A stretch of DNA of 51,684 bases from positions 1-51,684 of IMG/VR virus record IMGVR_UViG_3300032046_000036. One strand, given 5' to 3'. The position numbers and the translations under genes are program-made. Each line of letters begins with the position of its first letter. The stretch's first letter is position 1. The notes below the pieces were generated by a model. The model did not search any database. It worked only from the letters and a program-made list of their open reading frames with translations, and had not been told where the DNA came from. This DNA is from a virus. Positions 1 to 51,684 of the stretch are shown here, piece after piece.

Positions 1-165
1 CCGCACGATGAACCAGTTCGCCCAATCATACTTTTCAGCCTTCATCATTTTGTCCAAAAGGGACAGTGAGTCCCTTTCTTTTTTGTCCCACCACTCAATC
101 GCTTCCGAGCAGGGATTATTATCCTTAATCCACTGGTCGGTTATCAGTTCTGTTGTTGGTTTCAT
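1..165 (-). CDS. Alanine-rich repeat protein, N-terminal part (continues at 51684)
   Basis: The first codons of a gene cut by the window edge. It starts ATG at 165 behind GGAGACC, and its start overlaps the stop of the preceding gene (ATGA). The 55 visible residues run into the partial gene at 51168-51684 if the ends are joined, giving a protein of about 210 residues. The segment (EAIEWWDKKERDSLSLLDKM, then DWANWFIVR) is nearly identical to the N-terminus of the paralogue at 49519-50154. Its function is not known. The N-terminal domain resembles proteins annotated as Imm-5-like putative immunity proteins with AYAA-type repeats; that resemblance is from memory, not a search. Confidence 0.8.
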   Translation of the reverse strand, partial: MKPTTELITDQWIKDNNPCSEAIEWWDKKERDSLSLLDKMMKAEKYDWANWFIVR

Positions 166-515
166 TTTCGGTCTCCTTTAATTTGGTCTGTTTTAACGCT
201 GATTAAATTCTTGGGTGTTGGTTTGTAAGCCTTAAAACACTTATTACAAATATGGTCGCCATTATCAATACAATGAACAGATTGTCCACCTCTAAAAGGC
301 TTCTTACAACAATCACAATAATCTATACAACCTTCTTGGCAGATGCTACAATAAAGATTCTTTTCTATTTTTATTCTGCCAACTCTATCTGCTCGGGCAA
401 GATTAGAAAAAGTAACCTTTAAGTCGTGCAAATCGCTTACAATCTCGGCTCGTTGCTGACGGAGTAACTTTTGACATTCCGATAACGCTACTTTCTCAAT
501 TCCATCGTGTTTCAT
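162..515 (-). CDS. Cys-rich zinc-binding-like hypothetical protein
   Basis: A 117-residue protein. The N-terminal third contains RAEIVSDLHDLKV, a segment also present in the C-terminal half of the protein at 50428-50733, so this part is a shuffled module. The middle and C-terminal parts carry several Cys pairs (CSIC, CDCC, CNKC) and look like a double zinc ribbon or treble-clef fold. Its stop overlaps the start of the next gene by ATGA, implying translational coupling. No specific function can be assigned. Confidence 0.7.
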   Translation of the reverse strand: MKHDGIEKVALSECQKLLRQQRAEIVSDLHDLKVTFSNLARADRVGRIKIEKNLYCSICQEGCIDYCDCCKKPFRGGQSVHCIDNGDHICNKCFKAYKPTPKNLISVKTDQIKGDRK

Positions 516-527
516 TTTAGTCTCTCC

Positions 528-851
528 TCATTTTCTTTCATTGCTTTTTTTAAGCATTTCTATATATTCAGTTAAACAGTGAGGGCAAAGTGAGGGAAGA
601 ATATCGGGTTCATCACGGGGTCTAACAAACCATCTATGTCCTCCAGCACATTCATAAGTTATTCTAACTATTTCTGACACACTTTCTGCTTTCAAAACTC
701 TCTTAAAATAAATGGGAATAGACTTTTTATTTATTGGTTTTTTACATTGTGGGCATTCTTTTAACAAAGACATTCTTGCTATAATCAATAATTCATCTGA
801 CCAACATTCGCAATACTTTCCTGAAGGGTCTTTATATTTCATATATCCCAT
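528..851 (-). CDS. Zinc-ribbon hypothetical protein
   Basis: A 107-residue protein with two CxxC pairs, CPQC near residue 34 and CPHC near residue 91, separated by a beta-rich segment that includes a CAGGHRW motif. This arrangement is typical of small phage zinc-ribbon proteins. The start follows GGAGACCGAAA, the same leader used by the alanine-rich genes at 165 and 50154. The function is unknown. Confidence 0.65.
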   Translation of the reverse strand: MGYMKYKDPSGKYCECWSDELLIIARMSLLKECPQCKKPINKKSIPIYFKRVLKAESVSEIVRITYECAGGHRWFVRPRDEPDILPSLCPHCLTEYIEMLKKSNERK

Positions 852-885
852 TTTCGGTCTCCTTCTTCAGGCTTGATTGCCTGAA

Positions 886-1236
886 TTAATCACTACTATC
901 CTCTCTTTTTACCCTACCACAATCACGGCAGGTAAATTCGTGGTAGCAATTACCAAGTTCAACAATCTTTTGGCACATCTGGTCGTGTGGGCAAGCCCTA
1001 TAATGGTCAAAATGATTTCCTCTTGAACAAGGAATACATTCCTGGTCAGGTCTTGTTTTAGAAAAAATACAACCCTTACAAGTTAATGGTTCAATTTCAT
1101 CCACCAGTTCGGCTTCTATTTTTATATAACCACCTTTCAGCGTTTCGGGAGGATATACTTTAATGTCCGACTTAATCCCGTGCTTTAGGAAATAATCCAG
1201 TAAATCGTCTATATGAAGTCTAACTTTAACCTTCAT
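886..1236 (-). CDS. Duplicated-module protein with C-terminal Cys-rich domain
   Basis: About 116 residues, starting MKVKVRLHIDDLLDYF. I chose the ATG at 1236 because AAAGGAGATAAG lies just upstream; an ATG five codons earlier overlaps the preceding stop. The first 46 residues are almost identical to the N-terminus of the protein at 50428-50733, so the two genes share a recently duplicated or recombined segment. The C-terminal half differs and carries Cys clusters (CKGC, CIPC, CRDC) suggestive of zinc binding. The function is unknown. Confidence 0.7.
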   Translation of the reverse strand: MKVKVRLHIDDLLDYFLKHGIKSDIKVYPPETLKGGYIKIEAELVDEIEPLTCKGCIFSKTRPDQECIPCSRGNHFDHYRACPHDQMCQKIVELGNCYHEFTCRDCGRVKREDSSD

Positions 1237-1247
1237 CTTATCTCCTT

Positions 1248-1871
1248 TCATTTGCCTATCCGCTTAAATTCTATTCTCCATACCCAAGGGTTATCAGACC
1301 AAGCAAATCCTTTTTTACCACCGTTAATTTTCCCCCATAATTCTTGATACCATTGTCGGGCTACTTGGCTATAAGTTATTGGTTTTAATATATCTTGTGT
1401 ATTCCATCCTTTATTAAGAATATCATCATATGATAGGTTCCATCCCTCGCTAATAATATCATCGTGGCTAATATCCTGTAATTTCTCAACCTTAATACTT
1501 ATTATCTCCAACCATATTCGGGCATATTTCTTCGGCATAAAGATTGATGGTTTCCATTTATATAATTGTCCCCATTGATTTGTTTCATTATCAACCTTAT
1601 ACATTGGTTCAAATGTTAAGGGATTCTTTATCATATAAGTTTCTTTCACCCAGAGAATTTGCCCTACCTGAAATGGACAAATCCATTTTAAGCCATCTAT
1701 TAACAATCCATATTTATCCCACGCATACCACTTAGTTACAAGTTTTCCTATAGAAACAATGTCTTCTCTGATGGGTTGTGGTTTAATTATTCTACGGGTC
1801 ATCGTCTTTGTGTCATTCAATATCGCCTTTACCATCGGTGTTGACATTAGAATTGGTCTCTCTTTAGTCAT
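1248..1871 (-). CDS. ASCH/PUA-like phage protein
   Basis: A 207-residue protein. The opening (RPILMSTPMVKAIL, then TMTRRIIKPQP) matches a widespread phage and prophage family in which a self-contained PUA/ASCH-like fold follows the pattern 'ILF(S/N)xPMVxAIL...K(T)xTRRxxK'. Further conserved-looking pieces are LWVKETY and the C-terminal WAWS/DNPWVW-type end (here FAWSDNPWVWRIEF). Family members are presumed RNA- or nucleotide-binding, but no defined role is known. The recognition is from sequence memory. The start follows GGTGAG with good spacing. Confidence 0.65.
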   Translation of the reverse strand: MTKERPILMSTPMVKAILNDTKTMTRRIIKPQPIREDIVSIGKLVTKWYAWDKYGLLIDGLKWICPFQVGQILWVKETYMIKNPLTFEPMYKVDNETNQWGQLYKWKPSIFMPKKYARIWLEIISIKVEKLQDISHDDIISEGWNLSYDDILNKGWNTQDILKPITYSQVARQWYQELWGKINGGKKGFAWSDNPWVWRIEFKRIGK

Positions 1872-1935
1872 ATTAACTCACCTTAAATACTTCCATCTGT
1901 TTGGCTACCGAAGCCATTGCCTCTTTGTTGATTCT

Positions 1936-2529
1936 TTAGTTCAAATTATTTCCTGAACTTGATATATACCTTTTAATCCATACCCATTGCCATTGCGGAA
2001 GTTTTTTGTATTTATTGATTTCCTCTATGGTCAGGCAACGAACATCTATATGGATTATTCCTTTATTACCGTCTTTCTTTATCAGTCCCCCTGTATCATC
2101 CGCCAAATAATATCGCCCTAATATCTCCACACAGATTTCGCTACCATAGGGAATAATGCGGGGGTCAACCGCGCATCCTGTATTATTCTTTGCACTTTTA
2201 TTAAAAGCCGTTTTCCCTGCCCATCTTTTCTCTCGTGGCTCTTTCCAGCAATAATATGTTATCTTTGCTTTAGTCCTTTCCCACCCTTCCCTTAAATATC
2301 TTGGTGTCTTGTTTTTAGTGTCTTGTTCTAACTTTTCATAGGTCTTCTTGAGTATGGCATAGTTTATTTCTAACTGACTAATTCGGTGGGTCAAAGTTCC
2401 ATTATCATAGGTTATTCTGTCAATTATCTGCCTCTGAATCTGATTCTTAACCAGAAAGTATCCCACCAGAATAGGGAGTAATCCCACCCAGATAAATGAT
2501 ATTAGTTTGACTAATCCGTTTGATTTCAT
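1936..2529 (-). CDS. Membrane-anchored 3D-domain lytic enzyme (putative endolysin)
   Basis: A 197-residue protein with three parts: a transmembrane segment at residues 8-27, a helical coiled-coil-like stretch at about 45-75, and a C-terminal 3D domain at about 88-170. The 3D domain has the family's hallmarks: TYYCW, GCAVDP, IPYGS, YLADDTGG and IHIDVR, with aspartates at about 122, 144-145 and 162. Such domains form the double-psi barrel of MltA-like lytic transglycosylases and act on peptidoglycan. The N-terminal anchor suggests a signal-arrest-release or inner-membrane endolysin; that is inference. Its start overlaps the stop of the DnaD-like gene upstream. It sits in the early region rather than next to the tail genes, which is unusual for a lysis gene. 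Confidence 0.7.
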   Translation of the reverse strand: MKSNGLVKLISFIWVGLLPILVGYFLVKNQIQRQIIDRITYDNGTLTHRISQLEINYAILKKTYEKLEQDTKNKTPRYLREGWERTKAKITYYCWKEPREKRWAGKTAFNKSAKNNTGCAVDPRIIPYGSEICVEILGRYYLADDTGGLIKKDGNKGIIHIDVRCLTIEEINKYKKLPQWQWVWIKRYISSSGNNLN

Positions 2530-3464
2530 TTCTTCTTCCTTTTCTTGCTTCCCTTACAAACTGGACATTCCTTATAGCCGGAAATGGAACCACCCCCTAA
2601 ATTCTGAGGGACGGAAACTTCTACCGGCTGATTTTTATCTACTCCAGTCCCTTGACAGGCAGGACAGGTTTCTTCCTGTGCCTTTTCCCCCTGCGTTTTT
2701 TTTAGTATATCGGCGCGGTTAGTTAACCACCAATCTTTGACTGCCTTCAGAAAATCAAAGGCCGGGTGCCGGGGCTGGAACATCCCGTTTCCCGCTTCGT
2801 TAATTTTTTGTTCTATCAGGTTGGCAGGGACGCCATCCTTGAGGTGGTCTAAGAAGTAGTTTCTGGTCTTGCTTAGGGGAATACTATTGGAACATAACCT
2901 TTCATACTGGGTAGCCAGATATAAGGCTGTATGGTCTAATGCATTTATCTCTTTAGAGGAGGGGGAGGCTTCTTCTTTATCTATTCTATTCTGTTCTGTT
3001 CTATTCTGTTCTGTAGCAATTTTGGGGTCAAATTCCTTATCTGGCAAGGAGTTAGGTATAGACTTGTTCCGCACTTGTTCCGCACTTGTTCCACTTTTGT
3101 TCTCCTCTTGTTCCCCTTCTGTTCCAGAAAACTCATCCTTATCTTCAAAATCTCCCTTCTTCTTCTGTAAGTCTTTATATTTTCTTATGAGTAATCCATT
3201 CGGGGTTTTTATCAAAATGGAACGCTCTATTAACTTATCTTTTGCCTTTATGAATAAGGATATTTTTAGTTTCATATCTTCTGCCAAAACTTGGTCTGGT
3301 ATCGGTTGCCCATCCGGGTAACATAACATCCCTGCTAATTCTCCTTCTGTCCTTGCTCTTAATAGGAGTTGCAGATAGACCGATTGTTCCGTAAAATTGC
3401 ATTGCCGCAAGTTAATACTTGACAGTATCTTTTCACTCCAAAGACGAAGCCACGGGCGGGTCAT
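2526..3464 (-). CDS. DnaD-like/replisome-organiser-type protein with zinc motif
   Basis: A 312-residue protein. The N-terminal 90 residues look like the winged-helix domain of phage replisome organisers. The middle is low complexity, with a tandem TEQNR repeat at about 150-160. Residues 175-255 are helical and DnaD-like. The C-terminus has a DnaJ-type zinc site, CPACQGTG and CPVCKGS. Such proteins bind the origin and recruit host helicase loader. It lies directly behind the small HTH gene at 3478-3741. The assignment rests on architecture and position rather than one decisive motif. Confidence 0.5.
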   Translation of the reverse strand: MTRPWLRLWSEKILSSINLRQCNFTEQSVYLQLLLRARTEGELAGMLCYPDGQPIPDQVLAEDMKLKISLFIKAKDKLIERSILIKTPNGLLIRKYKDLQKKKGDFEDKDEFSGTEGEQEENKSGTSAEQVRNKSIPNSLPDKEFDPKIATEQNRTEQNRIDKEEASPSSKEINALDHTALYLATQYERLCSNSIPLSKTRNYFLDHLKDGVPANLIEQKINEAGNGMFQPRHPAFDFLKAVKDWWLTNRADILKKTQGEKAQEETCPACQGTGVDKNQPVEVSVPQNLGGGSISGYKECPVCKGSKKRKKK

Positions 3465-3477
3465 TTTTCCCCCCTTC

Positions 3478-3741
3478 TTATTTGCCTGTTTGGACAGGCA
3501 TTATGACTGATGAACATTCCTCGCATTCCACTTTGTAGGGTATCTTGGTAAGTTCGGCAACCTTAACCAGGAACCTGGGAGATACTTTCTTGCCCTGAAA
3601 GAATGTCGTTACCACGCACTCCAGGAAGCCGGTGTGTCTTGCGAGATAAACTTGCTTTCTTTCGTTGACATCAAGCCACCGCCGAACCATCTTCTGGAAT
3701 GTCGGTCTATCAATGATACTTGTCGGAGTATTGGATTTCAT
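3478..3741 (-). CDS. Small helix-turn-helix DNA-binding protein
   Basis: An 87-residue protein with a Cro/XRE-like arrangement: helices around KQVYLARHTGF, a second helix in LECVVTTFFQG, then SPRFLVKVAELTKIPY, the usual final helix. It is the first gene behind a strong promoter (3768-3795) and lies upstream of the DnaD-like gene. It may regulate early transcription or bind the origin. A C-terminal CEEC pair could bind metal. Confidence 0.55.
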   Translation of the reverse strand: MKSNTPTSIIDRPTFQKMVRRWLDVNERKQVYLARHTGFLECVVTTFFQGKKVSPRFLVKVAELTKIPYKVECEECSSVIMPVQTGK

Positions 3742-3767
3742 ATTTTGTCCCCTTTCATTACTTTATA

Positions 3768-3795
3768 ATTAAAACTTTTCCTTTAACTTTGTCAA
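3768..3795 (-). promoter_or_regulatory. Sigma70-type promoter for the HTH/DnaD-like operon
   Basis: On the minus strand TTGACA (3790-3795) and TTTAAT (3768-3773) are separated by 16 bases, preceded by an AT-rich stretch ending AAAGTTTTTC. The layout and upstream sequence match the promoters at 7013, 11162 and 47748. The predicted transcript would start about 20 bases before the ATG at 3741. Confidence 0.65.
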
Positions 3796-3823
3796 GAAAA
3801 ACTTTGTTAATTTATAAAATAGT

Positions 3824-4015
3824 TTAGACCCATTCCGGAGCGGAATTCTTGATTGCTACCAGCCGGCTTTCCTGTTTCAGCCAGATGCCGTAATTACTAT
3901 TACACCGCTCGCAATGAATAATAATAAATTCTTCCTGGTTGTCAAAGATAACATCTATCACCTCGTTCTCGTGTCCGTTCGGACAGGTAGTTATGACATT
4001 AAATTTCTCTTGCAT
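3824..4015 (-). CDS. Small zinc-ribbon protein
   Basis: A 63-residue protein with CPNGHEN and CERCNSNYG, the typical knuckles of a zinc ribbon. The start ATG follows the stop of the wHTH gene almost without a gap, suggesting coupling. It is the last gene before the promoter at 3768. The function is unknown. Confidence 0.6.
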   Translation of the reverse strand: MQEKFNVITTCPNGHENEVIDVIFDNQEEFIIIHCERCNSNYGIWLKQESRLVAIKNSAPEWV

Positions 4016-4377
4016 TATCCCACTCCCTTAATCACTATCTGAGACCTTTCCCTTATCTTCCGTGCGATGGTCTTAAGATATCGGGAATGTTCAATATTAT
4101 TGACACCCATCGCGTGATACCGTAATGCTACGCGGTCTATCTCATCTGGGTTGGTGGCATAGTAGTAACCAGAATTAGAAGGTAAAATAGGTATTCCTCT
4201 TGCATTCAAAGTGCGGACAATTGACCGTAAGACCCTCAATGGGATTTCAAGGTCGGTTGCAATCACCTTGCGTGTCATTGCCCGCTCTTTGCCCTGGCAC
4301 CGGTTCTGAATTGCCCACAAAACAGATTGTTCGGTCTCGGCTGACCATTGTATCTCGTGCTGGTTTATTTCTGACAT
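4015..4377 (-). CDS. Winged-helix DNA-binding protein
   Basis: A 120-residue protein of a common phage family: an N-terminal segment (TDLEIPLRVLRSIVRTLNARG) that looks like the recognition part of a winged helix, then IPILPSNSGYYYA and a helical C-terminus rich in Arg. Family members often sit in replication or recombination modules and are thought to bind DNA. The start follows GGAGATTTAGAA. The exact role is unknown. Confidence 0.6.
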   Translation of the reverse strand: MSEINQHEIQWSAETEQSVLWAIQNRCQGKERAMTRKVIATDLEIPLRVLRSIVRTLNARGIPILPSNSGYYYATNPDEIDRVALRYHAMGVNNIEHSRYLKTIARKIRERSQIVIKGVG

Positions 4378-4379
4378 TT

Positions 4380-4565
4380 CTAAATCTCCTTATTATCCCT
4401 GCTTTCTTTTATCTCTGCTTCTAATCTAATCCGACAATCCTTACAGATTCCGTGCGTCAACAGTCCTCTCCAGTTCAGGGTCAGAACATTCATAAGGAAA
4501 TACCTGATGCTCATTTTCCTAAATCCCATAAACTTACCACACCAAGCGCATATTCGGAAAAGCAT
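4380..4565 (-). CDS. Small Cys-rich protein
   Basis: A 61-residue protein with CAWC near the N-terminus and CKDC near residue 45, a likely zinc site. It sits between the GC-rich stem-loop at 4609 and the wHTH gene. The ribosome binding site is only moderate (GGAG about 12 bases upstream), so the start is uncertain. The function is unknown. Confidence 0.5.
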   Translation of the reverse strand: MLFRICAWCGKFMGFRKMSIRYFLMNVLTLNWRGLLTHGICKDCRIRLEAEIKESRDNKEI

Positions 4566-4608
4566 TTATTTTTCTTTCTCCTAATCACAGTCAACCGATT
4601 CTGGATTA

Positions 4609-4634
4609 GAGGGGCGCCCCTCTCGGCGCCCCTC
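4609..4634 (-). other. GC-rich stem-loop between genes
   Basis: GAGGGGCGC and GCGCCCCTC form a perfect 9-bp stem around an 8-base loop, just after the stop of the 416-residue gene. There is no U-tract, so it is not a classic intrinsic terminator. An mRNA-stabilising or attenuating role is possible. Confidence 0.55.
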
Positions 4635-4646
4635 TCCATCCTATCA

Positions 4647-5897
4647 CTACGTTTCTTTGTCTCCTTGTGCAGGCGGATACTCAAAATACGGATTCCCTTC
4701 CTCGCCATACTTCAGGTTGCACGCCCCTTTTTGAAGGTCGGTCAGTTTCTCTATGAAATCGCCGGCCTCCTTGATAGTCAGGTCTGACGAAGTCCCTTTC
4801 TTGTAAAGAGCCATCATCATTGTTTTCCTTATAGCGGTGTCCAGTCTTAACTCGCCGCACAAGACGAATATCTTCTTGCCCTGTGCCTGTGTAAGGAATA
4901 ACGTCTGGTCATTACTGAGACCTCCACTGGTTTTCGGTATAGGCTTCATCTCCGGTTTTGGTTTTCCTTTCTTGCCTTGTTCCTGCGGTTTCTCGGCTTC
5001 TTCCTGCCCTGTCTGACTTGCTGGAATTTCCGAGGACTCCCTTACCTCCTCCTCATCGGTTACCACCACCGCATCCGTGTCTGCCCTCGGGTTATCATCT
5101 ATAGTCGGCAATAGCACCCTCTCAACCGAGGCTTTCGGTAGAATTCGTTCCGTATCTTCCCTATACCGCATAATGTCTTCAGGGGTATAGGGTAATGCCG
5201 GCGTATCCGCCTTGAGTCTGTATTCCATCCGTATCACCAGCGGATAATGGGTGGATTTGTGTTGCTTGCCCTTGTTGTCTGTATAGGTAATCTCCCTTTT
5301 CTCCCGCTTTAGAATCAAAGGCACCAGAGCGAATCTACCGAGCAATTCTTTGGCGAATTCAAGCCCAGATGACACATCTATCAAGGTGTTGCTTGAACCG
5401 GTAACTATCCGATAGACTCCACCCATATTGAGTCTGTGTAACATCACATAGAGAGTTCCTTGCTTGTTGCATTGGCCATCAGGATTATCAGGGCCTTTCA
5501 GTTCTTCACAGGGGCAATCCCGCACCATCCACTGCCTTGTCGCCTCATCCCACCGTGATGCCTCTATCCTATTACCCTCGCACTTGAGTCCATTAACCCC
5601 CCACCACCTCAAAGCCTGTGGGAAAATAGTGGGTATATCGTTAATAGGGAGCATTACCTCAAGTTCCGTGGGCTTCTCTCCATAAACCCGTTGCACTTCT
5701 GGTGGCACAATGAAGTAAGAGACATCGGATGGGTGGGAACAGAAGTCGCAGTATTCGGTTTGAGGGTGCTTGCATTTCGGGGAATTACCGCTCTTATTCT
5801 TTATGACGACCCCTAGTCTTATTTTACCTAACATCGGCAATCGTCTTCGCTCGGAAATTCCATCTATCGTGGAATATTTCCTGCCAAATCCTGCCAT
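4647..5897 (-). CDS. Conserved phage protein linked to recombination module
   Basis: A 416-residue protein. The first 230 residues match a recurrent phage family (RLPMLGKIRLG near the start, IVPPEVQRVYG, then a Cys cluster CPC/C and GGVYRIVTGSS). These are often annotated only as 'hydrolase or metal-binding protein' or recombination directionality-like. A Glu/Lys/Pro-rich linker (about 290-335) leads to a helical C-terminal domain. It ends two bases before the Cas4/RecB-like nuclease gene begins, so the two are expected to be made together. The biochemical function is unknown. Confidence 0.55.
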   Translation of the reverse strand: MAGFGRKYSTIDGISERRRLPMLGKIRLGVVIKNKSGNSPKCKHPQTEYCDFCSHPSDVSYFIVPPEVQRVYGEKPTELEVMLPINDIPTIFPQALRWWGVNGLKCEGNRIEASRWDEATRQWMVRDCPCEELKGPDNPDGQCNKQGTLYVMLHRLNMGGVYRIVTGSSNTLIDVSSGLEFAKELLGRFALVPLILKREKREITYTDNKGKQHKSTHYPLVIRMEYRLKADTPALPYTPEDIMRYREDTERILPKASVERVLLPTIDDNPRADTDAVVVTDEEEVRESSEIPASQTGQEEAEKPQEQGKKGKPKPEMKPIPKTSGGLSNDQTLFLTQAQGKKIFVLCGELRLDTAIRKTMMMALYKKGTSSDLTIKEAGDFIEKLTDLQKGACNLKYGEEGNPYFEYPPAQGDKET

Positions 5898-5899
5898 AA

Positions 5900-6979
5900 T
5901 TATTTCTCACCCCCTTTCTTTTTTGATTGGTTACGGATATTGAGAATTTCTGACTGTGTAACCTTTAGGTATTTTGTCCTCTCCACTTCAGGAATAAGTT
6001 CCTTGTCAATCCATTCCCGTTTCTGCAACCGCAGGGTTATGATATACCTGTCCCCGACAAGCCCTTCCCTGACCCCCTGCTCGGCAAGGATATTCTTTAT
6101 CTTCCCTTTCAGTTCGTCCTTTTCCTTGTCCATATTATCAATGTGCATTTTAAGTTCCTGGTAGTGCCCGCAGAGGTCTTCTATATCACCAGCGAGTTCC
6201 TTGCCGACTGCCAATTGCTTGAATTCATCTTCTATTCCCTGCCAACAGATTTCCTTCCACCCACAGTAAGAGCAAGGGTAACTATTCCGCTCATTTAGGT
6301 CAAAGGGTCGCTTGGGCAGTTTCTTGTCCTTGACATAGGCCAGAACCTCGTCAAATTTCTGGCAGGCAGACTTGACTATGTTTTCGTAGACGGTATCAGG
6401 GTATTTTCGCTCATCGCCGATTGAGGATACCATTTCCAGTATCTTGAGAATATCTACCTGTTTGTTATATTCAAGTTTGAATTCAAGATATTGGGCCGTA
6501 TTTTTATTTTTAATAAGTAGGATAGCCTCGGTTATCTGCGGGTTCACTTCTTGTAATCCCCACAAATAAATAGCAGTTTGGGTAAAGTAATCTTTCGGAA
6601 ACCGTCCATCCCAGATTGCCTGAAAGGAAAAATGGGAAAGTGCCTTGTGTTCCAACAGATAATCCTTCCCCACCATATCTGTTATTATCCCGTCAATACT
6701 GCCTTTCCCCATAGGGGAAGGGCAATTCACCACCATCTGTTCTGAATGCACCACAAATCCGGACTTCCTTAGCCAATCCAGCGTCAGTTCCTCGTGCCAC
6801 CGCGAGTCATCCATAGTCAGGAAAAGTCTGTCCGATATGGGGTCTCTGGGCCTCCCCAGCCCCCAATATACCATTTGCCTCAAGCACCGTTCTGGCCCAG
6901 CCAGACTTGGACGGGGATTGAACTTATAGTTTTCTTCCTTATCAAAACCGGCAATTTTTGGAATGATTTCGGCCAACAT
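5900..6979 (-). CDS. Cas4/RecB-like PD-(D/E)XK exonuclease
   Basis: A 359-residue protein. The nuclease core shows the PD-(D/E)XK pattern: an Asp in GSIDGIITD (about residue 95) followed by the E-x-K of LLEHKAL (about 110), then a helix with Q-Y-type residues (FTQTAIYLWGL). An N-terminal Cys (ERCLRQM) and a C-terminal Cys trio (YPCSYCGWKEIC) match the iron-sulphur ligands of Cas4-type nucleases. A C-terminal coiled-coil region follows. It probably resects DNA in phage recombination or replication. It is the first gene behind the promoter at 7013-7041. Confidence 0.75.
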   Translation of the reverse strand: MLAEIIPKIAGFDKEENYKFNPRPSLAGPERCLRQMVYWGLGRPRDPISDRLFLTMDDSRWHEELTLDWLRKSGFVVHSEQMVVNCPSPMGKGSIDGIITDMVGKDYLLEHKALSHFSFQAIWDGRFPKDYFTQTAIYLWGLQEVNPQITEAILLIKNKNTAQYLEFKLEYNKQVDILKILEMVSSIGDERKYPDTVYENIVKSACQKFDEVLAYVKDKKLPKRPFDLNERNSYPCSYCGWKEICWQGIEDEFKQLAVGKELAGDIEDLCGHYQELKMHIDNMDKEKDELKGKIKNILAEQGVREGLVGDRYIITLRLQKREWIDKELIPEVERTKYLKVTQSEILNIRNQSKKKGGEK

Positions 6980-7012
6980 ATTCGCCTCCTTTCTTGCTCC
7001 TTATTGGAGCAT

Positions 7013-7041
7013 ATTAAAAACCTTTTCTTTGGTTTTGTCAA
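7013..7041 (-). promoter_or_regulatory. Sigma70-type promoter for the nuclease operon
   Basis: TTGACA (7036-7041) and TTTAAT (7013-7018) on the minus strand with a 17-base spacer, preceded by AATAAAGTTTTCC. The leader then contains a perfect 5-bp hairpin (6996-7010, GCTCC and GGAGC) directly before the ribosome binding site AAAGGAGGCG of the nuclease gene. Confidence 0.7.
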
Positions 7042-7071
7042 GGAAAACTTTATTATTTTATACAATTATTT

Positions 7072-7419
7072 TTAGTCTATTTCCTTGACGACCAGTTTGT
7101 GTGGGTCAACACGAACATAGAAATCACCTATTTGGTTTTTGATAAAAGGCGTGTCCCTCATAATCTCTTTTATCTTGTAATTAAGCACCTTCTCCCGCTG
7201 ACTAAATTCCTTCCTTTGCCTGCGGGCAAAGACGAATTTCTCAAGCAGTTCTATCAATTCTTGTTCTTCCATAATTATATCCTTTCCCAAAATTTCAATC
7301 TCATTTCTTTGGAATCGCCCAGTTGTTCCTTCTACCAAAAATTCACCAGTTTCTTTGTAATAATGAATGACTTTATGAAGTTCATCCCCAAATCCCAGCA
7401 GTTTTATTCGCGCCATCAT
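7072..7419 (-). CDS. Hypothetical early protein
   Basis: A 115-residue protein, beta-rich at the N-terminus and helical with many charged residues (EEQELIELLEKF, RRQRKEF) from about residue 50, ending in a short beta segment. No family was recognised. The start follows an excellent Shine-Dalgarno (GGAGGTGAT), consistent with strong early expression. The next ATG, one codon in, is an equally possible start. Confidence 0.55.
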   Translation of the reverse strand: MMARIKLLGFGDELHKVIHYYKETGEFLVEGTTGRFQRNEIEILGKDIIMEEQELIELLEKFVFARRQRKEFSQREKVLNYKIKEIMRDTPFIKNQIGDFYVRVDPHKLVVKEID

Positions 7420-7423
7420 TTTA

Positions 7424-7609
7424 TCACCTCCTTTCCCACCAACCCCTAATTTCCTTTCCTCGGACAGTCTTGCAAAGTTCTCCGGATGTAAAGCCTTCCT
7501 TCATTAATGATTCTATATGTTCTTCGGAGTCCCCATCTAATCCCTGGTCTTTGGTTTTACTGAACCATTTCCAAGTAATCCAATTTTCAAGCCAAGTTTC
7601 GTTTATCAT
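7424..7609 (-). CDS. Hypothetical early protein
   Basis: About 61 residues, starting MINETWLENWITW. I chose the ATG at 7609 because GGAGG lies 8 bases upstream; a GTG nine bases earlier overlaps the Shine-Dalgarno itself. The protein is rich in Trp and acidic residues. No family was recognised. Confidence 0.5.
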   Translation of the reverse strand: MINETWLENWITWKWFSKTKDQGLDGDSEEHIESLMKEGFTSGELCKTVRGKEIRGWWERR

Positions 7610-7630
7610 CTTTATCACCTCCTTATTTAT

Positions 7631-8059
7631 TTACCAAGTATCAGCCTTATTATATTCTGGCATTTCCCCTATAATCTCATAGGCAATATGGTCAATCAGC
7701 CGATTCAGTTTCTTAAGACTATTTAGGAAGTCTGTCGTCTCGCCCCCGTTGTCGCACATGTTATACCGTAACCCCTGGAGTGATTTATACAGTTCCACCT
7801 TATTCCTGTATGGCTGGACTTTCTTCTTAGACAAGGAACACAGTCCTTTGGGAATGTCGTCGTATTGACGCTGTGCAGTCATCTGGTTAGCCCTATACCA
7901 GTCATTGACAAGGGTGTCTATTGCATTGTCTAATCCGCCCTGAGATTTCCATCCTTCCGGATACTGGAAAAAGAACCCCAATTCACCAGCCCCATTAAGC
8001 CCCTTGAGGCTTTCTGCTATCATCAGAAATTTCTCCTCATCATATAATATGACTGACAT
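7631..8059 (-). CDS. Hypothetical early protein
   Basis: A 142-residue, mostly helical protein with several Tyr/Trp-containing helices and two Cys. No motif was recognised. It follows AAAGGAGAAAATAAG and is one of a run of closely spaced small genes between the clamp-like gene and the nuclease. Confidence 0.5.
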   Translation of the reverse strand: MSVILYDEEKFLMIAESLKGLNGAGELGFFFQYPEGWKSQGGLDNAIDTLVNDWYRANQMTAQRQYDDIPKGLCSLSKKKVQPYRNKVELYKSLQGLRYNMCDNGGETTDFLNSLKKLNRLIDHIAYEIIGEMPEYNKADTW

Positions 8060-8060
8060 C

Positions 8061-8258
8061 TTATTTTCTCCTTTCTTTTCCTATAATTGCCAATTTTTCC
8101 CAATCCAAAGAAGCCAATACCCTCTTTAATTGGACTTCCTTTTTATGGGAAGGCAATGCCTCCGCTCTCTTTGTCGCTTCCTTTATAGCCCTATCCTTTT
8201 GCCACCCCGGTCGGGCATTAGGATAATCCGCCTTTTTCCAAGACCGGTCTTTATTCAT
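8061..8258 (-). CDS. Small basic hypothetical protein
   Basis: A 65-residue basic protein (many Lys/Arg, one Trp-rich N-terminus), predicted helical. The ribosome binding site is weak, so it probably depends on translation of its upstream neighbour, which ends five bases earlier. Nucleic-acid binding is possible from charge alone. No family was recognised. Confidence 0.45.
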   Translation of the reverse strand: MNKDRSWKKADYPNARPGWQKDRAIKEATKRAEALPSHKKEVQLKRVLASLDWEKLAIIGKERRK

Positions 8259-8263
8259 TTTAT

Positions 8264-8608
8264 CTATGTTTCTATAGGGACTTCTAAAAGAGTTAATTGA
8301 CAGGAAGTTCGGTGAACCAGCAAGTCCCTGATTTCCCTGGTATAAGGGGTTGACCCTACTGTCGTCTCTATTATCTCTTTATGGTCAGTTATTCGCAACA
8401 ATTCTTTGGCACGCTTCCCCCTCTTGATTATCTCCCGGATTTGACTTCTTGCCCACCACCTGTCGTGGTCTTTGGCTGTCTTGTCTTGGCTGTATTCTCT
8501 TAGGCTCTTAATATATTCTGCCTGTTGAGTCGGATATTTCAGCCAAGCCCTTATTCCAGCCCAGAAACTACGCCGTGCTAATTGCCTGTATGATAATCCG
8601 TTAGGCAT
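8264..8608 (-). CDS. Hypothetical protein overlapping the clamp-like gene
   Basis: A 114-residue basic, helical protein; its ATG overlaps the last codons of the clamp-like gene and is preceded by GGGGAAGG. The last residues (QLTLLEVP) resemble a clamp-binding peptide (Q-x-x-L-x-x), which would suit its position next to a clamp gene; that is speculative. Confidence 0.45.
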   Translation of the reverse strand: MPNGLSYRQLARRSFWAGIRAWLKYPTQQAEYIKSLREYSQDKTAKDHDRWWARSQIREIIKRGKRAKELLRITDHKEIIETTVGSTPYTREIRDLLVHRTSCQLTLLEVPIET

Positions 8609-9389
8609 CCCCTTCCCCTTTCTTTTCCGGCTCGGATTTATCTATCACTGGTGCTGGTTCATCTGTCGCTGTAGGCTTGTCCGCTACTGGCTCATCTATA
8701 CTTACTGTCAAAGGCATAAGTAATCCCCTTACCGTTCCCTGTTCTTGTGTGGATGACAGAAAACTCAAGGGCAATGTAGTGGGCTTGCCTTTCTTGCCCT
8801 TTTCCCGCCACATTGTTATTTTCACAGCACAAAACTTGTCTGATAGAGCAAAATGATGAAGCATATCGGCAAGCAATAACGGGTTCACCACAATCTCGCC
8901 GACCTTCTCTGTATTACTAATAACCTTTTCCTTACCGTCAATCTTCATCGTAGTGATGCCTTCTTTGGGAAACGGCATCTCATAATCAGGGTAATTGCCC
9001 TCTGTCGGTTCAATGGTAGAAATGGTCTTCTGCGTGCTATTAAGAGGAACGGTGGCAACCTTGACAACATTTTTTTCACCCTCTTTTTCTACCGATATTT
9101 GGGCGTGGTTTAATATCGGCAAGCCATTCCTCTTTTGTTTCGGTATCTCTCTGGCAATCCGCAGGCAATCTACCGCGGGGATAATTGTCTTAAAGTTATT
9201 CCCGCCCTTCAGTCCCGTATCAGGGAAATCTTCTTCGTTGTAACCTACCTTGAATTCCCCTACCACTAACCGCTTGCCATCACTGACAATTACCTTGCCC
9301 TTGTCAAACAACATTCCATTCAGAGCGTATCTTGACGCATCCGTGCTGGCAAGTTTTGCCAGGTCTAACATCTGCTTATTTACTAACAT
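8601..9389 (-). CDS. DnaN-like sliding-clamp-type protein
   Basis: A 262-residue protein. Several segments resemble bacterial beta clamps: DASRYALNGMLFD with VIVSDGKRLVVGEF (the 'R-Y-A-L-N-G...T-D-G-x-R-L' signature), the TIEPTEGNYPDYE segment (compare '...GxYPDY...P'), and the late RGLLMPLTV (compare the C-terminal 'MPMRL'). It is shorter than a full beta clamp (about 370 residues) and ends in a Pro/Glu/Lys-rich tail. Such a protein would tether a polymerase, probably the host's, since no phage polymerase is visible. The assignment rests on motifs only. Confidence 0.6.
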   Translation of the reverse strand: MLVNKQMLDLAKLASTDASRYALNGMLFDKGKVIVSDGKRLVVGEFKVGYNEEDFPDTGLKGGNNFKTIIPAVDCLRIAREIPKQKRNGLPILNHAQISVEKEGEKNVVKVATVPLNSTQKTISTIEPTEGNYPDYEMPFPKEGITTMKIDGKEKVISNTEKVGEIVVNPLLLADMLHHFALSDKFCAVKITMWREKGKKGKPTTLPLSFLSSTQEQGTVRGLLMPLTVSIDEPVADKPTATDEPAPVIDKSEPEKKGEGDA

Positions 9390-9673
9390 ATCTCATCTCC
9401 TTTTTCGTAATTCTTAACAAACTCTATTATTTCCTTACCAGTCGCATTGTCTTCTTCCAATGTCTGATAATGTGGGGTCTCTTTATCCTCATCTATCTTT
9501 TCCATTACCGCCCACTCTGGGGAAAGATAAATGCCTTTGCATACCAAATAACTTGTATATTTTCTCCCCCTTGTTTTCATTGCCCCATCTAGACAGATAA
9601 CCAACTGCCCACGACTGTGGTATGCTCTAACCCTGTAGGCTTTCCCTCCTTCTTTGCATATTTCTAAATCCAC
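9383..9673 (-). CDS. Hypothetical protein
   Basis: About 96 residues, with a beta-rich N-terminal half (YRVRAYHSRGQLVICL) and an acidic helical C-terminus. A GTG at 9673 behind GGGGGTGATTAAG is the best start; another GTG nine bases earlier overlaps the Shine-Dalgarno. The stop overlaps the start region of the clamp-like gene. No family was recognised. Confidence 0.5.
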   Translation of the reverse strand: MDLEICKEGGKAYRVRAYHSRGQLVICLDGAMKTRGRKYTSYLVCKGIYLSPEWAVMEKIDEDKETPHYQTLEEDNATGKEIIEFVKNYEKGDEIC

Positions 9674-9694
9674 CTTAATCACCCCCTTTCTTAT

Positions 9695-10141
9695 TTATAA
9701 TATCTTCGCTTCCCGCATAGACTGATATTTGCCAAACCCAATTATGATATGGTCTAATACTTCAATATCAAATAATTTAGCACCTTCTTTTATTCGGATG
9801 GTTAATTTTATGTCATCATCTGACGGTTCGGGATTGCCTAACAGGTGGTTATGCACCAATATAATTGTAGTAGCATTACACAGTATTGCCGACCTCAAAA
9901 TATCCTTCGGGCTGAGAAGGCAAGCATTACCCGTTCCAATCCCTACTATTTGGTAATTCATTATCCGGCCTCTTGCATTCAGGTTCAAGACAATAAATTT
10001 CTCTTGTAAGTCATTCTTTAGTGCCTGAAATAATAGATATGTTTTCTCTGGACTGTCCATTATATCGGTGGGCTTGAATTTATATTCCCCTTTATTCCGC
10101 TCCCTTACCATCAGTTGTTTTACCCTAACAATATATGCCAT
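9695..10141 (-). CDS. radC: RadC-like JAB/MPN-domain protein
   Basis: A 148-residue protein covering the conserved C-terminal domain of the RadC family. The metal motif is visible as HNHLLGNPEPSDDD at about residue 110, with a distant LDHIIIG strand. Family members carry the JAMM metalloprotease-like fold; their role in DNA repair is uncertain. The protein lacks the helix-hairpin-helix domain of chromosomal RadC, as is usual for phage copies. A strong stem-loop (10153-10196) precedes its ribosome binding site. Confidence 0.85.
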   Translation of the reverse strand: MAYIVRVKQLMVRERNKGEYKFKPTDIMDSPEKTYLLFQALKNDLQEKFIVLNLNARGRIMNYQIVGIGTGNACLLSPKDILRSAILCNATTIILVHNHLLGNPEPSDDDIKLTIRIKEGAKLFDIEVLDHIIIGFGKYQSMREAKIL

Positions 10142-10152
10142 ATTTATCTCCC

Positions 10153-10196
10153 GGCAGGGTGGGGAGGGTCGCTACCGCCCTACCCCACCCCTTGCC
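10153..10196 (-). other. Very strong GC-rich stem-loop before the RadC-like gene
   Basis: A G-rich arm (GGCAAGGGGTGGGGTAGGG) pairs with CCCTCCCCACCCTGCC, giving about 16 base pairs with two small bulges and a 9-base loop. No U-tract follows; the ribosome binding site comes next. The G-runs could alternatively form a G-quadruplex. It may stabilise the downstream message or mark a processing site. Confidence 0.6.
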
Positions 10197-10200
10197 ATTG

Positions 10201-10512
10201 CTAAACAATAGCACCGGCTGTAGCGTTGCCAGTGTTATCTTCCTTACAGGCAATTGCTTTCGCCCGTGCGAAAAGTAACCCCTTGTCAGTGAGACCTTCC
10301 TTCTCCAATTGCTCTATTGCCTGATGTATGTGTTCCCCCGTGACCTGTGTATTCTTCAGTTCGTGCAGGATATTCACCGCGGGTGCTTCACCATCCCTTA
10401 CTTTTTCTACGATGATGCTGACTACTCTGTTCAGGTTCACTATGAAATGGGTAGGCACTCTTTGGTCTTTCTCTTTGAACATCATCCTTATTGCTCGCTT
10501 GTTGACCAACAT
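10201..10512 (-). CDS. Possible histone-fold-like small protein
   Basis: A 103-residue protein. A short helix (KRAIRMMFKEKDQ), a long helix (FIVNLNRVVSIIVEKV) and a final helix (TGEHIHQAIEQLEK) are arranged like a single histone fold, with NTQVTGEHI placed where histones have the 'T-V...E-D-I' loop. Some phage proteins of this kind are annotated NFYB/HAP3-like. A DNA-binding role is inferred from this shape only. It has a near-consensus Shine-Dalgarno (GGGGGTGAT). Confidence 0.4.
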   Translation of the reverse strand: MLVNKRAIRMMFKEKDQRVPTHFIVNLNRVVSIIVEKVRDGEAPAVNILHELKNTQVTGEHIHQAIEQLEKEGLTDKGLLFARAKAIACKEDNTGNATAGAIV

Positions 10513-10549
10513 TCTCTATCACCCCCTTTAACTATTTCTAACGGCAAGG

Positions 10550-10744
10550 TCATATTAAATTCTTATCAAGCCCTGCCACATTCAATAACAAAGTCTTTTC
10601 CACACGCCGGCATATTTTCCTGATAACCTTTCTCTGCTCGTATGCGTCGTTATTACAAGCATATAACTCTGACACTCCATTGACCACAACATTAAAACGG
10701 TTCAGTTTGTCTTGCCCTTTATAGGTTTTTATTTCTACTAACAC
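10550..10744 (-). CDS. Small hypothetical protein, GTG start
   Basis: A 64-residue protein starting at GTG behind GAAAGGAGGTGAT. It has a beta-rich N-terminus (VEIKTYKGQDKLNRFNVVV) and a basic helix (EQRKVIRKICRRVEK). No family was recognised. It is the second gene after the promoter at 11162. Confidence 0.5.
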   Translation of the reverse strand: MLVEIKTYKGQDKLNRFNVVVNGVSELYACNNDAYEQRKVIRKICRRVEKTLLLNVAGLDKNLI

Positions 10745-10761
10745 TGTTTATCACCTCCTTT

Positions 10762-11136
10762 CTATTTAACCGACCCCAAGAACTCACCCATAAGGGCTTT
10801 CCTTTTCTTGAGGTCGTGAATTGCTATGCCAAAGCCAAACTCACTCGTTCCGCCTATGAAAGTAGGATGCACCGTGCCATCCCAATCCTTAATGAGAGTA
10901 TAAACGAAATAGCCATCATTCAAACGGGCTTTCTGCACCTTCAAAGGCTTAACCCCGATTTCTTTTAGTGCCTTCATTAATCGTTCCTTTGTGATTATCA
11001 TTTTGCAAGAAGAAAAGCAAGCCGAGGCGAGGGGAGTCAAATCCGATGAAAGGTTTGACCGTCCGGGCAATGGCAGTAGCCCAGACGAACTGCCCCGGCT
11101 TGCATTAAGTTTCTTTGGTGCTATTGATTGATTCAT
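10762..11136 (-). CDS. First early gene behind the consensus promoter; unknown protein
   Basis: About 124 residues from the ATG at 11136, which has GGGGAG upstream and lies about 20 bases after the predicted transcription start; longer frames reaching 11241 would start before the promoter. The first 40 residues are Ser/Leu-rich and low complexity. The C-terminal 80 residues (IITKERLMKALKEIG onward) look like a compact folded domain, and MIITKERL may itself be an internal start. The function is unknown. Confidence 0.5.
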   Translation of the reverse strand: MNQSIAPKKLNASRGSSSGLLPLPGRSNLSSDLTPLASACFSSCKMIITKERLMKALKEIGVKPLKVQKARLNDGYFVYTLIKDWDGTVHPTFIGGTSEFGFGIAIHDLKKRKALMGEFLGSVK

Positions 11137-11161
11137 CGGTTTCTCCCCTTTCACTGCTCTC

Positions 11162-11190
11162 ATTATAAAGTTTTCCTTTAGAATTGTCAA
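11162..11190 (-). promoter_or_regulatory. Perfect-consensus sigma70 promoter, early region
   Basis: TTGACA (11185-11190) and TATAAT (11162-11167) on the minus strand are exactly 17 bases apart, preceded by TAATAAAGATTTTC, an AT-rich block shared with the promoters at 3768, 7013 and 47748. It marks the boundary between the late genes above and the early region below. Confidence 0.85.
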
Positions 11191-11342
11191 GAAAATCTTT
11201 ATTATTATGTCAAATAAATCGGGGGTAATGGGTTTTGGCAATCCTTTGGTAGATAAGGAGTTGTGTGCTTTTCAGGAATGGGCAAAATATATTTTCAGTT
11301 TGTGTGCGGATTTTTAGGGCAGAAATTGACAGGGAAGGGGGA

Positions 11343-11399
11343 GGCAAGCCCACCCTTGCGAGTGGACTCGCCCGCAGGAACAAGGCAAGGCAAGGCAAG
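11343..11399. repeat. Inverted repeat and CAAGG direct repeats in the late/early junction
   Basis: Bases 11343-11353 and 11362-11372 can pair over 11 positions (two G-U pairs), or fold as two adjacent 5-bp hairpins. Beside them, CAAGG/GGCAAG is repeated three to four times in tandem (11381-11399). The whole 11191-11422 stretch has no convincing gene: the open frame through it crosses the promoter and reads as low-complexity sequence. Transcription termination or a replication origin are both possible; neither is shown. Confidence 0.5.
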
Positions 11400-11422
11400 A
11401 AAGGAAATTGTTCCCCCCTTAA

Positions 11423-11986
11423 TTAACTCGGCTGACGAATTGATTTTAGGTCAGTCTTGATTGACTCATAGGTATTCATCGCTACCGCCTTGTTTCTCAA
11501 GATAGTGTTGATGGCGTCAATATACTTCCCGTTCTCCACGCTCTTTTTAACTTCCTCCACGCCCTCATATACCGATTTCAGTTTCTTATTCGCCAGCATC
11601 TTGCGGTATAGGGCATAAAGAAATCCACCAATAGACAGTGCAGTAGCCCCCCACGGCACATTATCCTGTATCTGCTTCTCAATGAATCCCCACAGACCAT
11701 CCGATGCCTCGTGTTCCTTTTTGGCATCATCGCGGGCTTCAATTGAGTATTCAGGGGAATACGGCACAGGTTTTCCCGGAGGGCCGAGATTGTCCGTCAA
11801 TACTTTGGTGTTAGCGACTATATCGGTTGCCACGGTCTTGATATTATCAGTTGCCTCAGGGCTTGTCAGAATAACTTTCCCAGCCTCACCGGTCTGGTGG
11901 ATAAGTTTCTTGTCCCCTTCGGTAACCATTGGAATGCATCCAATAACAAAGCAACACAATATAGCCAGAAAAATTGTTCTCCACAT
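11423..11986 (-). CDS. Lipoprotein with C-terminal membrane segment
   Basis: About 187 residues from the ATG at 11986 (a GTG three codons earlier sits inside the Shine-Dalgarno region GGGGGTGAG). The N-terminus is a lipoprotein signal with lipobox VIGC (Cys at about 17). A hydrophobic segment lies near residues 115-130 (WGATALSIGGFLYALY), followed by a helical charged tail. It is adjacent to the 44-residue membrane protein at the end of the late operon. A role in lysis or the cell envelope is inferred from location only. Confidence 0.6.
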   Translation of the reverse strand: MWRTIFLAILCCFVIGCIPMVTEGDKKLIHQTGEAGKVILTSPEATDNIKTVATDIVANTKVLTDNLGPPGKPVPYSPEYSIEARDDAKKEHEASDGLWGFIEKQIQDNVPWGATALSIGGFLYALYRKMLANKKLKSVYEGVEEVKKSVENGKYIDAINTILRNKAVAMNTYESIKTDLKSIRQPS

Positions 11987-12003
11987 TCTTCTCACCCCCT
12001 TTC

Positions 12004-12138
12004 TTATTTCATCTTACCCCAATCTCTATAATATTTTATTTCATAATAGTTAACCTTCTTACGATAGAGCCACCTGATTACTGATATGGCTACCCATATT
12101 ATTACAATCCCGCCTGTTATACCTATGAAATACCACAT
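12004..12138 (-). CDS. Tiny single-pass membrane protein
   Basis: A 44-residue protein starting MWYFIGITGG. One transmembrane helix (about residues 3-23) is followed by a basic, Tyr-rich tail. I chose the ATG at 12138, which follows the previous stop by four bases with GAGGG upstream, over a longer GTG frame that overlaps the fibre gene. Together with the adjacent lipoprotein it could belong to a lysis cassette (holin or spanin-like), which is inference. Confidence 0.5.
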   Translation of the reverse strand: MWYFIGITGGIVIIWVAISVIRWLYRKKVNYYEIKYYRDWGKMK

Positions 12139-12142
12139 AATT

Positions 12143-12643
12143 TTATCCCTCAAATGTTCTGAGAGCCGATGCTGAATATAACCTGAAATATCGGCCGTAA
12201 GCCGTGCTACCACTTGTAGCGTATAACCAGAATTGACATAAATCTCCAGCAGTCCAACCTGCGAAGTCTTGGTAAAATTCCACCCAGTCTAACGAACTCG
12301 TGTATTCTTGCCCTCCTACAAAAGCACCATTACGACACACCCCCCCATAAATATAGTGGTCATTCCCGGCTCTTCTTAACTGAAATCTTATCCGTAATGC
12401 ACCCTTATGCCCAAGAGTAAATTGTTTTTTCAGCGTCCAATCGGCTACTGAAAGACTAACCTCACCGTCGGAAGCGATAACAAGAGTTTCTCCTATTGTG
12501 AATTCCTGGTCGGACACATTGGCAAACGGGTATTTACCAGCACCAGCAGGTGTGCTGGCAAGACCCGTTAAGGCGGCGCCGGAAACCTTACCTGGTGTAA
12601 TTATAGTATCTAATCTTGCATCTGGAATCTTGGTTTCTGACAT
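12143..12643 (-). CDS. Putative tail-fibre/receptor-binding accessory protein
   Basis: A 166-residue protein with a fibre-like N-terminus (PDARLDTIITPGKVSGAAL) and a beta-rich C-terminal domain high in Gly, Tyr and Trp. It lies directly after the repeat-containing fibre gene. A virion-surface role is likely from position and composition. No specific family was recognised. Confidence 0.5.
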   Translation of the reverse strand: MSETKIPDARLDTIITPGKVSGAALTGLASTPAGAGKYPFANVSDQEFTIGETLVIASDGEVSLSVADWTLKKQFTLGHKGALRIRFQLRRAGNDHYIYGGVCRNGAFVGGQEYTSSLDWVEFYQDFAGWTAGDLCQFWLYATSGSTAYGRYFRLYSASALRTFEG

Positions 12644-12662
12644 AAAATTATTCTCCTATTTA

Positions 12663-13319
12663 TCAAACTTTAATAATTGAAATCTTTTCGCCGGCCTCTC
12701 TGCCCGTATTGAAGGTAATGGTAGTGCTGTTCGTTTCTATATAATCGTTTCCCGCGCCTACAACCATTAATATACCACCACTAAATACCAGTAATGTAGT
12801 TACCCCAGGTGTATAGGTAAAAGTCGTCAAAACAAATACCGTTTGAGTTCCAGTGGCTACGAAGTTCTCGCGCTTACTAAAATCACTTATCGCAGTATCA
12901 ACATATTGCTTGGTTGCGGCCTTCATTGCCGCATCGGGGTCTGCGTGCAAGGTAATATAGCCTGCCATTGTCCCGCCCGCTTTTGGTAACATCGTGTCAA
13001 CATATTGCTTGGTTGCGGCCTTCATTGCCGCATTGGGGTCTGCGTGCAGGGTCAAATAACCTGACAAAGTTCCGCCGGTCAATGGCAGGTGTCCGAGTTC
13101 CGTTGCCAAGTCCCCTAATACATACCAGTCCGTATTGGTCTCGTTCCTCACCTTGATGAGGGAATTGGCGGTGTCAATCCAGGGCTGGCCCGCTTCCATT
13201 ACGACAGGCTCAGTCGCCCCCAAAAACCAAGTCCGCACCGCCTCGTCTCGGTCAATGATTTTCTGCCGGCTGTCTGAAAGTAAATCGGTAGCGCTAATAC
13301 TCGGATATGTTTGACTCAT
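12663..13319 (-). CDS. Tail fibre protein with tandem collar-type repeats
   Basis: A 218-residue protein with two tandem copies (about residues 78-108 and 111-140) of a repeat of the form LTGGTLSGYLTLHADP followed by AAMKAATKQYVD, a classic tail-fibre repeat seen across phages. The two copies are nearly identical in DNA (12895-12990 and 13000-13070 region), so this gene could change copy number by slippage. The C-terminal 70 residues are beta-rich. Confidence 0.75.
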   Translation of the reverse strand: MSQTYPSISATDLLSDSRQKIIDRDEAVRTWFLGATEPVVMEAGQPWIDTANSLIKVRNETNTDWYVLGDLATELGHLPLTGGTLSGYLTLHADPNAAMKAATKQYVDTMLPKAGGTMAGYITLHADPDAAMKAATKQYVDTAISDFSKRENFVATGTQTVFVLTTFTYTPGVTTLLVFSGGILMVVGAGNDYIETNSTTITFNTGREAGEKISIIKV

Positions 13320-13327
13320 ATTTCACC

Positions 13328-13846
13328 TCACTTTATTTTGTTAAGTTCTTCTTTGGTAAATCCTAATTCTTTCAGTTTTGATACGGTGGCCGTAACTGAC
13401 TTCTCTGAACCAAATAATTCACGCATAATTACCAGTAAATTACGGTTATCAGTTTCCGGTAATGAATCCAGTATTTCCTGTTTGGGTTCAAAGCCCGTCC
13501 TGTCCTTGATTATCTGCATAGCATTCTTCTTATTAAATCCCAACCTAATAAGCACTCTGACAAGGCAGGCTACCGCCCGTGAATCCCCGTTGTCCGAGCA
13601 TACCAAGACCTTGCCTTGTTGGGACATTGTTATGACAAAATCGCAGAGGTCTTTCTGCATCTCCGCATTCCAGTCTTGTTTCGGAGAGGGTTTATATCTC
13701 ATCATTACCGGGAGTCTGGTATTCTTGGGTAGTTCCTCTGTCTTTATCGTATCCGATAGGATAACTATCGCCTTATACTGTTGTGCAAGATTGCCCCTAA
13801 GAATCGTCTTGTCGCTTATCTGGATGTTCTTGATAATATCTTTCAT
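13328..13846 (-). CDS. Phosphatase-like protein of unknown function
   Basis: A 172-residue protein. GKVLVCSDNGDSRAVACLV at about residues 78-96 resembles the P-loop of dual-specificity/tyrosine phosphatases, but the spacing is C-x6-R rather than the catalytic C-x5-R, and the preceding His is missing. It is therefore probably an inactive or divergent relative. The C-terminus contains a UBA-like helical segment (VSKLKELGFTKEELNK). It sits between two fibre genes. Confidence 0.4.
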   Translation of the reverse strand: MKDIIKNIQISDKTILRGNLAQQYKAIVILSDTIKTEELPKNTRLPVMMRYKPSPKQDWNAEMQKDLCDFVITMSQQGKVLVCSDNGDSRAVACLVRVLIRLGFNKKNAMQIIKDRTGFEPKQEILDSLPETDNRNLLVIMRELFGSEKSVTATVSKLKELGFTKEELNKIK

Positions 13847-13849
13847 AAG

Positions 13850-14041
13850 TTATTCTCCTTCATTCTCCTCGTATGTTGTCATATAAGCATCCATTTTGGC
13901 TAAAATATCTTCCCAAGTATATTCTGGTAATTCCAACGCAACTCTCAACGCATTAATCTCGTCTTTTACCAACACAAGAAGACACTTAACCCCTCTTATC
14001 CCAGTATATTTTGCTATATTACATTCTCCACACCAAGCCAT
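13850..14041 (-). CDS. Small hypothetical protein
   Basis: A 63-residue protein with an N-terminal CGEC pair and an acidic C-terminus. It follows GAAAGGAAAAAAAG. It lies between the fibre-type gene at 14069 and the phosphatase-like gene. No function was recognised. Confidence 0.45.
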   Translation of the reverse strand: MAWCGECNIAKYTGIRGVKCLLVLVKDEINALRVALELPEYTWEDILAKMDAYMTTYEENEGE

Positions 14042-14068
14042 ATCTTTTTTTCCTTTCTTATATAGTAA

Positions 14069-14674
14069 TTAAATATACCATCCAATCACCGTTACCTCTA
14101 AATCAGTATATTCTGCTTGAATCAAATAGTCCAGTTTTCTGTCCGAATCTATTGGAATAGTAAAATGCAAAGATGGACTAAAGATATTTGCAATTTGGGA
14201 AAACAATACTGCTCTATTTTTTGAATATGTAGCACTTCTTCTGATAGTCAAAACTTTATTGGCGGCCGTAGCATATCCAGCAATATCCAGCATTACTGCC
14301 TTGGCACCACTCGGGACAATCGCCGAAAGGTCTAAACCGTTAATGTGCCAAGTACTATCTCGGGTAAAATCTCCCTCTACAAAATCTGCCACATTGACAT
14401 CCCTTGGTGTATACAAAGTCCCTGTTTGCCATATCGTCCCGTTATACCGATAAAGACTATTCTCGTCATCTAACCATATATGCATCCCTTCTGTGGGGAC
14501 TGTAAATTCCCACTTATCCCCGACCCATGTGGCTATATTGTAATCCTTCCCTGCCCAACCATCCACCCCCGTGCCGTAGATTAGATACCTGTCACCCGTA
14601 ACGGGACTGCCGGGCGGTGTAAGAATGTCCTTGTCTTTTGCAGGATTCTGCCAGGAAAATCTTCTTATTGACAT
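14069..14674 (-). CDS. DUF2793-type tail protein
   Basis: About 201 residues from the ATG at 14674, just after the stop of the J-like gene. The first 90 residues match the DUF2793-type pattern in phage tail proteins: RRFSWQNPAKD, TPPGSPVTGDRYLIYG, GWAGKDYNIATWVGDKWEF and YRYNGTIWQTG. The C-terminal half is beta-rich. It probably forms part of the fibre or tip complex with the neighbouring J-like protein. Confidence 0.65.
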   Translation of the reverse strand: MSIRRFSWQNPAKDKDILTPPGSPVTGDRYLIYGTGVDGWAGKDYNIATWVGDKWEFTVPTEGMHIWLDDENSLYRYNGTIWQTGTLYTPRDVNVADFVEGDFTRDSTWHINGLDLSAIVPSGAKAVMLDIAGYATAANKVLTIRRSATYSKNRAVLFSQIANIFSPSLHFTIPIDSDRKLDYLIQAEYTDLEVTVIGWYI

Positions 14675-14676
14675 CT

Positions 14677-17600
14677 TTAATACCCCCGAACCACCCAATC
14701 TATCGTGGCATTTTGCGGGACTCCGTCCGAGTTAAAGACCCGCACCGTAAATCCGGTTACGGTCTTGTTACTTATCGTAAAAGTATCACCTTCCTCTCCG
14801 CCCTGTATTCCGATAGCCATAGCCGGAACAATCGTGAATGTCTTATTGAATGTTATATTAGCCCCCGCGGAATCTATAGCCACATCTTCCCCTGAATCAA
14901 AAATATCAGGCACATCTATTGTCGTATTCATCCTCTCAATCGTGAATAGATAGTCAAGGTCATTAGTGCTAACATCTACTCTGATTTGTATATATTGGAA
15001 TTGGTATTCTCCTACTATGAAATTCTGCCAGTCGCTCCAGGTGATATTGTCCAATGAAATCCTGAAACTCAAAGATGATGTTGCCTTGACATCTTCGGTC
15101 GGCCCCGCCCAGGTTTTAGTCTGTGCCTCGCTTGAGTTCCAAGCAAAAGTCGCCAGTTCCCAGGTCAGCGTAGTATCTCTTTGGTTACCCCGATAGTCTA
15201 TATATACCCTTGATGTAAGGTCGTTACCAACATCTATCACCGGAGTTATATAATACCCCGATGCCTCACCTTCGTCTAACTGCAGATTCCCGTCCCCGTC
15301 CATGGTCATATTAACCTTTTCTCCCGGCCAGTTCAATGCCTTCTCGTTTCTCTCCAGCACGACATTCTGGTTTATCCGCTCATCAACATCGGTAACATAT
15401 AGGGCAGGAGTCAAGGAGTATAAATCCGAGGTGTTCTTCGCCTTGACCATAAAGGTCTGGAGTCCGGGTGAGAAGTTCGTGGTCTGGAACCTGTTCTCGC
15501 TGATATTCTCCCCAAAGACAATGGCACTTTCCCAGTTACTTCCTACCCTGATTTCGTAACATTTCAAATCCTTGTCAGTAATTTCGTTCCATTCAAAATA
15601 AAGTATGTCGCCTATTCTGACTACCAAGAGACCGGTAATATCTGGGGGCCTAATGGTCTTGCCCTGGATGGTAATGGTATCCGAAGGTGATGATTCCGGC
15701 TTTTTCTTGGTGCCGTAAATTGACACGCTTGCCACCGCCACCTCATAGGTCTTGCCGTAAGAAACATTGTCCTGTATCACAGCATATCCCGTCTTTGATG
15801 TCCCTATATATTCCCAGTAACCTGTTCCCTGTTCCCGCCAGAATATGTCAGCATAGGCAACCTCGTTCTGCGAGGGCAGGATAAAATTGACATCAATGAC
15901 ATTCTTGAGCGTGCCATCATTCAAAAGCATCACGCGTTCACTCAATTCAAGGTCTGATATATCAGCAGGCAGTTTCAGAGGGTCTGGTAACTGCGTATAG
16001 GTTAGTTCCTCAAGGTCGCCGAAGGTATCGGCATAGATATTGCTGTTATACTCAAGGCCGATGATTTTTCTCGTGAGGTCGCTTGCCCTTGAGATTTCAA
16101 CAATCCGGAATGGTTTTACCAATAGACTGGTCTCACCAAAAGCGAATATCTCGTCATCTTCGGGTATGGTCGTCCAAGTGCCTACGATTGTCAATATGGT
16201 ATGTGTGCCGGGTATATTTGTAACTGTCTTTTCTTCCTGCGTGTCGTCTTTGTGCCTGACCCTAACCTTGTATGTCTTGGCCGGTTCTATGGTTACGGAC
16301 TGGTCAAGGGTAACACTCCCGGTTGTGCCAGATACCACCCTGCCCCCGTATCCCCACTGCGGAAGGTCGTGCTGGAAGTTTATCACATCACCAGGTTCGC
16401 AGGCAATTGCATCTATGCCAGCCTCAAATTCTATTATCCGCTTGAGGTAGCGGTTGACATTCAGATTGAATATCGCCTCCCTGTATGCCTGTGCGGGTCT
16501 GGTGATTCCGTATAAAGCCACCGTCTCTTTCCGGAAATCCTCGCCTGCGGCAAATGATGCCGGGTCTTCTATTGACACTATGTCTTGTTCATAGTCATTG
16601 CTTTCATTAAGAAACTGCACCTCAAGGAAGTTCGCCCTGTCCTTAATGGATGTGTATTTTATTTTCAACGAACCCTTAACGATATTGCCCATCGTGAACA
16701 ACTGGACGGGACTTTCCGCCTTCTCAACCTTAACTCTGATTTTCTTGCCTGACTTTATCAGGGACGCCCTTGCACTGGCACAGACGACATTTATCGCGTC
16801 CCAGGCCGACATAGACCCATCAAAGACTATGTTCAGGAGACACCGCTTGTGAGTCCCGCCTAACCCGTCAGCAACCAGCGGCGTATCGCAGTAGTCGGCG
16901 AAATCCTTGAATGACTGCAATACAATATCGGCAATATCTATATATTCCCCCAGTCCGTATCTTTTGTCTATCAGCAAGTCCATCAAACACCACGCCGGAT
17001 TATCGCTCCACTGCTGGGTGAAGGTGGGTGGGGTATCCCCATTCCATACCCATACCAATTTCCCCTTGACCTGTGCAGTTATTGTCGGCGTCCCCCCCGA
17101 CAGTTGCTCGGTTGCTACCGCCCTAACCGCTAAGAGGGCGATATTAGGATACTTGAGGTCATCATAGGTTGTCTCATTATGGCTTTCCCAATTGGAATTG
17201 CTGACGGTCGTGCTACCATCGTCTGCGGTAGTCCTTGTTATTTCTATGTCGTAAATGCCGATTTCCAGTCCGTCCTTGCGGTAGGTATAACTAAGAGCCG
17301 ACCTTGTCCTGTTTGATACGCTGAATATTACCGGTGTTGACCACGACCCGCCCGCCTTTTTGTGCCTGATTGAAAACGAGACTGCATAAGTCCCGTATCC
17401 GCCATCGCTCAAAACTTGATACAAGCCGGAAGGAAAATTGAGATTGATTTCGTATGCTTGAATCTGTCCCGTGGTTCTGGCAATGGGACTATTATAGACT
17501 AAGGCAACGCCCTGATAGACATTGGTGGTGACATTCCTAAAATCCTGGATTACCGACTGGTCGTTAGCACCTATTCTCGTGGAAACGAAAACCCCGGCAT

Positions 17601-18231
17601 ACTGGGATGCAGGATTATTATTTATCTTTATCCCGGAAGGAATGCTCCCGCCAGTAAGATTGTTCTGCTCGCCAGTCAATCCCGCTATGTCCTGAATACA
17701 ACCTTCGCATAGACCTATGAGCATATAAAGTTCATCTTTGTTGCTCTGCGGAGACCGATTGAATAACTGTATTATTTGACCCCCAACCTTGTGCTGTCCA
17801 TAGACCACTCCTATAGGCTGTCCGTTATGGGCAGTATTCCTTATCCCTTCAAAACCGTAAGTAACCGAGTCCGCAAATTCATCGGATGTGCTATAAGATG
17901 GAGCGGAAGGCTTAGAAGGTTTGCCTGTTGTTGAGCCGATTATTTTACCCACTACAAAAGGGATGATAACATAATATAATACAGTTGTAGCCAAGAATGA
18001 CGCAAGTGGTTTGATTGCTATCGTGATTTCATCACCATCTTTGGGAATAATATTATCTATTTTGTCCGAGTCAACTATGGTCTGATTATGGGCAACGCGA
18101 AGATTGAATTTATAAGGCAAGAAGTCATCAGGAATATATGACGACAATGGTTTGTCCAGCTTGCGGTCTGTATTATACAACCTACGACCTTCAAGTTCAA
18201 AGATGTTTTTGATTGTCTTGACTTTAATCAT
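14677..18231 (-). CDS. Tail tip / host-specificity protein, lambda gpJ-like
   Basis: At 1184 residues this is the largest protein of the window. The N-terminal 100 residues contain a ubiquitin-like segment (FNLRVAHNQTIVDSDKI, IPKDGDEITIAI) and a hydrophobic stretch (FLATTVLYYVIIPFVVG) reminiscent of lambda gpI, apparently fused to the gpJ-like body. The body has hub-like parts (NGQPIGVVYGQHKVGG; PAWCLMDLLID...YGLGEYI) and later fibronectin-III-like repeats (around 790-960). It follows gpL- and gpK-like genes in the canonical lambda order. It should form the central tip and contact the receptor. Confidence 0.8.
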   Translation of the reverse strand: MIKVKTIKNIFELEGRRLYNTDRKLDKPLSSYIPDDFLPYKFNLRVAHNQTIVDSDKIDNIIPKDGDEITIAIKPLASFLATTVLYYVIIPFVVGKIIGSTTGKPSKPSAPSYSTSDEFADSVTYGFEGIRNTAHNGQPIGVVYGQHKVGGQIIQLFNRSPQSNKDELYMLIGLCEGCIQDIAGLTGEQNNLTGGSIPSGIKINNNPASQYAGVFVSTRIGANDQSVIQDFRNVTTNVYQGVALVYNSPIARTTGQIQAYEINLNFPSGLYQVLSDGGYGTYAVSFSIRHKKAGGSWSTPVIFSVSNRTRSALSYTYRKDGLEIGIYDIEITRTTADDGSTTVSNSNWESHNETTYDDLKYPNIALLAVRAVATEQLSGGTPTITAQVKGKLVWVWNGDTPPTFTQQWSDNPAWCLMDLLIDKRYGLGEYIDIADIVLQSFKDFADYCDTPLVADGLGGTHKRCLLNIVFDGSMSAWDAINVVCASARASLIKSGKKIRVKVEKAESPVQLFTMGNIVKGSLKIKYTSIKDRANFLEVQFLNESNDYEQDIVSIEDPASFAAGEDFRKETVALYGITRPAQAYREAIFNLNVNRYLKRIIEFEAGIDAIACEPGDVINFQHDLPQWGYGGRVVSGTTGSVTLDQSVTIEPAKTYKVRVRHKDDTQEEKTVTNIPGTHTILTIVGTWTTIPEDDEIFAFGETSLLVKPFRIVEISRASDLTRKIIGLEYNSNIYADTFGDLEELTYTQLPDPLKLPADISDLELSERVMLLNDGTLKNVIDVNFILPSQNEVAYADIFWREQGTGYWEYIGTSKTGYAVIQDNVSYGKTYEVAVASVSIYGTKKKPESSPSDTITIQGKTIRPPDITGLLVVRIGDILYFEWNEITDKDLKCYEIRVGSNWESAIVFGENISENRFQTTNFSPGLQTFMVKAKNTSDLYSLTPALYVTDVDERINQNVVLERNEKALNWPGEKVNMTMDGDGNLQLDEGEASGYYITPVIDVGNDLTSRVYIDYRGNQRDTTLTWELATFAWNSSEAQTKTWAGPTEDVKATSSLSFRISLDNITWSDWQNFIVGEYQFQYIQIRVDVSTNDLDYLFTIERMNTTIDVPDIFDSGEDVAIDSAGANITFNKTFTIVPAMAIGIQGGEEGDTFTISNKTVTGFTVRVFNSDGVPQNATIDWVVRGY

Positions 18232-18635
18232 TTGTCTTTCAGGCAGTAATAACCGTGTATTACCTTCCCCAGCCTTGATAACCTGTTTAATACTACTCCA
18301 TATCCCTTGCCACAGTGCAAGACAGTATCGTCATCTACCACGATTCCGATGTGGGTAGGGAATGACGGCTTGTTGCCGAAAAGCACGATATCTAATAAAT
18401 CGGGCTTCTCGCAGGTTTTTAATCTTCTCCATTTCAGATGGTAGTTCTCAAGTATGGGATTCCCATTTTGTCTCGTCTCCCAATTCTCGTCATAGTCTGG
18501 CATAGGGTCGGCTAAAATTATTCCATTCCTACGATAAACTTCAAGGACAAGCCCGAAACAGTCCAGTCCTGTCTTTATATCCCGGCCCTTGTGCAGAAAC
18601 AATGTCCCTACCAATTCCTTGCAGTCGTTTATCAT
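18228..18635 (-). CDS. NlpC/P60-type tail peptidase, lambda gpK-like
   Basis: A 135-residue protein. The catalytic Cys lies in TGLDCFGLVLEVYRR (about residue 25) and the catalytic His in THIGIVVDDDTVLHC (about residue 94), the two landmarks of NlpC/P60 papain-like peptidases. Its place between the gpL-like and gpJ-like genes matches gpK of lambda, which cleaves peptidoglycan during tail assembly or DNA entry. The N-terminal JAB domain of lambda gpK is absent. Confidence 0.8.
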   Translation of the reverse strand: MINDCKELVGTLFLHKGRDIKTGLDCFGLVLEVYRRNGIILADPMPDYDENWETRQNGNPILENYHLKWRRLKTCEKPDLLDIVLFGNKPSFPTHIGIVVDDDTVLHCGKGYGVVLNRLSRLGKVIHGYYCLKDK

Positions 18636-19246
18636 CTGGTTACGAATCTCCCCGCAGGTATGCCGGGGAATCCACCGAATCTTGCTGTATTACTGTGAAC
18701 CCTGCATCCATTAGACTCGTCAAGGGTCTTGTCGCAGGAAGGTAATCCATCCGAATATCCGCATTCTGGACTTCTATAAACCCACCGGCACCTGCCTTTG
18801 ATGAACCGGTTACGGGGGAATTTGAGTCCAAAAAAGTTGTAATGCCCCAGCGTAATATTGGCAAGTTCCTGGTCGGCCGTAACCTCAACTATCTGGTAGT
18901 TGCCAAGGTCTATTGCCTGCGTGGTATCTATCCTATTAACAAGATATATCCTGACTTCGTTGCCCAGAAGTGCATCGTTCAGTTCCAGGTAAGCCATTAC
19001 CGACCTATCTATATTAGATACCGTCAGTGTTAGTGTCTCAAGGTTGCCCCGGCTGTTTTCCTTACTTTCACCTATTTGAATCGGGAAAGGGCTGTATTCG
19101 TGTCCGTCATAGGCTATCTTTTCTGAATGATTGGTCAGGTATAAGGCATCGGTATCGTTTATCTGAATGATAAATAAATGTGCATATGGGTCGGAGATAT
19201 TCAGTTTATTCTTCTGTAAAATTAAAGCGGATGGTATAATTTTCAA
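18632..19246 (-). CDS. Minor tail protein L-like, Cys-rich C-terminus
   Basis: A 204-residue protein, probably starting at TTG behind GGAGGAACTGTA. The C-terminal region has four spaced Cys (GRCRWVYRSPECGYS, SCDKT, GCRVHSN) and the ending RFGGFPGIP, the signature of the gpL/DUF2163 family, whose lambda member binds an iron-sulphur cluster. It links the tail tube end to the tip proteins. Confidence 0.8.
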   Translation of the reverse strand: MKIIPSALILQKNKLNISDPYAHLFIIQINDTDALYLTNHSEKIAYDGHEYSPFPIQIGESKENSRGNLETLTLTVSNIDRSVMAYLELNDALLGNEVRIYLVNRIDTTQAIDLGNYQIVEVTADQELANITLGHYNFFGLKFPRNRFIKGRCRWVYRSPECGYSDGLPSCDKTLDESNGCRVHSNTARFGGFPGIPAGRFVTR

Positions 19247-19662
19247 TACAGTTCCTCCACCTCAAATTTTATATCATAAATATCGGGGTTCTTTTTGGTG
19301 ATGACTATGGTATCCTGGGCCACGCAGACCTTGATAGGCATATCCTCGTCTTCCGGCTCAAAGTAGAATACCTCTTCTGAACCAACCCTATCTGCCACAA
19401 ACTGGGCTATGGCATCACGCTCTGTCTTGCTACGATTGATAAAATTGAGTTCCAGTCGTCTGCGGGTTTTCCTGAACCAGGGGAAGGTCTGCACATAGCC
19501 CCTTTCAAACTCTTTCTCTATACCATAAAACCTATCCTCTACTGTGATGGTATAATCTGGCAAGTAGACAAAGGTTTCAATCGCACTTCCTTCCCCGCCG
19601 ACTGCTAATTCGGTATAGTTCGTAGGACTTGTTACGGTTGGTTGAGTCCCGCAATCCGGCAT
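19243..19662 (-). CDS. Minor tail protein (gpM-like position)
   Basis: A 139-residue protein between the tape measure and the gpL-like gene. The C-terminal part (LELNFINRSKTERDAIAQFVADR, FYFEP) resembles a domain also found at the end of the 589-residue protein at 28944-30713 (LKWKNAPKSTKDRLVDLF...). A distal tail or tip role is inferred from gene order. Confidence 0.65.
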   Translation of the reverse strand: MPDCGTQPTVTSPTNYTELAVGGEGSAIETFVYLPDYTITVEDRFYGIEKEFERGYVQTFPWFRKTRRRLELNFINRSKTERDAIAQFVADRVGSEEVFYFEPEDEDMPIKVCVAQDTIVITKKNPDIYDIKFEVEELY

Positions 19663-19686
19663 ATCAAATACCTCCCAAAATCAGTT

Positions 19687-19767
19687 TTAAGGCATTTGGA
19701 TATAATATAGGTGATTTATTGCCTTATTCCATTCTTCTCTTACCTGTGCTTGCCTTTGCCCCACCAA
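19687..19767 (-). CDS. Possible small gene or tape-measure extension after the TAA
   Basis: After the tape-measure stop (TAA at 19807-19809) the same frame stays open to 19687 and reads KIPFYRLLVGQRQAQVREEW and onward, a protein-like stretch. No ATG lies upstream in this frame; TTG at 19767, or GTG one codon later, are possible starts. It could be a small gene with a weak start, a readthrough extension, or a decayed gene. Confidence 0.35.
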   Translation of the reverse strand: MVGQRQAQVREEWNKAINHLYYIQMP

Positions 19768-19806
19768 TAGCCTATAAAAGGGAATTTTAACCCTCTGATA
19801 ACGCTT

Positions 19807-21609
19807 TTATGACATAGACCGCCTGAAATCCCTATTTGACTGCATTGCCTCTGAGACCATCCCTATTACAAGCGACCTTCTCTTAACCAGAAGGTCGTCA
19901 AACCCACGTGTGTCATTGGCAAGAATATTGAAAGTTATATTAACCGCCCTACCACCACCTTCTGTAAATTTAACCGGTATGGAGCGGTTGTCCGGTAAGG
20001 GCACGACCGCTTCATTACGCCCGCCTTCACCGACAAGAGCAAGAGATGGACTTGATACTATGCCACCGTCTTGAAAGGCAGGGATGAATCCTGACATCCT
20101 GTTAATGATACCACCTTTTGCTTTTCTACCTATTGTGGGTGTTTCTATGAAACCTTTGCCTCCACCACCCCCACCGCCACCACCCCCTCCACCACCTGCC
20201 CCCGCTGTTACAAACATAGTAAAGAACTCGGCAACCATCTTCTGTGCCATTAAATCGGTTATCATCTTCAAGATAGACCTGAAGAAATCCTGGTAGGCTT
20301 TTCTTGCATCACCAGTTCGGAGTATGGTCTCGTAAGCCCAACTTGACAATCCCGCCCGCATATTATCAATAACTCCCTTGAAAGTCTTTTCCCAATTGAT
20401 GGCAGTATTAGTAGCATAACTCATAGCCGATGTCCAAGACAAACCCACATCCGCAGAGAAAGCCCTTGCATCACGGCTGAGTTTTTTCATTTCTTCCCCT
20501 ACAGTCTTCCACTCATTCGTGTTTTCTACATACTGTTCCTGCAACTTCTTGAGTTGATTTATTTCCTCTTGTATACTACCACCAGCGACAAAATATGCCT
20601 TTGCAATATCGTATTGTGCCTCAGCCTGTGTTCGTGAAACTTTTACCACTTCTTCTATTTTAGAAGGTATGCCCGTAATTGCTTCACCATATTCCACCCA
20701 TTTATCTGTCTCCGGCCCTAACTTTCCTGTTTTTTCCAACAATTTCTGATATTCCGTTAACTGTGCCCCCATTTTCTCAAATTGTTTTGACATCTCCTTG
20801 AATTTCAATGCAGACTTTTTTGTTATATCAAAATTTGCCAACTCATTAAACATATCCAAAGTGCCGGCAAATATCGCTGGGCCAATTCCCCTTACCGATT
20901 CCCAAAACATATCCCACCTTTTTCTCGCATCGTCTATCTTGTCAAGGGTTTCCTTACTTAACATTGGTATCTCTTTTGAAACTATTGCGAGCATCTTCTC
21001 AAAATTACCGCCGGCCTCAACAAAAATTTCTGATAGTCTCGCCCCTGCCTTGCCTAATAAGTCCTTTGCTATTGCAGTCCTTCTTGCTTCATTCTGCATT
21101 ATTCCTAATCTATTGACCAGCCTACCGAATACTTCCCAAAGACCGATTCCCTTATTCCTGACATCGTCAAAGGTTACGCCGAATTCCTCAAATTTTGCTA
21201 TTGCCTTCTCGTCTCCTTCTCTAACCCTATCAAGTTCTGTCGCCAAAGTAAAAAATCCCATCTGCAGTGTATTCAAGTCAAATCCGAATTTGACTGACAA
21301 GCCACGCAATATCTGAAATTGGTCGGTGGTCAGTGCCATAGAAGTAGCACCCTCTTTGACTTGCTGTGCAAAATTCATCACATCTTTGATAAGGAATTTG
21401 AATGCATAGGCAATGCCTTGGATGGTTGTTGGAACGCCTACAAAGGCAAGAAATGCGTTTCTGACATTGACGACCTGCTTATTGAGACTTGACATCTCTT
21501 TGGTTACTTCTTTACCCGCAGTGCCGGCACCTTTTCTGAATTTCTCCAATTCCTTTGACGCAAGGTCTCGTATCCTCAACAATATCTCAAGTGTCTTGCT
21601 GTCTGGCAT
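19807..21609 (-). CDS. Tail tape measure protein
   Basis: A 600-residue protein. It is mostly helical, with a hydrophobic segment near residues 50-75, repeated coiled-coil regions, and a run of 13 Gly at about 485-497. The C-terminus (RKAKGGI, AFQDGGIVSSPSLALVGEGG, EAVVPLPDNRSIPV) is the standard end of tape-measure proteins of small siphoviruses. It should set tail length, here a rather short tail for a siphovirus. It follows the frameshifted chaperone genes. Confidence 0.9.
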   Translation of the reverse strand: MPDSKTLEILLRIRDLASKELEKFRKGAGTAGKEVTKEMSSLNKQVVNVRNAFLAFVGVPTTIQGIAYAFKFLIKDVMNFAQQVKEGATSMALTTDQFQILRGLSVKFGFDLNTLQMGFFTLATELDRVREGDEKAIAKFEEFGVTFDDVRNKGIGLWEVFGRLVNRLGIMQNEARRTAIAKDLLGKAGARLSEIFVEAGGNFEKMLAIVSKEIPMLSKETLDKIDDARKRWDMFWESVRGIGPAIFAGTLDMFNELANFDITKKSALKFKEMSKQFEKMGAQLTEYQKLLEKTGKLGPETDKWVEYGEAITGIPSKIEEVVKVSRTQAEAQYDIAKAYFVAGGSIQEEINQLKKLQEQYVENTNEWKTVGEEMKKLSRDARAFSADVGLSWTSAMSYATNTAINWEKTFKGVIDNMRAGLSSWAYETILRTGDARKAYQDFFRSILKMITDLMAQKMVAEFFTMFVTAGAGGGGGGGGGGGGGKGFIETPTIGRKAKGGIINRMSGFIPAFQDGGIVSSPSLALVGEGGRNEAVVPLPDNRSIPVKFTEGGGRAVNITFNILANDTRGFDDLLVKRRSLVIGMVSEAMQSNRDFRRSMS

Positions 21610-21614
21610 ATTTA

Positions 21615-21985
21615 TCAGTCCTTTATCTGCAGGCTCTTAATCTCGTCATCAAAGACTTTAATCGCCTGCGTAAAAATAAACGCCTGGTCTAACATTCCAC
21701 CCTGCACCGGCAAATAGCCGTTCTTGTAGAAGTTGTAATACCGGATGAAGTTGACCGTGTCCGGCGTAATCAGTTTGACCGGACACCGATAAAACTTCTC
21801 AATCCCGGCACCGCCACATATCTTGCAGTCCGGATTCGTGCCTCCGCATCGGACACAGTCCATCTCAAACACGGGGATGGGGGCGTTGCCATCACAGCCT
21901 CTCTCCAGTCTCATCTGAGGGTTAGCGGAACAGGGTTTGCAGTCAAATTTTAACTTCCCAGTATAAAACCCTGCCCCGATTTTCA
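21615..21985 (-). CDS. Tail assembly chaperone, -1 frameshift product (gpT-like part)
   Basis: This frame stays open from the slippery site at 21986-21992 down to 21615 and reads IGAGFYTGKLKFDCKPCSAN before the first ATG, so the upstream part is coding although it lacks its own start. It holds two zinc-type Cys pairs (CKPC, CVRCGG and CKICGG). It is expected only as an extension of the preceding gene by -1 frameshifting, as for lambda gpG-T. The tape measure gene follows directly, as in other siphoviruses. Confidence 0.75.
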
Positions 21986-22354
21986 GTTTTTTAGTTCGCC
22001 CTCATTGAGTCTGGTCTGTTCGGTAATGAAGTTCGCCAGTTCCGTGCGATAGTCCTGCCGGAGATAGTCCCACCGGTTGGCGTTCCCTTTGTCGTAGGGA
22101 ATCGGTTGCTCTTTCTTGTCCTTAAGGTTTTCCCACCCTGTTACCGCCACATCAAGTATGGCGAGCGTGCGAGTGCCCGTCTTGAAATGGAACTGCCCGT
22201 CCATATCAATGGTGGAATAACTGTCCTCTATCTGTGCCAATTCCCTTGCCGTAAGCACCTTGATTTTAAAGACGGTCTGCTGTTCCTTGGGCAGTTTTCT
22301 GTCATTCTTCAAAACATAATCCACTATCCTGCCCGGCTCTATTGCGATAGCCAT
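21983..22354 (-). CDS. Tail assembly chaperone (gpG-like)
   Basis: About 123 residues from the ATG at 22354 behind AAAGGAGAAATCT; longer frames lie upstream of this site. The sequence (FKIKVLTARELAQIEDSY, TRTLAILDVAVTGWENLKD) looks like the short chaperones that coat the tape measure during tail assembly. It ends in the slippery sequence described above, which gives the longer G-T form. Confidence 0.75.
   Translation of the reverse strand: MAIAIEPGRIVDYVLKNDRKLPKEQQTVFKIKVLTARELAQIEDSYSTIDMDGQFHFKTGTRTLAILDVAVTGWENLKDKKEQPIPYDKGNANRWDYLRQDYRTELANFITEQTRLNEGELKN
21986..21992 (-). promoter_or_regulatory. -1 ribosomal frameshift slippery site A AAA AAC
   Basis: The zero-frame codons are CTA AAA AAC TGA, containing the canonical heptamer A AAA AAC directly before the stop. 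A -1 shift enters the downstream open frame. Position between tail tube and tape measure matches the conserved tail-chaperone frameshift. Confidence 0.85.
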
Positions 22355-22406
22355 AGATTTCTCCTTTCTTGCCATCAATACCAATATAGGTCTGCCTTGT
22401 CCCTGA

Positions 22407-23330
22407 TTACAGTTGCTGGATGCTTATCTCGTCATCACCACTGTTGCCATTGAAAGCCAGTTCCATAGACGCTACATCAATCCCGTTCCTATCCGCGTCC
22501 TTCATACCCGTATACTGGACTTCCGGAGCCGTGATAACAAACTTGTTGCCATCAACACTACCCAGCGTTTCCGTGAATGCCATCTTCGTATCCGCCTTCA
22601 ATTTGGTAAGAAAATCATAGGTGGCAATCGGAACCATTTCTGGGTCTATTGAACCTTTCGGGTCTCTCTTGGTAATCACCGCCGACTTGTATCCGTCTGC
22701 CCCGTTTGCGTCATCCCGCAACGCTATCTCGTTGGCAATATCAATCGTCAATGCCGAGATGACGGTCGCATAGTTGTCAAGAGTCAGACTGGCATTGAGG
22801 AAGGCCGGCGGTATGGTCGTTGCCTCGGATACACTCGTAAGCATTGCCACAGTAGCAATGGAATCCAGAACTCCCGTAAACTCAAACTCCATCATCACTG
22901 GTTCACCTACCTTGTGGGTGAACTTGACTGTCCCTCTTGCACCCCTGATTTTCTTGCATATGCCGTCCAGATACAGTGCCATCGTCAGACAAGGTATGCT
23001 TGCGGATGCCGGGGTATAGGTGACTGATGTGCTTGCCGCTACGGTCTCTGTGAACCCACAGGCCTTGAGTAGTTTACCGTATGACGGTGCAGTCCCTTTT
23101 GCCCCTGACCCATGCAGGTCAACCTTGAATGAAATCTTGGATGCCCTCTGCCCAATCCTGCCGGCTTTCGGCGACAATGTCGCCCGTGATGGGTCTCGCC
23201 TGAAATACTTTATGTCCGGGTCATAACCCGCCTCATAGGTATTGCAAACCACATCCGCGGCCGCGAGGGCTATGGCTTCGCCTTCAGTAGTCTCAATCAA
23301 CGCCGCAACCTGACATCTGCGTCTAATCAT
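22407..23330 (-). CDS. Major tail tube protein
   Basis: A 307-residue, beta-rich protein located between the tail terminator and the tail chaperone, the position of the tube protein. RKISF-type strands (ASKISFKVDLHG), ASIPCLTMALYLDG and a hydrophobic beta core support a tube fold of the kind seen in longer tube proteins of this phage type. The ATG follows GGAAGGGGGTGAG. The specific subfamily was not recognised. Confidence 0.75.
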   Translation of the reverse strand: MIRRRCQVAALIETTEGEAIALAAADVVCNTYEAGYDPDIKYFRRDPSRATLSPKAGRIGQRASKISFKVDLHGSGAKGTAPSYGKLLKACGFTETVAASTSVTYTPASASIPCLTMALYLDGICKKIRGARGTVKFTHKVGEPVMMEFEFTGVLDSIATVAMLTSVSEATTIPPAFLNASLTLDNYATVISALTIDIANEIALRDDANGADGYKSAVITKRDPKGSIDPEMVPIATYDFLTKLKADTKMAFTETLGSVDGNKFVITAPEVQYTGMKDADRNGIDVASMELAFNGNSGDDEISIQQL

Positions 23331-23470
23331 TTATCCTCACCCCCTTCCTTTTTCTTTTTATTTTTGTCTATCACTGCCTTATTAGGGTCAGCGATAATTT
23401 TGCCATCCTTGTCTTTATAGACGGTGATGGCCTCGTTGACCGTCTCCGTGATTGGTTTTCCGTTTTCCAT
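23327..23470 (-). CDS. Small Lys-rich protein between tail terminator and tube
   Basis: A 47-residue protein starting at 23470 behind TAAGGAGGTTTT. It reads MENGKPITETVNEAITVYKD and ends in a run of Lys/Glu; its stop overlaps the ATG of the tube gene (ATGA). The good ribosome binding site and coupling support a real gene. The function is unknown. Confidence 0.65.
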   Translation of the reverse strand: MENGKPITETVNEAITVYKDKDGKIIADPNKAVIDKNKKKKEGGEDK

Positions 23471-23479
23471 AAAACCTCC

Positions 23480-23929
23480 TTACCCCGCTGTATAGGGGTC
23501 GTTATATTTATGCCTGTAATGGATTTCTATCCTTATCTCAATCCCGCCATAGGGTTTGTTGACCTCGTTGTAAAAGGCGCTGTTACTTACCAGTTTGGTA
23601 TCAACCGCCACCCCGCCCCTTGTATAGTCAGTCATTAATGCCTTCTCCACATCGGCGAGCAAGGTATTGACTTCAACGCTAATGTCTCCTTGGTTTCTAA
23701 TCCAGCACTCAAGTATTATACCAAATTTGGTGGTATATTTGTCAAGAGGTTCTTGTGTTTTGGTCTCGTCGGCAGGGATTATGAGGATGGTCGGGAATTC
23801 CTGTATGTTCAGCCCCACCGTTTTTATCCGCTCCACCTTGCGGATGGTGGTGGTATAGGCAGGCGGAACCACCGCCTGAAGGGTGGTTACGATGTTCTTG
23901 ATTATCTTTTCCCTTACCGAGTCAGCCAT
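23480..23929 (-). CDS. Tail terminator-like protein
   Basis: A 149-residue protein: an N-terminal helix (REKIIKNIVTTLQAV), then strands (FPTILIIPADE, GIILECWIRN), a helix (VEVNTLLADVEKAL) and IEIRIEIHYRH, the order seen in phage tail-completion/terminator proteins. It lies just before the tube gene. The glycan cassette separates it from the other head-tail genes. Confidence 0.65.
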   Translation of the reverse strand: MADSVREKIIKNIVTTLQAVVPPAYTTTIRKVERIKTVGLNIQEFPTILIIPADETKTQEPLDKYTTKFGIILECWIRNQGDISVEVNTLLADVEKALMTDYTRGGVAVDTKLVSNSAFYNEVNKPYGGIEIRIEIHYRHKYNDPYTAG

Positions 23930-23930
23930 A

Positions 23931-24707
23931 TCAGTCAGTTCTTTTCTGTAGGATTATAGAGGCGCAGGTGAATAGGTTGCCCGGCGTCTCGTTTTTCCGC
24001 AGATATTTCAGATGTTTTTCTTCCCTCATTACTGGGTCGGCATAGACCGTGCTGTTACTTATATAATACTCAAACGGGTCGGCTATATCGTAGTCAGGCA
24101 CATCTATCGGAATGAGTATTCTCCTTAATTCACTGATAATACCATATAACAGTTCCTTGTGGTAAGTCCGGTAAGTATTGAAGTCCTTAACATAAAAGTC
24201 GCAGGTATGCCCGGTTATCCCTCCCGGCTTCAGCACCCTCGCCACTTCCTTTAATGCCCTAACCGTCTCCCTGACTATGTCATCATCATTCTTGAACTCG
24301 GCGATATGCTCAAGCACACAGACACTAAACACAAAGTCAAAAAAACCGTCATCTGCCGGCAGATTGAATATGGATGCCTTTTTGTATCTTATTCCTTGTC
24401 TCTTATACCACTCCAAGTCTTTCTTATCCGGCAGTATTATGTCCGTGGCATAAGCCTCGCATCCGTTCCTCGCAAGATAAAATGGCATCACGCTGGTTGC
24501 CGAACCTATATCCAGAACCTTCTTTCCAATCAGTGGGGGACGGAATTGGCATTCCCGTATTAACTTGGCATATTCCCAACCCCGTGTTGCCGACCAGGGC
24601 GGGTTCATCCCTTCCCTAACCAATTCATCACGCAGGCCACGAACCTCGTCTATCAGACCCCCGAACTGCATCACATCGCATTCCCGGAATACCGTATTGG
24701 CTTTCAT
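23931..24707 (-). CDS. SAM-dependent methyltransferase (class I)
   Basis: A 258-residue protein. The SAM-binding motif I is GKKVLDIGSATSVMPFYLA (about residue 80), motif II AYATDI, and the later FDFVFSVCVLEHI and VLKPGGI are typical of Methyltransf_11-type enzymes. The substrate is unknown; it sits in a glycosyltransferase cassette, so methylation of a sugar is plausible. Its ATG overlaps the stop of the upstream glycosyltransferase gene. Confidence 0.75.
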   Translation of the reverse strand: MKANTVFRECDVMQFGGLIDEVRGLRDELVREGMNPPWSATRGWEYAKLIRECQFRPPLIGKKVLDIGSATSVMPFYLARNGCEAYATDIILPDKKDLEWYKRQGIRYKKASIFNLPADDGFFDFVFSVCVLEHIAEFKNDDDIVRETVRALKEVARVLKPGGITGHTCDFYVKDFNTYRTYHKELLYGIISELRRILIPIDVPDYDIADPFEYYISNSTVYADPVMREEKHLKYLRKNETPGNLFTCASIILQKRTD

Positions 24708-25768
24708 ATTGTTATTCCCAAAATACCCTCAAGTTTCTTCTTCGTCTCTATGAATGAATATGTCTCTACCGTCTTATAGGCAAAGTCCACGACCTTTTTC
24801 CTGAACGCCTTGTCCTGCACAAGTCTGTATGCCTTTTTGAGGGCGTTTTCAATATTCCGGCAGTGGGGAATCCAGGTCTGGGGATACAGGTTGTATCCCG
24901 CCACGGAGCCGGAGCATACCAACGGAATCTTCAGGCCAGCACAGTCAAGGGCGAACTGGCCTCTGGTTTCAAGACAGTCCAGATGTATTCCCACCGTGCA
25001 TATACCCAATACTTTGATATAATCATTCCAAGGCATAACCGGTATTTCCTTTATTTCGTCTATTCCACATAGGGATTTGTAATAGTGATTCACCTCGTCC
25101 GTAGGCAGGGGATTGTTTGCAAATACCCAGACAGGCCAACCCGTTATTTTCTGTAATTTACCCGCCACATACAGGGATGAAATGGCATTGCGTTCCTCGT
25201 TGATGTTATAAAGTGACTTGCCAACTACGATAATGTTCTGCTGTTCTTTTGTAAACTGTTTGATGTATTCGGTATCAATAGGATGCTCTATGTCATAAAC
25301 ACGCTTGATTGTATCAATCGGGTGCGGGCGGTTAATATTGATTAAATCCCTGTCCCGCGTTATTACCTGCCAATATCCCTCGCTTTCCGGCAGTCCGTAA
25401 TGGAACACATAATCCGAAGCATTGACTATATCCATATACTTCTCTTTATTGGGAACGATAAAAGGATTCATCTGCCACCCGACTACTCCGTCAACATACA
25501 TAATCGTCTTGTATTTCCGTTCCGGATAGGCAACTATCTCAAGAAACTTGTTCAGTTTCTCATCCCGCTGGTCGGTCATCAGTAATAACATCACATACTC
25601 AAACTCCTGGCATTGCTGGGGTGTAATCCCGCCCCATTTAGCCACCTCGGTGGTGTTTTCCCAATCAGTGAAACACCTTACCCAATTGGAAAAGTTATTG
25701 ATGTAACTTTCCTTATTATTGAGCAAGTCAGCCTGGCTTATGTCGTGTATGAACAAGAATTTTTTCAT
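24704..25768 (-). CDS. Glycosyltransferase-like protein
   Basis: A 354-residue protein with a two-domain GT-B look. The C-terminal half reads NIIVVGKSLYNINEERN, then GICTVGIHLDCLETRGQFALDCAGLKIPLVCSG, resembling the donor-binding domain of GT4-type enzymes where an acidic residue and a Gly-rich turn contact the nucleotide sugar. The exact substrate is unknown. It is coupled to the methyltransferase that follows. Confidence 0.6.
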   Translation of the reverse strand: MKKFLFIHDISQADLLNNKESYINNFSNWVRCFTDWENTTEVAKWGGITPQQCQEFEYVMLLLMTDQRDEKLNKFLEIVAYPERKYKTIMYVDGVVGWQMNPFIVPNKEKYMDIVNASDYVFHYGLPESEGYWQVITRDRDLININRPHPIDTIKRVYDIEHPIDTEYIKQFTKEQQNIIVVGKSLYNINEERNAISSLYVAGKLQKITGWPVWVFANNPLPTDEVNHYYKSLCGIDEIKEIPVMPWNDYIKVLGICTVGIHLDCLETRGQFALDCAGLKIPLVCSGSVAGYNLYPQTWIPHCRNIENALKKAYRLVQDKAFRKKVVDFAYKTVETYSFIETKKKLEGILGITI

Positions 25769-25772
25769 AGAC

Positions 25773-26819
25773 TTATTCCTTAAAATTATTTATTCTCTGT
25801 TCAAGTAAGGTTATATCAAATTTACCAGTTTCATCACAGAAAATATAACTGGTATATGGTTCGTTTTTTACAATAGCCCAGTAATAACCACCTTCCTTCT
25901 GGAATCTATCCTGCGGAGTATATTTAGGAAATAGAGAAATGGTTTTAGTTTTGTATAACCACGCAATGTGCATCAGCCCACTGTCGTTACATATCATATA
26001 ATCGCTATTGGCAATAACCGAAACCTTCATCCGTATATTAGAGTCGTCGCAGAGGTATTTCACATGCGGATGACCCTTAAATTCCTTCAAAACCAAGACC
26101 ATATCCTTGAAGTCACTCTCGTGCAAGTCTGGATTTGATTCTCGTTCGGTTCCTAATATGGCAATCCTGTATTTTCGGTCAATCAACCATCTGATAATCT
26201 TATCTGCCATTGATGGCTTAATCATTCCCAACCCATCCCCGCTGAAGAAATGTATGGCAACCAATTTTTCGTCCACTGGACAGAGTTCTTTCTTTATGGC
26301 TTGTCCGTAAGTGGTCTCTTCCGGCTTGAGATATACTGTCGGTTCATCCATCTCAAAATAGTTTATGTCAAGTTTCAACTGCTGAAAGAAATCATCCATA
26401 GTAATTGTCCTTAACCGCGGGAAGGCCAGCAACTCATAGGCACGATTCACCACTCTCTGGAATACCACCTCATTAGGAATGTCCGGAAGATACTTGCCTA
26501 TTTCCGATTTCTTCCTACCCATAAGATTGGTAGCAAAGGCGTAGATATCCTGGTTAAGGAATTCCTGCCGACAGGCAACTATACATTCCAAATAAGGGTT
26601 GACATCAAAAAGAGCCTTGACTGATTCAATATTCCTTGCCGTATCCAAAAATAGATAGACTTTAAGATTAGGGAATACCGTCTTGATATGCCTTAATGCC
26701 CGCAGGTAATAACTGTCGTAGAGACGGTGGGTAAGGTCTCCCAAACCGCCCCCGTAATATAGGGACACCGAGAAGTCAATCTCATTCCCCATCCGCAACC
26801 ACTTGCTAATTGAATTCAT
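25773..26819 (-). CDS. Glycosyltransferase family 9-like protein
   Basis: A 348-residue protein. The N-terminus (YYGGGLGDLTHRLYDSYYLR) carries the Gly-Leu-Gly-Asp turn of heptosyltransferase-type GT9 enzymes, and the C-terminal part (VIANSDYMICNDSGLMHIAWL, then KTISLF) matches their acceptor/donor motif D-S-G-x-x-H-x-A. Such enzymes build lipopolysaccharide core sugars or modify glycans. Confidence 0.7.
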   Translation of the reverse strand: MNSISKWLRMGNEIDFSVSLYYGGGLGDLTHRLYDSYYLRALRHIKTVFPNLKVYLFLDTARNIESVKALFDVNPYLECIVACRQEFLNQDIYAFATNLMGRKKSEIGKYLPDIPNEVVFQRVVNRAYELLAFPRLRTITMDDFFQQLKLDINYFEMDEPTVYLKPEETTYGQAIKKELCPVDEKLVAIHFFSGDGLGMIKPSMADKIIRWLIDRKYRIAILGTERESNPDLHESDFKDMVLVLKEFKGHPHVKYLCDDSNIRMKVSVIANSDYMICNDSGLMHIAWLYKTKTISLFPKYTPQDRFQKEGGYYWAIVKNEPYTSYIFCDETGKFDITLLEQRINNFKE

Positions 26820-27496
26820 AACTTATCCTTGACTATGGCTAATGCCGTCCAGATGTATTTTTCGCACAATGGCTGGCACATAGCCTTCAATGTCTCTTTG
26901 TAATCCACCCTGAATCCGGCTTCCTCGCATTTCCTTGCCCACCAGAAAGGCGTCCTGATACAGAAATGGCTTATGTCCCTTTCCTTGGAGTTGTATTTCC
27001 TCGTTTCCTTACCATAAAAATTGTTAGCCGGCATCAGCAATCCCGCCCCGCCGGGCTTCAGTATTCTGTATATCTCTTTTAGGACATTTGGAATAAACGC
27101 CTTGTCAATATGCTCTAGAGTTTCCCTTGAGAATATATAATCAAACTGATTGTCCTTATAGGGCAACCCGTCAATTATATCGCACTGGCAAACCTGTTCC
27201 GGAATATGGGAATGCCTTATGGCGTATTCTGAAATATCAATACCCCTACAGTTATACCCCATCTTGTTCAGCCAATATACCACATTTCCCAGAGCACATC
27301 CTATGTCCAGTATCAAATCTGATTTTGACGGTTTTGCTATCTCTATGAATAATTCAGTCACTTCCTTATGAAACAAATTGTCAAGACTGAAAGCCGACTT
27401 ATCATACCAGCCCTTACCGGTCTCTCCAGCCCTAACAAAATAATCCTCGTTATAATAATTCACCCCTAATCTTTTGGGACTTTTATTTTCAGGCAT
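26816..27496 (-). CDS. SAM-dependent methyltransferase (class I)
   Basis: A 226-residue protein with motif I LILDIGCALGNVVYWL (about residue 62), CRGIDIS as motif II, FDYIFSRETLEHI and ILKPGGAGLL, all typical of Methyltransf_11. Its start overlaps the end of the upstream GT9-like gene by about 30 bases and its stop overlaps the next start (ATGA). The likely substrate is a sugar, by context. Confidence 0.75.
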   Translation of the reverse strand: MPENKSPKRLGVNYYNEDYFVRAGETGKGWYDKSAFSLDNLFHKEVTELFIEIAKPSKSDLILDIGCALGNVVYWLNKMGYNCRGIDISEYAIRHSHIPEQVCQCDIIDGLPYKDNQFDYIFSRETLEHIDKAFIPNVLKEIYRILKPGGAGLLMPANNFYGKETRKYNSKERDISHFCIRTPFWWARKCEEAGFRVDYKETLKAMCQPLCEKYIWTALAIVKDKL

Positions 27497-28422
27497 CGCT
27501 TAAATCCTTCTATAACTTCACTGACATTAATATCGTCAAGGCAGGGTGGTGGAAATACATTCTCTTTACCATTATTCCTTTTGCATTCCTTCCACGCACT
27601 CCAGCACGGGCAGTCCGGCCATCCATCCCCATTTTTTCTGTGCCTCTGTATCGGTATCATCTCGGAAAAATACTTCCCGTATATATCAAGGTCTTCACAG
27701 CCGAATATCGCCACGGTCGGCTTGTGCAGTCCGTTGGCAAGACAGAACATAGCAGTCGCCACCGTGATAACATAGTCGCACAGGCTTGTTATCGTCATCC
27801 ATTCCCGCAAGTTGATATTCCCGCCCAGCATAAGGACATTCCGGAGTGGAAGCGATTGACTGTGGAAGCATACCACCCCAAACCCGTAATCGTTGACAAT
27901 GGCGTCAACCAGTTCCTGCCACCTATCCAATGGCCAATCTTTGCTTGGATGGAAAGAAATAGGCTGTATCGCCACGATTGGTTTCGCCACATTCTCCAAT
28001 ACCTGACTGGCAAATCTTAGTTCCTCACGGCTGAAATTTATCAGCATATCGTGGTGCTTGAGTTCAATGCCAATATGCCTCGCCCATATATCGCTACGGT
28101 GCATATCAACATCCGGGGCTTTTGCCTGCTCGTATTCTCCGCACTTGTTTGTTATGTCCTTGCAGAACCCAAACCCTTCCCGTTCCGTTTCAAGATAGTT
28201 CACTACCCGGTCAATATGCGGATGGTCAGCCACCAATGGAAAGAATTCCGGCGGTATCGCATAGGTTATCTTCTTCCTTAACTTGGCTTTCAGGTCTTGA
28301 AATAGCATCCTCGTGTTAAGGATGTCCCCTATCCCGCCCTGTTGCCTGATGATAAGCGCCTCGCTTTTCTTCCCCTTGCACCTTATCGGAACGGTGGCGC
28401 TATTGCTGACTGTTATGTTCAT
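27466..28422 (-). CDS. Glycosyltransferase family 9 (heptosyltransferase-like)
   Basis: A 318-residue protein: IIRQQGGIGDILNTRMLFQD is the GT9 N-terminal signature, followed by PIVAIQPISFHPSKDWP and CDYVITVATAMFCLANGLHKP, the C-terminal motif. A Cys cluster near the C-terminus (CPCWSAWKEC) is unusual and may bind metal. It opens the glycan cassette and overlaps the zinc-ribbon gene upstream. Confidence 0.8.
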   Translation of the reverse strand: MNITVSNSATVPIRCKGKKSEALIIRQQGGIGDILNTRMLFQDLKAKLRKKITYAIPPEFFPLVADHPHIDRVVNYLETEREGFGFCKDITNKCGEYEQAKAPDVDMHRSDIWARHIGIELKHHDMLINFSREELRFASQVLENVAKPIVAIQPISFHPSKDWPLDRWQELVDAIVNDYGFGVVCFHSQSLPLRNVLMLGGNINLREWMTITSLCDYVITVATAMFCLANGLHKPTVAIFGCEDLDIYGKYFSEMIPIQRHRKNGDGWPDCPCWSAWKECKRNNGKENVFPPPCLDDINVSEVIEGFKRCLKIKVPKD

Positions 28423-28582
28423 ACTTCGTTTTCTGTTGTCTGATGAGTTTCTTTAACGCCCGTATCTGTTTGCTTAACCTATCATATTCCTTTGAAACAC
28501 ACATAAAACACAAAAACTTCCCCCCTATCCTTATGGGTGGAATTGTAAAATCCACCTTGCATCTTGGACAACGATAAGCCAT
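28400..28582 (-). CDS. Small zinc-ribbon protein
   Basis: A 60-residue protein with CPRC and CFMC pairs followed by a basic helix (RLSKQIRALKKLIRQQK). It overlaps the start of the GT9 gene. The function is unknown; nucleic-acid binding is possible. Confidence 0.55.
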   Translation of the reverse strand: MAYRCPRCKVDFTIPPIRIGGKFLCFMCVSKEYDRLSKQIRALKKLIRQQKTKYEHNSQQ

Positions 28583-28594
28583 TATCCGGTCTTC

Positions 28595-28921
28595 TCAATT
28601 CGCGGGCATCCAACGCACGGTAACCGTAGGCGCCGGACTTCCGCCAGTGACGGAGATAAAGTTGCCTTTGATATACTTTACACACTTGTTCGCAATGTGC
28701 CTTAACTCGCTTGTGGTCGTCGTTGATGCATCAAGGTCATACCAGTTCGTCTCGTCAAGACTACCCTGGAGTTTGACACTACACGCCGAGGGGGCGCCAG
28801 TTACCTTTATCTCCCACGAGTGATTGGCAATGTTGTGGGGGACTTGCACCGCGTCGCCTTCTCCGACAACAGTCTTTGCATTCAACAATGTCTCTACCGT
28901 TCCCATTTTATAAGTCGTCAT
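28595..28921 (-). CDS. Small beta-rich structural protein
   Basis: A 108-residue protein with a discoidin/decoration-like pattern: SWEIKVTGAPSACSVKLQGS, then TNWYDLD and HIANKCVKYIKGNFISVTGG. Proteins like this are common as capsid or tail decorations in phages. It precedes the glycan cassette. Confidence 0.55.
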   Translation of the reverse strand: MTTYKMGTVETLLNAKTVVGEGDAVQVPHNIANHSWEIKVTGAPSACSVKLQGSLDETNWYDLDASTTTTSELRHIANKCVKYIKGNFISVTGGSPAPTVTVRWMPAN

Positions 28922-28943
28922 AACTTCTGACCTCCTATTATAA

Positions 28944-30713
28944 TTATAAAACCTCCACCAGTTTCGTCTTTAACTGGTAATTCCCGTGCTGGCTTTTCTG
29001 CCAGGGAAAAGTGTCGTCGGCGAATCTGACCTTGATTTCGGTCTCACTATCAACAGGGGTATATAGCAAGACCCCGGCCCGCCCCTTCCTGTCTCTGAAC
29101 AGGTCAACCAGCCTATCTTTTGTAGATTTTGGGGCATTCTTCCACTTCAACTCAAAAGTCCTTATTTTCCTGTCGTGGACGGCCCGGCGAATGATTGCCC
29201 CGGTCGTAAAGGACGATTTCAACACCGCATATCTTTCCGTCTGCACAAACTCAAACTCCGGGGTGAGATTGAATATCGGCAAATCACCAGTCCCGCCCTC
29301 CTCAAGATAGTAATGGACATAGACATTGAAATTTTTCTCCCCCATTTTGATTAGGGTTATGATAATCGGGGCGTAGATTGATAAAGTAGTGGCATCATCC
29401 TCGTTGGAATAATCGCTGTCACCCGCCTCGTTATATGCCCGCACGCGGTAGTAATACTGGGTATTAGGTAGGACGGTCTTATCATTATAGGCCTCAACAT
29501 CGGCCCCGACAGTTCCTATCTGCGCATATTCACCGCCTGCCCCTGTTTTACGCTCAATTTTGAACCCGTCCTCATCACCCGAATTGTCATCCCAAGTAGA
29601 TTTCACCTCGCCTGAGGAAGCCGCCGTCGCCACCAAATTAGATGGCGGAGTCGGAGTAGCGGAGGAGTAGGTTATTTCTATATAAGGTCGTTTCATTGGG
29701 TCAACGGCGTAATTTCGTGAATACCACTCTGTCCCTCTACCATCCATATAAATAAGTGACCCAGTAAGCAGGAGATGTGTATTACTTCCCCAAGTTAATC
29801 CTGAAATAGGATTAGTTGCACCTGGCCCTAAATCCCAATTTTCCCAACCCCAAACACCTACTCCTAACGGACTATTAGTTGTGTCTACTATTGTTGCTGA
29901 ATAATCCCCACCTGCCGTAGCCCAATTACTTGCCCCATTATACTTATTCCAAGTTGCACCCAACTCTGTCCACGCTGTTTGAGTTAATTGGTGAACTTCT
30001 ACGGTAGTTATTTTTCCCCAATCATACCATTTATAAAGATATAGTTTTATCGCACTAATTGTTCCCGTTCCGCCTGGTAAAGTAAAGTGAATGCAACCAT
30101 TGATATTCTTGCTGGACAAATTGATGTGGACAGCGATACCCATATCGGTTCCGTAATTAGTATTAGGAGAGACTTTATAAAGGAAGGTGTCTTTATTGTT
30201 CGTTGCCGTAGTATCCGTTGCATCATAAGTCTTAATCGGATAAAGATTTTTTAGTGTCTCTGGAACGGATACAAATAATTCTTTATCCTTTATCTCAAAG
30301 GTAATTCTCTGGATAACTTTTTCATCTATTGTCTTACTCTCTGGCAGTTTAGCATCAAGATTCTTAAAAGGTTCAATCTCTTTCTTGCAGATGAATGGGT
30401 CTTTGAACCGATATATCCGTGTGCCTTTCTTATCAAAGCACTCAACTACCTTCTTATCATCAGAAACCTTTATCTCAGCCCAATCAGGTAAGTCTAAAAC
30501 TTTATGCGAAACTTCCCAAGCATCAAATACTATACCTTCGGGGAATGTTATATTAGGAATATCCTTAAACTTGTTATCCCAATAATGGAAGGCGTCCTGT
30601 CCGATAATAGCAATTCTCTTGCCGTTGCCAATATCAAAATGTTTGGTATTGTAATTGCGGAGACCAACCATCTCTGATTGCGGATTTTTTTGCCAGTCAA
30701 ATCTCTTTGCCAT
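28944..30713 (-). CDS. Modular virion protein with DNRLRE-like and fibronectin-III domains
   Basis: A 589-residue protein. Residues 1-150 resemble the start of large surface proteins. At about 165-345 lies a DNRLRE/disaggregatase-type beta domain (YDATDTTATNNKDTF, YGTDMGIAVHI). Residues 355-450 form a fibronectin-III domain (PSNLVATAASSGEVKSTWDD, YYYRVRAYNEAG). The C-terminal 110 residues (ELKWKNAPKSTKDRLVDLFRD) resemble the tail protein at 19243-19662. It is probably a tail or head surface protein that contacts carbohydrate. Confidence 0.65.
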   Translation of the reverse strand: MAKRFDWQKNPQSEMVGLRNYNTKHFDIGNGKRIAIIGQDAFHYWDNKFKDIPNITFPEGIVFDAWEVSHKVLDLPDWAEIKVSDDKKVVECFDKKGTRIYRFKDPFICKKEIEPFKNLDAKLPESKTIDEKVIQRITFEIKDKELFVSVPETLKNLYPIKTYDATDTTATNNKDTFLYKVSPNTNYGTDMGIAVHINLSSKNINGCIHFTLPGGTGTISAIKLYLYKWYDWGKITTVEVHQLTQTAWTELGATWNKYNGASNWATAGGDYSATIVDTTNSPLGVGVWGWENWDLGPGATNPISGLTWGSNTHLLLTGSLIYMDGRGTEWYSRNYAVDPMKRPYIEITYSSATPTPPSNLVATAASSGEVKSTWDDNSGDEDGFKIERKTGAGGEYAQIGTVGADVEAYNDKTVLPNTQYYYRVRAYNEAGDSDYSNEDDATTLSIYAPIIITLIKMGEKNFNVYVHYYLEEGGTGDLPIFNLTPEFEFVQTERYAVLKSSFTTGAIIRRAVHDRKIRTFELKWKNAPKSTKDRLVDLFRDRKGRAGVLLYTPVDSETEIKVRFADDTFPWQKSQHGNYQLKTKLVEVL

Positions 30714-30731
30714 ATTATGTTTGGTATTCTA

Positions 30732-30776
30732 TTACAAAGAATTCAACCTGAACTTCACCTCGTTCTGGTCATGAAG
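30732..30776 (-). pseudogene. Displaced 3' end of the gene interrupted by HNH insertion
   Basis: Reads LHDQNEVKFRLNSL then stop. The intact gene at 31263-31601 ends LKDQNEVQFRLNQIV. The fragment is the original end of that gene, pushed downstream by the HNH gene between them. Confidence 0.7.
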
Positions 30777-31257
30777 TATAATTTTTACGATGACATTTAA
30801 TACAAAGAGTAATGCCATTATTTATATCCCATAATGGAGTATAAATCATAGCCCCGTTATACAAAGAAAATAATGGCAAATTCCTTTTAATCTCATCTAA
30901 TAAAATGCTAAATGGTTTTATATGGTGGGCTTCTAATTCTCCACCAAATTGCCCACATTTTTGACAGATAAAATTATCTCTAATAAAAATATCTTGTCTC
31001 CATTTAGCATATCTTGAATGGGAGCGGATTATTAAACCGATTGCTGTTTTGCCACCTTTCCATTGATAATTTTTTTCTTTTAATGCTCCTTTTCTTGAAC
31101 CAACAGGATTAACCTTGCCCTTTTTATGTTGATTGCCAATCATCTGTATTCTATGTTTTTCTCTACATTCTTTAGTAATAATCCTATACTTATTTGCCTC
31201 GCCTATTTTATTGCGGGATTTTTCTGATAATTTATGGCCTTTTATAAATTTACCCAT
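30769..31257 (-). CDS. HNH homing-type endonuclease with NUMOD3-like N-terminus
   Basis: A 162-residue protein. The first 40 residues (FIKGHKLSEKSRNKIGEANK) match the NUMOD3 DNA-binding motif of homing nucleases. The C-terminus is an HNH domain with CQKC, AHHIKPF and CIKCH zinc/catalytic residues. The gene is distinctly AT-rich compared with its neighbours, and no clear ribosome binding site precedes it. It sits between a gene and a displaced copy of that gene's 3' end, evidence of a mobile insertion. Confidence 0.85.
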   Translation of the reverse strand: MGKFIKGHKLSEKSRNKIGEANKYRIITKECREKHRIQMIGNQHKKGKVNPVGSRKGALKEKNYQWKGGKTAIGLIIRSHSRYAKWRQDIFIRDNFICQKCGQFGGELEAHHIKPFSILLDEIKRNLPLFSLYNGAMIYTPLWDINNGITLCIKCHRKNYTS

Positions 31258-31262
31258 AATTT

Positions 31263-31601
31263 TTATACTATTTGATTAAGCCTAAACTGGACTTCGTTTT
31301 GGTCTTTAAGATATTTTGGATGAATATCTATTAAGGTATCTCCTGCACTGTTGCGAATAATACATTTATAATTTCCATTCGTCCACTGCACCGCCGAAGT
31401 CGTGGCTATGGTAACAATATACCTGCCCGGTTCGTCGGAATCTTCCGTGAGTGAGATGTGGTCGTTGGTGCCTGAAATACTGCCCTTGGCCTTGAAAGTG
31501 GAATTGGAAGTGTCCCAATATAGACCATCAACCACTTTTTCTATACTGAAATAAATAGTTAATCCGGTTGTTATTTTTACAAGGTCAACTGTCATACTCA
31601 T
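31263..31601 (-). CDS. Small structural-region protein with recoded C-terminus
   Basis: A 112-residue beta-rich protein in the head-tail region. Its last residues (YLKDQNEVQFRLNQIV) are repeated, with synonymous and conservative changes, beyond the HNH gene at 30732-30776. The insertion apparently arrived with its own replacement 3' end, so the protein remains full length. No family was recognised. Confidence 0.6.
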   Translation of the reverse strand: MSMTVDLVKITTGLTIYFSIEKVVDGLYWDTSNSTFKAKGSISGTNDHISLTEDSDEPGRYIVTIATTSAVQWTNGNYKCIIRNSAGDTLIDIHPKYLKDQNEVQFRLNQIV

Positions 31602-31611
31602 AATTTATCTC

Positions 31612-32193
31612 CTAAAATCTCTTGATGATTTCCCCTATGGCCGTGTTCAATACAACGGCAATATTATTTGCCTCTTGTTCCCACGTAGTAAACATTGAAA
31701 GTCTGGGTGGTATAGTAACACTCTTTACCAGCACATACATAGGCACACCATCCACCGTCCTCAGCAAGGGATTGCCGGCCCTACTCAATCCCCCAAACTT
31801 TAGGCCGGGGACATCACGCGGAGATTTGTATCTGCTAACCCCTGCCGCAGTTTTGGCTGGGCCAAGAGGTATTGCCAGGTATTTTGTGTTTCTTGGAACT
31901 ATCGTCCCGCCGAACTCGTGTATCGGTGCATACTTGCTGTCGGAGTATATGCTCAGGGTCAGGCTGTCTATGTTCTCACCAAAGACCACCCTACCGAAAG
32001 AACCTACCAAAGCCCCTGTCCGGCGGGCAAGCGATTTAATGCCCGCGCCCGATAACCGTTCCCTTGTCAGTTTGACAATGAACTCACCGCCTACCTGACG
32101 GAAAGCCCTGCCCATCTCACCGAATAGTTTAGCAGGGAACTCGGTGATGGCTTTGTTAAAACCGTCTGCGTCCAAGCGAATTTCTATGCCCAT
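31612..32193 (-). CDS. HK97 gp10-like head-tail completion protein
   Basis: A 193-residue protein. The motif DSKYAPIHEFGGTIVPRNTKYLAIP with upstream VKLTRERLSG and TGALVGSFG is characteristic of the gp10/tail-completion family in siphoviruses. It lies after the connector gene. It should help join head and tail. Confidence 0.75.
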   Translation of the reverse strand: MGIEIRLDADGFNKAITEFPAKLFGEMGRAFRQVGGEFIVKLTRERLSGAGIKSLARRTGALVGSFGRVVFGENIDSLTLSIYSDSKYAPIHEFGGTIVPRNTKYLAIPLGPAKTAAGVSRYKSPRDVPGLKFGGLSRAGNPLLRTVDGVPMYVLVKSVTIPPRLSMFTTWEQEANNIAVVLNTAIGEIIKRF

Positions 32194-32201
32194 TCTTCCC
32201 C

Positions 32202-33008
32202 CTAACCTACCAGTCCTATTCTCTTGTATCCGCTCAATATCCGTTTGACTTCCGGTAGGAAATCAATCGGGTCATAGGTTGCTATTGAACCACCCTCTAT
32301 GCTCACATTCCGCAATCCAATTTCATTTTTACGCTGGAACTGGAATGCTGATTGCAGTTCGCAAGCATAGGCAAGGTCGGGATATGTAACCACAAGAGGT
32401 ATCTGGGTAACTGTCTTTAACTTGCTGGTGGCAGATGATGTTCCGCCGGTCAGGGTTTCCCCAATTTCAAACTCACCGCTGACCATTGTTATTGCTATAG
32501 CCGAGTCTGTCTGGCTTACCAGCAGTCCCTTAGCCCCGCTGAGATTGCCCGTGATTGTCTCGCCGACAACATATGTCCCGACTTTGGTTTCAATAGTCCC
32601 CAGCAGTCTATCTGCGGAAAGTGATAAGCCGCCCGTGTATTGAATCTTTAGCGAACCATCACCTGCCGAAACTGTATATCTGTCCATTTTAATTCTACCA
32701 GTTTCGGCTTCCACATAATAGTTGTCGGTATCAATCTCCGTTCCGCTTCCCCATTCCCTTGCCGTATCGTGCCATATTTTGAATGTCTGGTCAGTGTCTA
32801 TCGGCACACCCTTGACTACAAATATCCGCTGGTCGTATTCGGTGTCAAATTGTTCAGTCCGTTCCTTCTTCTCAATGTAGCGGTCAAAAAGAGGCGATTT
32901 TTCTATTGCCTTTGATACGGCATTGATAATCTGGGTGAAGATTTTGTCGTCAACAATCCCTTCATAGACGATTAGTTGTTTCACCCTATGTATATTTGTC
33001 AGGTTCAT
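32202..33008 (-). CDS. Head-tail connector-like protein with inserted beta domain
   Basis: A 268-residue protein. The N-terminal 60 residues are helical, and the C-terminal segment (YPDLAYACELQSAFQFQRKNEIG) matches head-tail connector/adaptor proteins. Between them, residues 130-195 hold two Ig-like or spiral repeats (VGETITGNLSGAKGLLVS; IGETLTGGTSSATSKL), probably an extra surface domain. Confidence 0.6.
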   Translation of the reverse strand: MNLTNIHRVKQLIVYEGIVDDKIFTQIINAVSKAIEKSPLFDRYIEKKERTEQFDTEYDQRIFVVKGVPIDTDQTFKIWHDTAREWGSGTEIDTDNYYVEAETGRIKMDRYTVSAGDGSLKIQYTGGLSLSADRLLGTIETKVGTYVVGETITGNLSGAKGLLVSQTDSAIAITMVSGEFEIGETLTGGTSSATSKLKTVTQIPLVVTYPDLAYACELQSAFQFQRKNEIGLRNVSIEGGSIATYDPIDFLPEVKRILSGYKRIGLVG

Positions 33009-33114
33009 AGCCTTGTTCCCCCTGTATAATGATATTATAATTGCATACGGGTTCTTTAATAACCCGTATCATTGGACTTTTGGGATTAGCAGAAATATCT
33101 GTTCCCGAAGCCAT
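32986..33114 (-). CDS. Possible small coupled protein
   Basis: A 42-residue open frame starting at 33114 in a TAATG overlap with the preceding stop and running into the connector gene by 23 bases. It reads ASGTDISANPKSPMIRVIKE, which looks protein-like. It contains the perfect hairpin at 33045-33069, so the region could be regulatory instead. Confidence 0.45.
   Translation of the reverse strand: MASGTDISANPKSPMIRVIKEPVCNYNIIIQGEQGYEPDKYT
33045..33069 (-). other. Perfect 9-bp hairpin
   Basis: ATACGGGTT and AACCCGTAT pair perfectly around a 7-base loop, upstream of the connector gene. There is no U-tract. Confidence 0.6.
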
Positions 33115-33326
33115 TATTTCTTTGTCTTGGGATTCTTCACCGCCTTGTCGGTTGTCGGCTCATCCATCGCCTTCTGCAAGGTTTCCTTAACCTCCTCAAC
33201 CTTCCACTCCTGCCCTTTGATTCCATCGGCGGTCATCTTAATTATATTGCCCCCTATTTTGACCTGCCTGTTCGTTCCCTCTCCGATGAAGAAGGAATAC
33301 CCTGTCCTTACCTTGTATTCCGGCAT
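33114..33326 (-). CDS. Small structural-region protein
   Basis: A 70-residue protein: a beta-rich N-terminus (KVRTGYSFFIGEG, VKIGGNIIKM) and a Lys-rich tail. It follows GAAAGGAGGGC. It lies between the decoration-like gene and the connector. The function is unknown. Confidence 0.55.
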   Translation of the reverse strand: MPEYKVRTGYSFFIGEGTNRQVKIGGNIIKMTADGIKGQEWKVEEVKETLQKAMDEPTTDKAVKNPKTKK

Positions 33327-33390
33327 AATGCCCTCCTTTCTTGCTGGTTAATGTTCCTGTTCCTGTTAGTGAAAACTATATATAATGACT

Positions 33391-33435
33391 GGTTCGGGCC
33401 CTGATGACCCGAACCTTGTGCCTCTATTAAGAGGC
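33391..33435 (-). other. Two hairpins after the decoration-like gene
   Basis: GCCTCT/AGAGGC (33420-33435, tetraloop) spans the stop codon, and GGTTCGGG/CCCGAACC (33391-33415) follows. Neither has a U-tract. They may stabilise the 3' end of the upstream message. Confidence 0.5.
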
Positions 33436-33831
33436 TGGTTTTATCTGGGCTTCACCCATTGAACACGACGCACCTACCAGGACGGTAGGACTGGAACCAC
33501 TCACAAAGGTGGTCGTCTGTGTGACCCGAATATACCTTTTCAGGCTTTTCAGGTCAACATCAATTTCCTTCACCGAATCGGCCGCAGTGATAGTCCCTGT
33601 GGCACCGCTCACATCCGCCGCATCGGAGAGGTTTGAGGCATCTCCGTGCTGGACTTTTATCGCCATTGACATACTGGTCGGAGACCCGCCAATTGCCCCT
33701 GTGATAACCGTCATAACCGCACTCTCATAACCCTTGCGGTCTATCACGGCACCATTCACCGCCGAACCGCCTGAATCCGACTGCGGACTCAATGCACGGA
33801 CAGTCTTGAGTTCACTACCTGTGTCTTTCAT
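33427..33831 (-). CDS. Putative capsid decoration protein
   Basis: A 134-residue protein immediately after the major capsid gene. SGGSAVNGAVIDRKGYESAVMTVITG is a pattern found in small phage proteins next to capsid genes that are thought to decorate the head. Ala/Ser/Thr-rich, beta-rich composition supports this. The intrinsic terminator at 33860 separates it from the capsid gene. Confidence 0.6.
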   Translation of the reverse strand: MKDTGSELKTVRALSPQSDSGGSAVNGAVIDRKGYESAVMTVITGAIGGSPTSMSMAIKVQHGDASNLSDAADVSGATGTITAADSVKEIDVDLKSLKRYIRVTQTTTFVSGSSPTVLVGASCSMGEAQIKPAS

Positions 33832-33859
33832 ATCTTTCTCCTTATATTAGTAACTGGTT

Positions 33860-33887
33860 AAAAAGGGGCGGGTTGATTGCCCGCCCC
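33860..33887 (-). terminator. Intrinsic terminator after the major capsid gene
   Basis: GGGGCGGG and CCCGCCCC form a perfect 8-bp stem with a 7-base loop, followed by five U. It would trim transcription downstream of the capsid gene, allowing capsid mRNA to be more abundant than connector mRNA. Confidence 0.8.
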
Positions 33888-33922
33888 TTCAACCCTTTGA
33901 CTTAAATACAACCCTTGATTGG

Positions 33923-35101
33923 TTACGCCAAGGCATCACTGCACAGGCAGAAGGATTCCGGATGCCTGAGAGCAATATCCACTTCCTGGATTATCCTGAC
34001 CCAGGTCTGGTTCTTCTCAAAAGCCTCGCCGGTCTCCATTGACGCCAATATTTCCAGTCCACCCCATTCGGCAATTATAAGGTCTGCCCAGTTACCGAAA
34101 TAGATTTCCGAACACACGGCTCCGCTTCCGCCTTTCACCAAGTTAATCGGAATCTGGGTGGTCTTCCTCACCGGGAATCCCGCAATGGTGAACTTACCAG
34201 GTGCGGTCGGGTCTGGCTGGAGATAATATTGCCCGTAAGTGTCCTTCAGTTTCCGCAGGGCATTCCAGGTTCTCGGATGCACCCCAAACCCCAACTTGCC
34301 GTCATCGGCATTGGCTAACTCAATTGAATAGAGCATATCATAGAGGTTATCAATAGTCGGGCTTGCTCCATTCGTGCCAAGTGCCAATGTGTTAATACTT
34401 GGGGTATTGGCAATACCCATCGGTTGGTTGGCAGTGCCACTGCCACGCAGGGCCGCAAGGTCAATCAGCCTCGCCAGAGTCAAGGCGATGTCGTTTCTGA
34501 CAAGCGCCTCGGCCGAGGGATTGGACAGTTTGAGCAATCGGTTTGACAGTTTCGTCATAGCCGACGCCTGTTTCGGGGTCAGACTCAACTGACCAAGGGT
34601 CGGGTCGCTAGCGGTGATTGCCGAGTTCTGCCCTACCCAGTAACCCGTTGCACCACCGGTCTGCTTCGGTATTTCTACCGGCGAACCGGTCAACCCGTCC
34701 AGGATGGTCGCACCCAGTTCACGAACCACTGTCTTTGCCCGAAGTAGTTCAATGACCTCTGCGACATACTCGGTTGGAACAATATATCCGCCGGCAGGCC
34801 CGGTATCCGTCCCGAGTGCTTTCCTTACCTGGTCTGAAACTTCCTTCTCAAACGGGGCATGGTCCCAGTTCTTAGTGGCTATCGCCACAATCATACGCTG
34901 GAACGAAAACTTGCCCTTGTTCTTGCCATCGTTGATGCCAGGGATGGATACTATCCTTGATTTATTAGCACCTTCTACCACAACAAGCCTCTGCTCCACA
35001 GACAAAATTTTCCCGTCTATTTCGCCAACTTGTGCGGAGACTTTACCCACGCTCTCATTAAGAGCCTTGAGCATAGCCAGTGCTTCTTCTTCCTTTGTCA
35101 T
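33923..35101 (-). CDS. Major capsid protein, HK97 fold
   Basis: A 392-residue protein. The first 50 residues form a short coiled-coil delta-like region (MLKALNESVGKVSAQVGEID). The body has HK97-family landmarks: GGYIVPTEYVAEVIELL, VVRELGATI, SNRLLKLSNPSAEALVRNDI, LRGSGTANQPMGIAN, and the C-terminal YFGNWADLIIAEWGG and IALRHPESF. It follows the protease gene and precedes a terminator, as usual. Confidence 0.92.
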   Translation of the reverse strand: MTKEEEALAMLKALNESVGKVSAQVGEIDGKILSVEQRLVVVEGANKSRIVSIPGINDGKNKGKFSFQRMIVAIATKNWDHAPFEKEVSDQVRKALGTDTGPAGGYIVPTEYVAEVIELLRAKTVVRELGATILDGLTGSPVEIPKQTGGATGYWVGQNSAITASDPTLGQLSLTPKQASAMTKLSNRLLKLSNPSAEALVRNDIALTLARLIDLAALRGSGTANQPMGIANTPSINTLALGTNGASPTIDNLYDMLYSIELANADDGKLGFGVHPRTWNALRKLKDTYGQYYLQPDPTAPGKFTIAGFPVRKTTQIPINLVKGGSGAVCSEIYFGNWADLIIAEWGGLEILASMETGEAFEKNQTWVRIIQEVDIALRHPESFCLCSDALA

Positions 35102-35115
35102 AACTTTCTCCTTTC

Positions 35116-36618
35116 TTATGGTTTAGGGTTCAGTTTATCATTAATCCCCTTGCCTTCCGTAAGGATAGCAGAGTAAAGGCTTTCCCCTTCGGTCTCTCCC
35201 TTAGGCTTATCGCCGGGATTGACCGGGGTTACCACTTTGCCTTCCTCAGGAAGTCTGGAGAGGATTTCCGTAACATTATCTTTTGTCAAACCAAGTTCAA
35301 TGGCCATACGGCTAATCGTATTAGTCATTCCATCAACTGCAACTAACATTTGTTGTATCATTTCTTCTATCTTAATTTCAGGGAATAACTTTGCCAGTTC
35401 TACTGCAGAGTATTCCCTGAATTCTGGCGCCTCTTTATCCCAGTGGACATAATGTCGTTTTAGATGGTTGAAAATTCCCTTACGGTCTCCCGCAGGAACA
35501 TCTATACCACCCCTCCCACCAAGCAATGCACCCATAGCCGCACGCACTCCACCCCATACCGCCTTGTTACCGCCATCCTTCCTGTGGTGTGGCAGTTTAT
35601 AGGATGCCCTTATGTCCGGGTTCGCACTGTCAACCCAGGCACATATCTTCTTGAGGACGTCCGGCTCTGTCCCCACGGTCTCAGCCGAGGCACTCCATGG
35701 TGCGTTCTCACTATCAAACCCGTAGTCGTGATAAGGAATAATGCCTTTTTCTATAGCATCCCCTTCAATATCACAATCCACTTCTTCTATATCTTTCCAT
35801 TCCGGCAATAACTCCCCTTTTCCTATATCTGGATGGTCGGCTACCCATTTCTTAGCAGTAGCCAAAGTCCACTCCGGCTTGGGGAATCTCAGGGCTTGGA
35901 TTTTCGTCCCGCCGGTAGGGTCTGTCTTCAAAGGGCCGACCAGCATAAAGATATTTACCCCCGGCATCTTTGCCCGGCGTATCCGCACGAATAAATCGGG
36001 ATTGCGGACGCGGTATCTTATCTCCGTCCAGTCTGGTTCGTCTTCCCAGATTTTCTCCGATATTTGTTCCCGTTCCTTACGGCTTATGAAAAACTTGTCC
36101 TCCATTACTTTCAGTTCTTCCTCATTGAATACCCCTTTTTGGAATGAATCAACCAGTGCATTGGGGTTGCACGGAATGGGGACAGCCGATAGTTCAAGTA
36201 GTTCCTGCGACAGAAAGTTCCTACCTCTTGCTATAGGATTGCCTTCTTCATCAAGCCTCGGCTCTGTCTTGTGTGGGATAAAACCTACCGAAGTCGCTTT
36301 CATAAACCCTCCACGATAAAGTTTGAAGATTGTATTGGCAAATGGGTAGGTATCCTTATCGGCAAACTTTATATTAAACCTTAACTTCCTGTCTTCCTTC
36401 TTTACCTCAACTGCCTTGCCGATGGGCGGTTGCTTGTAATCGTGAGCCCACATAAAGACGGGATTCTTCAGATAATTGTCAAGTTCCCATCCGTCAACCG
36501 AAATCACATCATCGTCGCGGTCAGGTGTTTCGTCAGAGCCAGTAAAAGACAATGTGTTTTCTTCGCCTTCTACTTCTTTGACCTCAAAATTAAATATCTT
36601 CTTCATTAGTTCTACCAT
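35116..36618 (-). CDS. Prohead protease fused to extra domains and scaffold-like tail
   Basis: About 500 residues (the second ATG, at 36618, has better spacing to GGAGG than the first). Residues 10-170 are an HK97-type S78 protease: DRDDDVISVDGWELDNYLKN, VFMWAHDYKQPPIG, MKATSVGFIP and LLELSAVPIPCNPNA. The mid-region holds two additional domains (about 195-270 and 300-405; AAMGALLGGRGGIDVPAGDR lies in the second), and the C-terminal 90 residues are helical and charged, like a scaffold. Normal proteases of this family are about 200 residues. Confidence 0.8.
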   Translation of the reverse strand: MVELMKKIFNFEVKEVEGEENTLSFTGSDETPDRDDDVISVDGWELDNYLKNPVFMWAHDYKQPPIGKAVEVKKEDRKLRFNIKFADKDTYPFANTIFKLYRGGFMKATSVGFIPHKTEPRLDEEGNPIARGRNFLSQELLELSAVPIPCNPNALVDSFQKGVFNEEELKVMEDKFFISRKEREQISEKIWEDEPDWTEIRYRVRNPDLFVRIRRAKMPGVNIFMLVGPLKTDPTGGTKIQALRFPKPEWTLATAKKWVADHPDIGKGELLPEWKDIEEVDCDIEGDAIEKGIIPYHDYGFDSENAPWSASAETVGTEPDVLKKICAWVDSANPDIRASYKLPHHRKDGGNKAVWGGVRAAMGALLGGRGGIDVPAGDRKGIFNHLKRHYVHWDKEAPEFREYSAVELAKLFPEIKIEEMIQQMLVAVDGMTNTISRMAIELGLTKDNVTEILSRLPEEGKVVTPVNPGDKPKGETEGESLYSAILTEGKGINDKLNPKP

Positions 36619-36638
36619 ATTCATATCCTCCTATTATT

Positions 36639-38783
36639 TTACGGCGCCTTGCTTGGTAGTGCTATGCACCGACAGTTTATCACATTACCGGGTTCGCCTT
36701 CTATATCTGACGGGTATTTCAACCCGTTTGAGAATTTGTTACCAACCATTATAACCTCTCCATCTATAGCGTGGTTATAAGGGCTTGCAGGCGGTTGCCT
36801 GACGAATTCATCTCTTGCTGATAACCACTCGTGATATTCCATCCCTTCCATTCTCATAGCCAGAAACCGCGTGCCGGATGAGGTCTGTGCGGTTTCTGTT
36901 CGGGCTATGGTTAGGGAACGGTTAGATGTGAAATTAAATACCGTCTTTATCCTGTCCTGTAATTCGTTTATAGTTTCTTTGGCATTGATACCTTCCATCA
37001 GTGTTTCTCGCAGATTGCTTCTAACGGTGTCATTTATGCCGACTACTTTTATCAGTTTCTTGTTAAGAAATTCAATCATTTTAGGGTCTGTTAAGTTGAA
37101 CAGAAATAGTCCGCCAGTTTCTTCTGCAAGTTGCTGTCCTGCCATTGTCATAATCGTTTCATAAAGCGGTCTCGTTATTTCCTTCAACCGCTTATTCCAT
37201 TCCTCTTGTGCAAATAATATCTGGTCAATATCTGAAGCCTCAACCTTTATAATGTCTTTTCCCCCTTCAAGTCGTTTCAATTGGTTGACGCGTAATTCAT
37301 AGACATACCGTTTTATCTTGCTCTGGAATTTTTTCTCATTGGGGTCAAGTATTTTCTCTACATAACTATCCCAATATTTCTTGCGGTCTATTTTTAGTGT
37401 TGACTGCCTTCGGACTGTCTCCTGTGCAGGTGGCGTTCTGGGTGACTGTTCTTCACTACCACCAACCAGTGATGATGCAGGGACTAATGCGAATGGAATA
37501 AACGACTCATTACCCCATGGGACATCTTCAAGATTGAGTTCCAGTCTCTTATTTATCTTGTTCAAGGGATAGTGCATATCAAATAATATCTTGGCTGACT
37601 CAAGTTTTACCTTGAAGTCTTCCTGCAATGCCTCAATTATAGAAGTATCAAAGTATCCCCATATCTGACCACCTTCAATGAACTTAAAGAATTTCCCCTC
37701 AACCACATCCATTAGGTAGTTCATCTTGGGTATGAGATTCTTCTGCCAAAAGCCTTTGTCTTGGGAAAGGGCGGTGGCGAAATTTAGGTCTTCATAGACT
37801 GACAGTTCCGATTTCGGCACTTTGAAAACCGCCATAATTTCGTCCCGATTCCACTTCCTCTGCTCAAGAAACAGCATATCGGTATGGCTTAACTGCGTCT
37901 GCTGGTATTCAATCCCGCCCTCCAGCATCGCTATCCGTCTCGCCTTACCCGGCCCTTTGTGCCTATCTTCCCACGACTGTCTGATGGCGGTTCGCTGTTC
38001 TTCAGTAAGCCCTTGCGTGCCTTTATAGACCAGTATACCACCGGGGTCGGCAGAATTCTCAAAGAACGCCGAGTTCCATCTCATTGCGTTCCAGTCCTGG
38101 TCTATTCCCATCTTTGCGGCGGAAAGTGGGGACAGCCCCCTGTAATAATTATAGGGATTGAAATATTTGAACTGGATGACCTGGGCAAGAGTGAGGTTAA
38201 TCGGCTCTAACTTGTTATCTTCCCTGTATTCCCATCCTATAATCATATTGTTTTTGACAATGGGCTTGAATTTTCTTCCGCTGACCGGCCATATTTCTGT
38301 AGGCAAAACCTCGTATTTTTCTTCACTCCCTTTCGGCTTCTCCAGTAACCACATACACTCGCCATCCAGCCCCAGATAAATCATTGTCGCTTCCCATAAC
38401 TGGCTCCGGCTTATACTGGGATTAGGATTGAGGAAAAGGTCGTATATCTTGCCTTCCTCAATTATCTTCGGGCTTTTTACCTCTCCTTTTGCCAGTTTGA
38501 ATGAGACTCTGGCTATATTCTGAGCGATGGCATTGATGCATCCATAAACCCACGAGTGCTGTGCGTATGGTTGTGTGAGTTCGTTCTGACCAAGCCTCAG
38601 CCTCAGGGATTGGAAGAAAGTAAGGTCGTCAGGAAGCGTTCCTACTTGCGACCCCTTGACCTTGCCATAAAGGAATTGGCGGGTTGTCCTATCAAGCGGT
38701 TTTGTTTCAGTCTTCACCGCCTTGGATGGTTTCGGTAACCTGTATTTGACTATCCGTTTTATATCGCTTTTTTTATTACTCAT
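36639..38783 (-). CDS. Portal protein fused to MuF-like minor head domain
   Basis: A 714-residue protein. The first ~440 residues are an HK97-family portal (SWVYGCINAIAQNIARVSF, LNPNPSISRSQLWEATMIYL, FEPINLTLAQVIQFKY-type region, VPKSELSVYEDLNFATALSQ). After a Ser/Pro/Gln linker, residues 460-714 form a phage Mu gpF/SPP1 gp7-type domain (IARTETAQTSSGTRFLAM, GMEYHEWLSARDE and the closing NCRC). Portal and MuF are usually separate genes, so this is a fusion. Confidence 0.85.
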   Translation of the reverse strand: MSNKKSDIKRIVKYRLPKPSKAVKTETKPLDRTTRQFLYGKVKGSQVGTLPDDLTFFQSLRLRLGQNELTQPYAQHSWVYGCINAIAQNIARVSFKLAKGEVKSPKIIEEGKIYDLFLNPNPSISRSQLWEATMIYLGLDGECMWLLEKPKGSEEKYEVLPTEIWPVSGRKFKPIVKNNMIIGWEYREDNKLEPINLTLAQVIQFKYFNPYNYYRGLSPLSAAKMGIDQDWNAMRWNSAFFENSADPGGILVYKGTQGLTEEQRTAIRQSWEDRHKGPGKARRIAMLEGGIEYQQTQLSHTDMLFLEQRKWNRDEIMAVFKVPKSELSVYEDLNFATALSQDKGFWQKNLIPKMNYLMDVVEGKFFKFIEGGQIWGYFDTSIIEALQEDFKVKLESAKILFDMHYPLNKINKRLELNLEDVPWGNESFIPFALVPASSLVGGSEEQSPRTPPAQETVRRQSTLKIDRKKYWDSYVEKILDPNEKKFQSKIKRYVYELRVNQLKRLEGGKDIIKVEASDIDQILFAQEEWNKRLKEITRPLYETIMTMAGQQLAEETGGLFLFNLTDPKMIEFLNKKLIKVVGINDTVRSNLRETLMEGINAKETINELQDRIKTVFNFTSNRSLTIARTETAQTSSGTRFLAMRMEGMEYHEWLSARDEFVRQPPASPYNHAIDGEVIMVGNKFSNGLKYPSDIEGEPGNVINCRCIALPSKAP

Positions 38784-39096
38784 CTATACGGTTTAATTTT
38801 TCTATCATAAGATTGTGTGCATGGTGGGTCTCTGTTGCAAAGTCCTTGATTGATTGTGTCAAACTCATCTGTGCCTGTATGTTTTCATTAATGTGATTGC
38901 CCAAAAAGTTTTGATATTTCGCAGTAATTTCTTTCCTCTCTGTTGTTGCCTCGTCTAATGACTTGACAAATTGTGCTTGGATATTCTCCTGTGATTTGAC
39001 AAACTTTTTCACTAGCCACCCCAAGAAGGATAGAAGGATGACGATTAGTCCGGATTGAATCCCATAATCCTTTATGATAGTTGCGATTCCATCCAT
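38776..39096 (-). CDS. Small membrane protein with coiled coil
   Basis: A 106-residue protein with one transmembrane helix (about residues 14-32, SGLIVILLSFLGWLVKKF) and a long charged helix behind it. It could be a holin-like, spanin-like or ejection-associated protein; the sequence does not decide. Its ATG lies just behind the intrinsic terminator at 39111, and GGAG partly follows the U-run. Confidence 0.5.
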   Translation of the reverse strand: MDGIATIIKDYGIQSGLIVILLSFLGWLVKKFVKSQENIQAQFVKSLDEATTERKEITAKYQNFLGNHINENIQAQMSLTQSIKDFATETHHAHNLMIEKLNRIDE

Positions 39097-39110
39097 CTAC
39101 ATCTCCGTAT

Positions 39111-39148
39111 AAAAAAAAAGCCCGAATGATTCGTCATCACTCGGACTT
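39111..39148 (-). terminator. Intrinsic terminator ending a small transcript
   Basis: A 13-bp stem (39136-39148 with 39118-39130, including two G-U pairs), a 5-base loop and nine U. It lies between a promoter (39263-39290) and the membrane protein gene, so it should end most transcripts there or act as an attenuator. Confidence 0.85.
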
Positions 39149-39250
39149 CGGTTCTTCCGTTAGTCCTATTGGCGGGATTGACTGGCTTCTTGTTTTCTGG
39201 CTATTAGCCTAACTTTTTGCCTTCTCTGTCGCACCCGCCTAAATTGACTT
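39111..39250 (-). ncRNA. Putative structured small RNA or attenuated leader
   Basis: The 140 bases between a promoter and an intrinsic terminator contain no open frame of note. GGCGGG (39234-39239) can pair with CCCGCC (39171-39176), enclosing a smaller hairpin GGCT-AAT-AGCC (39199-39209); the terminator hairpin follows. The arrangement suggests a small RNA or a riboregulator controlling readthrough into the downstream operon. No known family was recognised. Confidence 0.5.
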
Positions 39251-39262
39251 AATTATGCTATA

Positions 39263-39290
39263 AGAATAACACCAAAATCTGACTTGTCAA
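39263..39290 (-). promoter_or_regulatory. Putative sigma70 promoter for the small RNA
   Basis: TTGACA (39285-39290) with TATTCT (39263-39268) 16 bases away on the minus strand, preceded by AAAATTTAC. It is a weaker match than the other four promoters. The upstream 39291-39340 stretch is AT-rich with an imperfect palindrome (ATACTTTGTAAAGTAT). Confidence 0.5.
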
Positions 39291-39340
39291 GTAAATTTTA
39301 TATTTTAGGTGAGATAATTTTATACTTTGTAAAGTATAAA

Positions 39341-39532
39341 CTATGATGCAACCAAACTTTTATTACCCTCAAACCCCTTTATATATCCTTCCAAAAACGA
39401 TTCCTGCCATAACAACATAACCCAACGCTTTAGGGCTTCTCTTTCATTACCAGCCAGACAGGGAAAACCATCTAATACCTTGTCAAGGTTACTAATATCA
39501 ATATCCGATATGTCACTTTTTGGTAATTCCAT
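39341..39532 (-). CDS. Small acidic hypothetical protein
   Basis: A 63-residue protein, rich in Asp/Ser at the N-terminus, with one helix containing Trp residues (LKRWVMLLWQESFLEGY). The ribosome binding site is weak. No family was recognised. Confidence 0.45.
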   Translation of the reverse strand: MELPKSDISDIDISNLDKVLDGFPCLAGNEREALKRWVMLLWQESFLEGYIKGFEGNKSLVAS

Positions 39533-39542
39533 ACTTTATATT

Positions 39543-39746
39543 TTAAGACTTCTGTTGCTCACTTATCTTCTCCATCCTGTCCTTTATGAGTCTTGTCCGC
39601 TCGCTTCTTATCCTGATGGCTTGGCCGTTCTCCACCTCAATTATCAGTTTCCCCCAGAAACCGTCCCTCAACACATCAGGGAGTTCCTCAAGCAGGAGTT
39701 CGTATAGAGCCTTCTTCCGCAGTTCCTCTTGCGTTGTTTGTGCCAT
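39543..39746 (-). CDS. Small helical hypothetical protein
   Basis: A 67-residue protein, helical at both ends (QEELRKKALYELLLEELP; RTRLIKDRMEKISEQQ) around a short beta hairpin. It follows GGAGATAAACA. No family was recognised. Confidence 0.5.
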   Translation of the reverse strand: MAQTTQEELRKKALYELLLEELPDVLRDGFWGKLIIEVENGQAIRIRSERTRLIKDRMEKISEQQKS

Positions 39747-39767
39747 TGTTTATCTCCTTCAGATATA

Positions 39768-40130
39768 TTATTTGTTGTCTCTGAACATCTCAAACAATTT
39801 AGCCAGACATTGCTCGTTGTTGAACTTGATTATCAATGACCCGCGCCGTTTTCTTGGATGCAGGTAAAAAGCACCCTTCATCACATAAGGCACTTCCCTG
39901 TCCTGAAGGGATTTCTTAAAATCCATCAATTCCTTTTGGCCTTCCTGTAATTGAGCGGTCATCTCTTTCCGGCTTTCCTGAAGCCGTATTGATATGTCCC
40001 TGACTTGCTCAACAATCCCTTCATTGAATTTAGCGAGAGCCATACTAATTCCCGCTATGTCTGTCTGTATCATTTCTCTCATAGCCTTTACCCTGGGGTC
40101 TTCTTCCTTTTTCTTAAATGGCCACCACAT
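39768..40130 (-). CDS. Coiled-coil hypothetical protein
   Basis: About 120 residues from the ATG at 40130 (AAAGGAGAAAGAATT upstream). The N-terminus (MWWPFKKKEED) is followed by a long coiled coil (about 20-85) and a beta-rich, basic C-terminus (HPRKRRGSLIIKF). The function is unknown; the coiled coil suggests a structural or scaffolding role. Confidence 0.5.
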   Translation of the reverse strand: MWWPFKKKEEDPRVKAMREMIQTDIAGISMALAKFNEGIVEQVRDISIRLQESRKEMTAQLQEGQKELMDFKKSLQDREVPYVMKGAFYLHPRKRRGSLIIKFNNEQCLAKLFEMFRDNK

Positions 40131-40148
40131 AATTCTTTCTCCTTTCAA

Positions 40149-40340
40149 TTATTTGTCATTAGGAATTATACTTAATAAAATTATTAGCCCTATACCAACC
40201 ATTATCATTTCTTGGTCGTGCTGAAGTTTATAATGGTTGAATCGTTCGCGTTCGGTTGCACTTTCCGGGGGTTCACCAGTTACACATCCTGCTAATAGCA
40301 TTGTTGCTATTAGGATAATCACTAACAATATTCTTGACAT
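40149..40340 (-). CDS. Small lipoprotein with C-terminal hydrophobic segment (spanin-like)
   Basis: A 63-residue protein from the ATG at 40340 behind AAAGGAGATAATAAG. The signal peptide ends in lipobox LAGC (Cys 19) and a second hydrophobic segment covers about residues 46-58 (MIMVGIGLIILLSI). A lipidated N-terminus plus a C-terminal membrane segment is the layout of unimolecular spanins, though this protein is very short for one. It follows the tmRNA. Confidence 0.5.
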   Translation of the reverse strand: MSRILLVIILIATMLLAGCVTGEPPESATERERFNHYKLQHDQEMIMVGIGLIILLSIIPNDK

Positions 40341-40388
40341 CTTATTATCTCCTTTCAATTATGATTATAGGATTTCTCCTTTAATTTA

Positions 40389-40730
40389 TGGTGGAGGCGG
40401 GCGGAATTGCACCGCCGTCCATACGGACTTCCATAATAGCATCTACATCCATATTCAAGCGTTTTTTCTCAACGACTAACCGGTTGCTTGAACACCGATT
40501 AGCCATCCAGCAATAGTTTGTTTCAGGTATCCTACCTATTGCTATAGGAAACCATATCCGAAACTTTAGCGTCGCACCTGACTATCGGAGTCATCGGGTT
40601 TGACGAACGGCTATGCCGCTTTTCTTAAAGGTTCAGCAGTTAAGACTGCGACCGATTTTTAGCGTGGCCCTTCGGTCAACCACGGAATGCAACTATTACT
40701 TCCATCCGCTGTCGAATCTAATTCGCCCCC
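40389..40730 (-). ncRNA. ssrA: tmRNA (transfer-messenger RNA)
   Basis: A complete 342-base tmRNA. The acceptor stem pairs GGGGGCG (5') with CGCCUCC (3'), including the G3-U pair that specifies alanine, and the 3' CCA is encoded. The T-arm (GGCGG, 7-base loop, CCGCC) is intact, with loop UGCAAUU, and the conserved 5' GAUUCGAC is present. The tag reading frame begins GCA at 40649 after AAAAATCGGTC and reads AVLTAEPLRKAA before UAG (40611-40613). Pseudoknot-type stems follow the tag. tmRNA rescues stalled ribosomes and marks the products for proteolysis; the usual tag ends LAA, here KAA. Phage tmRNAs are known but rare. Confidence 0.93.
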
Positions 40731-40742
40731 AATTTGTTCGGT

Positions 40743-40868
40743 AATGGACATAGCCTCGTCAGAGTTTTTGATGGCAGTTGGGCGTCGTTACCACTGCCAC
40801 CGTTCTAACATCTCCTAACGACAAGGATGACTATGTCCATTTCCATAAATGCAGATGCTGAACTGCAT
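40743..40868 (-). ncRNA. Putative structured RNA between terminase and tmRNA
   Basis: The 154 bases between the terminase stop and the tmRNA 5' end contain a perfect 11-bp closing stem (40831-40841 with 40743-40753), an internal 7-bp hairpin (40793-40799 with 40772-40778) and shorter hairpins, forming a multibranched fold, plus a 6-bp hairpin just upstream (40849-40868). No long open frame is present. It could be a riboswitch-like leader, a processing signal for the tmRNA precursor, or an independent RNA. No known class was recognised. Confidence 0.5.
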
Positions 40869-40884
40869 ATAAACTTAATTACTA

Positions 40885-42456
40885 TCATATCACCGATATT
40901 TTCGGCTCCGGCCCGAATCCTATATTTCTAATTTGCCAGCAAATAGCCCACGCTATTATAGTATCATCATAATCGCCCTCGTATTTACCTTCCCCACTAT
41001 CTTGAAAATTTCGGCATTCCGATAAGAATATCGGACAGTTAATCTTCATAAAATTGTTTTCAACCGCAGTCTTTATACCAGAAAGCATAATTGGTCTGGT
41101 CTTGAGGTTAGTCTGCCAGCCAAGTTTGACCGACTGGCCTACCGCGTCATAATCTCTGTGATAATAAAGCCGGGGATAATGCAGGACATTAAGTAGTGTA
41201 TTGAGTGTGCTATGCCCGTGATTATTCGCTTCTGGAGCCAGCCAAGCCGTATTATATTCATAGCCAAGTTTCGCCATTTTCTCGCCAAATACTTCCGGTT
41301 TCCACCGACCGTGCAGGCACGCAACCTGCTCTCCTGTTTCATAGTCAAGGACTCCGGCACAGGAGAAGTCTGAATTAGGCAGTCCTTCACCGACATCACC
41401 ACCTATAATATATTTATGTCCTACTATAGGTTTGACCCAGATAATCAAGCAACCATCCTCTTTGACTTCTATTGGTAATTTACATAAAGAAATAAGTGTG
41501 TTTATGATTGTTATATCAAAGTAATGTTGACCCGATACGACAAAAGCCGTAATGTCATCTTCTGGGTGTTCCTGTAAAAATAGTTTCTTCAAACCATTCT
41601 GTTTGCTTCTCCGCCACTTCAACTGTTCTGGTCTAATTGTTATCTGCCATTTCTCAGCCACCATCTTGATAAAATCCTTTTCCTCGGCAGTAGGAACTAT
41701 CTGTTCATCTTTCTCAAGAGATAATGAATTCGCTGGTTCTATGAACCAAGGCAGGAATATAGGTATCCAGTCGTTTCCACCCTTCTTTGCCTCGTCCCAA
41801 GTCTCAAAAAACCATCCCTTCGCCCCTTGTGCTGTGCCTTCCAGCACCACGGAACCGTATGGACAAGCCTCACATAAGCCGGCAATCAGGTTCGCTATGT
41901 CTTGAATATTCATAGAGTATCCAGTCTTGGTCTTGCCCCAGAGAGGAACCTCGCTCCCGTGAATACGCTGGAGTGTCATACTGCGCCCGAAAGACCTGTT
42001 TCCGGCTGTGCCAATATGGAACTTTGAATTGAGTTCTTTATACTCTATCTCCGCCTTGTTATCGTAATCCCTGACTGGTTTAATTTCTGGTAAGAGTTTT
42101 CGGTCAAACAGGTTGGCAATTCTGAATATTTCCACCGTGCTTGCCTTGTCGTGAGCAAGAGTAATAAGATTCTGGTTCTCCTTTGTCGCGGTGAGATAAA
42201 AACTTTCCGCCTGCTCTTCAGTTGTTATTCCACCTTGTCTGTATTTGAGCACAAGATAGTGTGGTAAGACACTGCTGTTCTTTTCTTGTCGTTTCTGTAA
42301 TTCTATCCTTTTCATCCGCCTGTATATTATCTGTGTTCGGTTGAAGAACAATGGAATTATCCGCTCCTTCTTGTCCCTAATGTAGAGAAAGCGTTGGATG
42401 TAACGGGCATCACTATTGAAAATATCCCTGATATTATTCGGTATTGTTTGTGTCAT
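40885..42456 (-). CDS. Large terminase subunit (TerL)
   Basis: A 523-residue protein. The ATPase has the deviant Walker A KYRQGGITT (residues 71-79), RIHGSEVPLW near the Walker B position, and GTAQGAKGWFFETW. The RNase-H-like nuclease shows IIGGDVGEGLPNSDFS, the middle acidic motif in LAPEANNHG, and YDDTIIAWAI. It packages DNA into the prohead. It overlaps no neighbour but follows the small terminase by seven bases, with GGAGG upstream. Confidence 0.92.
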   Translation of the reverse strand: MTQTIPNNIRDIFNSDARYIQRFLYIRDKKERIIPLFFNRTQIIYRRMKRIELQKRQEKNSSVLPHYLVLKYRQGGITTEEQAESFYLTATKENQNLITLAHDKASTVEIFRIANLFDRKLLPEIKPVRDYDNKAEIEYKELNSKFHIGTAGNRSFGRSMTLQRIHGSEVPLWGKTKTGYSMNIQDIANLIAGLCEACPYGSVVLEGTAQGAKGWFFETWDEAKKGGNDWIPIFLPWFIEPANSLSLEKDEQIVPTAEEKDFIKMVAEKWQITIRPEQLKWRRSKQNGLKKLFLQEHPEDDITAFVVSGQHYFDITIINTLISLCKLPIEVKEDGCLIIWVKPIVGHKYIIGGDVGEGLPNSDFSCAGVLDYETGEQVACLHGRWKPEVFGEKMAKLGYEYNTAWLAPEANNHGHSTLNTLLNVLHYPRLYYHRDYDAVGQSVKLGWQTNLKTRPIMLSGIKTAVENNFMKINCPIFLSECRNFQDSGEGKYEGDYDDTIIAWAICWQIRNIGFGPEPKISVI

Positions 42457-42463
42457 TTCGCCT

Positions 42464-42964
42464 TTAGCCTCCGGCCGTTATCTGCTTGTCTTCGTTTATT
42501 ATCGTCTTGTATTCTTTCGCCCGACTCTGCCCGATTTCTTTTATCAATTTTTCTATCCCGCTCACATAATCGGGCCGGCTATCGGCCCCGCCGTAGAGGA
42601 ACTCAATCAGGCGGGTAATCTTGTCCACATCTCCGACAGTCCCCTTGAGTTTTTTATCCGTTATAAGATTTGTAAGGTATGCCAATGTTCCCTCTGCAAC
42701 CGCTATGTTTCTCGCCCTTATCTCCGCCTGCCTTTTACCAACCTTTTCTAATATCCTTATTCCCATTTTGTCCCAGTAAACCCTGCGTAATAATACCCAT
42801 TTTTCCTCCTTCGCCTTCCGTCCCAACTGTGATTGACTTATACTAAATTCCCCTGCCAATTCGTTCATAGACGGCTCGTCTTCCCTGTTGATATAAGCCG
42901 TTCTGATTGTCAGCCACTTGCCTTGGGTATTCTTCTGTTGAATTTTCCGTGTGTTTTTAGGCAT
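42464..42964 (-). CDS. Small terminase subunit (TerS)-like protein
   Basis: A 166-residue protein. The N-terminal helix-turn-helix (SMNELAGEFSISQSQLGRKAKEEKW) and the helical middle are typical of small terminases, and it lies directly before TerL. Its Shine-Dalgarno GGAAG lies in a 17-base sequence repeated in the small RNA at 39146-39162. Confidence 0.75.
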   Translation of the reverse strand: MPKNTRKIQQKNTQGKWLTIRTAYINREDEPSMNELAGEFSISQSQLGRKAKEEKWVLLRRVYWDKMGIRILEKVGKRQAEIRARNIAVAEGTLAYLTNLITDKKLKGTVGDVDKITRLIEFLYGGADSRPDYVSGIEKLIKEIGQSRAKEYKTIINEDKQITAGG

Positions 42965-42978
42965 CTTCGGTTCTTCCG

Positions 42979-43104
42979 TTATTTGCCTGTAATTCTCTGA
43001 TAAAGTAGCCGATAAAAAATCCGTATAGATTTAGCATTATCAAGATTATATGGCGACCTTAATAATTGTTCGTGCCACTCCCCGCAATCACTACAATTTG
43101 GCAT
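42979..43104 (-). CDS. Small zinc-knuckle protein
   Basis: A 41-residue protein starting at 43104: a CSDC pair followed by a short basic helix (SIRIFYRLLYQRITGK). It starts four bases after the ParB-like stop and ends at the ribosome binding site of the small terminase. The ribosome binding site is weak (AAAGAAAAA). The function is unknown. Confidence 0.5.
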   Translation of the reverse strand: MPNCSDCGEWHEQLLRSPYNLDNAKSIRIFYRLLYQRITGK

Positions 43105-43107
43105 ATG

Positions 43108-43745
43108 TTATTTTTCTTTCAATAAAATAGGTTTAAGTTTAGCCCAATTAAGGTCTCTACCTTTGTTAAGACTATATTTGGCTTTAATCTGTTCATATTC
43201 CTTTTCCGTAGGCACTTCAAACCAGCACCATAACTGTTCCGGCTCTTGCGGAATACCATCCGGGTCAAATCCTTCTTCTTTCTGAAATGGTGGGGAAGTC
43301 AATTCGCTCAAAGATACATCCGGTATTAATGATGTTATTTCTTCATTAGTAAAACCAGTTATGTTAATATCTATTTTAGTGCTTGCCAGATTATCTAATA
43401 CCACTTTCAGTTTATCAAAATCCCATGTTGCATACTCATTGCTTCGATTATCAGCAATAGAAAAAGCCTCGGCTTCGGCTTTGCTCTTGAATTGTTGACA
43501 TAATACAGTTACTTTTCTAACACCAAGTTTGAGCAGGGCTTTCAGCCGGGTATGACCTGCCCTGATAACCTTATCAGGAAAACTTATTATAATAGGCACG
43601 CGGTAGCCGTGGCTTTTGATTAGGTCGGCTAACCGGTCTGATGCCTCATCATTCTGTCGTGGGTTTTGTCCCAAGCCAATAGCTCCTTGACTGGCATTTC
43701 CTTCAACCACATCTTGGGCATAGCAACATTTGTTTTATCTTTCAT
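43108..43745 (-). CDS. ParB-like (ParB/Srx) protein with frameshift
   Basis: The ParB N-terminal domain begins at the ATG at 43745 (AAGGAGGTTAAT upstream) and reads PKMWLKEMPVKELLAWDK. The rest (NPRQNDEASDRLADLIKSHG, IRAGHTRLKALLKLG, ADNRSNE) lies in another frame. The switch is at an A-run (43664-43667): one more A would restore a continuous protein of about 212 residues. Such phage proteins sit beside DNA methyltransferases; some ParB/Srx proteins are CTPases or nucleases. Whether the break is a sequencing error, a mutation or programmed is open. Confidence 0.7.
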
Positions 43746-43746
43746 A

Positions 43747-45099
43747 TTAACCTCCTTTTCTTAAAGATAATATATTACTGGGTATTCCTCTAATCCTACG
43801 TTTGGCTATGTCTATATATTCTGGACTGATTTCAATCCCTATGTAATGTCTGCCAAAACTTCTTGCCACTAGGCAGGTAGTCCCTGCCCCTGCGAACGGG
43901 TCTAATACAATACCACTATCAAAACTGGCGCCGCATCCACAGTCAGTAAGTTCAAATCCAATCTTCTTCTGAACCTGTTTGGTAAATAAAGTGTTGGTCG
44001 GAGATGCTTTTATCTGTTCACCTGTTTTATCACGCCATATTTTCTTTATTAGGCAAGGTGCTTTCTTCCAGATAACTATTCTTGGCTTACCACATTTCTT
44101 ACAGATAAATTTAGGGCAGGTTGCCCTAATTGGTATCTCACATAGTTGAGTCGGATAACTTGCGGCGTGTTTTTCGTCTAATGGACAAGTCGGAATAACC
44201 CATACACAACGCTTGTTACGACCTGTTGGGTTAGGGCGTAAATTCCTACCCGCCCTTTCTCCCATTACATATTGATTGGTCTTGGCTTTATATTTGCCCC
44301 TTATCATTTCCCCACCCCACCTGTTCAAAGATTTTGTATAAATATCAAATTGCTGGTCAAAGAAATAATCCGGGCTTTTGGTAAAGAAATATAAATACTC
44401 AAAATCAACTGTGAATCGGTCAGTAGCAGAAGCCGGCATACAATTAGGTTTTGCCCAGATAATGGTATTACGTCTAATCCAGCCTCGCTTTTGCATTTCT
44501 AATACAAACATTTCGGGAATGCCTACCAATGATTTTGATGTCATATAACGCCCTGGTGGAATAAATTGGGGTTGCCCCGGTGCATTAATACTATACCGAT
44601 TTTTGGTTTTTGTAGTTCTATTTTCACCACCAAATCCTTGTAAAGACCCACCGTAACTATCGGCAATATTAAGCCAGCACGAACCATCTCCTTTCAAGAC
44701 CCTCTTTACTTCATCCAAAATATCGCAGAGATGCTTGATGTAAAGCCCTGGGGTAGGCTCAAGACCTAATTCACCACGCCAAGCCCTACATTTTGAGCAA
44801 AAGGCACTGGGGCTATTCCCCCATCCGTGCAAACCCTTTTTAAGGGCAGTATGACTACTTAAAGCGCCACCTATACCCTGCTGGTTTTGATGGATTAACC
44901 GTGCCGTATAATTGACCCAGCGGTGTTGACAGCCGGTTTTGCTATCCCATATAATGGGATTTGTTTTATATGACCTCAGACTCCAATACGGCGGCGATGT
45001 TATAACTATATCTATTGATTCGTTAGGAATTTCCTTTAAGATTTCTAAGGCATTCCCCTGAAGTATGGTATCAATAATATCCTTAACTCGGTATATCAT
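43747..45099 (-). CDS. DNA amino-methyltransferase, SPPY type, with zinc motif
   Basis: About 450 residues from the ATG at 45099; the longer frame overlaps SSB and is unlikely. The catalytic motif IVITSPPYW lies near the N-terminus and the SAM motif DPFAGAGTT near the C-terminus, the order of beta-class N4-cytosine/N6-adenine methyltransferases. IGIEISPEYIDIAKRR ends the domain. Inserted Cys pairs (CSKC, CKKC) suggest zinc-binding loops in the recognition region. No cognate restriction enzyme is visible, so it probably protects phage DNA or alters host expression. Confidence 0.85.
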   Translation of the reverse strand: MIYRVKDIIDTILQGNALEILKEIPNESIDIVITSPPYWSLRSYKTNPIIWDSKTGCQHRWVNYTARLIHQNQQGIGGALSSHTALKKGLHGWGNSPSAFCSKCRAWRGELGLEPTPGLYIKHLCDILDEVKRVLKGDGSCWLNIADSYGGSLQGFGGENRTTKTKNRYSINAPGQPQFIPPGRYMTSKSLVGIPEMFVLEMQKRGWIRRNTIIWAKPNCMPASATDRFTVDFEYLYFFTKSPDYFFDQQFDIYTKSLNRWGGEMIRGKYKAKTNQYVMGERAGRNLRPNPTGRNKRCVWVIPTCPLDEKHAASYPTQLCEIPIRATCPKFICKKCGKPRIVIWKKAPCLIKKIWRDKTGEQIKASPTNTLFTKQVQKKIGFELTDCGCGASFDSGIVLDPFAGAGTTCLVARSFGRHYIGIEISPEYIDIAKRRIRGIPSNILSLRKGG

Positions 45100-45115
45100 A
45101 ATTATTATTCCGCCT

Positions 45116-45532
45116 TTAGAACGGTATATTTTCTTCTTCCTCTTGCTCGTGATTCGGCTGGTCTTCCTCTGACCTCTGTTCCGGGAGAACAGCCTGTTTA
45201 TCCGTCTTGGGCAGAAACTGGACTCGCTGGGCAACTACCTCTATACTTGACCTTTTCTGCCCTTCCTTAGTCTGCCACTGATTCATACGCAACCGACCTT
45301 CCACCAAAGCAAGACTGCCTTTCTTGAGATGCTCGGCACAGGCTTCTCCCGTCCGACCCCACACAGTTACTTTGATAAACAGAACACTCTCTTTTTTTCC
45401 CCCATCTTGTGTCGTATAATGCTCATTAACCGCTAAATCAAAAGAACAAACCGCCTTTCCTTGTTGGGAATATCGCAATTCAGGGTCTCGCGTTAGGTTA
45501 CCCATCAGTATCACGCAGTTAAAATTAGCCAT
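45116..45532 (-). CDS. ssb: Single-stranded DNA-binding protein (SSB)
   Basis: A 138-residue protein with the OB-fold of bacterial SSB: NFNCVILMGNLTRDPELRY, FDLAVNEHYT, KVTVWGRTGEACAEHLKKG and VEGRLRMNQWQTKEGQKR. The acidic tail ends EEEENIPF, equivalent to the DDDIPF tip by which SSB recruits partners. It coats single strands in replication and recombination. Confidence 0.95.
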   Translation of the reverse strand: MANFNCVILMGNLTRDPELRYSQQGKAVCSFDLAVNEHYTTQDGGKKESVLFIKVTVWGRTGEACAEHLKKGSLALVEGRLRMNQWQTKEGQKRSSIEVVAQRVQFLPKTDKQAVLPEQRSEEDQPNHEQEEEENIPF

Positions 45533-45580
45533 ATTGTCTCCTTTCTTATATTGTTCCCGCTATGTCTGTTGCCATAAATG

Positions 45581-45958
45581 TTATGGATTCCATTCCAGTG
45601 GTTTCTGTGTATGCCACTCGCAAAAACTGATTTTAAGTATGTTCACGAAAGGTCTGATATTGTCCATTACCTGCAGAGCAAGTTCCTTTCTTGACTTCTG
45701 GTTGAGTTCACGAATCATATCCGCTAATAGGTCGTGGACAACTGCCAAGTTGTTAATCATTATTGCCCTCTGTTCAAGAGTTATTGCGAATTGTTCGGGT
45801 GCCGGGGCTTCAGATTGGTCTATCTGAAACTTCCCGTCTGGTAAGAGAATAATCCTGCACTTCCTGTTAGATAACACCAACCCGCTATCATCGTAGAGAG
45901 CAATCCAACCTGGGGGCAACCATTCACCTATCTTTATCGTTATTCCGAATAGTTTCAT
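45581..45958 (-). CDS. Hypothetical protein
   Basis: About 125 residues from the ATG at 45958, which overlaps the previous stop (ATGA) and has GGAGG eight bases upstream. A beta-rich N-terminal half (ITIKIGEWLPPGWIALYDDS) is followed by a helical half. No family was recognised. Confidence 0.55.
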   Translation of the reverse strand: MKLFGITIKIGEWLPPGWIALYDDSGLVLSNRKCRIILLPDGKFQIDQSEAPAPEQFAITLEQRAIMINNLAVVHDLLADMIRELNQKSRKELALQVMDNIRPFVNILKISFCEWHTQKPLEWNP

Positions 45959-46233
45959 TGTCCACACCTCCACCCTCTTGCTATTGACTCCACACCGTCA
46001 TTTTCACACCAGCACGGCCTGAGGATAAACCCGCAACCGGCCTTCTTGGTTATCTCATCCAAATTCCGCTTGTAAAACTTGCAATGGGGTGGCTCCACTT
46101 CAACAGTGCCTCCACTTTCAACCACCTCGTGGACTGGCTTTTCATAGTGCCTACAACCGCCGATATTGGCAACATCTGGTTCCTTACCATTTATATTGAC
46201 AAAGAAAAGGCAGTATCGGACTGATTCAGTCAT
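45955..46233 (-). CDS. Cys-rich hypothetical protein
   Basis: A 92-residue protein with seven Cys scattered in short loops (GGCRHY, PHCKFY, GCGFILRPCWC), suggesting metal binding. It is coupled on both sides to its neighbours. No family was recognised. Confidence 0.55.
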   Translation of the reverse strand: MTESVRYCLFFVNINGKEPDVANIGGCRHYEKPVHEVVESGGTVEVEPPHCKFYKRNLDEITKKAGCGFILRPCWCENDGVESIARGWRCGQ

Positions 46234-46571
46234 TATACGAACTCCTTTAGTGGCATCGGTATCTTCTCATTTAGCGGGCGCCACAGGTGAAGACAATGTT
46301 TGTGATTGTTGATATAGTCCGCCTTCGCCGGATGTAACTGCATAGCCACCTCGTCATCTTCAAAGAACATTGACTTGATTATATTCATTATCCGCCAAGT
46401 AGGGGTCTTCTTCTCCGCCGATACCGATATATGCTCCCACCCCAGTCCATTACTGGCAATTACTTTGTAATCGTAGCCATCTATTAGGATAATAAAAGCC
46501 CCGTTATACTCATCGCCCCACTTTCCATAAAGGTTAACCCTATACTGATTGAGGTAATCAAGATTTCGCAT
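46233..46571 (-). CDS. DUF7694-like phage protein
   Basis: A 112-residue protein matching a widespread phage family: GWEHISVSAEKKTPTWRIMN, then DEVAMQLHPAKADYINNHK and CLHLWRP. The family has no known function and is often near modification or replication genes. It follows the amino-methyltransferase gene. Confidence 0.7.
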   Translation of the reverse strand: MRNLDYLNQYRVNLYGKWGDEYNGAFIILIDGYDYKVIASNGLGWEHISVSAEKKTPTWRIMNIIKSMFFEDDEVAMQLHPAKADYINNHKHCLHLWRPLNEKIPMPLKEFV

Positions 46572-46595
46572 TTATAACTTCTTCCTCATTTACGG

Positions 46596-47351
46596 TCATA
46601 AAGGCAACATCGCAAAACTGGAGAGGCGGTGTTCGGCGATTTTACAGTATTCCTCTGATATTTCTATGCCGATAAAACGCCTGCCTAATTCTTTACAGGC
46701 AACAGCGGTTGTTCCAGAACCGAGAAAAGGGTCAAGGATTAAGTCGTTTTCTTGAGAACACGCAACGATACATCGTTTAGGTATTTCGCTTGGGAACGGA
46801 GCAGGATGAGGATTATTTTTTTCAGGATTTATTCTCCAGATTTCCTTATAATGGAATGCCTCTGGATTAAATTTTGGAGAAAACCTTCCTTTCGTAATCC
46901 AGAATATATATTCAACTATAGGCATAAACCTTATCGGATCTAATACTGGACTATTTCCTCTGTCCCAAATAATCATTTGTCTTATATTAAAAGATAATAG
47001 CCATTCGTGGGGGAAAATTGCCTTATGATTAACTAATCTCGGCTTATGATTATAGAAAATACTTCCGTCATCCTTCAAAACTCTCAAACATTCCTCCAGA
47101 ACTTCTTTTTGATTTTTTTGATAATCCTTTTCTGGTAAATCATCCTTAAACTCTCCATAAGAAATTGCTGATTTAACCCAAGCGTCTTTTGGGTCATGCT
47201 TTTTATTAGCCGAATGTTTATTATACGGAGGGCTGGTAATCACAAGGTTAATACTTTTATCTGGTATATCTTTCATAACTTTAAGGCAGTCTCCACAGAC
47301 AACCTTATTTACCATCTGCGTCCAGTCGGTGATTTTGTTAAGTTTTAGCAT
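46596..47351 (-). CDS. DNA amino-methyltransferase (SPPY type), intact copy
   Basis: A 251-residue enzyme. LVITSPPYNKHSAN is motif IV, DPFLGSGTTAVAC motif I and RFIGIEISEEYCKIAEHRL motif X-type, again the beta-class order. SPPY favours N4-cytosine, though N6-adenine is possible. Its first 15 and last 16 codons are repeated almost exactly around the C5-methyltransferase frames at 47.8-48.9 kb, which shows that a second copy once existed there. Confidence 0.85.
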   Translation of the reverse strand: MLKLNKITDWTQMVNKVVCGDCLKVMKDIPDKSINLVITSPPYNKHSANKKHDPKDAWVKSAISYGEFKDDLPEKDYQKNQKEVLEECLRVLKDDGSIFYNHKPRLVNHKAIFPHEWLLSFNIRQMIIWDRGNSPVLDPIRFMPIVEYIFWITKGRFSPKFNPEAFHYKEIWRINPEKNNPHPAPFPSEIPKRCIVACSQENDLILDPFLGSGTTAVACKELGRRFIGIEISEEYCKIAEHRLSSFAMLPL

Positions 47352-47632
47352 ACCTTTTTATTTTCTATCGGGAATTTATGACACAATTCATCAAAACAAA
47401 TCTTAAAAAAATCAGGCTTTTGTTCCAGTATTATCTTAAAGGCTGTTTGTATATAAAACGAGTGAATCTTGCTATGACAAAAATAATGGAGGTCAATTAA
47501 ATTGTCTGATTCATTATCTCCACCATATCTTTTAGGTTTAATATGATGAGTCCTTTTAACCAAACTTGTTTTACTTAAAATCTTTTTACAAAAAGGACAA
47601 ATATTCTTTTCCACCTTTGCCGATATATTCAT
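47345..47632 (-). CDS. HNH endonuclease
   Basis: A 95-residue protein with CPFCKKI, HHIKPKRYGGDNESDN and HYFCHSKIH, a compact HNH domain. It is AT-rich like the HNH gene at 30769. Its start overlaps the end of the leader ORF (ATGA) just behind the pseudoknot/terminator region, and its stop overlaps the methyltransferase start. It may be a homing element linked to the methyltransferase duplication. Confidence 0.8.
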   Translation of the reverse strand: MNISAKVEKNICPFCKKILSKTSLVKRTHHIKPKRYGGDNESDNLIDLHYFCHSKIHSFYIQTAFKIILEQKPDFFKICFDELCHKFPIENKKVC

Positions 47633-47718
47633 AAAATAAAAAGGGCGTCACCACTCGGTAAAGAGAGGCTGAAGATTTGACTCTTCTGACGCCCTTCAGT
47701 TTTTGGAATTAAAGACAT
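47629..47718 (-). CDS. Putative leader peptide overlapping the terminator
   Basis: A 29-residue frame, MSLIPKTEGRQKSQIFSLSL and onward, starting behind GAGGGGTTGTCT. It runs through the stem of the terminator and its stop overlaps the ATG of the HNH gene. Translation through the stem would open the terminator, a classic attenuation layout. Expression is not proved. Confidence 0.45.
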   Translation of the reverse strand: MSLIPKTEGRQKSQIFSLSLPSGDALFIL

Positions 47719-47740
47719 AGACAACCCCTCATTTACCGAG
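47633..47740 (-). promoter_or_regulatory. Pseudoknot/terminator attenuator before the HNH gene
   Basis: CTCGGTAAA (47732-47740) pairs perfectly with TTTACCGAG (47654-47662), which lies in the loop of a terminator stem GGGCGTCA/TGACGCCC (47687-47694 with 47643-47650) followed by a U-rich tract. Together they form an H-type pseudoknot. An inner hairpin GAAGA/TCTTC adds a third stem. The layout suggests regulated termination or a functional small RNA. Confidence 0.6.
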
Positions 47741-47747
47741 TTATCCA

Positions 47748-47775
47748 ACAATAACAAATTCCCATAGAATGTCAA
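47748..47775 (-). promoter_or_regulatory. Sigma70-type promoter for the leader/HNH/methyltransferase genes
   Basis: TTGACA (47770-47775) and TATTGT (47748-47753) on the minus strand with a 16-base spacer, preceded by GAATAAAGATTTTTC, the same upstream block as at 11162 and 7013. Confidence 0.6.
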
Positions 47776-47789
47776 GAAAAATCTTTATT

Positions 47790-48749
47790 CTACAGCAGAT
47801 AGTTTACCGAGCGTAATTTACGGTCATAACGGCAACATCGCAAAACTGGAGAGGCGGTGTTCGGAGATTTTATATATTTTATAATTCTTTTTGCTATCCA
47901 TTCGGCAACAGGCACACTAACCGCATTGCCTATAACTATTCCTCGCACAGAGTCCAGTTTGTTGTTGGGAATCCCTGTAATCTCTCTTTTTCTGTCGGTG
48001 TTAGTTTCCGTAATATAAGTGTCTTGCCATATAAAGGAAGCGTTGCCTCGTTTTCCTTGGTTGACAGTATTGGCAACGACTGTATTCCATTCGTTTCGTA
48101 ATGACCAACCTTTGTCCCCGTAAGATTTTGCTGTAAGGGTGTTAACTTTTGCGATAAGGTTTTCTCCGAATCCGAATTTACGCAACCGCTTATCATCTGC
48201 TCTAATTGTGTTAGCGATATACGTTTCAGCCGTTGGGTCTTGTCTTTCCCCGTCTCTTGCAGAAATACATAACCCCCTCTCCCCCATTTTTTGCTTCTTC
48301 TTATCATCCCCGCCACCGCCTTTTGGCTCAAATAATATTTCGGGTGGACAGATTTTTCCAAGACATCCGACAATGAACACTTTCTTGCGTCTCTGGGCAA
48401 GTCCGAAATATTGACTGTCCAGTAATCTATAAGACCACCCATAGCCGCTTTGGGCCAGCGTTTGAAGAACGATTGCCATATCCCTGCCTTCGTTAATGGA
48501 AAGGAGTCGGGGAACATTCTCAATAAGTAACCATTGCGGGATAAGTATGTTGACAATCCGCATACACTCAAAGAAGATAGAACTTTTTTCGCCTTTAAGA
48601 CCCTTGCCTTTTGGGTTGGCGTTTGATATGTCCTGGCAAGGGAATCCGAACGCAATAAGGTCAAGATGTCGGTATGTTTCGGGACTTTCGGCCAGTGCTT
48701 TTTCAAGACTTTCAAAGCATACGGCATTATTTCCACTTGACCGATACAT
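47790..48749 (-). CDS. C5-cytosine DNA methyltransferase, frame B (motifs IV-VIII and X)
   Basis: A 319-residue open frame containing LIAFGFPCQDIS (motif IV, catalytic Cys at about 39), LLIENVPRLL (VI), YFGLAQRRKKVFIVG (VIII) and IVIGNAVSVPVAEWIAKRI (X). It lacks motif I and motif IX, both in the overlapping frame 47936-48817. Its last 30 residues after the methyltransferase end read through the remnant of the neighbouring methyltransferase copy. Two intertwined frames with split motifs recall the two-subunit enzymes M.EcoHK31I and M.EaeI. The true start is uncertain: the first ATG lies after motif I. Confidence 0.75.
   Translation of the reverse strand: MYRSSGNNAVCFESLEKALAESPETYRHLDLIAFGFPCQDISNANPKGKGLKGEKSSIFFECMRIVNILIPQWLLIENVPRLLSINEGRDMAIVLQTLAQSGYGWSYRLLDSQYFGLAQRRKKVFIVGCLGKICPPEILFEPKGGGGDDKKKQKMGERGLCISARDGERQDPTAETYIANTIRADDKRLRKFGFGENLIAKVNTLTAKSYGDKGWSLRNEWNTVVANTVNQGKRGNASFIWQDTYITETNTDRKREITGIPNNKLDSVRGIVIGNAVSVPVAEWIAKRIIKYIKSPNTASPVLRCCRYDRKLRSVNYLL
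47824..47872 (-). pseudogene. C-terminal remnant of a second amino-methyltransferase copy
   Basis: Reads KISEHRLSSFAMLPL then stop, matching the end of the intact enzyme (KIAEHRLSSFAMLPL). About 50 bases are nearly identical to 46589-46640. Confidence 0.8.
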
Positions 48750-48817
48750 TCAAATCCTCCTCTTTCTATCCCTAAGTCCATTCCTCCGCAACCGGAACAT
48801 AAACTAATAAATTTCAT
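47936..48817 (-). CDS. C5-cytosine DNA methyltransferase, frame A (motifs I-III and IX)
   Basis: A 293-residue open frame overlapping frame B by over 800 bases. It begins MKFISLCSGCGGMDLG (motif I, SAM binding), continues GQVEIMPYALKVL (II) and KHTDI (III), and ends LRKLTPTEKERLQGFP (IX). Its middle (CSLSDVLEKSVHPKYYLSQK, then GMIRRSKK) resembles a separate phage protein family often found beside such enzymes. Neither frame alone holds a full methyltransferase; a shift near 48650-48680 would give motifs I-VIII and X in one chain. Function as a two-part enzyme is inference. Confidence 0.7.
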   Translation of the reverse strand: MKFISLCSGCGGMDLGIERGGFECIGQVEIMPYALKVLKKHWPKVPKHTDILTLLRSDSLARTYQTPTQKARVLKAKKVLSSLSVCGLSTYLSRNGYLLRMFPDSFPLTKAGIWQSFFKRWPKAAMGGLIDYWTVNISDLPRDARKCSLSDVLEKSVHPKYYLSQKAVAGMIRRSKKWGRGGYVFLQETGKDKTQRLKRISLTQLEQMISGCVNSDSEKTLSQKLTPLQQNLTGTKVGHYETNGIQSLPILSTKENEATLPLYGKTLILRKLTPTEKERLQGFPTTNWTLCEE

Positions 48818-48821
48818 TTAT

Positions 48822-48860
48822 CATCTGCGTCCAGTCGGTGATTTCGTTAAGTTTTAGCAT
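48822..48860 (-). pseudogene. N-terminal remnant of a second amino-methyltransferase copy
   Basis: Reads MLKLNEITDWTQM, then INEIY and stop, versus MLKLNKITDWTQMVNK in the intact enzyme. About 44 bases (48822-48866) match 47314-47357. The reading frame stops as frame A of the C5-methyltransferase begins. Confidence 0.8.
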
Positions 48861-48876
48861 ACCTTAAATTTGAGCA

Positions 48877-48921
48877 TTATCTATTTGCCTCGTAAAATGC
48901 TTCCGCAAAACCTTGTGGCAT
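48877..48921 (-). CDS. Tiny open frame (14 residues)
   Basis: MPQGFAEAFYEANR, starting two bases after the preceding stop with AAGGAAAG upstream. It may be a real micropeptide or a decayed gene end. Confidence 0.25.
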   Translation of the reverse strand: MPQGFAEAFYEANR

Positions 48922-48922
48922 A

Positions 48923-49081
48923 TCATCTTTCCTTTTTCGGCACAAATCCAGGACTTGCGATAGAATATTTTCCACCCTTATCAGTTACAATTTTTACGAT
49001 AAAATCACGGCATCCACCTTCTTTAATTCGTTTGACTAAACTATCAATGAGTTTCATCTCTTCAACTGATAGTTTTTTCAT
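48923..49081 (-). CDS. Small hypothetical protein
   Basis: A 52-residue protein starting at 49081 behind AAGGAGGCTAAT. It opens MKKLSVEEMKLIDSLVKRIK and has a short beta hairpin (DFIVKIVTDKGGKYSI). The excellent ribosome binding site supports it. No family was recognised. Confidence 0.6.
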   Translation of the reverse strand: MKKLSVEEMKLIDSLVKRIKEGGCRDFIVKIVTDKGGKYSIASPGFVPKKER

Positions 49082-49094
49082 ATTAGCCTCCTTT

Positions 49095-49505
49095 CTACTT
49101 CTTGAGGTAGCCGTCTATGACCGCTTTGGCTTCCTCAAACCCGTGGCAACAGACGGCAAGATAACCTCGCTGGTTAAGTTTCTTCAGCCAGTCCTCTTGG
49201 ACAGAACTAAGTTGTTCTTTATCTATCTTTAGTTCAAGGAAAAGACTGGCATATTTTGTCCATTTATAATGTCCCTCCGCAAAAATCATTAAATCCGGAG
49301 TTCCAGGGGTATAACCCATTTTCTTTGCTTTACCGCCGGTTCGGGAATTTGTAATAAGTCCCCCCGGAGATATAGTAAAAAGCACATCAGGATATTGAAG
49401 TCGTAAATAGGATACTACCGCCATTTGTAGGTGTTGCTCATCGTGGCGTGGCTTCTTCTCCCGTTTCTCGTGTTCGTAGATGCCGGTTCGTGGGTTAAGT
49501 TTCAT
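49095..49505 (-). CDS. VRR-NUC domain nuclease
   Basis: A 136-residue protein with the virus-type replication-repair nuclease signature: EQHLQMAVVSYLRLQYPD, KKMGYTPGTPDLMIF (Asp of the PD motif), LFLELKI (E-x-K) and SSVQEDWLKKLNQRGYLAVCCHG. These PD-(D/E)XK enzymes act in phage DNA repair or Holliday/flap processing. It lies between the modification genes and the accessory region. Confidence 0.85.
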   Translation of the reverse strand: MKLNPRTGIYEHEKREKKPRHDEQHLQMAVVSYLRLQYPDVLFTISPGGLITNSRTGGKAKKMGYTPGTPDLMIFAEGHYKWTKYASLFLELKIDKEQLSSVQEDWLKKLNQRGYLAVCCHGFEEAKAVIDGYLKK

Positions 49506-49518
49506 ATTTTATCCCCTT

Positions 49519-50154
49519 TCATTTGGTTTGATTTAACAACCCAAGTCCGTAATTTAATATCTTAAATTTCGTTGCCTCGTTAGTTGCCGCCGCATAAGCC
49601 GCATAAACCGCCTTAGCCGCATAAGACGCCGCCTTCTTAGCCGCATAAGGCGCCGCATTAGCCACCGCATAAGACGCCGCCTTAGCCGCATAAGCCGCCG
49701 CCTTAGCCGCATAAGACGCCGCATAAGACGCCTCATAAGCCGCATCAGCCGTATAAGCCGCATAAGACGCCGCATAAGCCGCATAAGCCGCATCAGCCGC
49801 ATAAGCCGCCGCCTTAGCCGCCGCATAAGCCGCCTTTTTATTTTTCGCTGACGGATTCTTAATACATTTCTTCGCCGCCTCTATCGCCTTTCTGGGACGG
49901 TCATCATCAGGATATTTGGTTTCATATAGGTTTATTACCTGTTCTGCGGCATAGACTGCATATGATACACAATCGTGATAAGTCATAATCCGCACGATGA
50001 ACCAGTTCGCCCAATCATACTTTTCAGCCTTCATCATTTTGTCCAAAAGGGACAGTGAGTCCCTTTCTTTTTTGTCCCACCACTCAATCGCTTCCTGACA
50101 AGGTGTATTCTTTGTAATCCATTTATCAGTTATTGACTTTATTATCGGTTTCAT
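49519..50154 (-). CDS. Alanine-rich repeat protein (paralogue 1)
   Basis: A 211-residue protein. Residues 1-95 form a helical domain (EAIEWWDKKERDSLSLLDKM, YAAEQVINLYE, RPRKAIEAAKKCI), and about 108-190 are tandem repeats of the type AYAAKAA/SYAAYA. The C-terminus (FKILNYGLGLLNQTK) is shared with the paralogue split by the window ends. Similar AYAA proteins are annotated as Imm-5-like putative immunity proteins; whether this is an immunity, antifreeze-like or structural protein is unknown. It follows GGAGACCGAAA. Confidence 0.75.
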   Translation of the reverse strand: MKPIIKSITDKWITKNTPCQEAIEWWDKKERDSLSLLDKMMKAEKYDWANWFIVRIMTYHDCVSYAVYAAEQVINLYETKYPDDDRPRKAIEAAKKCIKNPSAKNKKAAYAAAKAAAYAADAAYAAYAASYAAYTADAAYEASYAASYAAKAAAYAAKAASYAVANAAPYAAKKAASYAAKAVYAAYAAATNEATKFKILNYGLGLLNQTK

Positions 50155-50173
50155 TTTCGGTCTCCTTTCCTCT

Positions 50174-50419
50174 TTAGATAGTTACAAATTCACCATCTTT
50201 GGTTAGTCCATAATATCCTTGTATTTCAGGCAATCCATAAGCAAGAGCCAGTCTATGACATTCCTTTTTGGCATCAAATGTTGCTTGGTCTTTTCTTATT
50301 CCTTCGCCACAAGAAAAAACAATCATAGTCTCCCCTTGTTGCCACCCTTGAGTTACTAATCTAATTAGTTTTTCCTTATCTTCCTTTGTTACAAATACAC
50401 CAGTCTTATTCATTTTCAT
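50174..50419 (-). CDS. Small hypothetical protein
   Basis: About 81 residues. The start is one of two ATGs (50419 or 50413) behind AAAGGAAAA; a third, at 50431, overlaps the preceding stop. The sequence (TKEDKEKLIRLVTQGWQQG, FDAKKECHRLALAYGLPEIQ) looks like a small alpha/beta domain. No family was recognised. Confidence 0.5.
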   Translation of the reverse strand: MKMNKTGVFVTKEDKEKLIRLVTQGWQQGETMIVFSCGEGIRKDQATFDAKKECHRLALAYGLPEIQGYYGLTKDGEFVTI

Positions 50420-50427
50420 TTTTCCTT

Positions 50428-50733
50428 TCATTTATCGGGGTTATATTTTACAATTAACTTATTTATATCCTCTGTCCACTTAGCAAGATTAGAGGGGTCA
50501 ACCTTTAAGTCGTGCAAATCGCTTACAATCTCGGCTTTTATCTGTTTGCATAAACCATCAATATATTTTGTTACCCATTCTTTTGTTGCCAAGTCATCCA
50601 CCAGTTCGGCTTCTATTTCTATATAACCCCCTTTCAGCGTTTCGGGAGGATATACTTTAATATCTGATTTAATCCCGTGCTTTAGAAAATAATCCAGTAA
50701 ATCGTCTATATGAAATCTAACTTTAACCTTCAT
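50428..50733 (-). CDS. Duplicated-module hypothetical protein
   Basis: A 101-residue protein. Residues 1-46 (MKVKVRFHIDDLLDYFLKHG and following) match the protein at 886-1236; the later KAEIVSDLHDLKV matches the protein at 162-515. It is therefore a composite of two modules found separately on the other side of the genome ends. The function is unknown. Confidence 0.65.
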   Translation of the reverse strand: MKVKVRFHIDDLLDYFLKHGIKSDIKVYPPETLKGGYIEIEAELVDDLATKEWVTKYIDGLCKQIKAEIVSDLHDLKVDPSNLAKWTEDINKLIVKYNPDK

Positions 50734-50745
50734 TTCTCTTTCCTT

Positions 50746-50934
50746 TCATTTGGTAGGGATTAAAATCCCCGATAAAAAATCCAATAATCTTTTGGCATCT
50801 CTTTTAGAATAATAAACCCAAGTAACACCCTTCCTATCCTTATTATATTCTTTTGACTGCAAACAAAGAGAACGCTTAAATTCTGTTGACCAATAGAACG
50901 CCCGATTTCCGTCTTTCCATTCTTTACGACTCAT
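50746..50934 (-). CDS. Small hypothetical protein
   Basis: About 62 residues from the ATG at 50934, with GGAG six bases upstream (an ATG six bases earlier abuts the Shine-Dalgarno). It is rich in Lys/Arg and aromatic residues (NRAFYWSTEFKRSL). No family was recognised. Confidence 0.5.
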   Translation of the reverse strand: MSRKEWKDGNRAFYWSTEFKRSLCLQSKEYNKDRKGVTWVYYSKRDAKRLLDFLSGILIPTK

Positions 50935-50963
50935 CCCCATCTCCTTTCATTTTACTTCTCCTC

Positions 50964-51155
50964 TCATTTGATAGGTAATTCAATTTCAACAAGAAGTTCT
51001 TTTTCTACTTCTCCTGTATAAGATATAATCGCTTCTTCTTTAGTCTTCCAAAACCCTGTAGAAAACCATTGGGAGGTGTGGGGATAACAATAAGCCAAGA
51101 GATAATACTTCATTGTTGGGGGTAACTCTGTAACCGTTGCTTTTATTTCATCCAT
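50964..51155 (-). CDS. Small hypothetical protein
   Basis: A 63-residue protein with an acidic beta-rich fold (KATVTELPPTMKYYLLAYCY, VEKELLVEIELP), behind AAAGGAGAAGAAA. No family was recognised. Confidence 0.5.
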   Translation of the reverse strand: MDEIKATVTELPPTMKYYLLAYCYPHTSQWFSTGFWKTKEEAIISYTGEVEKELLVEIELPIK

Positions 51156-51167
51156 TTTCTTCTCCTT

Positions 51168-51684
51168 TCATTTGGTTTGATTTAACAACCCAAGTCCGTA
51201 ATTTAATATCTTTAATTTAGTTGCTGCCATATTAGCCACATCAGCCGCCTTAAACGCCACATCAGCCGCCTTAGACGCCGCATAAGCCGCATCAGACGCC
51301 GCATAAGCCGCCGCATCAGCCGCCTTAGACGCCGCATCAGCCGCCTTAAACGCCACATCAGCCGCATCAGACGCCGCATAAGCCGCATCAGACGCCGCAT
51401 AAGCCGCCGCATCAGCCGCCTTAGACGCCGCATTAGACGCCTTAAACGCCACATAAGACGCATTAGCCGCATTTTTATTTTTCGCTGACGGGTTCTCAAT
51501 ACATTTCTTCGCCGCCTCTATCGCCTTTCTGGGACGGTCATTATCAGGATATTTGGCTTCATATAGGTTTATTACCTGTTCTGCGGCATAGACTGCATAT
51601 GATACACAATCGTGATAAGTCATAATCCGCACGATGAACCAGTTCGCCCAATCATACTTTTCAGCCTTCATCATTTTGTCCAAA
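51168..51684 (-). CDS. Alanine-rich repeat protein (paralogue 2), C-terminal part
   Basis: The visible 171 residues begin inside the conserved domain (DKMMKAEKYDWANWFIVRIM) and end ILNYGLGLLNQTK, as in paralogue 1. The repeat region (about 95-150 here) differs from paralogue 1: units of the form ASKAADAA, ASDAAYA and FKAADAA, so the two proteins diverged by repeat expansion. The gene continues at 165-1 when the ends are joined. Confidence 0.8.
   Translation of the reverse strand, partial: LDKMMKAEKYDWANWFIVRIMTYHDCVSYAVYAAEQVINLYEAKYPDNDRPRKAIEAAKKCIENPSAKNKNAANASYVAFKASNAASKAADAAAYAASDAAYAASDAADVAFKAADAASKAADAAAYAASDAAYAASKAADVAFKAADVANMAATKLKILNYGLGLLNQTK
51627..51684. repeat. 58-base end repeat identical to 1-58
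   Basis: Bases 51627-51684 equal bases 1-58. The sequence also occurs at 49988-50047 inside paralogue 1. It restores a full reading frame across the join, supporting circular closure; because it lies in a duplicated gene, it could also be an assembly break at a repeat. Confidence 0.8.

Follow-up and report, generated by a model that had tools for sequence, protein, structure and literature searches.

A phage-encoded one-piece tmRNA with a tag ending in KAA and an uncommon T-loop/D-loop pair

The tmRNA gene and its neighbours

The window, which is the whole stretch of DNA analysed, is a 51,684-base phage record in which terminase, portal, head protease and major capsid genes are found. ARAGORN called a single tmRNA in it (40389-40730, minus strand), whose tag reads AEPLRKAA followed by a stop. 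Features at and around the locus are listed below, each with the evidence used.

36639..38783, minus strand: portal fused to a Mu-F-like domain (PF04860, PF04233; phrog_2662)
40149..40346, minus strand: small ORF, lipoprotein-type signal MSRILLVIILIATMLLAGC (sequence)
40389..40730, minus strand: tmRNA gene (ssrA), one-piece (standard) form (ARAGORN, Rfam RF00023, fold)
40405..40411, minus strand: T-loop UGCAAUU, G in place of the canonical U55 (sequence)
40611..40637, minus strand: tag frame GCU GAA CCU UUA AGA AAA GCG GCA UAG, AEPLRKAA and stop (ARAGORN)
40718..40719, minus strand: D-loop AG (AGAUUCGAC), proposed partner of the T-loop G (base contingency)
40740..40844, minus strand: strong leader hairpin just 5′ of the tmRNA (RNA fold)
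40885..42456, minus strand: terminase large subunit, upstream neighbour (phrog_2, phrog_24361; tblastn to terminases)

The gene is 342 nt long, encoded CCA included. It was covered end to end by the RF00023 model of Rfam (model positions 1-374 of 374; 115.4 bits, E-value 1.8e-44; gathering score 47), and its folding energy had a z-score of −4.05, none of 100 shuffles being equally stable. By direct reading, the RNA has the acceptor stem GGGGGCG/CGCCUCC with a G3-U pair, GAUUCGAC, the T-arm GGCGG-UGCAAUU-CCGCC and ACCA encoded at the 3′ end. A permuted, alpha-type tmRNA (RF01849) was ruled out, as ARAGORN and Rfam both gave the standard order. The locus is thus a real and complete phage tmRNA of the full-length one-piece form. 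The original prediction of a phage-encoded tmRNA with an acceptor G-U pair, an encoded CCA and a stable acceptor/T-arm fold, to be checked by a covariance-model search, was borne out by these results and by the neighbouring phage genes.

The tmRNA had also been placed between terminase and portal. This order holds, with several small ORFs separating the tmRNA from the portal; the first downstream ORF is that at 40149..40346, for which no Pfam match was obtained, and the portal is the first large conserved gene downstream. Two relatives with terminases 78-81% identical (L121 and L122) carry other small genes and no tmRNA in the terminase-portal slot, and because of these relatives the tmRNA is regarded as accessory, dispensable cargo in a variable slot. 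The terminase ORF of L122 (L122:186-2837), of 883 aa, is interrupted in frame by ~360 aa that begin with Cys, end with His-Asn ahead of a Ser and include LAGLIDADG-like motifs; by these features the insert reads as an intein.

The leader hairpin (105 nt) lies 9 nt upstream of the tmRNA and has an outer stem of 13 bp of the AAUGGACAUAG/CUAUGUCCAUU type. Folding of 40731-40884 gave −51.7 kcal/mol (z-score −5.36; 0 of 200 shuffles equally stable). No Rfam family was found for the hairpin, which could be a processing element or the remnant of an insertion. Since no consensus (sigma-70-like) promoter was found just upstream of the tmRNA on the minus strand, transcription is likely to occur by read-through from the late operon.

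Elsewhere in the window, positions 1-58 and 51627-51684 have the same 58-bp sequence, despite the classification of the record as lacking end repeats; the genome is probably complete and either circular or terminally redundant, or else assembly stopped in the repeat. Three DNA methyltransferase genes lie at 43747-48749 (minus strand), surrounded by duplicated segments of 50-57 nt. Two Ala-rich proteins with imperfect repeats of 9-12 nt and shared ends are encoded at 49519-50154 and 51168-51683 (minus strand), the former with weak Imm5-like/DUF6931 matches.

The tag and its KAA ending

The coding part occupies positions 94-120 of the tmRNA gene (ARAGORN) and comprises eight codons, from the resume codon GCU to the stop UAG. 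Twelve codons had been predicted; the additional four, read as AVLT, are open-frame codons upstream of GCU. A resume codon, a stop and two terminal alanines, which together characterise a tmRNA tag, are all present in AEPLRKAA UAG; the hydrophobic residue that usually, not by definition, precedes Ala-Ala is replaced by Lys. The alanine charged on the tRNA-like domain would add one more Ala in front of the tag.

The nearest homologues are three marine viral contigs from IMG/VR (L128, L130 and L137), 55-57% identical overall, with the tags AEKNFSLAA, AEPSFAIAA and AEENFSLAA. Their sequence at the position aligned with the resume codon likewise begins GCN GAA. Aligned with these tags as AEP-LRKAA, the window's single sequence has Lys for a hydrophobic and Arg for a small residue. 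KAA looks derived, to judge from the alignment, because these homologues end in IAA or LAA. The apparent move from hydrophobic-Ala-Ala to Lys-Ala-Ala offers a natural test of degron drift.

The frequency of the ending was assessed with a pattern for one-piece tmRNAs ending in KAA, run on 84,980 species genomes and on viral contigs. Matches were obtained at 25 loci in the species genomes and in two viral contigs. ARAGORN upheld KAA as the tag ending at 14 of these genome loci. The cellular KAA tmRNAs belong to Clostridia, Syntrophaceae, Oxalobacteraceae and Legionellales, with tags ending LKAA in Clostridia/Oscillospiraceae and proteobacterial tags such as ANDYVYAKAA and ANDSVYAKAA. In one viral contig (L177) the tag ANSDEYQKAA was upheld by ARAGORN; the other (L178) was recognised as a tmRNA by Rfam (80.8 bits), its tag being read by eye as ...DNYAKAA. 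An LAA version of the pattern matched in 46 of 299 Pseudomonadota genomes, versus none of 298 for the KAA version apart from the search-centre genome, which matched. KAA is thus a rare but recurrent ending shared by phages and cells, and its predicted rarity was confirmed by the 14 upheld cases in 84,980 genomes. The suggestion that the tag could identify the host fared less well: AEPLRKAA is absent from the 25 genome loci matched by the KAA pattern, and the homologous viral tmRNAs are tagged differently. Run as a degenerate pattern on the viral contigs, from which the window's own record was possibly excluded, AEPLRKAA gave no match.

Altered recognition by ClpXP-type proteases, as originally proposed, is plausible; the effect is probably modest, the terminal alanines being kept. 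In Escherichia coli, a change of the antepenultimate tag residue raises the KM of ClpXP only modestly, the last two alanines weighing more (PMC7652416). Since AEPLRKAA keeps both, a ClpXP-type protease should still recognise it, probably less well than LAA. An alternative is that KAA is tuned to spare tagged proteins or slow their degradation, so that ribosomes are released without destruction of the product. The rarity of KAA beside LAA in the Pseudomonadota genomes and the IAA or LAA endings of the nearest homologues speak for such tuning. The retained alanines, which are the main ClpX contacts, the modest KM effect in E. coli and the existence of cellular KAA tmRNAs speak against it, and we consider it rather unlikely.

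The T-loop and its proposed D-loop partner

In tmRNAs with a UUC T-loop, the first base of the D-loop is G, mostly as GG. This usual, not defining, combination of UUCRA with GG is replaced in the window by UGCAAUU with AG. The T-loop had been correctly read by the original prediction, but it is not an isolated oddity, as the GGACGNNGGTGCAATTCC pattern matched more than 119 viral stretches and the D-loop carries a paired change. About 65 of these stretches contained a tmRNA called by ARAGORN, mostly permuted, and many of those without such a call are probably chance matches. No standard-form tmRNA with a UGCAAY T-loop was found in the viral contigs except that of the window. Three shorter one-piece viral tmRNAs (L012, L067 and L077) have the same T-loop type.

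Across three bacterial phyla, position 55 was U in 253 of 254 T-arms and G in one. These T-arms were matches to a pattern left free at position 55, which the GGC[AG]GUA loops of the sampled Alphaproteobacteria escape. The alphaproteobacterial cellular tmRNAs sampled have this GGC[AG]GUA T-loop, with G at position 55, and an AG D-loop. Viral two-piece tmRNAs commonly have UGCAAUU, which is near-absent from cellular ones outside Alphaproteobacteria (1/254); position 55 is G in the tmRNAs of the Pelagibacter phages Mosig and HTVC008M and of Caulobacter phage CcrBL9. An independent case is an unrelated one-piece tmRNA of a Bacillota genome (G485/L197), with a UGCAA T-loop and an AG D-loop. The idea of a purely viral G55 T-loop is weakened by this case and by the alphaproteobacterial cellular tmRNAs. 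Another apparent hit (G141/L183) was rejected as a chance match, no tmRNA being present there.

The D-loop base equivalent to G18 was A in 23 of 27 tmRNAs with G55 versus 0 of 39 with U55, all 39 having G (Fisher p = 5e-14, for sequences that are not independent). The remaining four G55 tmRNAs have the D-loop AGGAUUCGAC, longer by one base. Because a D-loop A accompanies G55 across tmRNAs, AG and UGCAAUU in the window are best read from this covariation as matched partners in a tertiary pair rather than as a defect. The G-for-U change in the T-loop would be balanced by the A-for-G change in the D-loop, and the elbow should not be disabled. A literature search yielded no description of this covariation, which is a weak indication that it is new. 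The linked change merits a systematic survey of viral versus cellular tmRNAs.

A G55 elbow, if true, would lack the U that is the target of TruB modification. A distinct G55/A18 elbow, recurrent in phage tmRNAs, might together with KAA give partial independence from host RNA modification and from the usual tag protease, a speculative reading to which we assign a low probability.

Proposed role and known systems

tmRNA releases ribosomes that have become stuck and adds a tag to the proteins left unfinished on them. The gene of the window, which an uncultured tailed phage carries as accessory cargo, is very probably an intact one-piece tmRNA that performs ordinary trans-translation with host SmpB during infection. 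We infer the following course. The tmRNA would be transcribed together with the surrounding minus-strand genes, trimmed by host enzymes and charged by alanyl-tRNA synthetase through the G3-U pair and the CCA end. Host SmpB and EF-Tu would bring it to ribosomes that have stalled on a broken mRNA. Such a ribosome would move to the GCU resume codon, add (A)AEPLRKAA and terminate at UAG, and the tagged protein could then be degraded. Ribosomes would be recycled late in infection, the phage supplementing trans-translation. Dependence on the host is suggested because no SmpB was found among the phage proteins scanned, which were part of the ORFs. The GCN-GAA start and resume codon, kept in the viral homologues despite only 55-57% identity, appear to support the proposed function.

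It is improbable that the gene is a host ssrA captured when a prophage excised imprecisely, or at an attachment site, and does nothing for the phage. Integration at ssrA is common (PMC11915505), and a Gp3-like recombination directionality factor (PF18897) at window positions 4647-5897 (minus strand) hints at a temperate past. However, no integrase was found among the scanned proteins, the 3′ end of the tmRNA is not duplicated, the gene is placed among packaging/structural genes, and the tmRNAs closest to it are viral. Decay into a relic is very unlikely: close relatives lack the gene and its Rfam score of 115 bits is below the 144-214 of four cellular tmRNAs, yet acceptor, T-arm, CCA and tag frame are all intact and other viral tmRNAs score in a similar range (81-123 bits). 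Least probable of all is a decoy or inhibitor that would draw off host SmpB, in the manner of the TLD-only RNA from mycobacteriophage DS6A, an RNA that inhibits E. coli tmRNA (PMC4131195, PMC11915505), as the RNA of the window retains an mRNA-like domain, resume codon, open tag and stop.

Among known systems, bacterial one-piece tmRNA (ssrA, RF00023) shares with the tmRNA of the window the G3-U acceptor, GAUUCGAC, T-arm, encoded CCA, full-length model match, resume codon and short tag ending in Ala-Ala. The latter differs from it in the UGCAAUU T-loop with D-loop A, in KAA and in its phage carrier. L128, L130 and L137 are likewise one-piece, with tags starting AE(K/P/E), an identical resume position and 72-73% identity over the first 100 nt, but their tags end in SLAA or AIAA, their T-loop is UUC[AG]A with a GG D-loop, and their neighbouring genes are different. 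DNA similarity to cultured phages was found neither for the window tmRNA nor for L128.

Two-piece (permuted) tmRNAs of alphaproteobacterial phages (Mosig, HTVC008M and CcrBL9) and of many IMG/VR contigs share the G at U55 with the window, and that of Mosig also the AG D-loop; they differ in their permuted gene order and tags. Five viral permuted tmRNAs (L019, L083, L090, L110 and L114) have very long tags of ~31 aa, ANDNIAVDNVVYASFGSQKATVSYENFALAA. Mycobacteriophages and Bacillus phage G are likewise reported to encode tmRNAs (PMC4131195). The original prediction took phage tmRNAs to be known in few groups, whereas a published survey counted 402 phages with a tmRNA gene among 18,146 genomes (PMC9004378). 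As a kind, phage tmRNA genes are already known, and only the rare tag ending and the uncommon matched loop pair set this one apart.
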